Positions 1 through 46,514 of a DNA stretch of 46,514 nt are shown here, piece by piece; the first letter of the stretch is position 1; every line of letters begins with the position of its first letter. A program made the translations under genes and the position numbers. The notes beneath the pieces were generated by a model. That model was not told where the DNA came from. It saw only the letters and a program-made list of their open reading frames with translations, and made no database searches. Source of the DNA: a virus; IMG/VR virus record IMGVR_UViG_3300046751_000142, positions 1-46,514 of that record; one strand, written 5' to 3'.

Positions 1-788
1 ACAACAACACTACTGGCAATGGCTTTATGGTTTTTGGTAGTGGTGGTGTTCACGTTGCAAAAGAAAGCTCTGGCGCAACAGACCCTGCATTATTACTTAA
101 CAACACAGGCGATGATGGCCAAGTTATTAGAATAGCCAAAGACGGCTCAACAGTAGGCTCCGTTGGTACACGCGCAAATCGTATGTATATAGGAACAGGC
201 GATGTCGGCGTTTTATTTGATTCTGCAAATAACACTATTACTCCAGAAAACACAAGCACGCCAGCTTCAAGTGATGCCGCAATAGATATAGGTCGCTCTA
301 GTATTCGCTTCAAAGACCTTTACCTGTCAGGCGGTGCGTACCTAGGCGGCACAGGTTCAGCCAATCATCTAGACGACTACGAAGAAGGGACGTTTACTCC
401 TGCTGTAAGAAACTCTACATCATCAGGCTCTGTCACATACTCCGCCCAAAACGGTCATTACGTGAAAGTAGGAAAATTTGTAAGCGCTACGTTTTATTTA
501 GTGTTCACAAAAGGCAGTTTAAGTGGTGGCACTTTACAGTTTACAGGCTTGCCGTTTACGGTAGATTCTTTGACAAATATGTATCCACAGGCCGCCATAC
601 TTATTGATAATTTAGAGGCGGCACTAAGCAATCCATTGTTGCAAATTACGAATGGTCAAACTACTGGAGATTTTATTGAGGGCAATGGAAGCACGGGCAA
701 TCATGCTGGATTGAGTGTGGCTACATATATAGATGGCGCTACTTCAGCTATACAAATTCGTGGAACACTAAATTATATAGCCGCCTAA
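1..788 (+). CDS. Tail fibre, C-terminal part (gene continues from 43772-46514)
   Basis: This is the 3' end of the tail-fibre gene whose 5' part begins at 43772. Base 46514 with bases 1-2 forms a GAC codon, and the frame then runs open through ATG at 27 to the stop at 788. The ATG at 27 is therefore internal. The segment repeats a motif of the N-terminal part: IDIGRSSIRFKDLYL here and IDLGTSSLQFKDLYI near residue 110. A DDYEEGTFTP motif then leads into a beta-rich terminal domain of about 135 residues, of the kind that ends many marine phage fibres and probably touches the receptor. Joined length is 1176 residues. The fibre role is well supported; the receptor is unknown. Confidence 0.85.
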   Translation, partial: NNTTGNGFMVFGSGGVHVAKESSGATDPALLLNNTGDDGQVIRIAKDGSTVGSVGTRANRMYIGTGDVGVLFDSANNTITPENTSTPASSDAAIDIGRSSIRFKDLYLSGGAYLGGTGSANHLDDYEEGTFTPAVRNSTSSGSVTYSAQNGHYVKVGKFVSATFYLVFTKGSLSGGTLQFTGLPFTVDSLTNMYPQAAILIDNLEAALSNPLLQITNGQTTGDFIEGNGSTGNHAGLSVATYIDGATSAIQIRGTLNYIAA

Positions 789-791
789 TTA

Positions 792-811
792 TCTCAAGTG
801 GATTCTTGAGA
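792..811 (+). other. Inverted repeat after the tail-fibre gene
   Basis: TCTCAAG and CTTGAGA form a perfect 7-bp stem with a 6-nt loop, directly after the fibre stop. There is no T-run, so it is not a classical intrinsic terminator. It could be an RNA-processing or stabilising hairpin. The ribosome site of the next gene (GGAGA, about 821-825) lies just beyond. Confidence 0.4.
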
Positions 812-831
812 CGGACTAAAGGAGAAAGACA

Positions 832-1059
832 ATGGCATTAACTAAAAGCGTAACAGCAGACAAAATCGAAGTAGTCACAGGACAAGACGAGGACGGCAAC
901 GACGTAACCTCTGTTCAAGTACGGACTGCTACTAAGGTACTTGAAGACGGCGCTGTAATTTCACAGTCGTACCACCGTCATGTAATTCAATCAGGTGACG
1001 ACTACTCATCTGAACCCGCTAACGTACAGGCTATTTGTGTAGCCGCATTTGGAGACTAA
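832..1059 (+). CDS. Small fibre-associated protein, function unknown
   Basis: A 75-residue acidic protein beginning MALTKSVTADKIEVV, preceded by AAAGGAGAAAGACA, a good ribosome site. It has no signal peptide or membrane segment and looks beta-strand rich. It lies between the tail fibre and the next small protein, a place where marine phages often carry short fibre accessory or chaperone-like proteins. That role rests on position only; no catalytic motif is visible. Confidence 0.7.
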   Translation: MALTKSVTADKIEVVTGQDEDGNDVTSVQVRTATKVLEDGAVISQSYHRHVIQSGDDYSSEPANVQAICVAAFGD

Positions 1060-1062
1060 GAC

Positions 1063-1380
1063 ATGGCTACATGGACTATCGCAAACCTTGAGCGTAACTT
1101 GTCAGACGGCGGTGTAACCGTTGCACACTGGCTTGTTACTGAATCTGAAACTGTAGGTACTGGCGACGACGCTGTTACCCACACAGCCTCTGCATACGGC
1201 ACTGTAGGCTTTACACCTGACGCTTCTGCTGATGACTTTGTTGCTTACGACAGCCTGACAGAAGAAGTTGTTATGGGCTGGGTACACGCAGAGGTAGATC
1301 AGAGTGCTACTGAAGCGGCACTGACGGCTAACATCGAAGCGCAGAAGAACCCTGTGTCTGCTGATGGTATGCCGTGGTAA
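1063..1380 (+). CDS. Conserved tail-region protein ending in MPW
   Basis: A 105-residue acidic protein that starts WTIANLERNLSDGGVTVAHW and ends in Gly-Met-Pro-Trp. The layout of an N-terminal W-x-I-x-N-L-E-R, a central YGTVGF, a VMGWVHAEV segment and a terminal PW matches, from memory, a small protein widespread beside fibre genes in marine and other phages. Its function is not established. It follows the previous gene by 3 nt and is surely co-translated. A tail or fibre accessory role is an inference. Confidence 0.7.
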   Translation: MATWTIANLERNLSDGGVTVAHWLVTESETVGTGDDAVTHTASAYGTVGFTPDASADDFVAYDSLTEEVVMGWVHAEVDQSATEAALTANIEAQKNPVSADGMPW

Positions 1381-1383
1381 ATT

Positions 1384-2052
1384 ATGCGTTATTGGTTGTT
1401 GTTTGCGCTAATGACTTTATCGCTGTCAGGGTTTGCCCAGACTAGAGAACAAATTGAAGTCGAAGGCGAGGTAGAAATAGAAGGAGTGCCTTCTGATAAC
1501 AGCCAAGAAGGTGATTTAAACACTAACACGCAAGTAGGCGGCAACAATACCTCTGGAAGCTACAACACCAACAAAACTTATAACGGTGCAGGCTCAAGCG
1601 GTATGCCAGTAAACACAGCAATCAGTCCTAGTCTTATGTCTAATGGATCTGAAAGCTGCCTCCAAAGCACTACAGGAGGCCTACAGCTTTTAAGTGTTGG
1701 TGTGTCTTCAGGCAAATACACACAAGATGTTGAGTGTAATCGCCGTAGAGATGCAATAACTTTGAGCAACATGGGTATGAAGGTAGCAGCTGTATCGCTA
1801 ATGTGTCAGAACCCAAATGTATGGAGGGCTATGTTTATGTCTGCTACGCCTTGTCCGATTGTAAAAAATGGCAAGTTAGTAGTTGGCAGAAACGCATTAC
1901 TCGAAATAAAGCAAAATCCTGAGTTACATATTACTGATTACTTAGACAACAAAAATCTTTACGATAGCTTACTAGGAGTAGGTACGAATGAATCAACTGA
2001 GGTTGAAAGCACTGTTAGCGTCTCTGATCGTTTCCGCACCAGCGTACAGTAA
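1384..2052 (+). CDS. Secreted protein with signal peptide, function unknown
   Basis: A 222-residue protein with a clear N-terminal signal peptide: MRYWLLFALMTLSLSGFAQ, with cleavage likely after the FAQ region. An acidic and Asn/Thr/Gly/Ser-rich stretch follows (about residues 22-80). The mature part then holds several cysteines (SESCL, VECN, LMCQN, TPCP) that could form disulfides in the periplasm. The last 65 nt overlap the next gene, which also begins with a signal peptide. Two exported proteins between the fibre and holin genes suggest a periplasmic or outer-membrane job, such as lysis or particle maturation. No family was recognised with certainty. Confidence 0.75.
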   Translation: MRYWLLFALMTLSLSGFAQTREQIEVEGEVEIEGVPSDNSQEGDLNTNTQVGGNNTSGSYNTNKTYNGAGSSGMPVNTAISPSLMSNGSESCLQSTTGGLQLLSVGVSSGKYTQDVECNRRRDAITLSNMGMKVAAVSLMCQNPNVWRAMFMSATPCPIVKNGKLVVGRNALLEIKQNPELHITDYLDNKNLYDSLLGVGTNESTEVESTVSVSDRFRTSVQ

Positions 2053-2827
2053 TGAAATTGATAACCTAGTAAATGCATCTCAGTCTATTCGAGATAGTTT
2101 TAAGTATGGTATTCAAGCTGTTGGTGGTATGCAGTCTTTTGCGCCTCAAGGAAAAATAGCTCCGACAGGTACAGTAGAAGGCGGCAAGATTAGTTACGAC
2201 CAATCTGATGCATACAACCAAGCCCTAACAGCAGTACAAAACACAGTTTATACATACGATCCGGGCGCACAAGAATACTTCGACAATCAAGCTGATCAAG
2301 CTATGAACGAAGTAAACACGGCAGTAGATGCGTTTGTACAAGCCAGTCAAGCTGTAATTGAAGTAGTTGTTGTAAATCAAATGGCTCAAGATGCTCAAAA
2401 TGCTGGTGATGAGCGTGGTGCTATGGCACTTCAAGAGTACATAGAAGCAAATGACGTTGTACTATCAAATGCAGAAGTAGATTTCTACAACGAGTCTTTA
2501 GAAAATGTTGAGTCATCTGCACAAGTTGCAGCGGCTTATTTTGCTGTAGCTAACGACGAAGAGCTAGTAGCTGCAGCAGATGATATGGCCTACGAAGTAA
2601 ACGTAACCTATCAAGAAGCCGCCACATCATTCTTTGATGCTGCTACACAGGCTGTATGGGTTTCGTTTGATGGTGGTGAAACAATACAGGGCTTGGCGCT
2701 CGGTGGATACTTTGTAACTGTCGAAGCCATTATTGTTGAGGGCGAACAAACAGATTTCTTCAGGACTTCCCCCGAAGGTGGTTGCTGGTTCGCTGTGGAC
2801 TACGAGGCCTGTATTAATGGCGCTTGA
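1988..2827 (+). CDS. Secreted alanine-rich acidic protein, function unknown
   Basis: A 279-residue protein with a typical signal peptide, MNQLRLKALLASLIVSAPAYS, probably cut before NEIDN. The ATG at 1988 has AGGAG 9 nt upstream, so this start is favoured even though it lies 65 nt inside the upstream gene. The 21-codon signal peptide occupies almost exactly the overlap. The mature protein is acidic, Ala/Gln/Val-rich and mostly helical, with a short Cys-containing tail (GGCWFAVDYEACINGA). Its stop overlaps the ATG of the next gene. No enzymatic motif is visible. Confidence 0.75.
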   Translation: MNQLRLKALLASLIVSAPAYSNEIDNLVNASQSIRDSFKYGIQAVGGMQSFAPQGKIAPTGTVEGGKISYDQSDAYNQALTAVQNTVYTYDPGAQEYFDNQADQAMNEVNTAVDAFVQASQAVIEVVVVNQMAQDAQNAGDERGAMALQEYIEANDVVLSNAEVDFYNESLENVESSAQVAAAYFAVANDEELVAAADDMAYEVNVTYQEAATSFFDAATQAVWVSFDGGETIQGLALGGYFVTVEAIIVEGEQTDFFRTSPEGGCWFAVDYEACINGA

Positions 2828-3347
2828 TGATTTAGAACTAAACATAGGCGGTCAGTCGTTTAAGGGTGTTTACGTCGCAGTAGTTGTTTCTTTTGCATCA
2901 ACTATTGCTGGAGGAATCTGGGCAACCAGTGAGTTCTTCAGTCGCTTAGAAGCCCAAGAAGCCGCTGTACAGGACGCTGGAGTTACTGCTAAAACTTTAG
3001 AGGCTAGGTTCGAAGATTTGCGTGAAAGTCAATCTACAGCCTTACAGGGCTATGAAGTAACTATATCGAATATGCAACAAAGCCTTGAAGATAATGACGT
3101 AGCAAGTCTACAGGGTAAGTTGGCTGAATTGGGTACAAACCTTGAAGCCATTATGCAAGCACAACAGGACTTACTAGACTTACGAGACCGTGTAGCTGCT
3201 GTAGAAAAAAGTAATTCAGAATCTGTACTTAAAGTAGAAAACAGAGTTGAGTCGCTAAAAGACACAAATGAGCGTCTAAAGCGTATACAAAAAGAAATAG
3301 ATGATCTATGGCTTGGCCTAGATTCTTTAGCGAACCCACTAGGATAA
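2817..3347 (+). CDS. Membrane-anchored coiled-coil protein, possible spanin/holin partner
   Basis: The ATG at 2817 (MALDDLELN), which overlaps the preceding stop, is preferred to an upstream in-frame start at 2733. That earlier start would add 28 residues inside the preceding gene. The 176-residue product has one hydrophobic segment at about residues 17-35 (VYVAVVVSFASTIAGGIW). A long charged heptad-like region (about 40-170) follows and looks coiled-coil. One N-terminal membrane helix plus a coiled coil resembles inner-membrane spanins and membrane-tethered virion proteins. The lysis-type neighbours favour a lysis role, but this is an inference. Confidence 0.7.
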   Translation: MALDDLELNIGGQSFKGVYVAVVVSFASTIAGGIWATSEFFSRLEAQEAAVQDAGVTAKTLEARFEDLRESQSTALQGYEVTISNMQQSLEDNDVASLQGKLAELGTNLEAIMQAQQDLLDLRDRVAAVEKSNSESVLKVENRVESLKDTNERLKRIQKEIDDLWLGLDSLANPLG

Positions 3348-3355
3348 AATAAGAA

Positions 3356-3541
3356 ATGTCAAAGACTGAAGAACTTTTAGCACGTATCGAAGGCCATGAA
3401 AAAGAATGTGCTGTTCGCTATGAAATGATTCAACGACAGCTAGATTCTGGCGTTAAAAGATTTGATAAATTAGAACGAATGGTTCTTTCAATTTATCCAT
3501 TCATTATCGCAAGCATTGTAGTTGCGGAGTACTTTAGATGA
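3356..3541 (+). CDS. Small single-pass membrane protein, lysis cluster
   Basis: A 61-residue protein with a charged, helical N-terminal half and one C-terminal hydrophobic segment (LSIYPFIIASIVVAEYF). Its stop overlaps the start of the three-helix holin (ATGA-type overlap), so the two are likely coupled in translation. Topology and position fit an accessory lysis protein or small holin-like protein. The sequence alone does not prove this. Confidence 0.7.
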   Translation: MSKTEELLARIEGHEKECAVRYEMIQRQLDSGVKRFDKLERMVLSIYPFIIASIVVAEYFR

Positions 3542-3936
3542 TTGAACAGCTAATAGGACCAGTAACGGGCTTACTAGATAAGTTTGTTGAAGACAAAGAT
3601 CAAAAAGCTAAGTTGGCGCATGAAGTTGCGACAATGGCTCAAAGACACGCACAAGAATTAGCTAAAGCCCAGCTTGAGGTTAACAAGGTTGAAGCAGCCC
3701 ATAAGTCTTTATTTGTTTCTGGATGGAGACCTGCTGTTGGTTGGTGTTGTGTATTAGGAATGGCAGGTAATTTTCTTGTAATACCTATGGCTAATTTTTC
3801 ATTAGCTCTAATGGCTATAGAAGTTACTGTGCCTCTTATAGATTTAGAAACTATGATGCCAGTTTTGATGGGCATGTTAGGCTTAGGCGCAATGCGCTCT
3901 TATGAAAAAGTCAAGGGCGTATCAAGGGAGAAGTAA
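3538..3936 (+). CDS. Holin, GTA-type three-transmembrane family
   Basis: A 132-residue membrane protein matching the pattern of the 'holin of 3TMs, gene-transfer release' family (GTA_holin_3TM). An amphipathic Lys/Glu/Ala-rich helix comes first. Then follow the signature SLFVSGWRPAVGWCCVLGM, a second hydrophobic segment (FLVIPMANFSLALMAIEV) and a third (MMPVLMGMLGLGAMRSYEKVKG). Such proteins form inner-membrane lesions that release endolysin or particles. Here the endolysin gene is far downstream at 16054 in the same transcription direction. The family call is by recalled motif. Confidence 0.85.
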   Translation: MIEQLIGPVTGLLDKFVEDKDQKAKLAHEVATMAQRHAQELAKAQLEVNKVEAAHKSLFVSGWRPAVGWCCVLGMAGNFLVIPMANFSLALMAIEVTVPLIDLETMMPVLMGMLGLGAMRSYEKVKGVSREK

Positions 3937-3939
3937 AAA

Positions 3940-6900
3940 ATGTCGAAGAAAAGACAAACAAGAAATTCTAAAAAGTTTAAAAAGGCTGCTGCGTCTAAAA
4001 GAGCTAGATTAACTATGCGTACAGGTGGAAAAACCCAAAGAAGCCAGCAAGTAGTTAAGCCTGCACCCGTAAAAAATATGGGGCCGCGAAACATACCGGG
4101 TTCACCTATAATTAAACCTCTGCCCGTAAAAAATACTGGGCCACGAAACATCCCTAATCAGCCCGTAGTAACTCCTCGTATGCCTCCTGCTGGTCAAACT
4201 GATGGGATTAATCCTAATCCTATGAAAGACATTCCTCCTCGAACTACTGCTGGTCCTAAGCGTCCTCCTGATATAGGAACGCCTCGTCCTGAGCCAAGAC
4301 CTACTGGAGTGTCTGAGCGCCCAGATAATACAGAAGGTCAGTTGCCAGAGTTTACAGGCATTATTCCAAACCTAACAGAAACAGGAAGAATTTTTCAGCC
4401 TGATACACGAAGTCAATTGCCTACAGGCGATCCATCAATGGCGTTACCTCCTAGTGATGATGATGGTCAAGCCAAGCCTGCGCCGGGTAAAGGTTCTACA
4501 GAAACAGCGCGACGAGGAGGAAGGCAAGATGGTAACGACGGGGGTCGTCAAGACGAAGGAGGCACTACTACTCCGGGAATGGAATCAAACCTATCACAAG
4601 CCCCAATAGATCTTGAAATTAATCTTCCTGATCGTCCAGATTTGCCTCAGGTTACTCCTGAAGATGTAGCTTATGGTCCAGACTCTATGGTCTATGAGAT
4701 GGCTGATACAGGCGATGCAAGAGCTACTTCAGCACGGGCAACTACAGCACGAGCGCAAGCAGATGCAGAAGCTGCACAGGCTGCTGCGCCTCGACAAGTT
4801 CAAGCAGCACAAATGGAAGCTGCTATAGCTGAAGGCGTTGCTCCCGGAGAAGCCGCACGAGGTCAAGTAAGCGAAGAAGCTATTGCACGAGTCGATGAAG
4901 GCACTATTACTCAACCAGCTGTTGCAGCTGAAAGAGATGCGGCTGCAGAACAAGCTGCAAGAGCAATGGCAGCACAAAGGCCTGAGGCTCGTGATTATGC
5001 GGAAGCCGCTACAAGTGGAACTACTATTGAAGTAGAAGACATCGAAGGCCCAGCAGTTGTTACACGCGAAGGGGCTACAGTCTCAAAAGCTGAAGTAGAA
5101 CGTCTAGGTCAAATAGCTCAAGGACGTGGTGTAGATCTTCAAGAACTTCCAGAATATAAAGATGTAATTCAAAAGCGTATAGCTCAACAAGGCGAAGCAG
5201 TCACTGCTGAGTATCGCTCACGACTTGAAGAGGCTCCACAGGCTGAAGCAGCACAAGCAGAATTTATTGGTGCTGAAGATACGCCACAGGCTCGTCAACA
5301 ACGCATAGAACAGTTTGACTCTTTTGCTCCTGCAAAGCGTGAAGCATATACGGCTTTGGGCGTTGATGCTCCTGAAGCCGCACAGATGGAAGATGTTCGT
5401 AAAGCATCTGCTGCAAGTCGTGAGGCTATTACGGCTGATGCACCTCCTGAAGTTATTGCTGAACAAACAGATCTTGATCAGCTTGGCACATATCAGATGG
5501 CGGCAAGACGTACAGCACAAGTCGCTGAAGCCGCTGAAGGCATTGCTGCTCAACTAGGTGGTCAGCCTGCTATAGATCTTGAAGGCCGTCAAGCTATCCT
5601 TGGTGAAGCACCAGCGGGTGATGCAGCCCAGATTGGCGGTATTCCTACTGCACAAGCTGCACAGATGCAGGCTGTTACAGGTCAAGCACGTAAGATGGCT
5701 GCTGCAGACATGGCGACTGTTGTTGTTGAAATGCCTCCAGAAGTTACAGCTGCAATCTCAGAAGACCCTGCAACTGTTGAAGCCCAGCTTGATACTGGTG
5801 AAGATCCTCAAGTTGTGGCGGCTGTCGCAGCACTGCCAGAAGAAGCACTTGTATCTACACAGATGGAAGGCCTTCTTGCTGGTATGGAAGATGGCGAAGT
5901 TCCAATGTGGGCACGACCAGCTGTAGACGCAATCAACGCACAGATGGCCCAGAGAGGCCTTAGCACGTCTACTGTTGGACGAGATGCGCTGTTTAATGCA
6001 ATTATTCAAAGTGCGCTTCCAATGGCTCAGAGCAACGCTCAGGCCCTTCAGCAACGTGCTACGCAGAATCTAAGCAATCAACAGCAAGCAAACATAGAGC
6101 AGTCTAAGCAGATTGCTAGTGTTCGTATGCAGAATCTTGCTAACCGTCAAACTGCTGCATCTCAAACAGCACAGATGGCACAGCAGATCAAAGTACAACA
6201 GGGTGAGTTCCGCCAACAAGCACAGATACTGACAGCCCAACAAGAACAACAGGCTCGTATGACTGATGTTCAGTTCCAACAACAACAGGCACAACAAGAG
6301 TCAGCACAGAGACAACAAGCGGCTGTACAGAACTTGTCAGCTTCTCAGCAAATGGAGCTTGCAAACCTACAAGCCATTAACGCTTCTGCTACTCAAAACC
6401 TTAGCGCAGAACAACAAACACGTCTTGCGTCTTATCAGGCACAAGTCAATCGTACTATGCGTCAGGCTGAACTACAGCAGGACATGGATAAAGCAAATCT
6501 TAGCACAGCCCTTCAGGTTGAGTTAAAGAATCTGTCTGAGCAGAATTTAGCTGCTCGTGACACCATGACGGCTGAAAATCAAGAACGTCTGACTAACTTA
6601 CAGACTCTTGTAGACTTTAAGAAAACTAACGCGCAGTTAGCGCAGCAGATGGACTTAGCAAATTTATCAGCTGATCAACAAACACGTCTTGCTAATCTTG
6701 CTGAAAGATCTGCTACAGACTCTGCAAACTTTACAGAAGCTAATCGTTTTGAGTTGACTAGGCTTCAAACTGCTGCACAGGTGTTGTCGCAAAATACTCA
6801 ACTTCGTCAGCAGGCAGAGCTTGCTAATCTTAGCACAGAAGAAAAAATTACTCTTGCAAACTTGACTGCAGAAAATCAAGCGTCAGCCGACAACCTTAAT

Positions 6901-8574
6901 GCATCTCAACAGGTTGAACTAGCTAACTTGAATGCCCGACTTCAAGAAGCTAGTCAAAATGCCCAGATGCGTCAGCAGATTATTACACAAGACTTTAGTC
7001 AAAGTCAACAGACTGATCTGGCTAATCTTGAGGCGATTAATCGTGCAGGCTCTGAAAATCTTAGTGCTGAACAGCAGGCAAGGCTGACAGAGTACAACGC
7101 ACAGGTTAATCGTAAGATACGTCAAGCAGAACTAAATCAGCAGACTGAAGGTGCAAACCTTGATGCTAGATTAAAAGTAGAGTTGTCAGAACTATCTGAG
7201 CGTAATGCTACAGCCCGTGCAAACATGTCGGCTGAACAGCAAACACGTCTTGCAAACCTTAACACGCTTGTTGATTTCCGCAAGACTGATGCACAGTTTG
7301 CTCAGCAGATGGACATGGCAAACCTTGCAAACGAACAGCAAATGGAACTTGCAAATCTTCAAGAAAGAGCTTCAGCGGATGCTGCAAACTTTACTGAAGA
7401 AAACAGATTCCGTATGCAAGAGTTGAACAACTATGTTCAAGTAATGTCACAAAATGAACAGCTGTTACAGCAAGCGGACCTTGCGCGTCTTAGCATGGAA
7501 GAGCGTATTTCTCTTGCTAATCTTGACTCTAAGAATCGTGCAGATTCAGAGTCGATGTCGGCACAGAATGTTGCAGAGCTTCAGCAGTACGAAAAGCGTA
7601 TGCAGGCAGCACAGGTTAACGCACAGCTTGCACAGCAAATGGGTCTTGCAAATCTGTCTAATGAGCAGCAGGCTTCAATGTTTAATGCACAGATTGATGC
7701 AAACCTTGATATGGCTCAGTTTGATGCTAATCAACAGGCTGCGCTGGCTAACAGTCAGTTTATGCAGTCAATGACCATGAAGGACTTCGATGCTCGACAA
7801 CAGTCTGTAATGCAAAACGCAACGGCTATGGCCTCAATGGATATGGCAAACCTTGATGCCCAGACACGCCTAGCGGCTCAAAATGCTCAAGCATTCCTTC
7901 AAATGGACATGGCTAATCTTAGCAATGAACAACAAATGGCTGTTATGAATCAACAACAAGCACAGCAAACCATGTTGTCAAATCAAGCTGCTGAGAATGC
8001 GTCTCGTCAGTTTAATGCTGCTAACGAACAACAAGCCAATCAGTTTATGGCTAGTTTATCATCTCAAACAGAACAGTTTAATGCTGCTCAATCGAATGCT
8101 ATGAGCCAGTTTAACATCTCTGAACAGAATCGTATATCGGCTCAGAATGCTCAGAATGCCACACAGGTCTCTTTAGCTAACGCACAAATGCAAACAGATA
8201 TTTCAAAGTTCAATGAGACTATGGATCAACAGCGTGAGCAGTTTAATGTTGCTAACCGACAGGCTATTGAACAAGCAGACATTGCATGGCGTCGTCAAAC
8301 AAACACGATCAATACTGCGGCTCGTAATGCAGCTAACCAGCAGAATGTTATGAATGCTTTCAATCTTGAAATGTCAGAGCTTCAGTTTCTTTGGCAGGAA
8401 GTTCGTGATAATGCAGCATACACACGACAGGCCTATGAAAACGATCAAACTCGTAGGACTCAGTTATTAGCCACAGCTATTGGCAATGAGGCTGCTGCAA
8501 GCGGCGAAAAGAACTCAACAACTACAAACACTATTGTTGGTATCGTTGAAAGATTATTAGGTCTTGGAGGTTAA
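3940..8574 (+). CDS. Giant Gln/Ala-rich coiled-coil virion protein
   Basis: A 1544-residue protein. A basic N-terminus (MSKKRQTRNSKKFKK) leads into a Pro-rich segment with two copies of PVKN(M/T)GPRNIP. An Ala/Glu/Gln-rich section follows (about 250-680). A huge Gln/Asn/Ala/Leu coiled coil (about 680-1500) is built of degenerate NLSxEQQxxLANL units. Residues 798-1017 and 1018-1237 are a tandem duplication of exactly 220 residues (660 bp). The C-terminus ends IVERLLGLGG. Its place before other large virion genes suggests an internal or ejected virion protein, perhaps working like T7 gp14-gp16 or as a tape-measure-like rod. No enzymatic domain is seen. The many smaller open frames inside it are shadows. 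Confidence 0.8.
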   Translation: MSKKRQTRNSKKFKKAAASKRARLTMRTGGKTQRSQQVVKPAPVKNMGPRNIPGSPIIKPLPVKNTGPRNIPNQPVVTPRMPPAGQTDGINPNPMKDIPPRTTAGPKRPPDIGTPRPEPRPTGVSERPDNTEGQLPEFTGIIPNLTETGRIFQPDTRSQLPTGDPSMALPPSDDDGQAKPAPGKGSTETARRGGRQDGNDGGRQDEGGTTTPGMESNLSQAPIDLEINLPDRPDLPQVTPEDVAYGPDSMVYEMADTGDARATSARATTARAQADAEAAQAAAPRQVQAAQMEAAIAEGVAPGEAARGQVSEEAIARVDEGTITQPAVAAERDAAAEQAARAMAAQRPEARDYAEAATSGTTIEVEDIEGPAVVTREGATVSKAEVERLGQIAQGRGVDLQELPEYKDVIQKRIAQQGEAVTAEYRSRLEEAPQAEAAQAEFIGAEDTPQARQQRIEQFDSFAPAKREAYTALGVDAPEAAQMEDVRKASAASREAITADAPPEVIAEQTDLDQLGTYQMAARRTAQVAEAAEGIAAQLGGQPAIDLEGRQAILGEAPAGDAAQIGGIPTAQAAQMQAVTGQARKMAAADMATVVVEMPPEVTAAISEDPATVEAQLDTGEDPQVVAAVAALPEEALVSTQMEGLLAGMEDGEVPMWARPAVDAINAQMAQRGLSTSTVGRDALFNAIIQSALPMAQSNAQALQQRATQNLSNQQQANIEQSKQIASVRMQNLANRQTAASQTAQMAQQIKVQQGEFRQQAQILTAQQEQQARMTDVQFQQQQAQQESAQRQQAAVQNLSASQQMELANLQAINASATQNLSAEQQTRLASYQAQVNRTMRQAELQQDMDKANLSTALQVELKNLSEQNLAARDTMTAENQERLTNLQTLVDFKKTNAQLAQQMDLANLSADQQTRLANLAERSATDSANFTEANRFELTRLQTAAQVLSQNTQLRQQAELANLSTEEKITLANLTAENQASADNLNASQQVELANLNARLQEASQNAQMRQQIITQDFSQSQQTDLANLEAINRAGSENLSAEQQARLTEYNAQVNRKIRQAELNQQTEGANLDARLKVELSELSERNATARANMSAEQQTRLANLNTLVDFRKTDAQFAQQMDMANLANEQQMELANLQERASADAANFTEENRFRMQELNNYVQVMSQNEQLLQQADLARLSMEERISLANLDSKNRADSESMSAQNVAELQQYEKRMQAAQVNAQLAQQMGLANLSNEQQASMFNAQIDANLDMAQFDANQQAALANSQFMQSMTMKDFDARQQSVMQNATAMASMDMANLDAQTRLAAQNAQAFLQMDMANLSNEQQMAVMNQQQAQQTMLSNQAAENASRQFNAANEQQANQFMASLSSQTEQFNAAQSNAMSQFNISEQNRISAQNAQNATQVSLANAQMQTDISKFNETMDQQREQFNVANRQAIEQADIAWRRQTNTINTAARNAANQQNVMNAFNLEMSELQFLWQEVRDNAAYTRQAYENDQTRRTQLLATAIGNEAAASGEKNSTTTNTIVGIVERLLGLGG
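6331..7650 (+). repeat. 660-bp tandem duplication inside the 1544-aa protein gene
   Basis: The coding segment starting at 6331 (NLSASQQMELANLQAIN) is followed exactly 660 bp later, at 6991, by a diverged second copy (DFSQSQQTDLANLEAIN). Landmarks recur in the same order in both, for example QVNRTMRQAEL/QVNRKIRQAEL, LVDFKKTNAQ/LVDFRKTDAQ and NFTEANRF/NFTEENRF. The reading frame is kept. The copies have diverged strongly at DNA level, so the duplication is old. Confidence 0.85.
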
Positions 8575-8576
8575 TA

Positions 8577-9830
8577 ATGGGGTTTTTATCTAAAGTTTTT
8601 AAAGGCGTTAAAAAAACTTTTAAAAAAATAGGAAAAGGAATTAAGAGTGCTTTTAAGTCTATAGGCAAGTTTATGGACAAGATTGGCATTGTAGGCCAGA
8701 TAGGCCTGTCTCTTATGTTGCCGGGCATAGGACAAATGCTTAGTAGTACGTGGGGCAGCATGGTAGGTGTCTTACAAGGTTATACGGGCGTTGGCTCTTC
8801 TGTCATTCAAGGCGCTGGGAATTTTTTACAGAGAGCAACAGAAATTGCTGGCGAGATGGGCCAATCGTTTTCAACAATTACTGAAGGCGTTAAGAATGTT
8901 GTTGGTGAAACTCTTAAGTTTGGTGCAAATAAGCTAGGCCTTGGTCAAGTTGCGTCGGGCTTGGGCGAGCGTTTTGGATCACAGTACTTAACAGATCTTG
9001 GAACCAGTATCAACAACGCAAGCTTAGACAGTATTGGAAAAACATTCAACGCTAGTGTTGATAGTGTTATGGAATCTTTTTCTACTGAAGCTTTAGGTCC
9101 AGACAGTGCATTTCAAACTGCTCGAAGAGAGCAGCTAGGCATCGCTGATGTTAAAGACCCTGTTTCTTTACAACCTAAAATAGAAGTTACTCCAGATTTA
9201 GCTACACCAGATGTAGCAATGAAAGAGATACAAACAGATTCTTTGTTATCGCCAGAGATTGATGTGACTCCTCCTAGTGTTGGTGATCCTTCTGCTGTTG
9301 TTAATCGCAAGCTTTCAGTACAGGCAGAAGCTGCTCTTGATAGTGCTTTCGATAAAGAATTTAATGTTGGTTTTACACCAGAAGAGTTGTCTGAGCTTAG
9401 ATCAAAGCAGTACTTTGCGTCTACAGATGCTTCAACAATACCTACAAAAACTATTACTTCTGAGATACAAGAAGAAGCAGCAAAAGAAGGCTTTATTGAT
9501 AAAACACTTCGTTTAAGTAGAGAGAAACTTCAAGAGCTTCCACAAGAGGCCGTGGATAAGCTTGGAAAAACTATTACTGATCTTCCCTCTCAGTTTGCTA
9601 GAAGGGCTGCTGGACTTGATCCAGATCCAGTATACAACCAAGTGTCTTACGCTACTGTCGTTCCAACAATTCAAGAGGCTCCAATGGTTGGCTCACAATC
9701 AATGATGGACCCCGTGCAATATGTAGCTAATAATCAACAGGCAATGGGATTAGAACCTTTCGGTCTCAACGCTAACATGTACAACGCAGCAACTTACATG
9801 AATACAATGCGTAAGTACGGTTTCGCATAA
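8577..9830 (+). CDS. Putative virion protein with Lys-rich amphipathic N-terminus
   Basis: A 417-residue protein. Residues 1-37 (MGFLSKVFKGVKKTFKKIGKG...) are strongly basic and amphipathic. A hydrophobic glycine-rich stretch follows (about 38-80: IGIVGQIGLSLMLPGIGQML), a pattern expected of a membrane-interacting peptide. The rest is helical and acidic, without a known domain. GGAGGT in the end of the preceding gene is its ribosome site, so the two are coupled. In the row of large virion genes it could be a membrane-active ejection protein. The role is inferred. Confidence 0.75.
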   Translation: MGFLSKVFKGVKKTFKKIGKGIKSAFKSIGKFMDKIGIVGQIGLSLMLPGIGQMLSSTWGSMVGVLQGYTGVGSSVIQGAGNFLQRATEIAGEMGQSFSTITEGVKNVVGETLKFGANKLGLGQVASGLGERFGSQYLTDLGTSINNASLDSIGKTFNASVDSVMESFSTEALGPDSAFQTARREQLGIADVKDPVSLQPKIEVTPDLATPDVAMKEIQTDSLLSPEIDVTPPSVGDPSAVVNRKLSVQAEAALDSAFDKEFNVGFTPEELSELRSKQYFASTDASTIPTKTITSEIQEEAAKEGFIDKTLRLSREKLQELPQEAVDKLGKTITDLPSQFARRAAGLDPDPVYNQVSYATVVPTIQEAPMVGSQSMMDPVQYVANNQQAMGLEPFGLNANMYNAATYMNTMRKYGFA

Positions 9831-9843
9831 GGAACAATAACAC

Positions 9844-10449
9844 ATGAACGAAGAATATAATCAAATGGTTTTAACGGGCGGAAGACCTATTCCGGGTCAA
9901 AGCCTGACAAGCGATCCTTCAAGCCCAGCGCCATATGAAAAGCCTCCACAATATACTTCTATTCATGAAGCTGCCGAAGAAATTTTTGAAAGGCTTATTG
10001 AAGAACAGACTTATAAAGAAATAATGGGTCTTCTTGCTGAAGATGTGCCTGTCATGGATATTGTACAGACTCTTTTGTTTACTGGATTTAAAGAAGGCAA
10101 GTGGAATCCTGATTTGATGTTGATGCTTGTTGAGCCTGTAGCTTACATGATTTTAGCGCTTGCTGAACGTGTGGGTATTGATCCAAAAATCTATACAGGC
10201 GAAGAAGACGACGAAGCTGAAGATCGCGTGTTGGGCGTCGAGCTTGAAAAAGAAAAGTTAGAAAATATTAGAAAACTTGCTTCGCTTGGTAAAACACCTT
10301 CAAGTGCTATTACTCCTGAAATGGTAGAAACAATAGAAGCATTACCTGTGCCAGAAATTCCAAGTCTCATGGAGCGTCCTCAAGAGGAATCTCTTCCTGT
10401 TGAAGGAAGTTTACTTGCACAGCAACCTGCTGAAGAGGAAGAAGTATAA
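9844..10449 (+). CDS. Conserved virion-type protein, acidic
   Basis: A 201-residue acidic protein with a Pro-rich N-terminus carrying PGQSLTSDPSSPAPYEKPP. A helical core contains EAAEEIFERL, GFKEGKWNPDLMLMLVEP and a hydrophobic AYMILALAERVGI. The tail is Glu-rich (PAEEEEV). The PGQSLT..P..PAPYE motif followed by GKWNPDL is familiar from structural-region proteins of marine phages, but its function is not established. Its stop overlaps the ATG of the next gene by one base. Confidence 0.7.
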   Translation: MNEEYNQMVLTGGRPIPGQSLTSDPSSPAPYEKPPQYTSIHEAAEEIFERLIEEQTYKEIMGLLAEDVPVMDIVQTLLFTGFKEGKWNPDLMLMLVEPVAYMILALAERVGIDPKIYTGEEDDEAEDRVLGVELEKEKLENIRKLASLGKTPSSAITPEMVETIEALPVPEIPSLMERPQEESLPVEGSLLAQQPAEEEEV

Positions 10450-11873
10450 TGGCTATTCAACAATTTGGTGAGTCTCTTTTAGCGGATATTCGCAAAAGAA
10501 AAGAAGACGAGCAAAGAGCTTTTCGTAAACAACAAGAGCGGGAAGCTATGCTCGGTCTCGGTGTTAAGCTTGCAACTAAAATAGGCAACGAACGACTTGC
10601 AAATAAAACAGCTGAATTTTTAAAGCAAGAGCCTATATATGATCAAACACTGATTCAAAAAAGCGCTAACAGAGCGCAAACTGTTCAATCAGGCATTCAA
10701 CAACAATTAGATTCTCAAGGCTTAGACATAGAAACTTGGGCTTACACCCAAGCAAAACCGATTGTTGAGGCTGGGATAAAAGCACAGTTACAAGATCCTA
10801 GTCGGACTACAGAATACACTGACTATGCTTCTGTTGTAGATGCACGAACAAAGGCTGTTGCAAAGACGTATGCAGACAGCTACAGAGAGCTTACAAGACT
10901 TTCAGATAGAGTTCTTTCAGAAGAAGATTTTGAAGCACAACTGGCTTTACATACTAACAAAGGCCTTAGTCAAGATGTAGGGCAGTACGCTCTTAGAGAA
11001 ATTTCTGAGTTTTTTGGCGGCAAATCTAGAGAAGATATAGAACTAGAAGCTTTGACTGCTATAACTGAAGGGCCTATGGCACAGAATGCACAGGCACTAG
11101 ACACCTTTATGAAAGCTTATAGATCTGTTGGTAGCCTTGCCAGAGCGCAAGACTTTACAGACGTAGTTGTTGGTAAGATTAGCGATGACAAGCTAATAAC
11201 CGTAGAAGAGGACGAGCCTATTACATCGGGTGGAGGTGTGCAGTCAGTCACAAGAGTTAAAACATACGACCCTTCTAAAAATAACGCGCTTGTTTCCAGT
11301 AAGCTGAAAAAGGATAGTGAAGGAAATGTTGCTGTCAGTACTTTGTTTCAAGATCCTGATAAAGCAGCAGACGATTTCCACAAATTATTAGGAATTGTAA
11401 ATCCTGTTACAGAAGCAAGGTTTACTTTAAACGAGCCGGGACAGGCTCTTTTTAGAAATAGATTAAACGCTATGCTGGTTGACCCAGACCCTAAAAAGCG
11501 TTTAGATGTTACTAAGCTTACAGCTGAAACATACTCGGCTGTTTTTAAAGAATATTTATCTATTGCATCAGAATCAAAATATCAAGCAAATTCTCTTCGT
11601 GCTCAACTTGTAACCGAGGTTGGTACAGCAATGCTAAGAGAAGATCTTCCTTATCTGCAAGGGCTAACTAGAGAATTTCAGCTAAACCCTACACCAGAAA
11701 ATCAACAAGCCGTTATGACAGAAGTTTACAGGTTTGTTGACACGCTGATGGGAGTAAAAAGAGAGGCTGAAGATGTAGAAGATTTCTCTGTTCTTTCATC
11801 AGGAAGCGGCAGTCCTATGCCAGTACCTTCAAGTGTTATTGATTTTGTATTACAAGGAACGCCAAAAAGATGA
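10449..11873 (+). CDS. Putative internal virion protein
   Basis: A 474-residue, largely helical protein. The N-terminus (about 1-60) is charged and coiled-coil-like, with KRKEDEQRAFRKQQERE. No signal peptide, membrane segment or catalytic motif is visible. Its position, just before a 1393-residue protein and the endolysin, and its co-translation (ATGA overlap at 11870-11873) parallel T7 gp15, which sits before gp16. It is probably an ejected core protein. The assignment is by context. Confidence 0.7.
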   Translation: MAIQQFGESLLADIRKRKEDEQRAFRKQQEREAMLGLGVKLATKIGNERLANKTAEFLKQEPIYDQTLIQKSANRAQTVQSGIQQQLDSQGLDIETWAYTQAKPIVEAGIKAQLQDPSRTTEYTDYASVVDARTKAVAKTYADSYRELTRLSDRVLSEEDFEAQLALHTNKGLSQDVGQYALREISEFFGGKSREDIELEALTAITEGPMAQNAQALDTFMKAYRSVGSLARAQDFTDVVVGKISDDKLITVEEDEPITSGGGVQSVTRVKTYDPSKNNALVSSKLKKDSEGNVAVSTLFQDPDKAADDFHKLLGIVNPVTEARFTLNEPGQALFRNRLNAMLVDPDPKKRLDVTKLTAETYSAVFKEYLSIASESKYQANSLRAQLVTEVGTAMLREDLPYLQGLTREFQLNPTPENQQAVMTEVYRFVDTLMGVKREAEDVEDFSVLSSGSGSPMPVPSSVIDFVLQGTPKR

Positions 11874-14800
11874 ATAGAACCGTCACTCTACCCGGAGGAA
11901 AGCAATATAAAAATGTTCCTCCCAATATTACAGACGAAGACGTTTTAAGAATGCATTTAGCACGACAGGCTGAACAAATAGAGCAGCCTGCTTTAATAGT
12001 GCCAGAAGAAGAAATAGAAAAAAATACTGTGCCTGATCCTTCTATTCAAGAAGAACAGGAGGACGGTAGCACTATGTCTGCTTTCGGATCAGATGTAGCT
12101 AAAATGTTTTTAAGAACTGGACAAGGCGCAGCTACATTTGCAGCAGACAGTGTAAACGTAGTAGGACGTATGTTGGGTAGTGAAGAAGATATTATTCCTG
12201 AGTATGCAGTAAAACAAGCACCTGCAAGTCTTGTAGGGTCTATTCCAATTATAGGAGACGACATTGTTGCAAACTTTATAGAAGAAGACTTTTCTATAAA
12301 GCAACCAGAAACTATTGGAGGTATGGCTGCTGAAGTAGTTCCGTATGTCATAGGAGGTGGAGCTATTTATAAGTCTTCTGCTTTATCTAAAGCCCCAAAA
12401 ATAATAAAGGGCGCTTTGTCTGGTGCTACAATAGACCAAGTATTATACACTGCAGACGACGAAAACTTAGTAGACGTATTAGACGATGCAGAGCTTATTC
12501 AGGCAGAAGGCATATTTAGAGATGTAGCTGATTTCTTAGTTTCAAATGAAGACGATACAGTCTTAGAAAAAAGAATGAAGTATCTTATAGATGGCGCTAT
12601 TGTTGGTGGGACTATCGGCGCAATCTTCACTACACCACAGCTTGCTGCTGCTGCGGCTAGAACGTATAAAAAGAAAGTGCATAACTTGACAGATGAAGAA
12701 CTTTCTGATGTCTCTATGTCTGTATTAAAAGACGCTAGAGCAGCTGCTAAGTACAAAGAATCGGACGGGACAGAGCTTTCTTTTACTGAGACTGCTGAAA
12801 GCCTAGCACAAATTGAACAGCAAAATAGTAGCCTACTAAAAAGATTTAAGCAACAGTTTTTTACTTCTCGTGGCTACCTAACTCCTGCTGCCTTTAGTGC
12901 GTTCAATGAATCTCAATACGCACAAAGACAGCTAGTTAAGCAAGCAGAAAATATTTCTCAAAGACTGCAGCAAAGAATAAACAAGCTAGGGGATGAAGCA
13001 ACAACTGAGAATGCTTCTCGAAATGTAGAGAAGGCCTTGACAGATCCTTTCTTTGGTTTAACAGTTAAAGTTAAAACTGCTCAGCCTATTTCAGATGAGC
13101 AAAAAATTAGACTTCTAACTAAAAACTATTCTCTAACTCCAGAAGTTGCTGAGACAGTTTTAGAAGCTAGGAAGTTAATCGACGATCTCTCTACGACTCT
13201 AGCTAACTCTAGCATTCCACAAGACAACGAATTACGTCAAACTATTCTTGGAAATGTCGGCGAATATATGAGAAGGTCTTATCGACTTTTTGAAGATGTT
13301 GGCTATGTTCCATCACAAAACTCCGTGGATAAAGCAATAAGATACTTAGAAGGCACTGGTCTTTCTGCAGAACAAGCAAGAGGACAGGTAGACGCTATTC
13401 TAAAACAAGCGGGAAACGCTAAGAACGTCAACGAATACTTTAGCTACCTTGGAACCTTAAATAAAAAAATCCTTACTGAGAAAAAAGAAATACCTCAAGA
13501 GCTTAGAGAGTTGATGGGCGAAATTGAGTCGCCTTCTGAAAATATTATCTTAACAGTTTCTAAGTTGGCACAACTGACAGAAACAAACAAGTTCTATAGC
13601 AACATAAAAGCGCTTGGAGAGTCCCCTAATCATCGCTATATCTTTGATGAAGAAAGGACGCTAGATAATGGAACTCAGTTTACTACGATGATTCAAGGCA
13701 CAGGATCTGAGTTAGACGGTAAGTTTACTACTCCAGAAATTGCAGCAGGCATACTTAGAAAAGAATGGGATGCAGACTTCAAATCACAAGGTCTTGGCAG
13801 AATAGGAAATTATTTTGGCGCAACCAAATCGTTTTCTCAAAAAATGAAAACTGTTTGGAGCCATGTAACACACTTACGTAACGTAATGGGCGGTTTTCAG
13901 TTTGGTATTGCTAACGGGATAAATCCTTTTGCTATTATCAATGGAGACGCTGCTGAAACACTGTGGTATCAGGCTAGGAACTTAGACGATAAAACAGTTA
14001 CAGACAAGTACGAAGAGTATTTGAAGTATGGTGTGATTAATACAAACGTGCGTGTCAACGAAATGAGAAGGCTTTTGGATGCAGGCATGGATTCTAAAGG
14101 CTCACGTTTTGTAAATAAACTTGAAGAGTATGTTCCGGGTTATGGCTTTGCCAAGGCTGCAGATAAAATAGGCACTGAAGTCTACATGGCTGTAGATGAT
14201 TTCTATAAAATCAATGCGTTTGAATTTGAGCTTAAAAATCTACAAAAAGCTTTCCCAGACCAAAGCATAGATGTTCTAAAAGAAGAGGCCGCGAGAAAAG
14301 TACGACAGACTTTCCCTAACTATGACAGAGTTACAAAAGGAATTAAGGCATTACGCTATCTTCCTATAGGAAACTTCGTATCGTTCCCTACTGAAATCTG
14401 GAGAACAACTGTAAATATTGTACAAGAGGCATCTAAAGAAATAACATCGGGTAACGAAGTTCTTGCACAAAGAGGCTTGACTCGTCTAGCAGGCCTAGTA
14501 ACTCAAGGATCTGTTTTTGCAGGAGGCGGTGCTGCTACAGCACAGATGGCTGGGCTTGGTCCAGAAGAAGAAGCAGCAATTCAAGAGATTTCAAAAACTC
14601 CTTGGTCTAACGCTCCTCGATTAGTTACTCGAATTGATGGAGAGCTATACACAGTAGACACCCAGTTTATTGATTCTTACTCTACCATAAAACAGCCTAT
14701 CCTAGAAGCTTACAATGAAATAAGAAGTGGAGAGTTAAGAGGACAGGCGCTAACTGACTACTTAGGAAAAGCCGTAGGTGCGGCAGTACTAAATAGCTTA

Positions 14801-16051
14801 GAGCCTTACATAGGTGAGGCGATGGTTACTGAGGCAGGATTAGATGCTTTCGTTGCTTCAACTTCAGAGTCTGGAAGAACTAGAACAGGTAAGCAGCTAT
14901 TCCCTGAAGAGATGGATACACCAGAACGCATGTTAGTAGGTTTTCAGCACGTGGCAAATGCTTTTGTACCCGGAACTGCTAAGAGCGCTTATGACGCTTT
15001 TGTTGCATATAATTCAGAAACTCCACAAGATTTAAAATCAGAATTTTTAGTTAACGTAACGGGCCTTAGATTTAGTAAAGTAGATCCTGCAGAAACATTG
15101 AAATATGCTTCACTTGAATACAAGAGAAGAAAAGGGAACATAACTTCTTCACTGCCCGAACAAGGAGACTCACCTGAAGCTATGTTCAATGCTCACGTTG
15201 AAAGACAAAAAGATTTGTATGAGCTTCAGCAAGAATACTACGGCAAGTACGCAGCAGCTAAAATTCTTTTAAGCGATAAAGAAATAGACGACATATTAAA
15301 AAGATCTGCGATTACCAAATCAGATCGAAGACAATTTGCTGTTGGTCGGTTTAGTCCGGAAAACTATAACGCTACATACCGATCTGATCTGTTGAGAGAC
15401 ATGGGAGTAACGACTAGAGATTTGTACATTCATGAGCAAAGCATCATGGATGCAAACAGGAACATGTCCAAAACTCCTTTAATGTATGTTGAGCCTAAGG
15501 AAATTGAAGAAGGCTTTGAAGTTGAACGTCTTCCTTACGCCAAAGGCGGCGAGGTCGTAGTACCTAACGCGCCTGTTGAACCTGATGAGCGTATCGACAA
15601 GATGACAGGACTGCCCTACAACATCCAAGCTGGGTCAGCCTTCGTAGATGAAGAAGATCCTGAGAAGCGTATGTTGTTTAATCTAGGCGGCATTGTCTCT
15701 AAAGCCCTTGGAATCTCTGAAGATGACATAGCTTGGGCTAAAAGCATGAGCAAGAAGTATCCAGAGGCTGAAGAGCTAGATGGTCGTGGCGATGCTGCAA
15801 GACACTTAGCACTTGGTTGGCTTGCAAAGCAATCTAACTATCCTTCGTTTTCTAAGTTTGCAGCAAACGCACGAGAGTTTGTCGAGTTTGATGTTAAGGG
15901 TGGTGCTATGGACATAGAGAATAATAACAGAGGCTTTGACATAAACGCAAGTACTTTCGAAGAAGCTGAAAAAGAAATTCAAAGGCTTATAAACAGCGGA
16001 GAAGTAACTTACTATACTCCCAAAGAAAGTAAAGAGATGCGAGGATACTAA
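11870..16051 (+). CDS. Giant internal virion protein with C-terminal DUF6973-like domain
   Basis: A 1393-residue protein, near the size of T7 gp16 (1318) and in the matching place. The N-terminus (TVTLPGGKQYKNVPPNITDEDV) is typical of phage internal proteins. Gly/Ala-rich hydrophobic patches near residues 155-185 and 240-265 could insert into membranes. No transglycosylase motif was seen, unlike T7 gp16. Near residue 1230 lies PVEPDERIDKMTGLPYN, a motif I associate with marine phage virion proteins. Residues about 1285-1393 contain DGRGDAARHLALGWLAKQ and MDIENNNRGFDIN. This Asp/His pattern with an N-N-x-G block resembles DUF6973-type domains. A role in DNA ejection is inferred. Confidence 0.75.
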   Translation: MNRTVTLPGGKQYKNVPPNITDEDVLRMHLARQAEQIEQPALIVPEEEIEKNTVPDPSIQEEQEDGSTMSAFGSDVAKMFLRTGQGAATFAADSVNVVGRMLGSEEDIIPEYAVKQAPASLVGSIPIIGDDIVANFIEEDFSIKQPETIGGMAAEVVPYVIGGGAIYKSSALSKAPKIIKGALSGATIDQVLYTADDENLVDVLDDAELIQAEGIFRDVADFLVSNEDDTVLEKRMKYLIDGAIVGGTIGAIFTTPQLAAAAARTYKKKVHNLTDEELSDVSMSVLKDARAAAKYKESDGTELSFTETAESLAQIEQQNSSLLKRFKQQFFTSRGYLTPAAFSAFNESQYAQRQLVKQAENISQRLQQRINKLGDEATTENASRNVEKALTDPFFGLTVKVKTAQPISDEQKIRLLTKNYSLTPEVAETVLEARKLIDDLSTTLANSSIPQDNELRQTILGNVGEYMRRSYRLFEDVGYVPSQNSVDKAIRYLEGTGLSAEQARGQVDAILKQAGNAKNVNEYFSYLGTLNKKILTEKKEIPQELRELMGEIESPSENIILTVSKLAQLTETNKFYSNIKALGESPNHRYIFDEERTLDNGTQFTTMIQGTGSELDGKFTTPEIAAGILRKEWDADFKSQGLGRIGNYFGATKSFSQKMKTVWSHVTHLRNVMGGFQFGIANGINPFAIINGDAAETLWYQARNLDDKTVTDKYEEYLKYGVINTNVRVNEMRRLLDAGMDSKGSRFVNKLEEYVPGYGFAKAADKIGTEVYMAVDDFYKINAFEFELKNLQKAFPDQSIDVLKEEAARKVRQTFPNYDRVTKGIKALRYLPIGNFVSFPTEIWRTTVNIVQEASKEITSGNEVLAQRGLTRLAGLVTQGSVFAGGGAATAQMAGLGPEEEAAIQEISKTPWSNAPRLVTRIDGELYTVDTQFIDSYSTIKQPILEAYNEIRSGELRGQALTDYLGKAVGAAVLNSLEPYIGEAMVTEAGLDAFVASTSESGRTRTGKQLFPEEMDTPERMLVGFQHVANAFVPGTAKSAYDAFVAYNSETPQDLKSEFLVNVTGLRFSKVDPAETLKYASLEYKRRKGNITSSLPEQGDSPEAMFNAHVERQKDLYELQQEYYGKYAAAKILLSDKEIDDILKRSAITKSDRRQFAVGRFSPENYNATYRSDLLRDMGVTTRDLYIHEQSIMDANRNMSKTPLMYVEPKEIEEGFEVERLPYAKGGEVVVPNAPVEPDERIDKMTGLPYNIQAGSAFVDEEDPEKRMLFNLGGIVSKALGISEDDIAWAKSMSKKYPEAEELDGRGDAARHLALGWLAKQSNYPSFSKFAANAREFVEFDVKGGAMDIENNNRGFDINASTFEEAEKEIQRLINSGEVTYYTPKESKEMRGY

Positions 16052-16053
16052 TA

Positions 16054-16479
16054 ATGAAAAGACTCATAGAAACTCTAAAGCGTCATGAAGGCGTCAAGTA
16101 CTATGTCTACAAAGACCACCTAGGCTACGAAACTATTGGCGTAGGTCGATGCTTAAAAGAAGGTGTTGGCTTAGGGCTTACTCACGACGAAGTAGATTAC
16201 CTTCTAATGAATGATATTAATCGTTGTCTCGAAGAGCTAGATGCGGCTTTTCCGTGGTTCAAAGATCTTACAGAGATCCGAAGAGAGGCAATGATAAACC
16301 TGTGTTTTAACTTAGGACTCACACGTCTCAGAAAGTTTGAGAAGGCTTTGGCAGCTATGTCAATTCACAACTACGAAGAAGCAGCCAATGAATTTTTAGA
16401 CAGTCGATGGGCTAAACAAGTAGGTAATCGAGCAAAAGAGGTTACTGAGATGATACGCACTGGAGAGCAACATGCCTAA
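16054..16479 (+). CDS. Endolysin, T4-type lysozyme (GH24 muramidase)
   Basis: A 141-residue lysozyme cutting the MurNAc-GlcNAc bond of peptidoglycan. The GH24 triad is visible as E12 (KRHEG), D21 (YKDHLG) and T27 (YETIGVG), matching E11, D20 and T26 of T4 lysozyme. The C-terminal LDSRWAKQVGNRAKEV block is the usual family ending. There is no signal peptide or N-terminal anchor, so it should cross the inner membrane through the holin encoded at 3538, or the holin-like protein at 17219. Its end overlaps the next gene by 8 nt. Confidence 0.95.
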   Translation: MKRLIETLKRHEGVKYYVYKDHLGYETIGVGRCLKEGVGLGLTHDEVDYLLMNDINRCLEELDAAFPWFKDLTEIRREAMINLCFNLGLTRLRKFEKALAAMSIHNYEEAANEFLDSRWAKQVGNRAKEVTEMIRTGEQHA

Positions 16480-16762
16480 GAAAAAAGATCCGAGGCTAGA
16501 AAGGGCAGGAGTAAGTGGCTACAACAAACCGAAACGTACACCCAATCACAAAACAAAGTCACACGTCGTGGTGGCAAAGGAAGGAGATAAAGTTAAAACA
16601 ATTCGCTTTGGTCAGAAGGGCGCGAAAACTGCAGGCAAACCAAAAGCAGGTGAGTCAGAGCGCATGAAAGCAAAGAGGAAGTCGTTTAAGGCAAGACATG
16701 CTAAGAATATTAAGCGAGGAAAGATGTCAGCGGCTTACTGGGCTGATAAAGTCAAATGGTAG
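16472..16762 (+). CDS. Small basic protein, conserved in marine phages
   Basis: A 96-residue, very Lys/Arg-rich protein starting MPKKKDPRLERAGVSGYNKP and ending SFKARHAKNIKRGKMSAAYWAD plus KVKW. I recall this C-terminal SFKARH..NI..GKMSAAYWAD block from marine phages (perhaps Pfam DUF6321; the number is uncertain). Charge suggests nucleic-acid binding. It is the first of three basic small proteins in this late cluster. The function is unknown. Confidence 0.75.
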   Translation: MPKKKDPRLERAGVSGYNKPKRTPNHKTKSHVVVAKEGDKVKTIRFGQKGAKTAGKPKAGESERMKAKRKSFKARHAKNIKRGKMSAAYWADKVKW

Positions 16763-16947
16763 TAGATTTATTTACAAAGCATCCAAAGTCTGCTAATGAA
16801 ACATATTGGCAGCACTTAAAGCGAGCAGCTATGTTTTCAGGCTGGCTGTTTTTAGGAGGGGTTACGTGTGCAGTTCATGCAGTCTTTCCTTTTTTATTCA
16901 CTCAAACTGCAAGTAAGATAGTATGTAAATTATATACTAAATATTAA
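16756..16947 (+). CDS. Small membrane protein, DUF6356-like
   Basis: A 63-residue protein with FTKHPKSANETYWQHLKRAA followed by a hydrophobic stretch (FSGWLFLGGVTCAVHAVFPFLF). The F-x-KHP...ETY.QH....A...G...LGG..C..HA..PFLF pattern is that of the DUF6356 family, which I know mainly from alphaproteobacterial chromosomes. The family has no assigned function. Carriage by a phage hints at gene exchange with such a host. It overlaps the preceding gene by 7 nt. Confidence 0.75.
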   Translation: MVVDLFTKHPKSANETYWQHLKRAAMFSGWLFLGGVTCAVHAVFPFLFTQTASKIVCKLYTKY

Positions 16948-16991
16948 GCCGTGAGGCTATAGCACGTCGAGATGACGTTAGGAGATACACA

Positions 16992-17222
16992 ATGAATAAG
17001 TATATAGTGGCAGCAATGTTGCTGTCTGCTCCAGCATTTGGAGCTAATGGTATTCTCATACAGAAAGGAAATCAACAGTACGTGGTCATACCAGACTGTC
17101 AGATATCCGAAGATGTGAAAGATGTAAAGGTAAGACGCTTACATGTAGGCGCACCAGTTCACATGAAACATAGAGGGCGATTAGTTCGCTGTAGAATAGA
17201 AGAAATAGAGGAACGATCATGA
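16992..17222 (+). CDS. Small exported protein
   Basis: A 76-residue protein with a short signal peptide (MNKYIVAAMLLSAPAFGA, cut before NGIL) and two cysteines in the mature part (PDCQ and VRCR) that may pair in the periplasm. TTAGGAG lies about 9 nt upstream of the ATG. The mature chain is small, beta-rich and basic. It overlaps the following membrane-protein gene by 4 nt. The function is unknown; lysis or envelope modification is possible. Confidence 0.7.
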   Translation: MNKYIVAAMLLSAPAFGANGILIQKGNQQYVVIPDCQISEDVKDVKVRRLHVGAPVHMKHRGRLVRCRIEEIEERS

Positions 17223-17410
17223 CAATTAAACAAGCACTTAAATCACGAACAGTACAGTATGGCGTAGCTCTTGCTGTTCTTTCAGTTCTCCAAGGCTTTG
17301 TAGGTTTTCTTCCTGCTAATCCAGCTGTTCAGGCTATGGTAGGCTGTGCGATTGCAAGCGGTATTGTTGTTCTTCGATTCATGACTACTCAACCCGTGAG
17401 TCAAAAATGA
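17219..17410 (+). CDS. Holin-like small membrane protein
   Basis: A 63-residue protein with two hydrophobic segments, TVQYGVALAVLSVLQGFVGFL and PAVQAMVGCAIASGIVVLRF, and a polar C-terminus (MTTQPVSQK). This shape is common among small phage holin-like proteins near endolysin genes. The endolysin lies about 0.7 kb upstream. It could be a second holin or an antiholin to the three-helix holin at 3538. This is an inference. Confidence 0.7.
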   Translation: MTIKQALKSRTVQYGVALAVLSVLQGFVGFLPANPAVQAMVGCAIASGIVVLRFMTTQPVSQK

Positions 17411-17595
17411 CAACAAAAAGAAAAACAAAGTCGAAAGTAAATGAGGCGGGTAATTATACTAAGCCTACTATGCGTAAGCGACTCTTCAACAAGATAAAGG
17501 CTGGTTCAAAAGGCGGTAAAGCTGGTCAGTGGTCTGCGCGAAAAGCTCAGATGCTTGCTAAAGAGTACAAGGCTGCAGGTGGAGGTTACAAATAA
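17407..17595 (+). CDS. Small basic protein with GQWSARKAQ motif
   Basis: A 62-residue basic protein with the core KAGSKGGKAGQWSARKAQML and the end YKAAGGGYK. The KAGSKGGxxGQWSARKAQ motif recurs in short proteins of marine phages and some large viruses, as I recall; its function is unknown. It starts 4 nt inside the preceding gene and ends one base into the next. A nucleic-acid-binding role is suggested only by charge. Confidence 0.75.
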   Translation: MTTKRKTKSKVNEAGNYTKPTMRKRLFNKIKAGSKGGKAGQWSARKAQMLAKEYKAAGGGYK

Positions 17596-17846
17596 TGGCT
17601 CTCAAGAAGTCTCAGAAGTCTCTCAAGGCTTGGACAAAACAAAAGTGGCGTACTAAGTCGGGCAAGAAATCCAGTAAGACTGGAGAGAGATATTTACCTG
17701 AGAAGGCTATCAAGGCTTTGTCCGCCAAAGAGTACGCCGCCACTACTAGAAAGAAGCGAGAAGATACTAAGAAGGGTAAGCAACACAGCAAGCAACCTAA
17801 GCGTATCGCCAAGAAGACTCGCGCCTACCGCTCTAAGAAATCCTAG
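17595..17846 (+). CDS. Small basic protein, DUF5872-like
   Basis: An 83-residue Lys-rich protein with KAWTKQKWRTKSGKKSS, TGERYLPEKAIKALSAKEYA and KKGKQHSKQPKRIAKKTR. This order (WTxQKWxTKSGK, TGERYLP, A.L..KEYAAT, GKQ..KQP) matches the DUF5872 family found in phages and giant viruses. Its function is unknown. It is the last gene of the rightward unit. Its stop lies 14 nt inside the convergent gene from the left unit. Confidence 0.8.
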   Translation: MALKKSQKSLKAWTKQKWRTKSGKKSSKTGERYLPEKAIKALSAKEYAATTRKKREDTKKGKQHSKQPKRIAKKTRAYRSKKS

Positions 17847-17856
17847 CATTTAGAGC
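17830..17856. terminator. Inverted repeat at the convergent gene ends
   Basis: GCTCTAA (17830-17836) and TTAGAGC (17850-17856) form a perfect 7-bp stem around a 13-nt loop. It covers the stop codons of both converging genes. Neither side has a strong T-run, so efficiency as a bidirectional intrinsic terminator is uncertain. Its location where the two transcription units meet is the main argument. Confidence 0.5.
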
Positions 17857-18066
17857 ATCTAATTCCAGTTCTATCTTTTCATGAAGGCCGCTCAAATGCT
17901 GGGTGGCCTCTTCTAATACCTTCCTAATTATTTTCTGTTCTTCGGTTTCCCGAAAGAATCTAGAAACTTCTTGTTCTGGTAAACGATGAAACTCTGACAT
18001 GAGATTGCCAGAGCTATCAAAAAATATTCGGAACCCAATTAAATTTCCCTCACTCTTATTCGTCAT
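17833..18066 (-). CDS. Small early/middle protein, function unknown
   Basis: I place the start at the ATG at 18066 (MTNKSEGNLIGFRIF), inside the end of the upstream gene, which gives 77 residues. A longer frame would need a start at 18108, deep in that gene. The protein is charged, with a helical C-terminal half (EEQKIIRKVLEEATQHLSGL). It is the last gene of the leftward unit and its stop overlaps the convergent gene. No family was recognised. Confidence 0.65.
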   Translation of the reverse strand: MTNKSEGNLIGFRIFFDSSGNLMSEFHRLPEQEVSRFFRETEEQKIIRKVLEEATQHLSGLHEKIELELDALNARIS

Positions 18067-18286
18067 TGCGTGTTTCCATTTCAACACGAACGATGTCAAG
18101 ACCTTCAAGATAATCCTTAGATTCCATTAAAAGTTTCAACTGAGATTCGATTGCCTCATAGAAAGCGTCGTGATCGTGGAAGGCCATTGGATTACTAATG
18201 ATAACCTCAACAGCCATCGCGTGTTTCTTCACATCTGCTTCATAATAGCTTCTCATTGTCTTTAATATCTGATTCGTTGTTAACAT
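18056..18286 (-). CDS. Small protein downstream of ribonucleotide reductase
   Basis: A 76-residue, mostly helical acidic protein (MLTTNQILKTMRSYYEADVKKH). Its ATG is preceded by GAGGGGTAAG, a strong ribosome site, 12 nt after the ribonucleotide reductase stop. No motif was recognised. The close spacing places it in the same transcript. Confidence 0.7.
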   Translation of the reverse strand: MLTTNQILKTMRSYYEADVKKHAMAVEVIISNPMAFHDHDAFYEAIESQLKLLMESKDYLEGLDIVRVEMETRNDE

Positions 18287-18297
18287 CTTACCCCTCT

Positions 18298-20169
18298 TTA
18301 TATCTCACAGTTATTACCAGTACACGCAAGAGTCTGTGATCCTTCTGTCATATCGCTCTCTTCAACAATGTCCCAAGACATTTCAGTAGGGAAGTCAGCA
18401 ACCATTACTTCATATTGCTCTTCACTGATAGGCTCATAAGGTGCTTGCTGGTATGTGTGTTCGCTATATGGCAAGAAACTAATACCACTAATCTTGTCAA
18501 ACTTATTATACAACCACTGGCCTACTTCAAGGAACTCTTCATCGCGATAGTAGCATGTCATCGAGGGCTTATGTTCACACCAAAAGTCTTGGTAGATCTC
18601 CCAAAGCTCAAGCTGCTCCATAGCACCCATCTCAGAGGCCGTCACAGCCCCGTCAGGAGACTTTATAGGGAAGCTGAATACCTTGGTACTGGGTGACATT
18701 ACATCGTCTTCTACGGGGATTCCTGCGGCTTCGAGGACTTGGCAGAGTGGGTCTCTAGAGTCTGCTCGAACTCGTCTAATGTATTGAGATGAATATCTAG
18801 GGTGGATTCCACTCGCGCTATCAACAAGCTGACTAACAGTGCCGCTAGGCTTAATGGCGGTAATAGCAGTAGAAACTTCAATACCAAGAAGACTAGCCCA
18901 TCGTCTGTTGGTTTCGACGGCTTCTTCTCGTAGTTCTGTGAGCCATGTTTTAAGGACACCTTTATCTCTCCTTCCCGACATTGTCGGATGGTCCATGATG
19001 CCTGTTAAGCTAACGCCCAACAAAGCCTCTTCTTCTGTGTTGTTCTGCCACACCTTTCTCAAGTATCTAAAGTTGGTAAGGGTAGCTTGTAAAGTTCCAA
19101 GGATAGTCGCAGTACGTACTTTCCGTTTGAGGTCTGAGAGACTATCGGACGCCCTGACAACAACCTCTGATAGATTACAGAATTGGTAGGGTCGAAGGAT
19201 AATTTCGGAGCATGGATTAGTTCCAAAGTCATAGGTAGCATCTCTTCGCTCGTTTTTTGCAGCTTGCTTTTGACTTGCAACCCTAGAGAACATTCCTCGT
19301 TCCCCAGACCTTGACTCGTATAAACTTTTCCACTCATTTAAAAATGCCTCAAAATCAGGTTTCTCTGTATAACACGCACTGTTGTTGGCTAGGCCACGTT
19401 GAGGATTGTCTTGCCACCACTGGCCTGACTTGCATCTTCGGAGTCTATCGTCAGTGAGGTTAGACAGACTGATGAGAGCACTTCTTCTAACCCCACCGAC
19501 GACGACGATTTGTGCAATTTTACAGCAGATATCGTGGCATTCAATTGAGGAGAGCTTACGTCCAGAAGCTTCCCGAAAGACCTCAGTGGTGAACTTAAAC
19601 AAATCGACAAGAGGCTCAGGACCAGACGCTCTACCCCCGAAGGTTCTAAGCGCGGAGCCTGCACCTCGTACTCTAGATACGTCCCACTTTGGAAGCTGAC
19701 CCGAATACAGCAAGCTAATAAGTTCTCTGTAGGCTTTAGCCCAGCCAATTTTAGAGTCGGCGACGTGTATAACGGTATCGGTGTCATGAAATTCCTCTGC
19801 TACTTCAGGTAGTTTGGTTACGTATTGACGCTCAACGCTGAAGCCTACGCCTGTACCGCACATTAGGACGTACATCATCTCGTCAAACGCTTTGGGGTGA
19901 TCGATAGGCATGTAACTACAGTTGAAGCCAGCAACATTATCACGATCCAGCGCTTCACCTGCTGTCATCAAAGCCCTCATACTAGGCATAACATCCAAGC
20001 TATGAATGTCTGCGAACATTCCGTTAGCATCTTCTAGAGTAAGCTTACCCTTCTCAATCCAGAAGTTCAAGTATCTGTCGATTGTTTCTTCCCAAGTCTC
20101 ACGCCGTTGTTCTTCTGGTAGGTAACGTGCGTATCGTGACTTGTGAATGTATTGTTGATATAGATCCAT
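18298..20169 (-). CDS. nrdJ: Adenosylcobalamin-dependent (class II) ribonucleotide reductase
   Basis: A 623-residue enzyme of the monomeric RTPR type, making deoxyribonucleotides with an adenosylcobalamin-generated thiyl radical. The start (YIHKSRYARYLPEEQRRETW) and CGTGVGFSVERQYV match that branch. Visible residues are C84 (GFNCSY), C320 and E322 (TNPCSEI), and C331 (FCNLSEV). The C320-C331 spacing equals C408-C419 of the Lactobacillus enzyme. The terminal pair C616/C621 (ACTGNNCEI) is the CxxxxC that takes electrons from thioredoxin. It is shorter than the 739-residue bacterial protein. No cobalamin genes are here, so cofactor must come from the host or medium. AAGGAG precedes the start. 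It recycles host RNA nucleotides for phage DNA. Confidence 0.95.
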   Translation of the reverse strand: MDLYQQYIHKSRYARYLPEEQRRETWEETIDRYLNFWIEKGKLTLEDANGMFADIHSLDVMPSMRALMTAGEALDRDNVAGFNCSYMPIDHPKAFDEMMYVLMCGTGVGFSVERQYVTKLPEVAEEFHDTDTVIHVADSKIGWAKAYRELISLLYSGQLPKWDVSRVRGAGSALRTFGGRASGPEPLVDLFKFTTEVFREASGRKLSSIECHDICCKIAQIVVVGGVRRSALISLSNLTDDRLRRCKSGQWWQDNPQRGLANNSACYTEKPDFEAFLNEWKSLYESRSGERGMFSRVASQKQAAKNERRDATYDFGTNPCSEIILRPYQFCNLSEVVVRASDSLSDLKRKVRTATILGTLQATLTNFRYLRKVWQNNTEEEALLGVSLTGIMDHPTMSGRRDKGVLKTWLTELREEAVETNRRWASLLGIEVSTAITAIKPSGTVSQLVDSASGIHPRYSSQYIRRVRADSRDPLCQVLEAAGIPVEDDVMSPSTKVFSFPIKSPDGAVTASEMGAMEQLELWEIYQDFWCEHKPSMTCYYRDEEFLEVGQWLYNKFDKISGISFLPYSEHTYQQAPYEPISEEQYEVMVADFPTEMSWDIVEESDMTEGSQTLACTGNNCEI

Positions 20170-20273
20170 TATTTCTCCTTAGCTCTCCGACGTTTAGGTG
20201 TCGTGTCTTCTCGTGTCTTATGTTTTTTCTTTCGATTGAATTTGTTTGTTCTTTCTTGCTTTCTATCAATCAT
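20169..20273 (-). CDS. 34-residue highly basic peptide
   Basis: A short frame starts with ATG at 20273, inside the end of endonuclease I, and ends with TAA overlapping the NrdJ ATG (TAATG). The peptide (MIDRKQERTNKFNRKKKHK...) is almost entirely Lys/Arg/Thr. Its end carries the AAGGAG ribosome site of nrdJ. It could be a real nucleic-acid-binding peptide or mainly a translational coupler that keeps ribosomes moving into nrdJ. The evidence is only its fit in the gene chain. Confidence 0.45.
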   Translation of the reverse strand: MIDRKQERTNKFNRKKKHKTREDTTPKRRRAKEK

Positions 20274-20724
20274 CTTCAGACGACCACCCCTCCGGTAAAC
20301 TATCTTCGCTATACCAACGAAAACCTTTGGAACTAGCCCACTCTCCGTGAGATCGTTTAGTACCGTCAACACGTCTCTTTGCCTGAGGCATTGGAGCACT
20401 AGGATCAGAAAACAAGAACACAAGCTCATAGTTTTCAGGTAAGCATTTACTTATCCAAATATATTTACTATATTCAGGTGCGTCCCAAAACCTTCCTTTG
20501 GCTTCGAGAAGTATTGTCTTACCATCAATCTCTTTAACAAAGTCGGCATGATACGTATGCTCAACGATATAGTCGATCTTTGTTGTGTGGATATCCCATT
20601 TGGATAGAGGGCCTGAGTGCAGCTTGTACTCCCAATGAGAATCGTAACCCGGCTCTAAGTCTTTCTCAACCGGACGTGGGACTCTTTTCTTTCTAAAGCC
20701 TCTTCTTATTTTAGGTGCTGTCAA
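20266..20724 (-). CDS. Endonuclease I, T7 gp3-like Holliday junction resolvase
   Basis: A 152-residue nuclease, about T7 gp3 size (149). T7-type signs run in order: RGFRKKRVPRPVEKDLE (E20 region), WEYKL, THHAD-type YHADF with D61, LLEAKG with E74 and K76, and SHGEWASSKGFRW. T7 has FEYEEW, YTPDF, VETKG and SYGEF. Catalytic positions correspond to E20, D55, E65 and K67 of T7. In T7 it resolves branched DNA before packaging and breaks down host DNA. The start is TTG at 20724, overlapping the TGA of the upstream small gene, so translation is likely coupled. Confidence 0.9.
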   Translation of the reverse strand: MTAPKIRRGFRKKRVPRPVEKDLEPGYDSHWEYKLHSGPLSKWDIHTTKIDYIVEHTYHADFVKEIDGKTILLEAKGRFWDAPEYSKYIWISKCLPENYELVFLFSDPSAPMPQAKRRVDGTKRSHGEWASSKGFRWYSEDSLPEGWSSEDD

Positions 20725-20891
20725 TGTAGTACTGCCTCTCTTTTTTCTATCTCAAGACACACAGCTTCATGAAGATTAAAAAGGGCTTCGTCGTCTACAG
20801 TATCTATTTCATTACCACTTGAAATATGTATTGCAAAGCCCATTATAATTGCTTCAAGTGGAACTAAGTCTCCAAAGTCTTCATCTTCCAT
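20721..20891 (-). CDS. 56-residue acidic protein upstream of endonuclease I
   Basis: The frame runs from ATG at 20891 to TGA at 20721-20723 (MEDEDFGDLVPLEAIIMGFA...EKREAVLH). It starts 28 nt inside the preceding gene and its stop overlaps the TTG start of endonuclease I. The protein is acidic and helical, with no known motif. It fills what would otherwise be a 140-nt gap in a tightly packed row, which supports it being real. Confidence 0.65.
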   Translation of the reverse strand: MEDEDFGDLVPLEAIIMGFAIHISSGNEIDTVDDEALFNLHEAVCLEIEKREAVLH

Positions 20892-21172
20892 GAATTCATC
20901 ACTGATTGTATGTCACTTAGTGTAAAGGACTCAATAGGTCTTTCGGGATAAATAACCACTAACTGCTTTAGTTTCTTCCTAACCCATCGAGGTGAAAAGG
21001 TACTTAGAAAAAACTTGTTGTTGGCGTAGACATGAGTTTGATCGGGCAAGAGTTCTTTGTAATTATTAGTAGTGATTTGTTTAGCTTCTTCTTCCGATAC
21101 TAATGTTCTAAGCCAAGCAACAAGTATAATTCCTACCTGTTTGTTTATTCTTTTTATCTTCCTTTGGTTCAT
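20864..21172 (-). CDS. Basic protein between two nuclease genes, function unknown
   Basis: A 102-residue basic protein (MNQRKIKRINKQVGIILVAWL). It has a mildly hydrophobic helix near residues 12-25 and a basic middle (SPRWVRKKLKQLVV). It overlaps the upstream exonuclease gene by 4 nt. It lies between the Cas4/RecB-like nuclease and endonuclease I, so a DNA-metabolism role is likely but not shown by any motif. Confidence 0.7.
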   Translation of the reverse strand: MNQRKIKRINKQVGIILVAWLRTLVSEEEAKQITTNNYKELLPDQTHVYANNKFFLSTFSPRWVRKKLKQLVVIYPERPIESFTLSDIQSVMNSWKMKTLET

Positions 21173-22026
21173 AAGATTTCTTCTACGCGAGGTTCTGACA
21201 CAACCTTCGTAAAGTACACAGGGCCACTAGCGTAAGCGAAAGACCGAAGACCTTGGCCGTCGTTAGCGTCTGCGTAGCATTCAAATTTATAAGGACAGTA
21301 TGAGCATCCTGAGGGTAATTTCATGTTGCCTTTTTTACCGTCAGAAATAGTATTATAACATCGATCTGGAGGTGTGTCAAGACTTAAAGCCTTACGAACG
21401 TCTTTAATTTTTTGTTCGATGTTAGGCTTCTCTAAATCTTCAGGCTGAAACAAGCACAACTCGCCGCTCTCTTTGTTGATAACAAGGAAGCCGCCGTTGT
21501 CTGTGTTCTCTGCAGCCTCGTAGCCAGCAAGCTGTGGTAGATAGCCGAAGGGATCGTTCTCAGCCAAAGAGCCATCGACAAATTTCTTAAATGAATAACG
21601 AGAAGCAGACTTGACATCGACTACTTGCCCATTAATCTTACAGTCCATGTGGCCTTTGATGCCTGATACACTAATTTCTTTTTGCTCTGATGAAACCTCG
21701 TGACCAGATAGTCGGACTAACATCAAAACAATTTCTTCGAGAATGTGTCCATAAAGAAACTTGATCTGTGTTGGCGCACTTATAACAGAAGGTTCGCTTA
21801 CATTTTTATTGTCATACCACAGCTGGCGAAGAGGCCGTCCCACGTTTGACATCCTTAACGTGAATTTTTTTGAGGACTCTCTAGGCTTAGACCAAGCCAA
21901 GATGCTTTCCTTCATACGCAACATAGTCTGATCTAGTTCTTCTTCATTTATCTCAAGGGCCTCTCCGTTGGAAAGACCTTCGAGCCTTGCATAGATATCT
22001 TGTACTACTGTATTTAAACTTTCCAT
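21169..22026 (-). CDS. PD-(D/E)XK exonuclease, Cas4/RecB-like, T7 gp6 substitute
   Basis: I favour the ATG at 22026 (MESLNTVVQD) over the listed start at 22050. Motifs are numbered from the longer form: GHILEE (E105), GIKGHMDCKI (D136) and QVVDVKSAS (D145, K147), the usual PD-(D/E)XK core. Later comes a DPFGYLPQLAGYE helix of the RecB/Cas4 type. Near the C-terminus GCSYCPYKFEC gives C-x2-C-x5-C as in Fe-S Cas4-like nucleases. A partner cysteine may be in PDRCYN. In T7-like phages gp6 exonuclease does end-processing and host DNA breakdown, and this gene probably fills that place. It overlaps the upstream nuclease by 13 nt. Confidence 0.85.
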   Translation of the reverse strand: MESLNTVVQDIYARLEGLSNGEALEINEEELDQTMLRMKESILAWSKPRESSKKFTLRMSNVGRPLRQLWYDNKNVSEPSVISAPTQIKFLYGHILEEIVLMLVRLSGHEVSSEQKEISVSGIKGHMDCKINGQVVDVKSASRYSFKKFVDGSLAENDPFGYLPQLAGYEAAENTDNGGFLVINKESGELCLFQPEDLEKPNIEQKIKDVRKALSLDTPPDRCYNTISDGKKGNMKLPSGCSYCPYKFECYADANDGQGLRSFAYASGPVYFTKVVSEPRVEEIL

Positions 22027-22313
22027 TCTGTATGATCCACGAACCGACATCTTCGGTTTCTTGCGTTGAATTCAACTACTTGGACTCTAAGTTTCTTCTG
22101 CTCTTCGGTTCGCTTATGACCCCAAGAGTTATTAGAGTTCTTAGATTTTACATCTATGAAGATAGGAGTTCCATTCTTCACAGCAATAATATCTATTGCA
22201 CCAGTGCAGCCCGTGTTCCGAAAGACTTCATAGCCCTCATCCCACAACCAAGTAGTAACGTAATGTTCTGCCATGTCTCCAAGGCGTGATGGGTCTGTTA
22301 TTTCTTTTGGCAT
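22014..22313 (-). CDS. Small PD-(D/E)XK nuclease, resolvase-like
   Basis: A 99-residue protein with a minimal restriction-nuclease-like core: GDMAEHYV (E16), GCTGAIDIIAV (D41) and PIFIDVKSK (D54, K56). This pattern is shared by archaeal-type Holliday junction resolvases, VRR-NUC proteins and UPF0102-like nucleases. Its size allows little beyond the catalytic fold, probably as a dimer. It overlaps the exonuclease gene, so two nucleases of one fold are adjacent. Junction cutting or host DNA damage are the plausible jobs. The fold is confident, the substrate is not. Confidence 0.8.
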   Translation of the reverse strand: MPKEITDPSRLGDMAEHYVTTWLWDEGYEVFRNTGCTGAIDIIAVKNGTPIFIDVKSKNSNNSWGHKRTEEQKKLRVQVVEFNARNRRCRFVDHTEWKV

Positions 22314-22322
22314 TTTAAATCC

Positions 22323-22889
22323 TTACTTGTATTTTATATGTCTAATAATTCTAGATCTTCCGATCTTATCGCCCCTGTAAAAAATCAAACCTTCTAACTC
22401 TAGCTCTCGTGGTTTTGAATGTAAAGCCTCTACACCCCAATCAGCCGAATACTTTTGCCTTATTTCTTTTGCAATTATCCCTTCTTCTCCTGCGTCCTGT
22501 ATTACTTTTAACACAAAGTCTTTAGCTTCTCTATCTTTTTCCTTTCTTTTTTCTATGACAGCCTCATATTTTTTATTCTGCTCTTCCAAGTATTCGTCAT
22601 TATCTATGTACCTATCTAAAAAATCTTTAATACCTGTAGCATGATAATGAAAACTTCGATTTTTTGTTTCGCTTGACCATCTTCCCGAAGACCAGTAATA
22701 AGAGAACCTTTCGTTGTGTTTGTTAGTGATCCATAACATGCCCCCTCCAGCGATCTCATAATCGAAACCCCTATCATCTAAGTAGTCTACAACATCTTCA
22801 AAGCTTTCACGAGTATAGTGTTTGAAGATTTTCTTACCTCTAGAATTTGTTCCCTGATAACACCAGTTATATTCTTCAGTGTGTTTCAC
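22323..22889 (-). CDS. Protein with possible C-terminal winged helix, next to DNA polymerase
   Basis: A 188-residue protein. The N-terminal part (about 1-90) is aromatic-rich with WCYQGTNSRGKKIFKHY and WITNKHNERFSYYW. A charged linker helix (about 100-125) follows. The C-terminal portion (about 126-188: DFVLKVIQDAGEEGIIAKEIRQKY...LELEGLIFYRGDK) has the shape of a winged helix. It starts 14 nt inside the polymerase gene. A DNA-binding replication accessory is a reasonable guess; no family was identified. Confidence 0.7.
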   Translation of the reverse strand: MKHTEEYNWCYQGTNSRGKKIFKHYTRESFEDVVDYLDDRGFDYEIAGGGMLWITNKHNERFSYYWSSGRWSSETKNRSFHYHATGIKDFLDRYIDNDEYLEEQNKKYEAVIEKRKEKDREAKDFVLKVIQDAGEEGIIAKEIRQKYSADWGVEALHSKPRELELEGLIFYRGDKIGRSRIIRHIKYK

Positions 22890-24636
22890 TCCAACTATCT
22901 CCTATTTGATACTCGCCTGTCAACCCACAACGTAAATTAAACTCTAGTCCTGCTTGTTCAATAGCCTCAACACCTAACTCACCTACACGTTGAGAGACAT
23001 CTTCGAGTGCTTCGATCTGCCACTCATCATGCACATTAGCTACGAAGTGTGCGTCCATACCAGACATCTTATCATTCAATAACACAAGCGCTTTCTTCAT
23101 AACTATTGCGCCTGCTCCTTGAAGCAGTGTATTAAGTGCAGCGTGTTCAGATCTTACGAATAGCTTGCGTCCGTCTAGCCCCTTGAGGTAGCCACGCTTC
23201 GCCGCTCTTGCAACTCTGTCTTTAAGAACTTTAAATGCAGGGAGATTATCGAAGAAAGATTGTCTAAGTCGTCCACCATCGTCTGCGTTTCCTCCGACCA
23301 CCGTTCCAAGCTTTGCATCTCCTGCTCCGTACAAGAGTGCATAGATGAAAGTTTTTGCCTGATTTCTTGATTCAAGTCCCGCAGCCATTTGATTTGCTGT
23401 GTGTATGTCTCCGTTGAGAAGCTCATAAGTAAATCCCTCATCGTTCATATAGTGTGCCAGCATCCTTAGCTCCAAGCCGCTGGCGTCTATGCCCACAAGT
23501 TTATAGCCATCCATCACCGTCCAACACTGGCGGCACTCTTTACCATAAGGACTTCCAGTACTAGGAACTTGCGCCATGTTTGGATGACTGTGTGTCATAC
23601 GTCCAGTCACTGCGCCGTTAGTATTAACGAACCCACGGACTCGCCCGTCATCTTCTACTACCTTAAACCACGAAGTTATTTGAGCAATACGCTTTTGAAG
23701 CATAAGATACTTAGCAATAACTGCAGCTTCAGGGATGTCCTTTATCTTTGACAGGACTTTTTCATCAACAATTGGCTGTCCCGTAGGCGTAAATTTTGTA
23801 GGCTTCCAGCCAAACTCCACGAGATATTCTCCAATTTGTTTCCTAGAACCAAGGTTAAAAGGTTCAGAATCACAACGAACAAGATGCTCGTTCGGATTCG
23901 CGCTCGCCTTTTCGTACTCCTCATCTGACAACCTGACCTTCTTGGTTTCGCCTTTAATTTGTGCCATCTTAGAAACCTTACCAGCCTTTGTCATGAGAGG
24001 AACAAGGGTCATCTGTGTTTCTCGTGGTCTGAAAGTTTTGTGAACAAGCTTCTCAGCCTGTGAAATGTTTTCGTTTAGTTCAGCTAGTAAACTCATGGCG
24101 TGTTTTTCATCTAACAAGAATCCACGATCTCGCTGTGCCTGCATGACTCGATACACAGAGTGCTCTAAAGCAACAGCATCCTTACTAAATCCCGCTGCCT
24201 CAACACGCGCAAGATGCTGGTAGACCTTGTGGTTTAGTGACACATCTTGTCTGCAATATGCCATCATCTCCGGCGAAAAGCTTTCAAAATCTTCGAACTC
24301 GATCTTCTTGTGTCGTAGCCTGTAGCCCCATCCTTCGAGGCCGTGACCACCTTCTCGTGTTGGGTTAAACAGTCGAGACAACACAAGAGTATCTATAATG
24401 AACCGACTGCCATCATCAAGATTAGAGCCAAGAAGTTTCTTGACTACAGGTATGTCGTATCCAAGGATGTTGTGACCGATAAGTTCTTTAGACTCTTCGA
24501 GCAGCTTGACTCCTTCAGCTAGTTGGTCTGGTCCAAACTCATAGAACTTCTTAGTTACTGTGTCCATCGCAACAATACAAAAGACCTCAGTAGGATCTAG
24601 GCCGTTGGCTTCGATATCAAAAATATAGCTTGTCAT
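22876..24636 (-). CDS. DNA polymerase, family A, T7 gp5-like with 3'-5' exonuclease
   Basis: A 586-residue replicative polymerase. The exonuclease domain starts at residue 1: FDIEANG with D7 and E9, then GHNILGYDIP, then YCRQDVSLNHKVY. Palm and fingers show motif A DASGLELRMLAHYM, motif B RNQAKTFIYALLYG and motif C VHDEWQIE. Motif B has Tyr at the position that is Tyr526 in T7 and Phe762 in E. coli Pol I. It is shorter than T7 gp5 (704), so the thioredoxin-binding loop may be reduced or missing. It overlaps the primase-helicase gene by 4 nt. Confidence 0.95.
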   Translation of the reverse strand: MTSYIFDIEANGLDPTEVFCIVAMDTVTKKFYEFGPDQLAEGVKLLEESKELIGHNILGYDIPVVKKLLGSNLDDGSRFIIDTLVLSRLFNPTREGGHGLEGWGYRLRHKKIEFEDFESFSPEMMAYCRQDVSLNHKVYQHLARVEAAGFSKDAVALEHSVYRVMQAQRDRGFLLDEKHAMSLLAELNENISQAEKLVHKTFRPRETQMTLVPLMTKAGKVSKMAQIKGETKKVRLSDEEYEKASANPNEHLVRCDSEPFNLGSRKQIGEYLVEFGWKPTKFTPTGQPIVDEKVLSKIKDIPEAAVIAKYLMLQKRIAQITSWFKVVEDDGRVRGFVNTNGAVTGRMTHSHPNMAQVPSTGSPYGKECRQCWTVMDGYKLVGIDASGLELRMLAHYMNDEGFTYELLNGDIHTANQMAAGLESRNQAKTFIYALLYGAGDAKLGTVVGGNADDGGRLRQSFFDNLPAFKVLKDRVARAAKRGYLKGLDGRKLFVRSEHAALNTLLQGAGAIVMKKALVLLNDKMSGMDAHFVANVHDEWQIEALEDVSQRVGELGVEAIEQAGLEFNLRCGLTGEYQIGDSWSETH

Positions 24637-26261
24637 ATTTCATCTCCGTCTAAGCCTTGAAGATCATCAACAGATATTTCAGAAAGGCGTCCACTGTCTA
24701 AGTCATAGTGAAGGTGTGTGGCTAGGCCAACATCTCCTGTGTACCTAGACTTTAAGACACGTACCTTGGTTGTTGAAGCAACCACAGGATCGTCTGCCTG
24801 CTGATTACGCTCTAAGCTTATCACGCAATCACTCAATTGTGCTATCGACTGAGAGCCGCGTAAGTGATTTAGTGCAGTTTCAATGCCGTTCTCGTGGCCT
24901 CTATCACCCTGTGTGCGTCGAAGGTGAGAGACTAGAATCATTCCACAGCCTGTCTCTTCAACAAGAGTTCGAAGCCTGTGCATGATCATGTCAATAGCCT
25001 TACGCTCATCAGGGTCATCAGAAAGTAACACGAGCATGTGAAGGTGATCAAGAACTATCCACTTACAGTCGCAGCCTATGATCATATAACGAAGCTTACT
25101 GAAAACACTTTCGAGATCGTTCATGCCAAGGTGTCCGTACACCCACACACGATCCTTATTCTCTCCGCCAAACATCTGGTGGTGTATCTGGCGAAGATCG
25201 TCTTGATCAAAAAGATTACGAACGCTGTCAAGGTGTAGTCTGGCGTCGGCTTCGATGGATAGAATACCGTCGATAGTTCTTTGCCAGTTTTCCTCAAGGG
25301 CCATAACGCCCACATTATCTCTAGTCTTTTTAATCAGCCAGTGTTCTAGCTCACGGGTGACACTTGATTTTCCAAGCCCTGTGCCACCCGTTAATGTAAC
25401 TAATTCACCCGCACGAAGACCTTCTAATTTTTCATTCAGCCCTGCCCAAGGGAAAGGCACTGAGTCTTTTCGTGTGCGAGTGAGGTAGTTTTCTACGTTC
25501 TCAGATACGTTCAAGACTCCAGAGGGTGTGTATAACTTGGAGTTCCACCAGTACTGGACGTAGGCTTTGTGTTGCGAACCGCGTAGCATGTCATTGGCGT
25601 CTTTGTAATCGACGGGTAGTGACATGATCTTTGCTTTGCCGGGACGCAATAGTTTGGCTACTTTTCGAGCAGCCTCTTCCCCTACTTTATCAGTGTCAAA
25701 GTTAATGATGATGTTATCAAAGGACTCTAAAAACTCTAGGTTCTCCTTCACATCACGATCAGCAGACTGTGCGCCATTGCGAATAGACACAACAGGCCAT
25801 TGTGAACCCATGAGTTCATAGGCTGACATGGCATCTACTTCACCTTCAACAATGGTTACGTACTTACCACCACTTTGAAATAGCTGCTGGCCGAAGAGAC
25901 CAACATTCCTAGATTCGCCTTGCCATGTAAAGTTCTTATCAGGCTTGCGAGTCTTTGATCCTACTCGCTCGCTGCCAGAATAGTATGGGTAAACATGCTC
26001 GACTATCTGACCTTTTGAATTCTTTGTGGATTTAACTCCGTATTTCTTAGCCGTTGCCAGACTGATTCCTCTGTCTGTTAGGGCGTAATATTCACCGTCG
26101 TCCATAGACTGCCTCGATGATATTGGAGTGACGTTATCAAGCTTATTGCTTGGGATGAAAACACCGCAGCTAAAACATTTGATGGAGCCATCGTCGTTCA
26201 TCGCTGCGGGATCAGATCCCCCACACTCAGGGCAGGGGATGTGAGTTTTTTTAAATGCCAT
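24633..26261 (-). CDS. Primase-helicase, T7 gp4-like
   Basis: A 542-residue bifunctional protein that primes and unwinds DNA at the fork. The zinc-binding primase part is C10/C13 (PCPECGG) with C29/C32 (CFSCG). The TOPRIM part has IVEGEVDAMSA (about 137-147) and INFDTDKVG (about 186-194). The DnaB/gp4-type helicase has Walker A GGTGLGKSS (292-300). IVLDHLHMLV, LVSHLRR and ALNHLRGSQSIAQLSD are later conserved motifs. Length is close to T7 gp4 (566). It sits between SSB-side genes and the polymerase, as expected. Confidence 0.95.
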   Translation of the reverse strand: MAFKKTHIPCPECGGSDPAAMNDDGSIKCFSCGVFIPSNKLDNVTPISSRQSMDDGEYYALTDRGISLATAKKYGVKSTKNSKGQIVEHVYPYYSGSERVGSKTRKPDKNFTWQGESRNVGLFGQQLFQSGGKYVTIVEGEVDAMSAYELMGSQWPVVSIRNGAQSADRDVKENLEFLESFDNIIINFDTDKVGEEAARKVAKLLRPGKAKIMSLPVDYKDANDMLRGSQHKAYVQYWWNSKLYTPSGVLNVSENVENYLTRTRKDSVPFPWAGLNEKLEGLRAGELVTLTGGTGLGKSSVTRELEHWLIKKTRDNVGVMALEENWQRTIDGILSIEADARLHLDSVRNLFDQDDLRQIHHQMFGGENKDRVWVYGHLGMNDLESVFSKLRYMIIGCDCKWIVLDHLHMLVLLSDDPDERKAIDMIMHRLRTLVEETGCGMILVSHLRRTQGDRGHENGIETALNHLRGSQSIAQLSDCVISLERNQQADDPVVASTTKVRVLKSRYTGDVGLATHLHYDLDSGRLSEISVDDLQGLDGDEI

Positions 26262-26262
26262 G

Positions 26263-26493
26263 TTAGTCCTCTACGACTTCGGCTTCCTCAATGAAAACAG
26301 CGTCTTCGGTCAAGTACTCTTGAACCTTAGAGTGCAGAGCAACTGCTGCTGCTTGTGCAATAACCATACGATCTTCGAGAGATCGCACGTCTTGTTCTGC
26401 TGTTACCAAAAGCTGGAAAGCTTTCTGTCCTTCAGCAGACAAGAGAGTTACGTCATAAGACGTATCGTTGTGTGTGTAAATAACATTAGACAT
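26263..26493 (-). CDS. Small acidic protein between SSB and helicase, DUF6447-like
   Basis: A 76-residue acidic helical protein (YDVTLLSAEGQKAFQLLVTAEQDVRSLEDRM...). The pattern of L-S-x-E-A/G-x-x, V-x-A/D-x-x-x-x-x-L-E and a long helix reminds me of DUF6447-like small proteins in cyanobacteria and their phages. I am not sure of this family. Its ATG overlaps the SSB stop (TAATG), and its stop is 1 nt from the helicase start. The function is unknown. Confidence 0.7.
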   Translation of the reverse strand: MSNVIYTHNDTSYDVTLLSAEGQKAFQLLVTAEQDVRSLEDRMVIAQAAAVALHSKVQEYLTEDAVFIEEAEVVED

Positions 26494-26918
26494 TAAATTT
26501 CGTCTCCGTCTCCGTCTTCGATGTCAAACTCAGAACCGTCTGGTGAGTTATATTCTACAAGATCAAGGACTTGCATTGCTTGGAAATCCAAACCCTTGAA
26601 TACTTGCCCGTTCCACTTAGTGTCCCACTCCTTGTACTGGACCTTAACGTGTGAACCATTACCAACATTCACATCAATCTCTCGTTTGCTTTTGTCAAAG
26701 AGCTTAGGCGCTTGACGAACCATGCCGTCTTTACCATCGACCTTACGCTTGATGATCAACGCAGGGCCTTCTTCCATGTCCTTGACTGTGAAGCCACGGC
26801 CACGAAATGAATCAGCCGTTGAATCATCAACAACAAGATTAACTGAGTACGCTGGTGTAAACTTTGTGTTAGGTGTAGTAACAAAAGACCAGTATGCTTT
26901 GCCTTCAATCACTGCCAT
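26493..26918 (-). CDS. Single-stranded DNA-binding protein, gp2.5-like
   Basis: A 141-residue protein that should coat single-stranded DNA and contact polymerase and helicase. It starts VIEGKAYWSFVTTPNTKFTPAYSV, as in phage SSB-like OB-fold proteins. It ends in an acidic tail (GSEFDIEDGDGDEI), the contact point in T7 gp2.5 and bacterial SSB. It is shorter than T7 gp2.5 (232). Its place before helicase and polymerase supports the call. Confidence 0.85.
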   Translation of the reverse strand: MAVIEGKAYWSFVTTPNTKFTPAYSVNLVVDDSTADSFRGRGFTVKDMEEGPALIIKRKVDGKDGMVRQAPKLFDKSKREIDVNVGNGSHVKVQYKEWDTKWNGQVFKGLDFQAMQVLDLVEYNSPDGSEFDIEDGDGDEI

Positions 26919-26922
26919 TAGA

Positions 26923-27138
26923 TTATCTCCTATATAAATATGTAATAAAATCAGGTATTTGTCTTAAAATATATTCTTCAGTAATTTCAATACCATTATA
27001 CTGAGAATTCATTATAACCCACTCTTTCATAAATGTTAAACTTTCTTTTGATGGCATGTGAACTCCAAGCATCATCACGAAAGCCCTCGCTAAAACATCA
27101 TCTAGCAATTCATCATCAGATAGTGTATCATCACACAT
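26923..27138 (-). CDS. Small acidic protein, function unknown
   Basis: A 71-residue protein (MCDDTLSDDELLDDVLARAFVMML...). The N-terminus is acidic and the remainder helical, with several Met and aromatic residues. It precedes SSB by 4 nt. The ATG has GGAGG 4 nt upstream. No motif was recognised. Confidence 0.65.
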   Translation of the reverse strand: MCDDTLSDDELLDDVLARAFVMMLGVHMPSKESLTFMKEWVIMNSQYNGIEITEEYILRQIPDFITYLYRR

Positions 27139-27146
27139 CGCACCTC

Positions 27147-27437
27147 CTATTGGTTTACTTCTTGGATAAGTCTATCAACATACCACTTACATTTTCTGAG
27201 GTCTTCAATCGGCTTACCCTTGTAGTCATATCGCCACAGATACTTCAACGCATTACCTTTCAGGTAGCCTCTGAACTCATTCTCAGGCATCGAAGCTTTG
27301 ATAGCTTCAATGGCTTCGACAGCCCCCTTGTTGTAGTGATCAGGCTTCGTCACTGGATCAGGGTCTTTCCTAATCGACAGACTGTTAAGGTGTTTGATTG
27401 CATCCCATTGTTCTGGACTCGCATCATCTATGGACAT
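27147..27437 (-). CDS. DUF3310 protein
   Basis: A 96-residue protein whose second half is the DUF3310 pattern: DPVTKPDHYNKGAVEAIEAI, then GNALKYLWRYDYKGKPIEDLRKCKWY and a terminal helix. The family is widespread in phages and is often listed as a nucleotide-kinase-like or unknown early protein; no activity is firmly known to me. It overlaps the upstream gene by 10 nt. It probably acts early, alongside DNA replication. Confidence 0.85.
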   Translation of the reverse strand: MSIDDASPEQWDAIKHLNSLSIRKDPDPVTKPDHYNKGAVEAIEAIKASMPENEFRGYLKGNALKYLWRYDYKGKPIEDLRKCKWYVDRLIQEVNQ

Positions 27438-27610
27438 GTATAGTCTCCTTCACGTATTGAATGAAGTATATAGAATACCTCAGCTGGAGTCAAATTTAAA
27501 CCCTCTAAACCTTTAGCAATTGCTGTGTAATCAGGATAAGGATTATTAAAAATGTGCATCCAAACTAGATCATCCACTGTTACTTTCTTGTTGTCAAGTG
27601 TTTCCATCAT
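27428..27610 (-). CDS. Small early protein, function unknown
   Basis: A 60-residue protein (METLDNKKVTVDDLVWMHIF...NLTPAEVFYILHSI). The last helix resembles a short UBA- or HTH-like segment, but this is not conclusive. Tandem ATG codons make the start ambiguous by one residue. It overlaps the DUF3310 gene by 10 nt. Confidence 0.6.
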   Translation of the reverse strand: MMETLDNKKVTVDDLVWMHIFNNPYPDYTAIAKGLEGLNLTPAEVFYILHSIREGDYTCP

Positions 27611-27616
27611 GTTTCC

Positions 27617-27901
27617 CTATATCATGTTTACATATTCATCATTGATGATTGTCTGAACGTGAATATATCCTTCAGGCCAGTATGTATAAGACTCTTTTAA
27701 AGCCTTCGCTGCCCTGTGTACTGATGCTTCAAAGTGTTCAAACATTCCTAGCTCTTCTTTGTAGTACCAAAAGGGAATGCGTAGAACTGGTTCAGCTGGC
27801 CCATTGTATTCGTAATACACGATTATCTCCGCGTCGTTACCAACAGGCCCGTCATTACCAAACATCTTTGTGTGGTCGTTCTCTGGTTGCTTCATGTTCA
27901 T
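27617..27901 (-). CDS. Early protein, function unknown
   Basis: A 94-residue acidic, aromatic-rich protein. It contains EIIVYYEYNGPAEPVLRIPFW, a beta-like stretch, followed by a helix (HFEASVHRAAKALKESY). It overlaps the upstream gene by 4 nt (ATGA). No family was recognised. Confidence 0.65.
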   Translation of the reverse strand: MNMKQPENDHTKMFGNDGPVGNDAEIIVYYEYNGPAEPVLRIPFWYYKEELGMFEHFEASVHRAAKALKESYTYWPEGYIHVQTIINDEYVNMI

Positions 27902-28149
27902 CCCTCACTCTCCGGTAGCTCATCGCTTGCTAAGAATAGGATCTTATCTAACATGTGTTTTGTCATGACCACATTACCCTTATCGTCTAGCGTGTATTCG
28001 AAATTCTTACGAATAACAAAGGGTATGCCACCCCAAGGGTCACGCTTCATGATGTCATTGGTCACAGTCCTTGCCTGCGTGTAGCCTTGGCAGTAAACAG
28101 AATAGTCTCCACCTGTGACCTCATAGATTGATACTTCATTTATCAGCAT
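27898..28149 (-). CDS. Early protein, function unknown
   Basis: An 83-residue protein with a beta-rich start (MLINEVSIYEVTGGDYSVYC) and DPWGGIPFVIRKNFEYTLDDKG in the middle. It ends acidic. It overlaps both neighbours by a few bases, as expected of a genuine member of the early gene chain. The function is unknown. Confidence 0.65.
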   Translation of the reverse strand: MLINEVSIYEVTGGDYSVYCQGYTQARTVTNDIMKRDPWGGIPFVIRKNFEYTLDDKGNVVMTKHMLDKILFLASDELPESEG

Positions 28150-28351
28150 TGCCTGTACTCCTCACACAAAAAGGTTTAGATGTTAGTTGGTCTACACAAT
28201 ACCTTTGTCCGTATGCTGTCGGTCTTGTGCATTCAGTTACTATTATTGGTATATTCTTGTACTCTAAGCAGTCTCCCTCAAGTTCTGAGGTCACACAGCC
28301 AGCCCCCAACAGCACAACTAAACCAATTAGAATACTGCTATTGGTCTTCAT
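28136..28351 (-). CDS. Small exported, probably lipoprotein-type early protein
   Basis: A 71-residue protein with a short positive start, a hydrophobic core and LLGAGC (MKTNSSILIGLVVLLGAGC). This is an approximate lipobox, since the -3 residue is Gly rather than Leu. The mature part has four further cysteines (GDCLEY, ECTRP, RYCVD, FCVRS), suggesting disulfides outside the cytoplasm. Early-expressed phage lipoproteins such as T5 Llp block receptors against superinfection. That role is possible here but unproven. AAGGAG precedes the start. Confidence 0.65.
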   Translation of the reverse strand: MKTNSSILIGLVVLLGAGCVTSELEGDCLEYKNIPIIVTECTRPTAYGQRYCVDQLTSKPFCVRSTGNADK

Positions 28352-28362
28352 GTATTTCTCCT

Positions 28363-28449
28363 TTAGATCATGATGTAGTTAATGAAAGCCAACGCAAACG
28401 CTGGCGAAGCTAAGATTGCAAGTATCAAATAAGCTCGTAACATTTTCAT
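28363..28449 (-). CDS. 28-residue membrane peptide
   Basis: The frame runs from ATG at 28449 to TAA at 28363 (MKMLRAYLILAILASPAFAL...). AGGAG lies 7 nt upstream. The peptide is almost entirely hydrophobic and resembles a signal peptide with an AFA cleavage-like site, followed by a short hydrophobic tail. It is 11 nt upstream of the lipoprotein-type gene. It is too short for a family assignment. The ribosome site and lack of other coding use support it. Confidence 0.6.
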   Translation of the reverse strand: MKMLRAYLILAILASPAFALAFINYIMI

Positions 28450-28453
28450 TTTA

Positions 28454-28675
28454 TTACTCCTCTGGGTAAGATTCTTCGAAAGCATAGTTGTCTATCATGT
28501 AGTCAACTATCTCGTTCTTCTGTTCTTCTGTCAAAAGATCTATGATCTCTGTGATGTTCAGAAGTTTTGCTGAGTTTAGGTAGATCCGCTTTTCAATTTT
28601 GTCGTATTCATAACCGACAGTTATATCTACAACTAACTCGTGTTCTAGTAAATCGTATTCATACTGTAGTATCAT
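28454..28675 (-). CDS. Acidic early protein, function unknown
   Basis: I choose the ATG at 28675 (MILQYEYDLLEHELVVDI), because CAGGAG stands 9 nt before it. A longer open frame upstream (to 28783) lies within the preceding gene. The 73-residue product is acidic, with a beta-rich first half and helical second half (LLTEEQKNEIVDYMI). It overlaps the preceding gene by 17 nt. No family was recognised. Confidence 0.65.
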   Translation of the reverse strand: MILQYEYDLLEHELVVDITVGYEYDKIEKRIYLNSAKLLNITEIIDLLTEEQKNEIVDYMIDNYAFEESYPEE

Positions 28676-29042
28676 TGCTTTCGTCTCCTGAAAATTGTGT
28701 AAGGATACTTCTATCGTCGGTTGCTTCGTTCTGATAGTCGCCTGAAGCAAGCTTATTGTACGCCTCTGCGTCTGCCGCGTCAAGGATTAGGTCTTCGTCT
28801 TCATCGACTGCTGCCAACACATCGACAATAACGTCCACGTTCATGGTCACAAGGACTCGATGGACGCAAGTATCTACCTCTTTCTTTGTGTCTTTACAGC
28901 AGTCTTCGAGATTGTCGAGGGCTACTAAGACTGAATCAAACTTCAAGTCCTCGAAGTCCTCGATCAATTTCTTGTAGGTCTCAACAGTATCAGCCAAGTT
29001 TCTTAAGGCATTGCGCTTGTCTTCTTCCTGATAGTAATTCAT
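28659..29042 (-). CDS. Acidic helical early protein, function unknown
   Basis: A 127-residue, strongly acidic helical protein (MNYYQEEDKRNALRNLADTVETYKK...). A central segment is rich in Val and Asp (NVDVIVDVLAAVDEDEDLILD), with two cysteine sites (EDCCKD, DTCVH). Acidic early phage proteins are often inhibitors of host DNA-binding proteins, but nothing here identifies a target. Confidence 0.65.
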   Translation of the reverse strand: MNYYQEEDKRNALRNLADTVETYKKLIEDFEDLKFDSVLVALDNLEDCCKDTKKEVDTCVHRVLVTMNVDVIVDVLAAVDEDEDLILDAADAEAYNKLASGDYQNEATDDRSILTQFSGDESNDTTV

Positions 29043-29056
29043 AGTTTTGTTCTCTA

Positions 29057-29254
29057 TTAGAAAAATATATCTGATAATGAGCCATTACGCTTGTCTGTTT
29101 CAAAGTCTTCTGTAGCTTCTAAGAATGCCCTTAGCTTGCCAGACTTTTTAAGTTTCCACAAGGCGCTTTTCTCGATCTGTTGGACTGTAGCCCTACTAAC
29201 CCCTAGCTCTCGTGCAATCTCTTTGTGTGACATGTGATATCGAATGTACTTCAA
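29057..29254 (-). CDS. Sigma70 region-4-like HTH peptide
   Basis: The likely start is TTG at 29254, with GGAGG 7 nt upstream; this TTG overlaps the stop of the preceding gene. The 65-residue product contains MSHKEIARELGVSRATVQQIEKSALWKLKKSGKLRAFLE in outline. This is the region-4 helix-turn-helix of primary sigma factors (IG..LGVSRERVRQIE..AL.KLR). The rest is an acidic tail. No region 2 or 3 exists, so it cannot be a complete sigma factor. It may bind -35 sequences, the RNA polymerase beta flap or a phage operator. The listed longer frame (to 29374) overlaps the upstream gene out of frame and is less likely. Confidence 0.75.
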   Translation of the reverse strand: MKYIRYHMSHKEIARELGVSRATVQQIEKSALWKLKKSGKLRAFLEATEDFETDKRNGSLSDIFF

Positions 29255-29430
29255 AGTATGTCCTCCGTAATTACCTTTTGAATTTTGTACTCGAGGCCGT
29301 TGTTTAAACTCTTTAGCCTGTAAAGCATTGCCTTTGCCTCCCCAAGGTCTGTAAATTGAAAGATGTTTTCCCAAAAGGGATCGCTGATATCTCGTGTGTG
29401 TATCTGATACTGTATGTCGATGCCAATCAT
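29251..29430 (-). CDS. 59-residue protein coupled to the sigma-4-like peptide
   Basis: The frame runs from ATG at 29430 (MIGIDIQYQIHTRDISDPFW...) to TGA at 29251-29253, overlapping the TTG of the sigma-4-like gene. It was found by direct reading, as it is one codon below 60. The ATG overlaps the stop of the upstream gene (TAATG). The product has a beta-helix-beta look, with EAKAMLYRLKSL as the helix. The function is unknown. The head-to-tail overlaps on both sides are strong evidence that it is translated. Confidence 0.65.
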   Translation of the reverse strand: MIGIDIQYQIHTRDISDPFWENIFQFTDLGEAKAMLYRLKSLNNGLEYKIQKVITEDIL

Positions 29431-29624
29431 TAGATATACCTGTGTGCTGGTTTAAGTTCTTCTAGTAGAATATCAATGCCCATATTTTTTATAAGCTTGA
29501 TAGCCCTTGGCGTGAATGTCTTTGTGCCTGCTAACTCTGCAAGCATCTGTGCGTGTTCGCATACGGGATAGATTTTATCTTCGCCATACACGCTTTTCTG
29601 TTTTACTACGATTCCCTTAATCAT
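29430..29624 (-). CDS. Small early protein, function unknown
   Basis: The preferred start is ATG at 29624 (MIKGIVVKQKSVYGEDKIYP), overlapping the stop of the upstream membrane peptide (ATGA), with GAGGAG about 10 nt before. This gives 64 residues. The first half is a beta-type strand pair with KIYPVCEHAQMLAEL; the second is helical (TPRAIKLIKNMGIDILLEEL). A longer frame to 29726 would overlap the membrane-peptide gene. No family was recognised. Confidence 0.65.
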   Translation of the reverse strand: MIKGIVVKQKSVYGEDKIYPVCEHAQMLAELAGTKTFTPRAIKLIKNMGIDILLEELKPAHRYI

Positions 29625-29737
29625 CTTCGTGTCGCTCCTCGTGGCTTGTCTTCTTTCCTTTGCGTCATACAAACAAATAATAAGTAAGGGACTATCAGTA
29701 ACAGACAATCCCACCAAGGTTGCCATGCCTCAAACAT
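29621..29737 (-). CDS. 38-residue single-pass membrane peptide
   Basis: The frame runs from ATG at 29737 to TGA at 29621-29623 (MFEAWQPWWDCLLLIVPYLLFVCM...). A hydrophobic helix is followed by a basic tail (QRKEDKPRGATRR), giving an N-out/C-in topology by the positive-inside rule. It starts 2 nt after the stop of another membrane peptide and its stop overlaps the next ATG. It may modulate the host envelope or membrane enzymes. The function is unknown. Confidence 0.6.
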   Translation of the reverse strand: MFEAWQPWWDCLLLIVPYLLFVCMTQRKEDKPRGATRR

Positions 29738-29739
29738 TT

Positions 29740-29874
29740 TTAGATCTCCTCGTCTTCGAATCTAGACTTGCGATGGCGCTCAAACTTCTTGTCAAAGTTC
29801 TCATCATCTATCGTTAGCCATGCTGTAATGATCACACCTGCGAATAGAAAAAACAATATATAACCTAACTCCAT
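29740..29874 (-). CDS. 44-residue single-pass membrane peptide
   Basis: The frame runs from ATG at 29874 to TAA at 29740 (MELGYILFFLFAGVIITAWL, then a charged tail with DDENFDKKFERHRKSRFEDEEI-like composition). AGGAG lies about 10 nt upstream, inside the end of the zinc-ribbon gene. It has one membrane helix and a charged cytoplasmic tail. It lies next to another membrane peptide of similar build, and the two may act together. The function is unknown. Confidence 0.6.
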   Translation of the reverse strand: MELGYILFFLFAGVIITAWLTIDDENFDKKFERHRKSRFEDEEI

Positions 29875-29876
29875 AA

Positions 29877-30041
29877 CTAAACATCTCCTTTCTCTGCAAA
29901 AGCCATGTCACGCCTCTCTGCTTGTAACTCATCGTAACAATGGTGGCACACGCTGTCGTCGTATGCTTCGTCATACATGACGGAATCCTCCCCCCAGTAT
30001 CTACCGTCACACAATGGACAGTCAAACGGATAGGGCATCAT
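29877..30041 (-). CDS. 54-residue zinc-ribbon peptide
   Basis: The frame runs from ATG at 30041 to TAG at 29877. The peptide has CPLC (residues 8-11) and CHHC (about 32-35), a four-cysteine zinc-ribbon arrangement, in an otherwise acidic chain (MMPYPFDCPLCDGRYWGED...). The ATG overlaps the preceding stop (ATGA). Small zinc ribbons in early phage regions often bind nucleic acid or host transcription proteins. The partner is unknown. Confidence 0.7.
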   Translation of the reverse strand: MMPYPFDCPLCDGRYWGEDSVMYDEAYDDSVCHHCYDELQAERRDMAFAEKGDV

Positions 30042-30235
30042 TCCTCTAATCCTCCCGATAGTCTGTCATCCAATGCGTTCTCGACCGCATCTGTGCCATA
30101 TCGATTCACCATGTAATGCAGAAACGAATGGCTCTCAACGTCTGTGTTTCCTACTCTTATGAAATGGACTCCCCACGCATTAGCGGGTGATTCCAAGCCC
30201 TCGATATACATTTCCACGTCTCTTTGTAAACTCAT
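30038..30235 (-). CDS. Small early protein, function unknown
   Basis: A 65-residue acidic protein (MSLQRDVEMYIEGLESPANAWGVHFIRVGN...). It appears alpha/beta, with HYMVNRYGTDAVENALDDRL near the end. It overlaps both neighbours by 4 nt. No motif was recognised. Confidence 0.65.
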   Translation of the reverse strand: MSLQRDVEMYIEGLESPANAWGVHFIRVGNTDVESHSFLHYMVNRYGTDAVENALDDRLSGGLEE

Positions 30236-30618
30236 GATAAATCGTCTCCTAACTGATCGCGTATCAAATCTAGTGAATCTTTTAGTTTCGCCTCAAGAAT
30301 TTCGACGTGTCCATTGTGAACAAAATACTCAAGAATATTATTAGCCAACTCAACAGAAAGACTCCCTGCCGTAATGTTAGCCGCTCCTCTACCATTGGCT
30401 ATCGCATAGTATAGCGCCTCTTCTGAATTGTCCCCTTTTTCCACACGTCGCACATAACTACGCGCATACGCTTTGAAAACGGGTAGCAATATTTCCACTA
30501 GCGCGTAGCGATTAGGATTACAATGGGTGATACCTTGTTTATATCTATACCAACTAGCCATTTTTGCTCTGGGATTCTCTTGTCTATTCCATAGGCTGTA
30601 CAGCTTTAATTCACTCAT
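30232..30618 (-). CDS. Early protein, function unknown
   Basis: A 128-residue helical protein. The N-terminus is basic and aromatic (MSELKLYSLWNRQENPRAKMASWYRYKQG), followed by helices including LLPVFKAYARSYVRRVEKGDNSEEAL. It overlaps its neighbours by 4 nt on each side. No family was recognised. Confidence 0.65.
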   Translation of the reverse strand: MSELKLYSLWNRQENPRAKMASWYRYKQGITHCNPNRYALVEILLPVFKAYARSYVRRVEKGDNSEEALYYAIANGRGAANITAGSLSVELANNILEYFVHNGHVEILEAKLKDSLDLIRDQLGDDLS

Positions 30619-30884
30619 GCAGCCCTCTCCTCTCTCAAGTCAATTATCTGCTCCGCTGTGTTCTCTAAGTTGTAGCTCTGACTTACAAAGCCACCACCAA
30701 AGTCTTTGCCTCGATAAACACTGAAGCCAATAGAGTTAGCCAAGCGCTTTGCCGTGTCGTAATCACTGTCAAAGGCTAGAAAGTGAATAACATAGCGAGG
30801 GTTACCGTTCACGTCATTATTGACGCGGAAAAAGTCATAGCCTAGCTGGTCTGCTGTTTTGTAATCCAAGTGACATTTGTTCAT
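30615..30884 (-). CDS. Early protein, function unknown
   Basis: An 89-residue alpha/beta protein. It includes PRYVIHFLAFDSDYDTAKRLANSIGFSVYRG, a strand-helix-strand unit, then GGGFVSQSYNL. The layout recalls small phage proteins of marine and enteric podoviruses, but I cannot name a family. Confidence 0.65.
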   Translation of the reverse strand: MNKCHLDYKTADQLGYDFFRVNNDVNGNPRYVIHFLAFDSDYDTAKRLANSIGFSVYRGKDFGGGFVSQSYNLENTAEQIIDLREERAA

Positions 30885-30888
30885 GGCT

Positions 30889-31104
30889 TTAATCCTCTGC
30901 TGTTACGTTAGTGTAAAAGTCTGATTTTTTGTTTACATACCACAAGGCGGTTTCCGCATTTGGAAATCGATACATATCCAACACTGGCGACATGTGAAAC
31001 CCGCTGTCGTGATACTCGTAAATCTTGCCTTTGTCTAATACTAGCTTCACTCTTGCCGTGTGTCCGTTGTAACCGTCTGGTCTGTCTGCGTAGCATACGA
31101 TCAT
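30889..31104 (-). CDS. Early protein, function unknown
   Basis: I start at ATG 31104 (MIVCYADRPDGYNGHTARVK) rather than an upstream GTG at 31113, which lies in the end of the preceding membrane peptide. The 71-residue product is beta-rich (KLVLDKGKIYEYHDSGFHMSP) with a helix near the end. The function is unknown. Confidence 0.6.
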   Translation of the reverse strand: MIVCYADRPDGYNGHTARVKLVLDKGKIYEYHDSGFHMSPVLDMYRFPNAETALWYVNKKSDFYTNVTAED

Positions 31105-31106
31105 AA

Positions 31107-31211
31107 TTAACACCCCATCAAAGGTTGAAAAGAAATAAGGATCGATAACGCGCCTACTGCTATGACGTTGAATCCTAGAATGAATGTATTGATGATTAAA
31201 AGTTTGATCAT
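31107..31211 (-). CDS. 34-residue membrane peptide
   Basis: The frame runs from ATG at 31211 to TAA at 31107 (MIKLLIINTFILGFNVIAVGA...). It is nearly all hydrophobic and is one membrane helix. Its ATG overlaps the stop of the upstream gene (ATGA), with TAGAGG upstream as a weak ribosome site. Like the other tiny hydrophobic peptides of this unit it has no assigned function. Confidence 0.6.
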   Translation of the reverse strand: MIKLLIINTFILGFNVIAVGALSILISFQPLMGC

Positions 31212-31402
31212 GCCTCTAATTCCTCCAATGCTTCCAAGGCCTCTGAAAATGCCTCGTGTTCGTTGTCTATACCGTAGCAAGTGAAGCAGTGAAAGTCTAC
31301 CCACTCCCCACCAATTGGCGTTTGAAAATTGAATATGTCAATTTCGTTCCACTCGATGCGGACATGCCCGTGTGTGTCGTGTTCTAGTTCTAAATATTTC
31401 AT
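31208..31402 (-). CDS. Small acidic early protein
   Basis: A 64-residue acidic protein (MKYLELEHDTHGHVRIEWNEIDIFNF...). It is beta-rich first, with HCFTCYGIDNEHEA, then a Glu-rich helix. It lies 3 nt downstream of the papain-like candidate gene. The function is unknown. Confidence 0.65.
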   Translation of the reverse strand: MKYLELEHDTHGHVRIEWNEIDIFNFQTPIGGEWVDFHCFTCYGIDNEHEAFSEALEALEELEA

Positions 31403-31405
31403 GAT

Positions 31406-31846
31406 CTAACCCTCTATTTTTGCGATTCCGTAATCATATTTTCCGTTCATTTCGAATGCAGATCGGTAAGCTATCTTTCTCTTACCCGCTGTTTTTGCTG
31501 TCCAGTCGTGGAGCTTCCCATCAATTAAAACCGTGATGTGTCCCTTCACACATATAAACCATGTGCCTGTGGGGTGTGCCTTCACAAACTTATTAAGAGT
31601 AACGCCATTCCACTCACGACTAAAAACGACTGTCTTCCCTTCACTCTCTGCGGCATCGAGTAACGCTTTTGTGTATTGATCCCATTCCGGACCTCTGCGG
31701 TACTTCCTGCCATATTTCGTCATGTGCCTGTGTGCCTTGCCTGCGCTCCAATTGAACGCAACCGCTAGACTGACAACCGTACAAAAATTATTTTCTTTGT
31801 AGGCTTCGGTCATGACCTCGTGAACATTTTCGAAACTTTGTTGCAT
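31406..31846 (-). CDS. Putative papain-like cysteine protease-fold protein
   Basis: A 146-residue basic protein. NNFCTVVSLAVAFNWS places C22 at the start of a helix, as in papain-like folds. GTWFICVKGHITVLIDGKLHDW then gives H103 in a strand and D114 shortly after. This Cys, then His and Asp order fits a papain-like or transglutaminase-like catalytic triad. Similar small phage proteins with ...GTxxxxVxxHxxxxxDGxxxD are known to me only as hypothetical. Its early position, second from the control region, would suit a host-takeover protease. AAGG precedes the ATG. The enzymatic role is a hypothesis. Confidence 0.65.
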   Translation of the reverse strand: MQQSFENVHEVMTEAYKENNFCTVVSLAVAFNWSAGKAHRHMTKYGRKYRRGPEWDQYTKALLDAAESEGKTVVFSREWNGVTLNKFVKAHPTGTWFICVKGHITVLIDGKLHDWTAKTAGKRKIAYRSAFEMNGKYDYGIAKIEG

Positions 31847-31875
31847 GATTTAATTACCTTTTAAGCTGTCCACAA

Positions 31876-31897
31876 TAGCGCCCCGTGTGAGACGCTA
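31876..31897 (-). other. Hairpin between the first two early genes
   Basis: TAGCG and CGCTA (5-bp stem, 12-nt loop) lie in the 67-nt spacer between the first early gene and the papain-like gene. A strong ribosome-site-like AGGAGGT (31904-31910 read on the minus strand) lies just upstream and has no following ORF. The pair may be a processing or attenuation signal. Confidence 0.35.
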
Positions 31898-31913
31898 CAA
31901 TTGACCTCCTAAA

Positions 31914-32144
31914 CTATGTCGCGTTATTGATTTCGCTTAACTTGTTTAAAAGCATTTCTCTCTGACACTCGACAATAATCTCGTCGCATCGCTCCATGTC
32001 TCTGCGGATGTCATTTAAGAATCCATATGATTCGTTTGTACCGTCGAAATATTTCTCGATGTAGTTGGCTTCGTTGCGATGTAAATGCTTCAACTCGTTA
32101 ACTGACTGAATGATCATTGCGTTTAATTCTTGATATGTCATCAT
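31914..32144 (-). CDS. First leftward early gene, function unknown
   Basis: The start chosen is ATG 32144 (MMTYQELNAMIIQSVNELKH), preceded by GAGGG 6 nt upstream; a second ATG follows directly. A longer frame (to 32231) would use untranslated leader. The 76-residue product is a charged helical protein with two cysteines (RCDEIIVEC). It is nearest the leftward promoters and thus among the first made. No family was recognised. Confidence 0.65.
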   Translation of the reverse strand: MMTYQELNAMIIQSVNELKHLHRNEANYIEKYFDGTNESYGFLNDIRRDMERCDEIIVECQREMLLNKLSEINNAT

Positions 32145-32246
32145 GTTGTTACCCTCATAGTCTATTGCGTGTCGTTTGTAGATACTCACGAGCATATGAA
32201 TACCCACAAAAAACACGCCACAAACTCGCAAGCTTTCACAGTCTTT

Positions 32247-32289
32247 GGTGATCTTTTAAGATCGGATTGTCTGCCCGATCCCTATCACC
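32247..32289 (-). other. Nested stem-loop in the early leader
   Basis: GGTGAT/ATCACC (outer, 6 bp) encloses GATCGG/CCGATC (inner, 6 bp, 9-nt loop). GATCTT-TT-AAGATC on the left arm offers an alternative pairing that would compete with it. It is about 100 nt before the first early ATG in the predicted leader RNA. Mutually exclusive pairings are what an attenuator or regulatory leader would show, though no T-run follows. Confidence 0.45.
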
Positions 32290-32523
32290 ATTCGATACTT
32301 GCTTGCATCTGTGGCGTTAGCGCTTCCAGTACATCGTCTTTCGTTTCGATTAGTGCCTACCCTCGCACCTCACTTCCCCTAAGGTCCACCCGAAGATGAG
32401 ACAAGATACCTTGCCAAGTGAGGTCCAGCTTAGATAGTCTCGCACGTCATCTAGACTGCAAAACATCTGGCTAACAATTACCCGTCTGTTAGTGACGTTG
32501 GCTGTTAAAAGGTACTCAGTAAT

Positions 32524-32860
32524 CCTTTGAAGGGCATCCTTCGCTGGCCTTTCCCTGCCGGTTGATCTCTAAGCTATAGATGGCTTTTGAGCCTGTCAAC
32601 AACTTTTTTCAAATATTTTTCTGAAATGGGGTAAAAATGTGCTAAGTCTTTGAAATCCTTCGGAGAAAAAAATTTAAAAATAATTTTCAAAAGGCCTTTG
32701 AAGTCCTCTGAAACTTGTCCACCAGTCTCTGAAATCTTCGAAGGGCTTCAAAGATCTTTTGAGTTGATCACGTGTTTTTCAGCTGAGGGAGTTTGTGAAA
32801 TATTCACAGGCTATGAAGTCTTCACAAGGGCGTGAAAATGTGGTAGGGACTTTGAAGTGT
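32524..32860. repeat. Degenerate CTTTGAA repeats
   Basis: Sites sharing CTTTGAAGT or a near variant occur near 32525 (CTTTGAAGG), 32648 (CTTTGAAAT), 32696 (CTTTGAAGT), 32727 (CTCTGAAAT), 32746 (inverted CTTCAAAGA), 32811 (CTATGAAGT) and 32850 (CTTTGAAGT). Spacing is irregular, so they are not strict iterons. They flank the A/T-only tract at 32666-32687. They may bind a replication initiator or regulator. Confidence 0.5.
32573..32599 (-). promoter_or_regulatory. Secondary leftward promoter candidate
   Basis: On the minus strand TTGACA (32599-32594) is followed after 15 bp by TATAGC (32578-32573). The -35 is perfect, while the -10 and spacing are weak. It would give a leader of about 420 nt before the first early gene. 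Confidence 0.4.
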
Positions 32861-33049
32861 GGGGAGATTTGGAAGGGCTGTCGAGTCTTTGGAGAGGCGG
32901 GGCAGGAGGCCATACCCCCACCCGTATATATATACTCATGCTCGAACATTTTTAGAAGGTTTTGGAGTGTCTACCAGATAGGCGGACAGATCTTCCAAGA
33001 CCTAGGATTGTCGCCCCGATCTTCTAAGAGTCGCGGGGGATATATACAT

Positions 33050-33066
33050 GTACCTCTGCGGGGTAC
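33050..33066 (-). other. 5'-terminal hairpin of the leftward transcript
   Basis: GTACC and GGTAC form a 5-bp stem with a 7-nt loop. Its upstream edge falls where transcription from the perfect leftward promoter should begin (about 33066). A hairpin at the very 5' end can protect mRNA from decay. As DNA it could also serve as an operator. Confidence 0.45.
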
Positions 33067-33072
33067 AATAGT

Positions 33073-33101
33073 ATTATACACCTGTATTTCAGTTTTGTCA
33101 A
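33073..33101 (-). promoter_or_regulatory. Main leftward early promoter, perfect sigma70 consensus
   Basis: Read on the minus strand it is TTGACA (33101-33096), 17 bp, TATAAT (33078-33073): both hexamers and the spacing are the exact consensus. It faces the early genes, with a predicted start near 33066 and a leader of about 920 nt. This is the pattern expected for immediate-early transcription by host RNA polymerase. Confidence 0.85.
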
Positions 33102-33124
33102 GAGCAAAAAACTTAAAAAAAGAC

Positions 33125-33153
33125 TTGACAAGCCTCAGATATAGGTATATACT
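33125..33153 (+). promoter_or_regulatory. Rightward promoter of the packaging/structural unit
   Basis: TTGACA (33125-33130), 17 bp, TATACT (33148-33153), five of six matches at -10. A perfect TATAAT overlaps at 33153-33158 but at poor spacing (22 bp). The expected start, 7 nt past the -10, is the A of the terminase ATG at 33160, so the mRNA would be leaderless. Only 23 bp separate the two -35 boxes of this and the leftward promoter. Confidence 0.85.
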
Positions 33154-33159
33154 ATAATC

Positions 33160-33564
33160 ATGGAAACTAAAAAAGATTTAACAATCAAACAACAAAGTTT
33201 TCTTGACAACTTAATAGAGTGTGGAGGCAACCCTAAAAGAGCAGCAGAGATTGCAGGTTATGCTCCCGGTAGTTATACTACAGTTGTCAAGGCTTTGAAA
33301 TCTGAGATCCTTGATTTGACTGAAGGGATCTTAGCTATGAATGCTCCTAAAGCTGCTGTAAAGCTTGTAGAGGTTCTAGAAAGTGATGAGCCTATCCCAC
33401 AAGCTAATATTCGATTACAAGCAGCCCAGACGCTTCTAGACCGTGTTGGTGTAGCAAAGAAAGAAAGATTAGACGTAAAGATAGAGAATCCAAGTGGTTT
33501 GTTTATTCTTCCAGCTAAAAAAACAACAATAATAGAAGATGCAGAATATGAAGAGACGGACTAG
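33160..33564 (+). CDS. Terminase small subunit
   Basis: A 134-residue DNA-recognition subunit of the packaging motor. The N-terminal LTIKQQSFLDNLIECGGNPKRAAEIAGYAPGSYTTVV (outline) is the helix-turn-helix typical of small terminases. It is followed by an oligomerisation region (APKAAVKLVEVL, RLQAAQTLLDRVGVAKKE). No ribosome binding site precedes the ATG, because the promoter -10 ends 6 nt upstream; translation from a leaderless mRNA is implied. The next gene begins inside its end. Confidence 0.85.
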   Translation: METKKDLTIKQQSFLDNLIECGGNPKRAAEIAGYAPGSYTTVVKALKSEILDLTEGILAMNAPKAAVKLVEVLESDEPIPQANIRLQAAQTLLDRVGVAKKERLDVKIENPSGLFILPAKKTTIIEDAEYEETD

Positions 33565-33781
33565 TAGTACCATTCCGTTTGGTTATAAATTGATTGATGA
33601 CGATCCTGAACACATCGAAGAGATCCCCAGCCAACTTGAAGCTTTAAACAAGATACTACCGATGATTAAATCAAGATCTTTATCTTTACGTGAAGGTGCA
33701 TTATGGTTATCCCACAAAACAGGAAGACCCATAACGCATCAAGGACTACAAAAAATACTAACTAAATATGACACAGAATGA
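33539..33781 (+). CDS. Small protein between terminase subunits
   Basis: An 80-residue protein (TSSTIPFGYKLIDDDPEHIEEIPSQLEAL, then SLSLREGALWLSHKTGRPITHQGLQKIL). The IPFGYK..., I..QLEAL and S.R.GA.WL..KTGR.I.H.GL blocks resemble the DNA-binding tail segment of resolvase-like proteins. I recall the same small protein beside terminases in marine phages. It starts at ATG 33539 or 33548. It overlaps the small terminase by 26 nt and the large one by 14 nt. It probably assists DNA recognition during packaging. Confidence 0.7.
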   Translation: MQNMKRRTSSTIPFGYKLIDDDPEHIEEIPSQLEALNKILPMIKSRSLSLREGALWLSHKTGRPITHQGLQKILTKYDTE

Positions 33782-35450
33782 TTGGGATGTTAATCCAGAC
33801 AGCTATGTCAAAGATGACGATGGTAATTTTGTCCTAAAGAAAGATGGAACACCTCGTAAGAAAGCGGGGCGTTCTAAAGGGTCAACAGGTAGAGGCTATA
33901 ACTACCACTCTAAGACCCAAGCGAAGCTAAATGCTTCTAAGAAAATTAGACAAAAGAAAAAAAAGATAGCGCAGGCCCGTTCCAGTATAGTAAGACATCA
34001 AGAGTCTTTGAAGAAAACTGAAAAAGCCCTTGACATACTAGAAGATAAATCTAAAAATCGTATTGTCGAAGAAACATTTGTAGAAGAAGCAGCCCCTTCG
34101 CTTCAGCCTGAACTGAAAGAAAACATAATCTTTCAGCCTAATGAAGGCCCTCAAATGGATTTCTTGGCTGCAGGTGAGACAGATGTACTATACGGTGGAG
34201 CGGCTGGTGGAGGTAAGAGCTATGCGATGTTGGTGGACCCACTTCGTTTTGCTCACAGGGCAGCACATAGAGCATTAATCCTGCGGCGTTCTATGCCAGA
34301 GTTACGAGAACTAATTGATAAATCTCGTGAACTCTACCCTAAGGCCTTCCCCGGATGCAAGTACCGTGAGGTAGAAAAGCTTTGGACTTTTCCAAGCGGT
34401 GCTAAAGTAGAGTTTGGATTCTTGGAACGTGATGCAGATGTGTATCGCTATCAAGGTCAAGCCTACAGTTGGATAGGTTTTGATGAGATAACACACCTAC
34501 CAACAGAGTTTTCGTGGAACTACTTGGCTTCACGATTACGTACAACTGACTCAGAGATAACGCCCTATATGCGTTGTACGGCTAACCCCGGTGGTGTAGG
34601 TGCAGGATGGGTCAAAAAGAGGTATATAAGCCCCTCAATGCCTAATGATTCGTTTGTAGGCGACGATGGGATTACTAGGAAGTTTATACCGGCTCGATTA
34701 AATGACAACCCGTATTTGGCTGAGGATGGCCGATACGAGCAGATGTTAAAGAGCTTGCCGCCGACCCAACGCAAACAGTTGCTTGAAGGTAACTGGGAAG
34801 TTGCAGAAGGCGCAGCCTTTACAGAGTTTGATCGAGATATACATATTATTGAGCCTTTTGACATTCCTCTTCATTGGGAGCGTGTCAAGGGGCTTGACTA
34901 TGGTTACGCATCAGAATCAGCGTGTGTTTGGGCTACGATAGATCCTAACGATAATACATTAATTATTTATAGAGAATTGTATCGTAAGAATCTACTGGCT
35001 ACCGAACTTGCTGAAATGTTGACAAACATGGAACTAAATGATCCGATGTCTGTCAGAGGCGTACTAGATACAGCCTGTTGGTCTAGGACAGGAACAACTG
35101 GACCCACAGTAGCAGAAACATTAATTCAAGGCGGACACAAGCTTAGGCCTGCAGATAAGAATCGTATTGCAGGTAAAATCCAGATACATGAACACTTAAA
35201 AGTTCAACCATCTGGCAGACCACGAATGCAGATATTTAATACTTGTCCTAATCTGATTCGTGAGCTTCAAAGCATTCCACTTGATAAGACTAATCCTGAA
35301 GATGTAAATACACACGCAGCAGATCACGCATATGATGCATTACGTTATTTAATCATGTCGCGACCAAGAATACAAGACCCACTAAGTCAAATAAGAGACT
35401 TACAGCGTGAACAACATTTTCAGCCTTTTGATTCAACATTTGGTTACTAA
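33768..35450 (+). CDS. Terminase large subunit
   Basis: A 560-residue packaging ATPase-nuclease. Residues 1-120 form a basic, Lys-rich extension with a coiled-coil stretch (KKIRQKKKKIAQARSS). The ATPase has Walker A YGGAAGGGKS (142-151) and Walker B SWIGFDE (D239, E240). The RNase-H-type nuclease has VKGLDYGYASES, GVLDTACW and HAADHAYDALRY in the usual order. It pumps DNA through the portal and cuts concatemers. The N-terminal extension exceeds that of many families and may bind DNA or the neighbouring small protein. Confidence 0.95.
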   Translation: MTQNDWDVNPDSYVKDDDGNFVLKKDGTPRKKAGRSKGSTGRGYNYHSKTQAKLNASKKIRQKKKKIAQARSSIVRHQESLKKTEKALDILEDKSKNRIVEETFVEEAAPSLQPELKENIIFQPNEGPQMDFLAAGETDVLYGGAAGGGKSYAMLVDPLRFAHRAAHRALILRRSMPELRELIDKSRELYPKAFPGCKYREVEKLWTFPSGAKVEFGFLERDADVYRYQGQAYSWIGFDEITHLPTEFSWNYLASRLRTTDSEITPYMRCTANPGGVGAGWVKKRYISPSMPNDSFVGDDGITRKFIPARLNDNPYLAEDGRYEQMLKSLPPTQRKQLLEGNWEVAEGAAFTEFDRDIHIIEPFDIPLHWERVKGLDYGYASESACVWATIDPNDNTLIIYRELYRKNLLATELAEMLTNMELNDPMSVRGVLDTACWSRTGTTGPTVAETLIQGGHKLRPADKNRIAGKIQIHEHLKVQPSGRPRMQIFNTCPNLIRELQSIPLDKTNPEDVNTHAADHAYDALRYLIMSRPRIQDPLSQIRDLQREQHFQPFDSTFGY

Positions 35451-35453
35451 TAT

Positions 35454-37619
35454 ATGAATGATGACATCTTAGACAATGCAGACAATCTTTATTTCACAGA
35501 AGTGGAAGATGAAGATGGCATGAATGTTGAATTAAACGAAACACTGAAGTCTAATTTAGCAGGTTTAATCGAAGCTCGTTATGTTTCGGCAGAACAAGCA
35601 AGAGAGTATGATGAAGATCGTTGGATCACAGCATACCACAACTTTAGAGGAATGTACCCAAAACACGTTCCTTTCCGTGAGAATGAAAAGTCTCGCGTGT
35701 TTATTAAGATTACTAAGACAAAAGTACTGGCTGCATATGGTCAGTTGATTGATGTTATTTTTGGAACAGGTAAGTTTCCTATTGGCGTTAGCCCAACAGA
35801 AATACCTGAAGGTGTTCCAGAATACATGCATCTTTCACAGGACTCAGCACCCGGCATCGAAACAACAACAGGCGGTGTGAATGTTGCTGAAGAAGTTGAG
35901 AATCCGTTTGAAGTAGGCTTTGAAGGTGACGGAAAAGTTCTTAAGCCCGGAGCTACTTATCGAACAAACAAGTTTCTTGATGATCTTGTAGAAGAAAACA
36001 TGGATGACTTTGAGGACGGACCACACCCTGATCCTCAAATACTTGAAGTGTCTCCAGCTAAACAAGCTGCAAGAAACATGGAGAAGTTAATTCACGATCA
36101 GATTGATGAATCAAACGGTTCAAGTGAATTAAGAAATGCAATCTTTGAATCGTGCTTGTTTGGTACAGGTATTATCAAAGGCCCATTTAATTTCAACAAA
36201 ACTTTACATCGTTGGGAGACAAGTGAAGAATCAGGAGAACGAGAGTATAACCCGCTTTTTGTACGGGTTCCTCGTATTGAGTTTGTATCAATATGGGATT
36301 TCTTTCCTGATCCAAATGCAACGAGCCTTGATGAATGCGAATATGTACTTCATCGCCATAAACTCAATAAGTCACAGCTTAGGTCTTTAAGCAAGCTTCC
36401 ATACTTTGATGAAGATAGTATTCGTGAGGCTCTTAGGCTTGGTCCTAATTATGTTGAAAAAGACTATGAGCATGAGTTAAAAGACGATCATCGATCAGAA
36501 GAATATGGTTCTAACAAGTACGAAGTTCTTGAGTACTGGGGAATCATGGATGCTGAGTATGCTCGTGAAGTTGGCATGGAGGTTGCTGATGATGTAGATG
36601 ATCTTGATGAGATTCAGATTAATGCTTGGGTCTGTAACGGACTAGTACTTCGTGCTGTTGTTAATCCATTTACGCCTTCACGCATACCTTACCATGCTTT
36701 CCCGTATGAGCGCAACCCATATAGCTTCTTTGGTATTGGCGTAGCAGAGAACATGGACGATAGTCAGCAGATCATGAATGGTCATGCACGTATGGCTATC
36801 GACAACCTAGCTCTTAGTGGCTCATTGGTCTTTGAAGTCGATGAGTCTATGTTGGCTGGCGGTCAAAGCATGGAAGTATATCCCGGTAAGATTTTCCGTC
36901 GTCAAGCAGGAATGCCGGGTCAAAGTATTCATGGACTAAAGTTTCCAAACACATCACAAGAAAACATGATGATGTTTGATAAGTTCCGACAGCTTGCAGA
37001 CGAGCAAACAGGTATTCCAAGCTACTCACACGGCATGACAGGCGTTCAGAGCATGACACGAACAGCGTCAGGAATGTCTATGTTGCTTGGCGCAGCGTCA
37101 CTAAACATCAAAACAGTTGTTAAGAATCTAGATGACTTTTTGTTGCGGCCTTTAGGTCTTGCATACTTCCAATGGAACATGCAGTTCTTCGAAGGTTCTT
37201 TAAAAACTGAGGGTGATTTAGAGATTAAGGCTATGGGTACAAACAGCCTAATGCAAAAAGAAGTAAGAAGTCAACGACTAACTATGTTCTTGCAGACAGC
37301 ACAGAACCCTGCCGTTGCTCCGTTCGTTAAGATGTCTAAGCTTATCTCTGAACTTGCATATAGCTTAGATCTTGATCCAGATGAAATTTTAAATGATCCA
37401 GAAGAAGCAGCTATTGCTGCACAAATAATAGGACTACAAAATAATGTTGGACAAACAGCTGGCAGCGAAGCTGTCCCCACTGGCGAGCAACCCGGAGTTA
37501 TGGGAGGCCCTGAAGGAGTACCTCAACCACCGCAAGACCTTGGAGCTACAGGGACTGGTGGTGGCAACATCGGAACAGGAAATGTACCGCAAGCAGGGGA
37601 GAGTGAATTTGCTGGATAA
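35454..37619 (+). CDS. Portal protein (head-tail connector)
   Basis: A 721-residue protein, in line with podovirus portals of 500-750 residues. It directly follows the large terminase. Recognisable parts include YSFFGIGVAENMDDSQQIMNG, SGSLVFEVDESML and the GVQSMTRTASGMSMLLGAAS block, which are typical of T7/P22-like portals. It forms the dodecameric ring through which DNA passes. The last 60 residues are low-complexity Gly/Pro/Gln and are overlapped in another frame by the next gene. Confidence 0.9.
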   Translation: MNDDILDNADNLYFTEVEDEDGMNVELNETLKSNLAGLIEARYVSAEQAREYDEDRWITAYHNFRGMYPKHVPFRENEKSRVFIKITKTKVLAAYGQLIDVIFGTGKFPIGVSPTEIPEGVPEYMHLSQDSAPGIETTTGGVNVAEEVENPFEVGFEGDGKVLKPGATYRTNKFLDDLVEENMDDFEDGPHPDPQILEVSPAKQAARNMEKLIHDQIDESNGSSELRNAIFESCLFGTGIIKGPFNFNKTLHRWETSEESGEREYNPLFVRVPRIEFVSIWDFFPDPNATSLDECEYVLHRHKLNKSQLRSLSKLPYFDEDSIREALRLGPNYVEKDYEHELKDDHRSEEYGSNKYEVLEYWGIMDAEYAREVGMEVADDVDDLDEIQINAWVCNGLVLRAVVNPFTPSRIPYHAFPYERNPYSFFGIGVAENMDDSQQIMNGHARMAIDNLALSGSLVFEVDESMLAGGQSMEVYPGKIFRRQAGMPGQSIHGLKFPNTSQENMMMFDKFRQLADEQTGIPSYSHGMTGVQSMTRTASGMSMLLGAASLNIKTVVKNLDDFLLRPLGLAYFQWNMQFFEGSLKTEGDLEIKAMGTNSLMQKEVRSQRLTMFLQTAQNPAVAPFVKMSKLISELAYSLDLDPDEILNDPEEAAIAAQIIGLQNNVGQTAGSEAVPTGEQPGVMGGPEGVPQPPQDLGATGTGGGNIGTGNVPQAGESEFAG

Positions 37620-37674
37620 TTTGATGTCATTGCCTGCACAAATTAAAGCCGCAAAGGAATTTAAAGATGAGTAA
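37444..37674 (+). CDS. Overprinted small protein after the portal
   Basis: A 76-residue protein in the +1 frame relative to the portal, sharing 176 bp with its 3' end and ending 55 bp beyond it. The sequence LASNPELWEALKEYLNHRKTL...EQEMYRKQGRVNLLDNLMSL looks like a real, helical protein. It resembles small proteins (FW/LW-x-AL-x-x-Y-x-x-x-R ... YR.QG....L..L..L) that follow portals or terminases in other phages. ATG at 37444 has a weak GGA 10 nt upstream. Codons here are CTG-rich, unlike neighbouring genes. Its stop lies inside the next gene's start region. A head-assembly role is likely. Confidence 0.75.
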   Translation: MLDKQLAAKLSPLASNPELWEALKEYLNHRKTLELQGLVVATSEQEMYRKQGRVNLLDNLMSLPAQIKAAKEFKDE

Positions 37675-38953
37675 AGAATTTCCAGATTTGACAGGTGACG
37701 GTAAAGTCACGCAAGCAGACATCCTCAAAGGACGTAAGGTCTTTGCAGAGGGTGGCTCATTAATGGTTCCTGTAGAGCGCCAACGAAGAAGTGCTGGCGG
37801 CGTTATCTTTAAGCAAGTATTAAAAGCAATCTCTAAGCCTAAAACAACTAAAGCAAAAGCAATTACTACTGAGCTAAAAGAAAAATATGATCCATCTGAA
37901 ATAGAAGAGATGGCAGAGTCTTTTGTTGAGGCCGTAGAAAACAACACAAAGATGACTAGCAAAGGAACAGTTTCTTTAAAGACTCCACTATCTAACATTG
38001 CTCAAGAAGCTGCAGATACTTTAAATGAAAATAGAGATGTAACAAAAAACTTTATTGATGCAAAAGACATTATTAAAATATCACGACTAGACGATTTACG
38101 TGCTGGTGGTGGAGGTAAGACAGATAATCTTTTAGATTCAATCATACAATCAGTAGGCTCAGTTACTGAAAAGCCAAGTGTTATGGGAAGTTTTATTCCT
38201 GACGAGGCTGCAGGCACTCGACCTGTCAGAAAATCTCAAGTGCTTGCTGGAGCAAAAGGAGCAGCTGTAGGTTCTTTATTAACTGGCACTGCTATGTCGG
38301 CTTGGAACACGATAAATGATAAGCCGCCTGTAGATGAAAAAGAAGCTTCTGCTTTTGAAAAAGCTTTTAGTAAAGCGTTCAAATCAGGCGAAGAAACATT
38401 TATGTTCGACGGTAAAGAATATACAACAGAAGTCCGAAAAGGAAAAGCACACGGTGGATCTATGACATTATTATTGCCCGTTGAAGACATGAAGCCTGAT
38501 GCAGAAATGGAACAAGATTATGTTTCATATGTCATGGACGAAACACTGTCAGATGATGAAATGGAATATGTCAACAAAGCATTAGAGTCGGATAACCGAT
38601 TGAGTGAGTTGTTCGACAAGATAGTACTGGCATCAACAGAATTTACAGGTGCTGGGGAAGTAGACGGACCCGGTACTGGCACATCAGATGATATACCTGC
38701 ACGTCTCTCAGACGGAGAGTTTGTATTTACAAAGAAAGCAGTAGATCAAATTGGTGTAGAAACACTTGAAGAAATGATGAAGGACGCAGAAGCCGAGTAT
38801 GATGCGTCTAGACAAGACATGGCAGTTGGTGGAATCATGAATGATCCAACACAAGATGAGAAAGCTGTACTGCCTGACGAAGCTATGAGTGATGATGAGA
38901 TTGAAGAGCAGATGCTTGATTCTAATCGCATTCCTAGCTTAATGCGACGATAA
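37667..38953 (+). CDS. Virion-associated protein with dockerin-like calcium loop
   Basis: A 428-residue acidic protein. Residues 7-18 (DLTGDGKVTQAD) form a 12-residue EF-hand/dockerin-type loop with D7, T9, D11, K13, T15 and D18. A Gly-rich basic segment and a helical region follow. The C-terminal third holds PGTGTSDDIPARLSDGEFVFTKKAV, a motif common in tape-measure and other virion proteins. It lies between portal and scaffold genes. It may be a head- or connector-associated component stabilised by calcium, abundant in seawater. The structural role is inferred. Confidence 0.7.
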   Translation: MSKEFPDLTGDGKVTQADILKGRKVFAEGGSLMVPVERQRRSAGGVIFKQVLKAISKPKTTKAKAITTELKEKYDPSEIEEMAESFVEAVENNTKMTSKGTVSLKTPLSNIAQEAADTLNENRDVTKNFIDAKDIIKISRLDDLRAGGGGKTDNLLDSIIQSVGSVTEKPSVMGSFIPDEAAGTRPVRKSQVLAGAKGAAVGSLLTGTAMSAWNTINDKPPVDEKEASAFEKAFSKAFKSGEETFMFDGKEYTTEVRKGKAHGGSMTLLLPVEDMKPDAEMEQDYVSYVMDETLSDDEMEYVNKALESDNRLSELFDKIVLASTEFTGAGEVDGPGTGTSDDIPARLSDGEFVFTKKAVDQIGVETLEEMMKDAEAEYDASRQDMAVGGIMNDPTQDEKAVLPDEAMSDDEIEEQMLDSNRIPSLMRR

Positions 38954-39077
38954 GGCTACCTAAGAAGTTTTTAGCCCCTTATCACAACAATAACCTTGAG
39001 GCCACCTTGTAATCTCAAGACCCTAGAATTACTTCTAGCCACCTTGAAAACAAACAAGCCCCGAAAAGGAGTAAGAC
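38954..39077 (+). other. Structured spacer before the scaffold gene
   Basis: A 124-bp gap in an otherwise packed region. CTTGAG/CTCAAG (38995-39019) and CTAGAA/TTCTAG (39023-39038) form two adjacent 6-bp stems. GCCACCTTG occurs twice (39001 and 39038). No T-run makes it a terminator. No good promoter was seen. It may be an mRNA processing or stability element that raises scaffold and capsid expression. Confidence 0.4.
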
Positions 39078-39905
39078 ATGACTGAAGTACACGAACCAGA
39101 AGCTAATCCATACAATGCAAATAAATCTTGGCACGAGGAGTCAGAAGCATCTAACGGATCAGCAGAGAGTCTATTTTTCGAATCAGAAGGTTCCGATGAG
39201 GCTACCCTAGAAGAGGCCCCTCAAAAGCAAAAAGGAACTAACTATAAGAAAAGGTATGACGACCTAAAACGACATTACGATGAAAGGATCGCAGAGTTTA
39301 AACAAAAAGAGCAAGAACTGTTAGCACAAGCACAGGCAGCTCAACCATCTTATCAGCCGCCAAAATCAGCTGAAGAGTTGGAGCAGTTTAGAACTCAATA
39401 TCCTGATTTGTATGAAACTGTAGAGTCTGTTGCACATCTACGAAGTCAAAAAGAAGTACAGGCACTTCAACAAAAGATGCAAGCCATCGAAGAGCGAGAA
39501 GCAATGATCTCTCGACGTGAAGCTGAAACTAAGTTGCGAGACCGCCATCCTGACTTTGAAGATATTCGTGGAGACGAAGGGTTTCATGAATGGGCAAAAG
39601 AACAGCCTGTAGAAATACAAGGTTGGATCTATAACAACCCAGATAATGTTAGTTTAGCAAGTCGTGCTATAGATATCTATAAAATGGAAATGGGCATGAA
39701 TGTTAATAGCCCTAGAAATCAGTCAAGTCGAAAAACGTCTAGAAAAGAAGCTGCAAGTTTAGTATCTACTAAGACTACAACAGTAGACACTAAGCAGCCG
39801 AAAATTTGGACGACTCGGGAAATAGCTGCCCTATCTATGGACGACTATGATCGACTTGAAAAGGAAATTGATCAAGCCGCCCAAGAAGGCAGAGTAATTA
39901 AATAA
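39078..39905 (+). CDS. Capsid scaffolding protein
   Basis: A 275-residue, charged and coiled-coil-rich protein immediately before the major capsid protein, the standard scaffold position. The N-terminus is acidic (EPEANPYNANKSWHEESEAS). The middle (about 50-165) is a Gln/Glu/Lys/Arg coiled coil (RYDDLKRHYDERIAEFKQKEQELL). The C-terminus is basic and helical, ending in DDYDRLEKEIDQAAQEGRV. Scaffolds of T7 (gp9) and P22 share this character but not sequence. It has AAAAGGAG upstream. Confidence 0.85.
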   Translation: MTEVHEPEANPYNANKSWHEESEASNGSAESLFFESEGSDEATLEEAPQKQKGTNYKKRYDDLKRHYDERIAEFKQKEQELLAQAQAAQPSYQPPKSAEELEQFRTQYPDLYETVESVAHLRSQKEVQALQQKMQAIEEREAMISRREAETKLRDRHPDFEDIRGDEGFHEWAKEQPVEIQGWIYNNPDNVSLASRAIDIYKMEMGMNVNSPRNQSSRKTSRKEAASLVSTKTTTVDTKQPKIWTTREIAALSMDDYDRLEKEIDQAAQEGRVIK

Positions 39906-39929
39906 CTTTGTTTTTAAGGAGTCAATACA

Positions 39930-40892
39930 ATGGCTAGTAATACATCCGATCAGTATTTTGCTCAATCATCGGGGAGCAACTTCTCTGGCAACAACTTCAT
40001 GCCAGAACTCTATTCCAAGAAGGTACTTAACTTCTTCCGTAAGGCGTCTGTTGCAGAAGCGATCACTAACACTGATTATGCTGGTGAGATCTCTGCGTTT
40101 GGTGATTCAGTTAAGATCATCAAAGAGCCAGTAATCACTGTCGATCAGTACGAGCGTGGTGGTTCTGTAACTGCAACAACTTTGACTGACAACGAAGTAA
40201 CTCTTGTTGTTGATACGGCGAACGCATTCAAGTTCATCGTAGACGACATCGAAACTTCAATGTCTCACGTCAACTTTAAGGAAGTTGCTTCATCTTCAGC
40301 TGCTTACGCATTGCGTGATGCATTCGACACAGGCGTAATTGCTAAGTTGTTTGCAGGCGTTCCTGCGTCATCTCCAAACCACATCCTTGGTTCGGACAGT
40401 GCAACTGATCTTGCAGCTGGTACTTTCGATGGTACTGGTAACCTTGACATCGGCTATGCTTCTGGCGAGCATGATCCAATTGATGTTCTTTCACACATGG
40501 CACGTCTTCTTGACGAGCAGAATGTTCCTGAAGAAGGTCGTTGGTTCCTTGCTAACCCAGAGTTCTACGAGCAGCTTGTACAGACTAGCTCTAAGCTCAT
40601 GAGCGTTGACTTTAACGCTGGTCAGGGTTCAATCCGTAACGGTCTCGTATCTTCTGGTAAGTTGCGTGGCTTTGACATGTACAAGACTAACAACATTGCA
40701 GCTACTTCTAATGCAGCTGGTAAGTGTATTGCTGGTCACATTTCATCTACTTGTACTGCACAGACTATCATCAACACTGAAGTAGTCCGTGACACTGCAA
40801 GCTTTGGTGACATTGTACGTGGTCTTCACGTCTACGGAGCCAAGGTACTTCGTCCTGAAGCACTTGTCTCTGCCTTCTACGGCATCGACTAA
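39930..40892 (+). CDS. Major capsid protein
   Basis: A 320-residue protein of expected size for a T7-like capsid subunit (T7 gp10A is 345), placed after the scaffold. Regions such as FRKASVAEAITNTDYAGEISAFGDSVKI, VDDIETSMSHVNFKEVASSSAAYALRDAFD and RWFLANPEFYEQLVQTSSKL fit HK97-fold capsid proteins of podoviruses. AAGGAG 9 nt before the ATG is a strong ribosome site. Its codons favour C-ending forms more than its neighbours, a mark of high expression. A terminator follows within 10 nt of the stop. Confidence 0.92.
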   Translation: MASNTSDQYFAQSSGSNFSGNNFMPELYSKKVLNFFRKASVAEAITNTDYAGEISAFGDSVKIIKEPVITVDQYERGGSVTATTLTDNEVTLVVDTANAFKFIVDDIETSMSHVNFKEVASSSAAYALRDAFDTGVIAKLFAGVPASSPNHILGSDSATDLAAGTFDGTGNLDIGYASGEHDPIDVLSHMARLLDEQNVPEEGRWFLANPEFYEQLVQTSSKLMSVDFNAGQGSIRNGLVSSGKLRGFDMYKTNNIAATSNAAGKCIAGHISSTCTAQTIINTEVVRDTASFGDIVRGLHVYGAKVLRPEALVSAFYGID

Positions 40893-40900
40893 AACGGAGC

Positions 40901-40929
40901 GGGGGATGAAATACTCCCCCTTTTCTATT
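40901..40929 (+). terminator. Intrinsic terminator after the major capsid gene
   Basis: GGGGGA (40901-40906) pairs with TCCCCC (40915-40920) around an 8-nt loop, followed by TTTTCTATT. This is a standard GC stem and U-run. It starts 9 nt after the capsid stop. It likely reduces, rather than blocks, transcription of the tail genes, setting capsid expression above tail expression. Confidence 0.75.
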
Positions 40930-41088
40930 ATGCCACAGATTGGAAGCGAACAAAATCCTATTCGTATGAGCGCTAAACGAACAGTTAAAGTTAGTGGTCA
41001 ATATTTAAAAAGCGAAAATAAAAAGAAATACGATGAAAACTATGATCGTATTTTTGGGAGAAAGAAAGATGGGAATGAAAAAAGATAA
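40930..41088 (+). CDS. Small basic protein, function unknown
   Basis: The open frame reaches back into the capsid gene, but I start it at the ATG at 40930 (MPQIGSEQNPIRMSAKRTVKV), giving 52 residues; the ATG at 40966 is another option. The protein is Lys/Arg/Asn-rich (KKYDENYDRIFGRKKDGNEKR). No clear ribosome site is seen and its beginning abuts the terminator. Its end overlaps the following gene by 20 nt. Confidence 0.5.
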   Translation: MPQIGSEQNPIRMSAKRTVKVSGQYLKSENKKKYDENYDRIFGRKKDGNEKR

Positions 41089-41257
41089 GCGCATGAAATA
41101 TAGCATGGGCGGCACAGCACGAGAATCTTATGTAGGTGGTGGAATGTATCGTAAGTCAATGGCTCATGGCGGCAAAGCAAATTATAGCAGTGTTCGAGAC
41201 ATGGAAAAGGCTTGCATGACTAAAGCAGACTACAACATGTCAATGCGTCAAAAATGA
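41069..41257 (+). CDS. Small Gly/Met-rich basic protein
   Basis: The ATG at 41069 has GGGAG 8 nt upstream, so I prefer it to the in-frame start at 41033. The 62-residue product contains KYSMGGTARESYVGGGMYRKSMAHGG, then a helical tail with one cysteine. Short Gly/Met proteins of this type occur near capsid genes of marine phages, in my recollection, without known function. It overlaps the next small gene by 4 nt (ATGA). Confidence 0.6.
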   Translation: MGMKKDKRMKYSMGGTARESYVGGGMYRKSMAHGGKANYSSVRDMEKACMTKADYNMSMRQK

Positions 41258-41400
41258 AAGTCAAAGCCCCTGAAGGCTATCACTGGATGAAGAAGGGCAA
41301 AGAATATAAGCTCATGAAAGATCCTAGAGATGGCTACAAACCCCACAAAGGTGCTTCAAAAGAAGCTAACTTTGAAATTCAAAAGGTTCATAAGAAATAA
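41254..41400 (+). CDS. 48-residue basic protein
   Basis: The frame runs from ATG at 41254 to TAA at 41398-41400 (MKVKAPEGYHWMKKGKEYKLMKDP...). It overlaps the previous gene by ATGA and the following tail gene by TAATG. The APEGYHWMK start resembles short conserved phage proteins near capsid genes. Its basic charge suggests nucleic-acid or capsid contact. The function is unknown. Confidence 0.65.
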   Translation: MKVKAPEGYHWMKKGKEYKLMKDPRDGYKPHKGASKEANFEIQKVHKK

Positions 41401-42170
41401 TGGCTGCTACTTATCTTGAAATTACAAACGAGTTGTTGCGAGAGTTGAATGAAGTAGCTCTCACATCTTCGACGTTTGCTGGGGCTATTGGTGTTCAGCA
41501 ACATATCAAGGACTGTGTAAACAGAGCATACCTTGATATTGTTAATGAAGAACCTCAATGGCCTTTTCTTGCTGTAGATACAAGCGGTTCTACAGATCCT
41601 TTTTATGGTAATACTTATGTAGAAACTGTAGCAGGCACTCGTTGGTATTTGTTGAAGCCTACATCGTCTAGTTTGACAACAGACTATGGCTACATTGATT
41701 GGGATAATTTTTACTTAACAACAATTGGTGTGTCTGGCGAGTCAGCGCCATACATAAGTAAAAACATTAAGTTTACAACTACAGAAGAATGGAAAGACTT
41801 TGTACGCACATCAGAAAATCAAGATGATGCAGATACTCAGAATTATGGTGAGCCTAGCAAAGTTATTATTAGCCCAGATAATCGTAAGTTTGGACTAAGC
41901 CCTATTCCAGATAAAGTTTATCGCGTTTATTTCTTTGCGTACAATCTGCCAACAGAACTAAGCGCACACGGGGATGAAATCGTATTCCCAAATATTTACA
42001 AGCCTGTACTGCTTGCTAGAGCTAGATACTATATTCATCAGTTTAAAGAAAGCTCGCAAGCTGCAGCATTTGCACTAGAAGATTATAAGCGTGGCCTAAA
42101 GCTTATGAAAGGAAACCTCATGAGTCCGACGCCTAACTATATGAAAACAGATCGCGTGAGGTTTGTATAA
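41400..42170 (+). CDS. Tail tubular protein A-like adaptor (T7 gp11 position)
   Basis: A 256-residue protein between capsid-side genes and the nozzle-type protein. The start TYLEITNELLRELNEVAL and the block HIKDCVNRAYLDIVNEEPQWPFL are typical of head-tail adaptor proteins of marine podoviruses. A late KPVLLARARYYIHQF segment fits too. It should form the ring that joins portal and nozzle. Its stop is adjacent to the next ATG. Confidence 0.8.
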   Translation: MAATYLEITNELLRELNEVALTSSTFAGAIGVQQHIKDCVNRAYLDIVNEEPQWPFLAVDTSGSTDPFYGNTYVETVAGTRWYLLKPTSSSLTTDYGYIDWDNFYLTTIGVSGESAPYISKNIKFTTTEEWKDFVRTSENQDDADTQNYGEPSKVIISPDNRKFGLSPIPDKVYRVYFFAYNLPTELSAHGDEIVFPNIYKPVLLARARYYIHQFKESSQAAAFALEDYKRGLKLMKGNLMSPTPNYMKTDRVRFV

Positions 42171-43769
42171 ATGTCTCAGCCCTTCGGCGTTTCATGTAGA
42201 GGTGGTTTAAACACTAACCTCAATCAGCTTGAAATGCTTCGACAGCCCGGACTTGCTACACGCCTTAGAAACTTTGAGGTAGATCCTGATGGCGGCTATC
42301 GACGTATTAATGGCTTTACGCAATATGGTGATACACGTCCCAATAGTGATAATGACATTCTTGGGATTTTTGTGTATGGCGATGGTGTGGTTGTCTGTTC
42401 AGGTACTGATATACATTTTAGTATTGATGGCTCAACGTGGATACAAATTAATAGAAGCAGCGTGGCTGTTGGTGGCGATAACTATACCACTTTTACAGGC
42501 CGCAGTACCTTAACTCGTACAGGCCAAGGTCAATGCTCGTTTGCGTTTTTTGAAGGTGCGACATACGACTATGGAGAGCTAATCATTGCAGACGGTGCTA
42601 ACAAGATTTATTCGTTTCGCATGGAAGGCACTGGCGCACTAACAACTCGTACATTTTTTGCATTTGAAATTACAGTAGATGGTACTAACGGTGTTAAGTA
42701 CATAACAAACCACGACCATCACCTTATTGCAGCAGGCGTAGAAAATAATTTAAATACAGTTTACTATAGTGTCTACAATGACCCTGATAACTTTACGGGT
42801 TCTGGTGCTGGCTCAGTAGTTATATCAGATCAGATTCAAGGTATTCGTGGATTCCGTACTGATTTGATTGTGTTTGCTAAGAACAGTATTCACAAGCTTA
42901 TAAATATTAATGATCCTAATAATATTCGCATCGACCCTATTACGGAAAACGTAGGCTGTTTGTCGGGGTATAGCATTCAAGAAATTGGTGGTGACTTGCT
43001 GTTCTTAAGTCCTGATGGTATTCGTACTATTGCTGGTACAGCCCGTATTGGTGACGTTGAGTTAAGTTCTGTGTCTCGACAGATTCAAAGTGTTATTGGA
43101 GATATTGCAGACTCAATCAACACGTTTACTATTGATAGTTGCGTGTTGCGCTCTAAGTCTCAGTATCGTTTGTTTTATACGGATAAAACTTTAGGCTCAA
43201 CAGTTTCTAAAGGCATCATTGGTACATTTACTGCTAATGGTTTTGAATGGGCTGAAACGCTTGGTATTCAAGCAATGGGACTTACAACAGGATTTGATAA
43301 CAATGGAGTTGAAAAAGCTTTTCATGGTGATAAAGATGGATATATTTATAATCATGATGCAGGCAATGCTTTTAATCCCGCTGGTGTTTCTTCAAACATA
43401 GAAGCTATTTATCAGACGCCAAACTTTGATTTTGGTGATATTGGTACACGTAAAACAGTTAAGTATGCACGGTTGTCTCTTAGCCCAGAAGGTGAGATTC
43501 AGCCAACACTTCGTATGCGATTTGACTACGAAGACACAGATATTCCACAGCCTCCAGATTATACACTGGACTCTGTGCCACTTCCTGCAATCTTTGGTAG
43601 TGCTGTTTTTGGTACAGCAACCTTTGGCGCTAGTAACGACCCAATGGTTCGACAGCCTGTAGAAGGCAGCGGAAACACAGTAAGTTTTAGAATTACAAGT
43701 ACAGATACTAAAGCGCCATACGCAGTCAATGGCCTTTACATAGATTATATGCCATCAGGTAGGAGATAA
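42171..43769 (+). CDS. Tail tubular protein B-like nozzle (T7 gp12 position)
   Basis: A 532-residue, beta-rich protein. The start (FGVSCRGGLNTNLNQLEMLRQPGLATRLRNFEVDPDGGYRRI outline) is the usual opening of phage nozzle-type proteins, where RNFEV..DGGYRR is characteristic. Further propeller-like repeats of the form DLIVFAKNSIHKL and GGDLLFLSPDGIRTIAG follow. T7 gp12 is 794 residues, so this is a shorter version. It should form the distal tail tube and carry the fibres. Confidence 0.8.
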   Translation: MSQPFGVSCRGGLNTNLNQLEMLRQPGLATRLRNFEVDPDGGYRRINGFTQYGDTRPNSDNDILGIFVYGDGVVVCSGTDIHFSIDGSTWIQINRSSVAVGGDNYTTFTGRSTLTRTGQGQCSFAFFEGATYDYGELIIADGANKIYSFRMEGTGALTTRTFFAFEITVDGTNGVKYITNHDHHLIAAGVENNLNTVYYSVYNDPDNFTGSGAGSVVISDQIQGIRGFRTDLIVFAKNSIHKLININDPNNIRIDPITENVGCLSGYSIQEIGGDLLFLSPDGIRTIAGTARIGDVELSSVSRQIQSVIGDIADSINTFTIDSCVLRSKSQYRLFYTDKTLGSTVSKGIIGTFTANGFEWAETLGIQAMGLTTGFDNNGVEKAFHGDKDGYIYNHDAGNAFNPAGVSSNIEAIYQTPNFDFGDIGTRKTVKYARLSLSPEGEIQPTLRMRFDYEDTDIPQPPDYTLDSVPLPAIFGSAVFGTATFGASNDPMVRQPVEGSGNTVSFRITSTDTKAPYAVNGLYIDYMPSGRR

Positions 43770-43771
43770 AC

Positions 43772-46514
43772 ATGGCCCAGAATTACACTCGACAAAGTAC
43801 GTTAAGTGATGGCGATACTATTACGGCCTCATTGTTTAATGATGAGTATAACCAGTTAGTTAATGCTTTTACGTATTCAAGCACTTCAGCATCTTCTACT
43901 GGTCACCGTCACGATGGTTCAGCTGGTCAAGGTGGTAACATCTTTAAGATTGGTGACCTAGATTTTCTTAACAAAATTGAAGTAGACAGCACCAATAATC
44001 GTTGGGGTTTTTATGTAGAGGTTTCTAGTGCAGCAGTCGAGCAGATTCGTATTCAAGATGGTTCTATCGTACCTGTTACTACTAATGATATTGATCTGGG
44101 TACTTCCTCCCTTCAATTTAAAGACCTTTATATTGATGGGACTGCCAATGTTGATAGTCTTACATTAACTTCTGGCGCAACAGTTACAACTATTCTTGAT
44201 GAAGATGACTTGTCTTCAGACAGTGCTACAGCACTCGTAACTCAGCAGTCTATAAAGGCTTATGTAGATGCTCAGGTAACTGCTCAGGACTTTGATTTCC
44301 AAGCAGATTCTGGTGGTGCATTAAGCATTGATTTAGATTCTGAGACTATGACCTTTACTGGTGGTACTGGTATTGACACAACTGGCTCAGGTAATGACGT
44401 TAGTTTTGCTATTGACTCTACCGTTGCCACACTGACTGGCACTCAGACGCTGACTAATAAGACTCTCACGTCTCCTGACGTAAACACTCCTGACATTGAC
44501 GGTGGTACTATTGACGGTACTGTCATTGGTGGTACTACTCCTGCCGCTGTCTCTGCTACTACTGTTTCTGCTACAGGTAACATTACTGTAGGCGGTACTG
44601 TAGATGGCCGTGACATAGCTACTGACGGCACTAAGCTGGACGGCATTGAGGCTGGTGCTACTGCTGACCAAACAGCCGCAGAGATTCGTACACTAGTTGA
44701 GTCCGCTACTGACTCTAACGTCTTTACTGACGCAGACCATGCGAAGCTTGATGGCATTGAAGCTAACGCTACGGCAGACCAGACTGATGCTGAGATTAGA
44801 GCCGCAGTAGAAGCCGCTACAGACTCCAATGTATTTACCGATGCTGACCACAGCAAACTTGACGGTATCGAAGCACTTGCAGACGTAACGGACACAACTA
44901 ATGTTACTGCCGCTGGTGCGTTGATGGACTCAGAGTTGACCAGCGAAGCTTCAGTCAAGGCTCTGAACCAAGGCGTAGCTACTACTGACTCACCAACCTT
45001 TGCAGGTGTTACTGTCAACGGAACTGTAGAGTTTGACGGTCTGTCTGGCACAGGTGCAGTCAGCGTTACAGATATTCTTGACCAAGACGACATGTCCAGC
45101 AACAGTGCTACTGCATTGGCTACTCAACAGTCGATCAAAGCGTATGTTGATTCTCAAGTTGATACAGTAGATACGCTTTCTGAGGTTCTTGCTAACGGTA
45201 ATACCTCTGGTGGTAATGACATATTAATGGGAGATAACGACGCCTTAAGATTTGGTAGTGCTACTAATGGTGATTTAGTTATTAAGCATGACGGCAGTGA
45301 TTCTTCTATTGTAGACAGAGGTGATGGCGACCTATTAATTCAAGGCTCTACCAATGTAAAACTTCAAAACTTTACTGGGTCAAAAGACTACTTCGTAGGA
45401 AGCAATGGTGGCGCATCTACTGTCTACTATGATGGTTCAGCCAAACTAGCCACAACCTCCACAGGCATCGACGTAACTGGGACAGTGACTGCTGACGACA
45501 GTATTACTTTGGCGGCAACCCCAACATCGTTAGATGAAAACAGACTTATCTTTAATGAAACTCCAGCCGCTGGTTCTTTAGGCTCTAGAATACTTTGGAG
45601 AAACCCGGCTACTGGATACGACTATGCCTCTGTTGGTTTTACAAATGAAGCAGGTTCATCGGGTGGTTTAAGGTTTAAAACTGCATCAAGCGTGTTCAGT
45701 GATTCTGATAACTTAAGAATGAAGATTGCTGACAACGGCGACATTAGCTTTTACGAAGACACTGGCACGACTGCGAAGTTGTTCTGGGATGCTTCTGCGG
45801 AGTCGTTGGGTATTGGCACTACTAGCCCAAGCTCTTCTTATGCAGTAGATGCAACAGCGGGCTATAGGTCTTCAGCGGCTATTCCTAATTTTACGTTGGT
45901 TGAAACTGACGCAAGTGGTCAAACTTGGCAACTTAATAGCACAGGTGCAAAGCTATCTTTTAGAGACGTAAGTCGTGCGGCAGACAGGGTTGTTATAGAT
46001 ACAGCAGGCAACGTAGGTATTGGCGACTCAACACCCAGTCAAAAATTAGATGTAAACGGCAATGTTCGTGTAACTGGTGGTTATATTGAGTTTGCAGGAG
46101 ACACGTCTACACCTTCAGCCGCCGCATCAATGCATCGGCCAGCTGATAATACGCTTGCATTTGTAACAGCCAATACTGAACGCATGCGCATCGACTCTAG
46201 TGGTGAATTTACACTAGGTAATCCATCTGGTGGTTCTGCTTTGCAGTTAGATGTAAGTGCTACAGGAACTGATGGCGTTGATATAAAAAGCTCTTACTAC
46301 TCTGGTGGTTATGGGCCTATGAAGCTCCATGCTGGCGGCTCTGAACGCATGCGTATCAACTCAAGCGGCAACGTCGGTATCAATACCCAAAGCCCAGCCG
46401 CAACCCTGCATACTGTAGCTAACTCAGGAACTACAGCACTGCTAACAGTAGGCGCATCAGGCAACAATATTGCGTCGTTCTATACTAGCGGTAGTTCGCA
46501 GGTTATGACGCTAG
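43772..46514 (+). CDS. Tail fibre, N-terminal and central part (continues at 1-788)
   Basis: The frame starts at ATG 43772 with AGGAG upstream and stays open to the window end (914 codons plus one base), then continues at base 1. The N-terminal anchor region (about 1-130) is followed by IDLGTSSLQFKDLY. Three 37-residue repeats of KLDGIEA type start at residues 288, 325 and 362. Two copies of ILD(E/Q)DD(L/M)SS...ATALxTQQSIKAYVD lie apart. RMRI(D/N)SSG and GNVGIG motifs, common in marine fibres, are near the end. It should form the host-binding trimer. Confidence 0.9.
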   Translation, partial: MAQNYTRQSTLSDGDTITASLFNDEYNQLVNAFTYSSTSASSTGHRHDGSAGQGGNIFKIGDLDFLNKIEVDSTNNRWGFYVEVSSAAVEQIRIQDGSIVPVTTNDIDLGTSSLQFKDLYIDGTANVDSLTLTSGATVTTILDEDDLSSDSATALVTQQSIKAYVDAQVTAQDFDFQADSGGALSIDLDSETMTFTGGTGIDTTGSGNDVSFAIDSTVATLTGTQTLTNKTLTSPDVNTPDIDGGTIDGTVIGGTTPAAVSATTVSATGNITVGGTVDGRDIATDGTKLDGIEAGATADQTAAEIRTLVESATDSNVFTDADHAKLDGIEANATADQTDAEIRAAVEAATDSNVFTDADHSKLDGIEALADVTDTTNVTAAGALMDSELTSEASVKALNQGVATTDSPTFAGVTVNGTVEFDGLSGTGAVSVTDILDQDDMSSNSATALATQQSIKAYVDSQVDTVDTLSEVLANGNTSGGNDILMGDNDALRFGSATNGDLVIKHDGSDSSIVDRGDGDLLIQGSTNVKLQNFTGSKDYFVGSNGGASTVYYDGSAKLATTSTGIDVTGTVTADDSITLAATPTSLDENRLIFNETPAAGSLGSRILWRNPATGYDYASVGFTNEAGSSGGLRFKTASSVFSDSDNLRMKIADNGDISFYEDTGTTAKLFWDASAESLGIGTTSPSSSYAVDATAGYRSSAAIPNFTLVETDASGQTWQLNSTGAKLSFRDVSRAADRVVIDTAGNVGIGDSTPSQKLDVNGNVRVTGGYIEFAGDTSTPSAAASMHRPADNTLAFVTANTERMRIDSSGEFTLGNPSGGSALQLDVSATGTDGVDIKSSYYSGGYGPMKLHAGGSERMRINSSGNVGINTQSPAATLHTVANSGTTALLTVGASGNNIASFYTSGSSQVMTL
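44633..44965 (+). repeat. Three tandem 111-bp repeats in the tail-fibre gene
   Basis: Units start at 44633, 44744 and 44855, exactly 111 bp apart. Each opens with KLDGIEA; the first two continue A(D/N)ATADQT-type and E-I-R, then ATDSNVFTDADH. The third unit is only partly conserved after KLDGIEALAD. In-frame repeats of this length allow fibre length to change by recombination without loss of frame. Confidence 0.85.

Follow-up and report, generated by a model that had tools for sequence, protein, structure and literature searches.

What is carried by a stretch of about 920 nt that separates a perfect early promoter from the first early start codon, and in which no convincing open reading frame was found? 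The question is raised by a virus record of 46,514 bases, which was analysed as a whole and is referred to below as the window. DNA comparison matched the terminase DNA of the window at 68–76% to that of the HMO-2011-type pelagiphages HTVC103P, HTVC104P and HTVC115P, and its leftward early genes include those for PolA, a T7-like primase-helicase, a Cas4-like exonuclease and a class II ribonucleotide reductase (RNR); with its terminase DNA matches, PolA, the primase-helicase and the class II RNR, the window is a candidate HMO-2011-type phage as judged by these genes. On one side the leader borders the terminase small subunit gene (TerS, 33160), on the other the first early gene, whose ATG occupies positions 32147–32145 and has GAGGG as its ribosome-binding site; 80 TerS relatives were collected for comparison. 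A first-pass annotation had described the segment as a single long, structured leader of the first early gene. The gene-free stretch of ~920 nt behind the perfect promoter P1 is real, but it is not one leader: the single leader is replaced by a promoter block, an origin-like block and a separate RNA gene.

The promoter block begins with P1 (33073–33101, minus strand), a TTGACA-17-TATAAT sequence matching the consensus at 12/12 positions, which is kept in the relatives designated groups A and B and in remoter ones; a P1-like promoter is also found upstream of TerS in HTVC104P. The TerS gene has its own rightward promoter, TTGACA-17-TATACT (33125–33153, plus strand), and a leftward TTGACA-17-TATAAT occurs also at 21352–21380, within the Cas4-like exonuclease gene. 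The P1 transcript is predicted to begin with the hairpin GUACC/GGUAC (33050–33066, minus), already noticed in the first-pass annotation; an analogue with a different stem sequence is present at the transcription start site (TSS) of most relatives and missing in a few, and single cases rise only weakly above shuffles. It is followed by a conserved non-coding element, block E (32902–33002, minus), of the layout AAAATGT..TATATATA..G-run..GGCCNCCTGCC, which can be traced to relatives with TerS identity as low as 46%. Groups A and B retain block E together with P1 and the TSS hairpin; the G-run of block E is replaced by a C-run in two exceptions, L033 and HTVC104P. The TATATATA motif followed by a G5AG5-like run is kept in relatives with a divergent promoter layout. 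A reading of block E as a peptide (MFEHEYIY..) was dropped, the frame in L006–L008 stopping after four codons. By its sequence, block E resembles transcript-primed origin elements, and an origin or a packaging site are candidate functions. The ends of contigs near TerS, judged by eye, do not cluster and give no evidence for a cos site there.

The annotation had also called the leader structured, and here its two parts differ: the far part folds beyond chance, as described below, and the near part (32565–33066) folds no better than shuffles (z −1.31). The near part contains an origin-like cluster of CTTYRAAG palindromes beside an AT-rich stretch (32590–32930), with four palindromes found versus 0.07 expected and none of 1000 shuffles reaching that number; the cluster between block E and 32590 is taken as a putative origin-like element and not as RNA. 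The sign of the GC skew switches at ~32.5–33 kb. In group B (L011–L032), an intrinsic terminator, GGCCGGTGGGCC-U7, is located ~75 nt past the P1 TSS and would yield a 90-nt RNA or act as an attenuator; the window does not have it.

The far part of the leader almost certainly encodes a large structured RNA. The fold z-score of 32200–32564 is −4.03, a value reached by none of 100 shuffles, and the lowest-z fold windows among the 137 tested fall in this part (−6.8 and −4.4); the genome background, taken from 126 fold windows elsewhere, has a mean z of −0.5, a standard deviation of 1.2 and a minimum of −3.7. The longest open reading frame in any frame of the far part is 28–51 aa, the frame is not common to relatives, and 1-nt indels are frequent among the relatives. 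A second promoter, overlooked in the first-pass annotation, stands directly before this segment: P2 (TTGACA-17-TAGCTT, 32599–32571, minus), with 10 nt between the end of its −10 box and the conserved RNA core. This −10 box is weak (3/6), yet only four TTGACA-17-TANNNT sites, P2 included, exist in 46.5 kb (0.68 expected), and the TTGACAG of P2 is invariant among close relatives. Given P2, the far 400 nt form a unit of their own. Contig L009, which is 91% identical upstream, departs from the window right after P2 and carries a 94-aa gene and a relative of the RNA instead. With the 5′ end predicted from P2 and the 3′ end placed at the base of the terminal hairpin, the structured non-coding RNA comprises ~405 nt (32160–32564, minus), and both inner stems listed in the first-pass annotation fall within it.

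Counting from the 5′ end, the RNA (all elements on the minus strand) contains a hairpin CTAACA/TGTTAG (32471–32492) with a conserved loop ACGGGUAA; a covarying peripheral domain (32367–32424) composed of a closing helix, a GGCAAG/CUUGUC hairpin and a CAUC/GGUG hairpin; a 3′ domain (32216–32316) of helices b, c and d with the apical loop GCAGACAAU (32266–32274); and a long 3′ hairpin m (32167–32218), which bears a GGGYAU motif in its 5′ arm and ends ~20 nt ahead of the next start codon. Helix b (CGCCACA/UGUGGCG) pairs 32310–32316 with 32216–32222, and helix d, the best-supported part of the fold, pairs 32284–32290 with 32246–32252; the nested stem noted earlier at 32247–32289 corresponds to helix d with its apical hairpin. 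The CTAACA/TGTTAG stem, also noted earlier, covaries in relatives: it is CTGACA/TGTCAG in L002, L006 and L008, passes through a G-U intermediate in L003 and is rewritten as CCAAUG/CAUUGG in L136. In L002 and L008 the whole peripheral domain has been swapped for a different one, the core being unchanged. Helix b together with a U-run was considered as a terminator and dropped, since the family has a long 3′ hairpin at this place; the U-run (32208–32213) lies inside the stem of that hairpin and thus does not form a terminator tail.

In an alignment of the eight close members, seven of them distinct, base pairs are kept by compensatory change: the CUAACA stem exchanges A-U for G-C, the peripheral domain has two doubly changed pairs in its closing helix and one in the GGCAAG hairpin, and helix c runs through G-C, G-U and A-U. 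The named structure is paired in 97% of the cells in the seven sequences, with six double-changed pairs versus a shuffle mean of 2.8 and 0–1 with slid partners; one of the six counts only through the two sequences whose peripheral domain has been swapped, and all of the set are closely related. RNAalifold applied to this alignment alone gave one double-changed pair, and the structure read by hand is better supported. Because the close set consists of closely related sequences and one pair comes from a replaced domain, the weight is placed on the wider family.

The wider family was reached through the RNA itself. Covariance models were built for the 3′ and 5′ halves, and the 3′ model gave a weak match in L009 (E = 0.02 over 739 kb, 7.5e-05 in L009 alone), where an identical 13-mer, GGGCAGACAAUCC, occupies the same hairpin as in the window. 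An 18-mer of the apical motif taken from L009 matched 20 viral contigs versus ~1 expected by chance; 19 of the 20 are homologous non-coding regions, including L147 (L009's own contig) and a truncated copy in L145, and the match in L134 is coding and was set aside as chance. Since such a scan misses any member in which this motif varies, the family is probably larger. The RNAs of ~18 other viral contigs have in common with the window the loop GCAGACAAU, the nested helices and the long 3′ hairpin, and L136 joins both types of RNA, its 5′ half matching the window model with an E-value of 9e-11 while the hairpin stem is rewritten. The clearest evidence comes from helix d (7 bp), in which 89 of 91 cells pair among the 13 distinct of 19 sequences, with at least three pair types at every position; when the 3′ strands were dealt among the sequences, the mean was 59 and the maximum 78 in 2000 trials. 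Helix d was picked by eye, which is a favourable bias, yet the stems of separate groups have almost no letters in common. Wherever the 3′ hairpin was read, it has at least 18 bp, its 5′ arm carries GGGYAU or a near match to it, and its stem sequences are unrelated between groups; L009 has a different RNA 3′ end. Boxes resembling a −10 element end 9–10 nt before the RNA core in the window, L136, L137, L138 and L139; the promoter scores upstream of the relatives' RNAs are not above shuffles by themselves, and only the constant spacing counts. The earlier suggestion of a small RNA gains support, with an RNA larger and more widespread than was proposed.

This RNA is a member of a family without earlier description, present in many uncultivated phages. 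Searches of Rfam 15 with curated and lax thresholds (E up to 10) returned only chance-like matches for the window RNA, with no covariance-model match to GOLLD, ROOL, OLE or any other family, and the relatives' RNAs that were scanned had no Rfam match. A distant DNA search of 50,697 GenBank phage records gave no match to the window RNA or to four relatives, DNA comparison with cultured phages did not turn up the RNA either, and exact-pattern scans of bacterial genomes yielded none, or two chance matches; a literature search, mostly outside subscription journals, found no description of such a pair of RNA and protein, which is a weak negative. A group I intron was rejected: no Rfam intron model matched, the genes behind the RNA are intact, and transcription of the RNA would begin at a promoter. 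No CUGANGA..GAAA core candidate for a hammerhead ribozyme exists in the window leader. Directly before the RNA relative of L009 (920–970, minus) there is a hammerhead-like sequence, ACCUA CUGAUGA GCCUG..CAGGC GAAAC GCUC..GAGC GUC UAGGU, scoring 24 bits with Rfam Hammerhead_3, below threshold; early intergenic regions of distant relatives contain minimal motifs of hammerhead type in which the third stem is very short (L043:3895–3925, L045:2245–2275, L047:3807–3837 and L048:3906–3936, minus). Another distant relative, L044, has at the same locus a GC-rich non-coding segment of ~710 nt (4630–5340, minus; z −3.75) without Rfam match or relatives found, perhaps another large RNA.

The gene that accompanies the RNA family encodes a protein of 146 aa in the window, papain/C39-like by predicted fold (31406–31846, minus; phrog_3754). 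The same protein family is encoded downstream of the RNA in 26 of 26 distinct contigs with enough sequence; many of these contigs are closely related, so that independent cases are fewer, and the group A phages, which were found via TerS, have a common ancestry and were counted as a single case. Since it was the RNA motif, and not the protein, that led to the wider family, the link between RNA and protein is not built in. Among the other TerS relatives, the peptidase-like family was seen in L046 only. In the window, L003, L006 and L010 another gene stands between the RNA and the protein gene, both of which are still kept; in the window it is an early gene of 77 aa (31914–32147, minus), missing in L002 and L005. 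An intergenic hairpin TAGCGTCTCACACGGGGCGCTA (31860–31915) is common to the same four sequences, located between different genes. The residues C22, H103 and D114 are invariant in 12 partner-protein sequences and follow the papain order Cys-His-Asp. The structure model (pLDDT 84) gave staphopain and Josephin as the best Foldseek rows, none with E below 0.07; VIA-align placed a C39 domain first (6mpz, Z 8.5, 111 residues, 3.0 Å), which borders the tool's specific range, and its top rows were mostly papain-like. The predicted fold comes closest to papain-like proteases. Homologues in Pseudomonas phages are annotated in part as 'peptidase'.

Whether the RNA functions as its own molecule together with the peptidase-like protein seems, from sequence comparison, evenly poised. 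The fold kept by compensatory change, the promoter-like box at a fixed distance and the protein gene always found downstream speak for a module of this kind, as does the exchange after P2 in L009. Against it counts the lack of a terminator at the 3′ end of the RNA in the window, by which transcription probably continues into the protein gene, as from a 5′ leader. The main rival is a cis-acting leader: as a large 5′ untranslated region, the RNA would govern how the peptidase-like mRNA is translated or decays, for instance by a switch in which helix b and an extended 3′ hairpin compete for shared bases; we consider both the leader and such a switch possible, though somewhat doubtful. It would fit that the RNA stops 10–30 nt before the next start codon in most members, that no terminator separates it from the next gene, and that, among the members that were folded, the 3′ hairpin can be lengthened at the expense of helix b by taking over its 3′ strand. 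However, in four members, including the window, the next gene is a different one, the start codon of L009 is ~100 nt further off, and at ~405 nt, with its core at a constant distance from a promoter, the RNA would make a large leader.

A replication-linked RNA beside an origin, serving as a primer precursor or in copy control, is improbable. Two to four perfect DnaA boxes occur upstream of the RNA in L129, L131, L133, L137, L140 and L148, and the four in L137, 490–560 nt upstream of the motif, suggest a possible replication origin beside the module; the palindrome cluster with the AT-rich stretch and the change of skew sign in the window point the same way. The window leader, however, has no DnaA box, the skew also tracks divergent transcription, and the strict link of the RNA is to the peptidase-like gene. 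The annotation had further offered an attenuator or antitermination element driven by P1, and for this phage that proposal found no support: there are no terminator-like sites in the leader (1.3 expected by chance) and no intrinsic terminator between promoter and gene, the U-run being part of a hairpin stem. The group B terminator and the deep conservation of the promoter-proximal block would agree with it, and attenuation may take place in group B relatives; the far module, with a promoter of its own, also occurs in phages whose upstream regions differ, which makes this explanation very improbable here.

Among known systems, type III toxin–antitoxin loci (ToxIN, CptIN) combine, in a single operon, an RNA gene and a protein gene that directly follows it. 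The order of RNA and protein gene is similar here, but those systems pair a tandem-repeat RNA with an RNase, whereas the RNA of the window has a single complex fold and its partner is papain-like by predicted fold; with only two chance-like 12-nt repeat pairs in the window, this class was rejected. In Pakpunavirus phages K8 and phiMK, a homologous protein gene lies one small gene behind ~440 nt of non-coding DNA, but this gap has no GCAGACAAU motif and a fold z of only −1.9; the occurrence of the protein behind a motif-free gap in Pseudomonas phages counts against the module. The HMO-2011-type phages (PMC9038755) resemble the window in their terminase DNA (HTVC103P, HTVC104P, HTVC115P) and in the P1-like promoter of HTVC104P, and differ in that the cultured phages have no RNA copy by DNA comparison. 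GOLLD and ROOL are large ornate phage RNAs of ~660 and over 800 nt, often located at tRNA islands (PMC12286853). They are, like the present RNA, large, structured and non-coding; the RNA of the window is shorter (~405 nt), has another sequence, no tRNA and no Rfam match, and possesses a partner protein gene.

The preferred reading, an early two-part module of structured RNA and peptidase-like protein that moves between phages, is at present in the balance. In such a module P2 would drive early transcription of the RNA, probably supplemented by read-through from P1, and the RNA would be released as its own molecule with its 3′ end at the long hairpin, or cut there; acting in trans early in infection, it may bind or control the peptidase-like protein, as an RNA–protein particle or an RNA-controlled enzyme directed against the host. 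Rather tentatively, the pair may represent a phage system of a new kind, an RNA–protein effector of early infection in which a papain-like peptidase is the obligate partner of a large structured RNA, and which travels as a cassette between marine phages. Few large structured RNAs are known from phages, and the conserved protein partner found here gives direct access to function, which GOLLD and ROOL do not offer; being compact, the module could also be expressed in laboratory strains.
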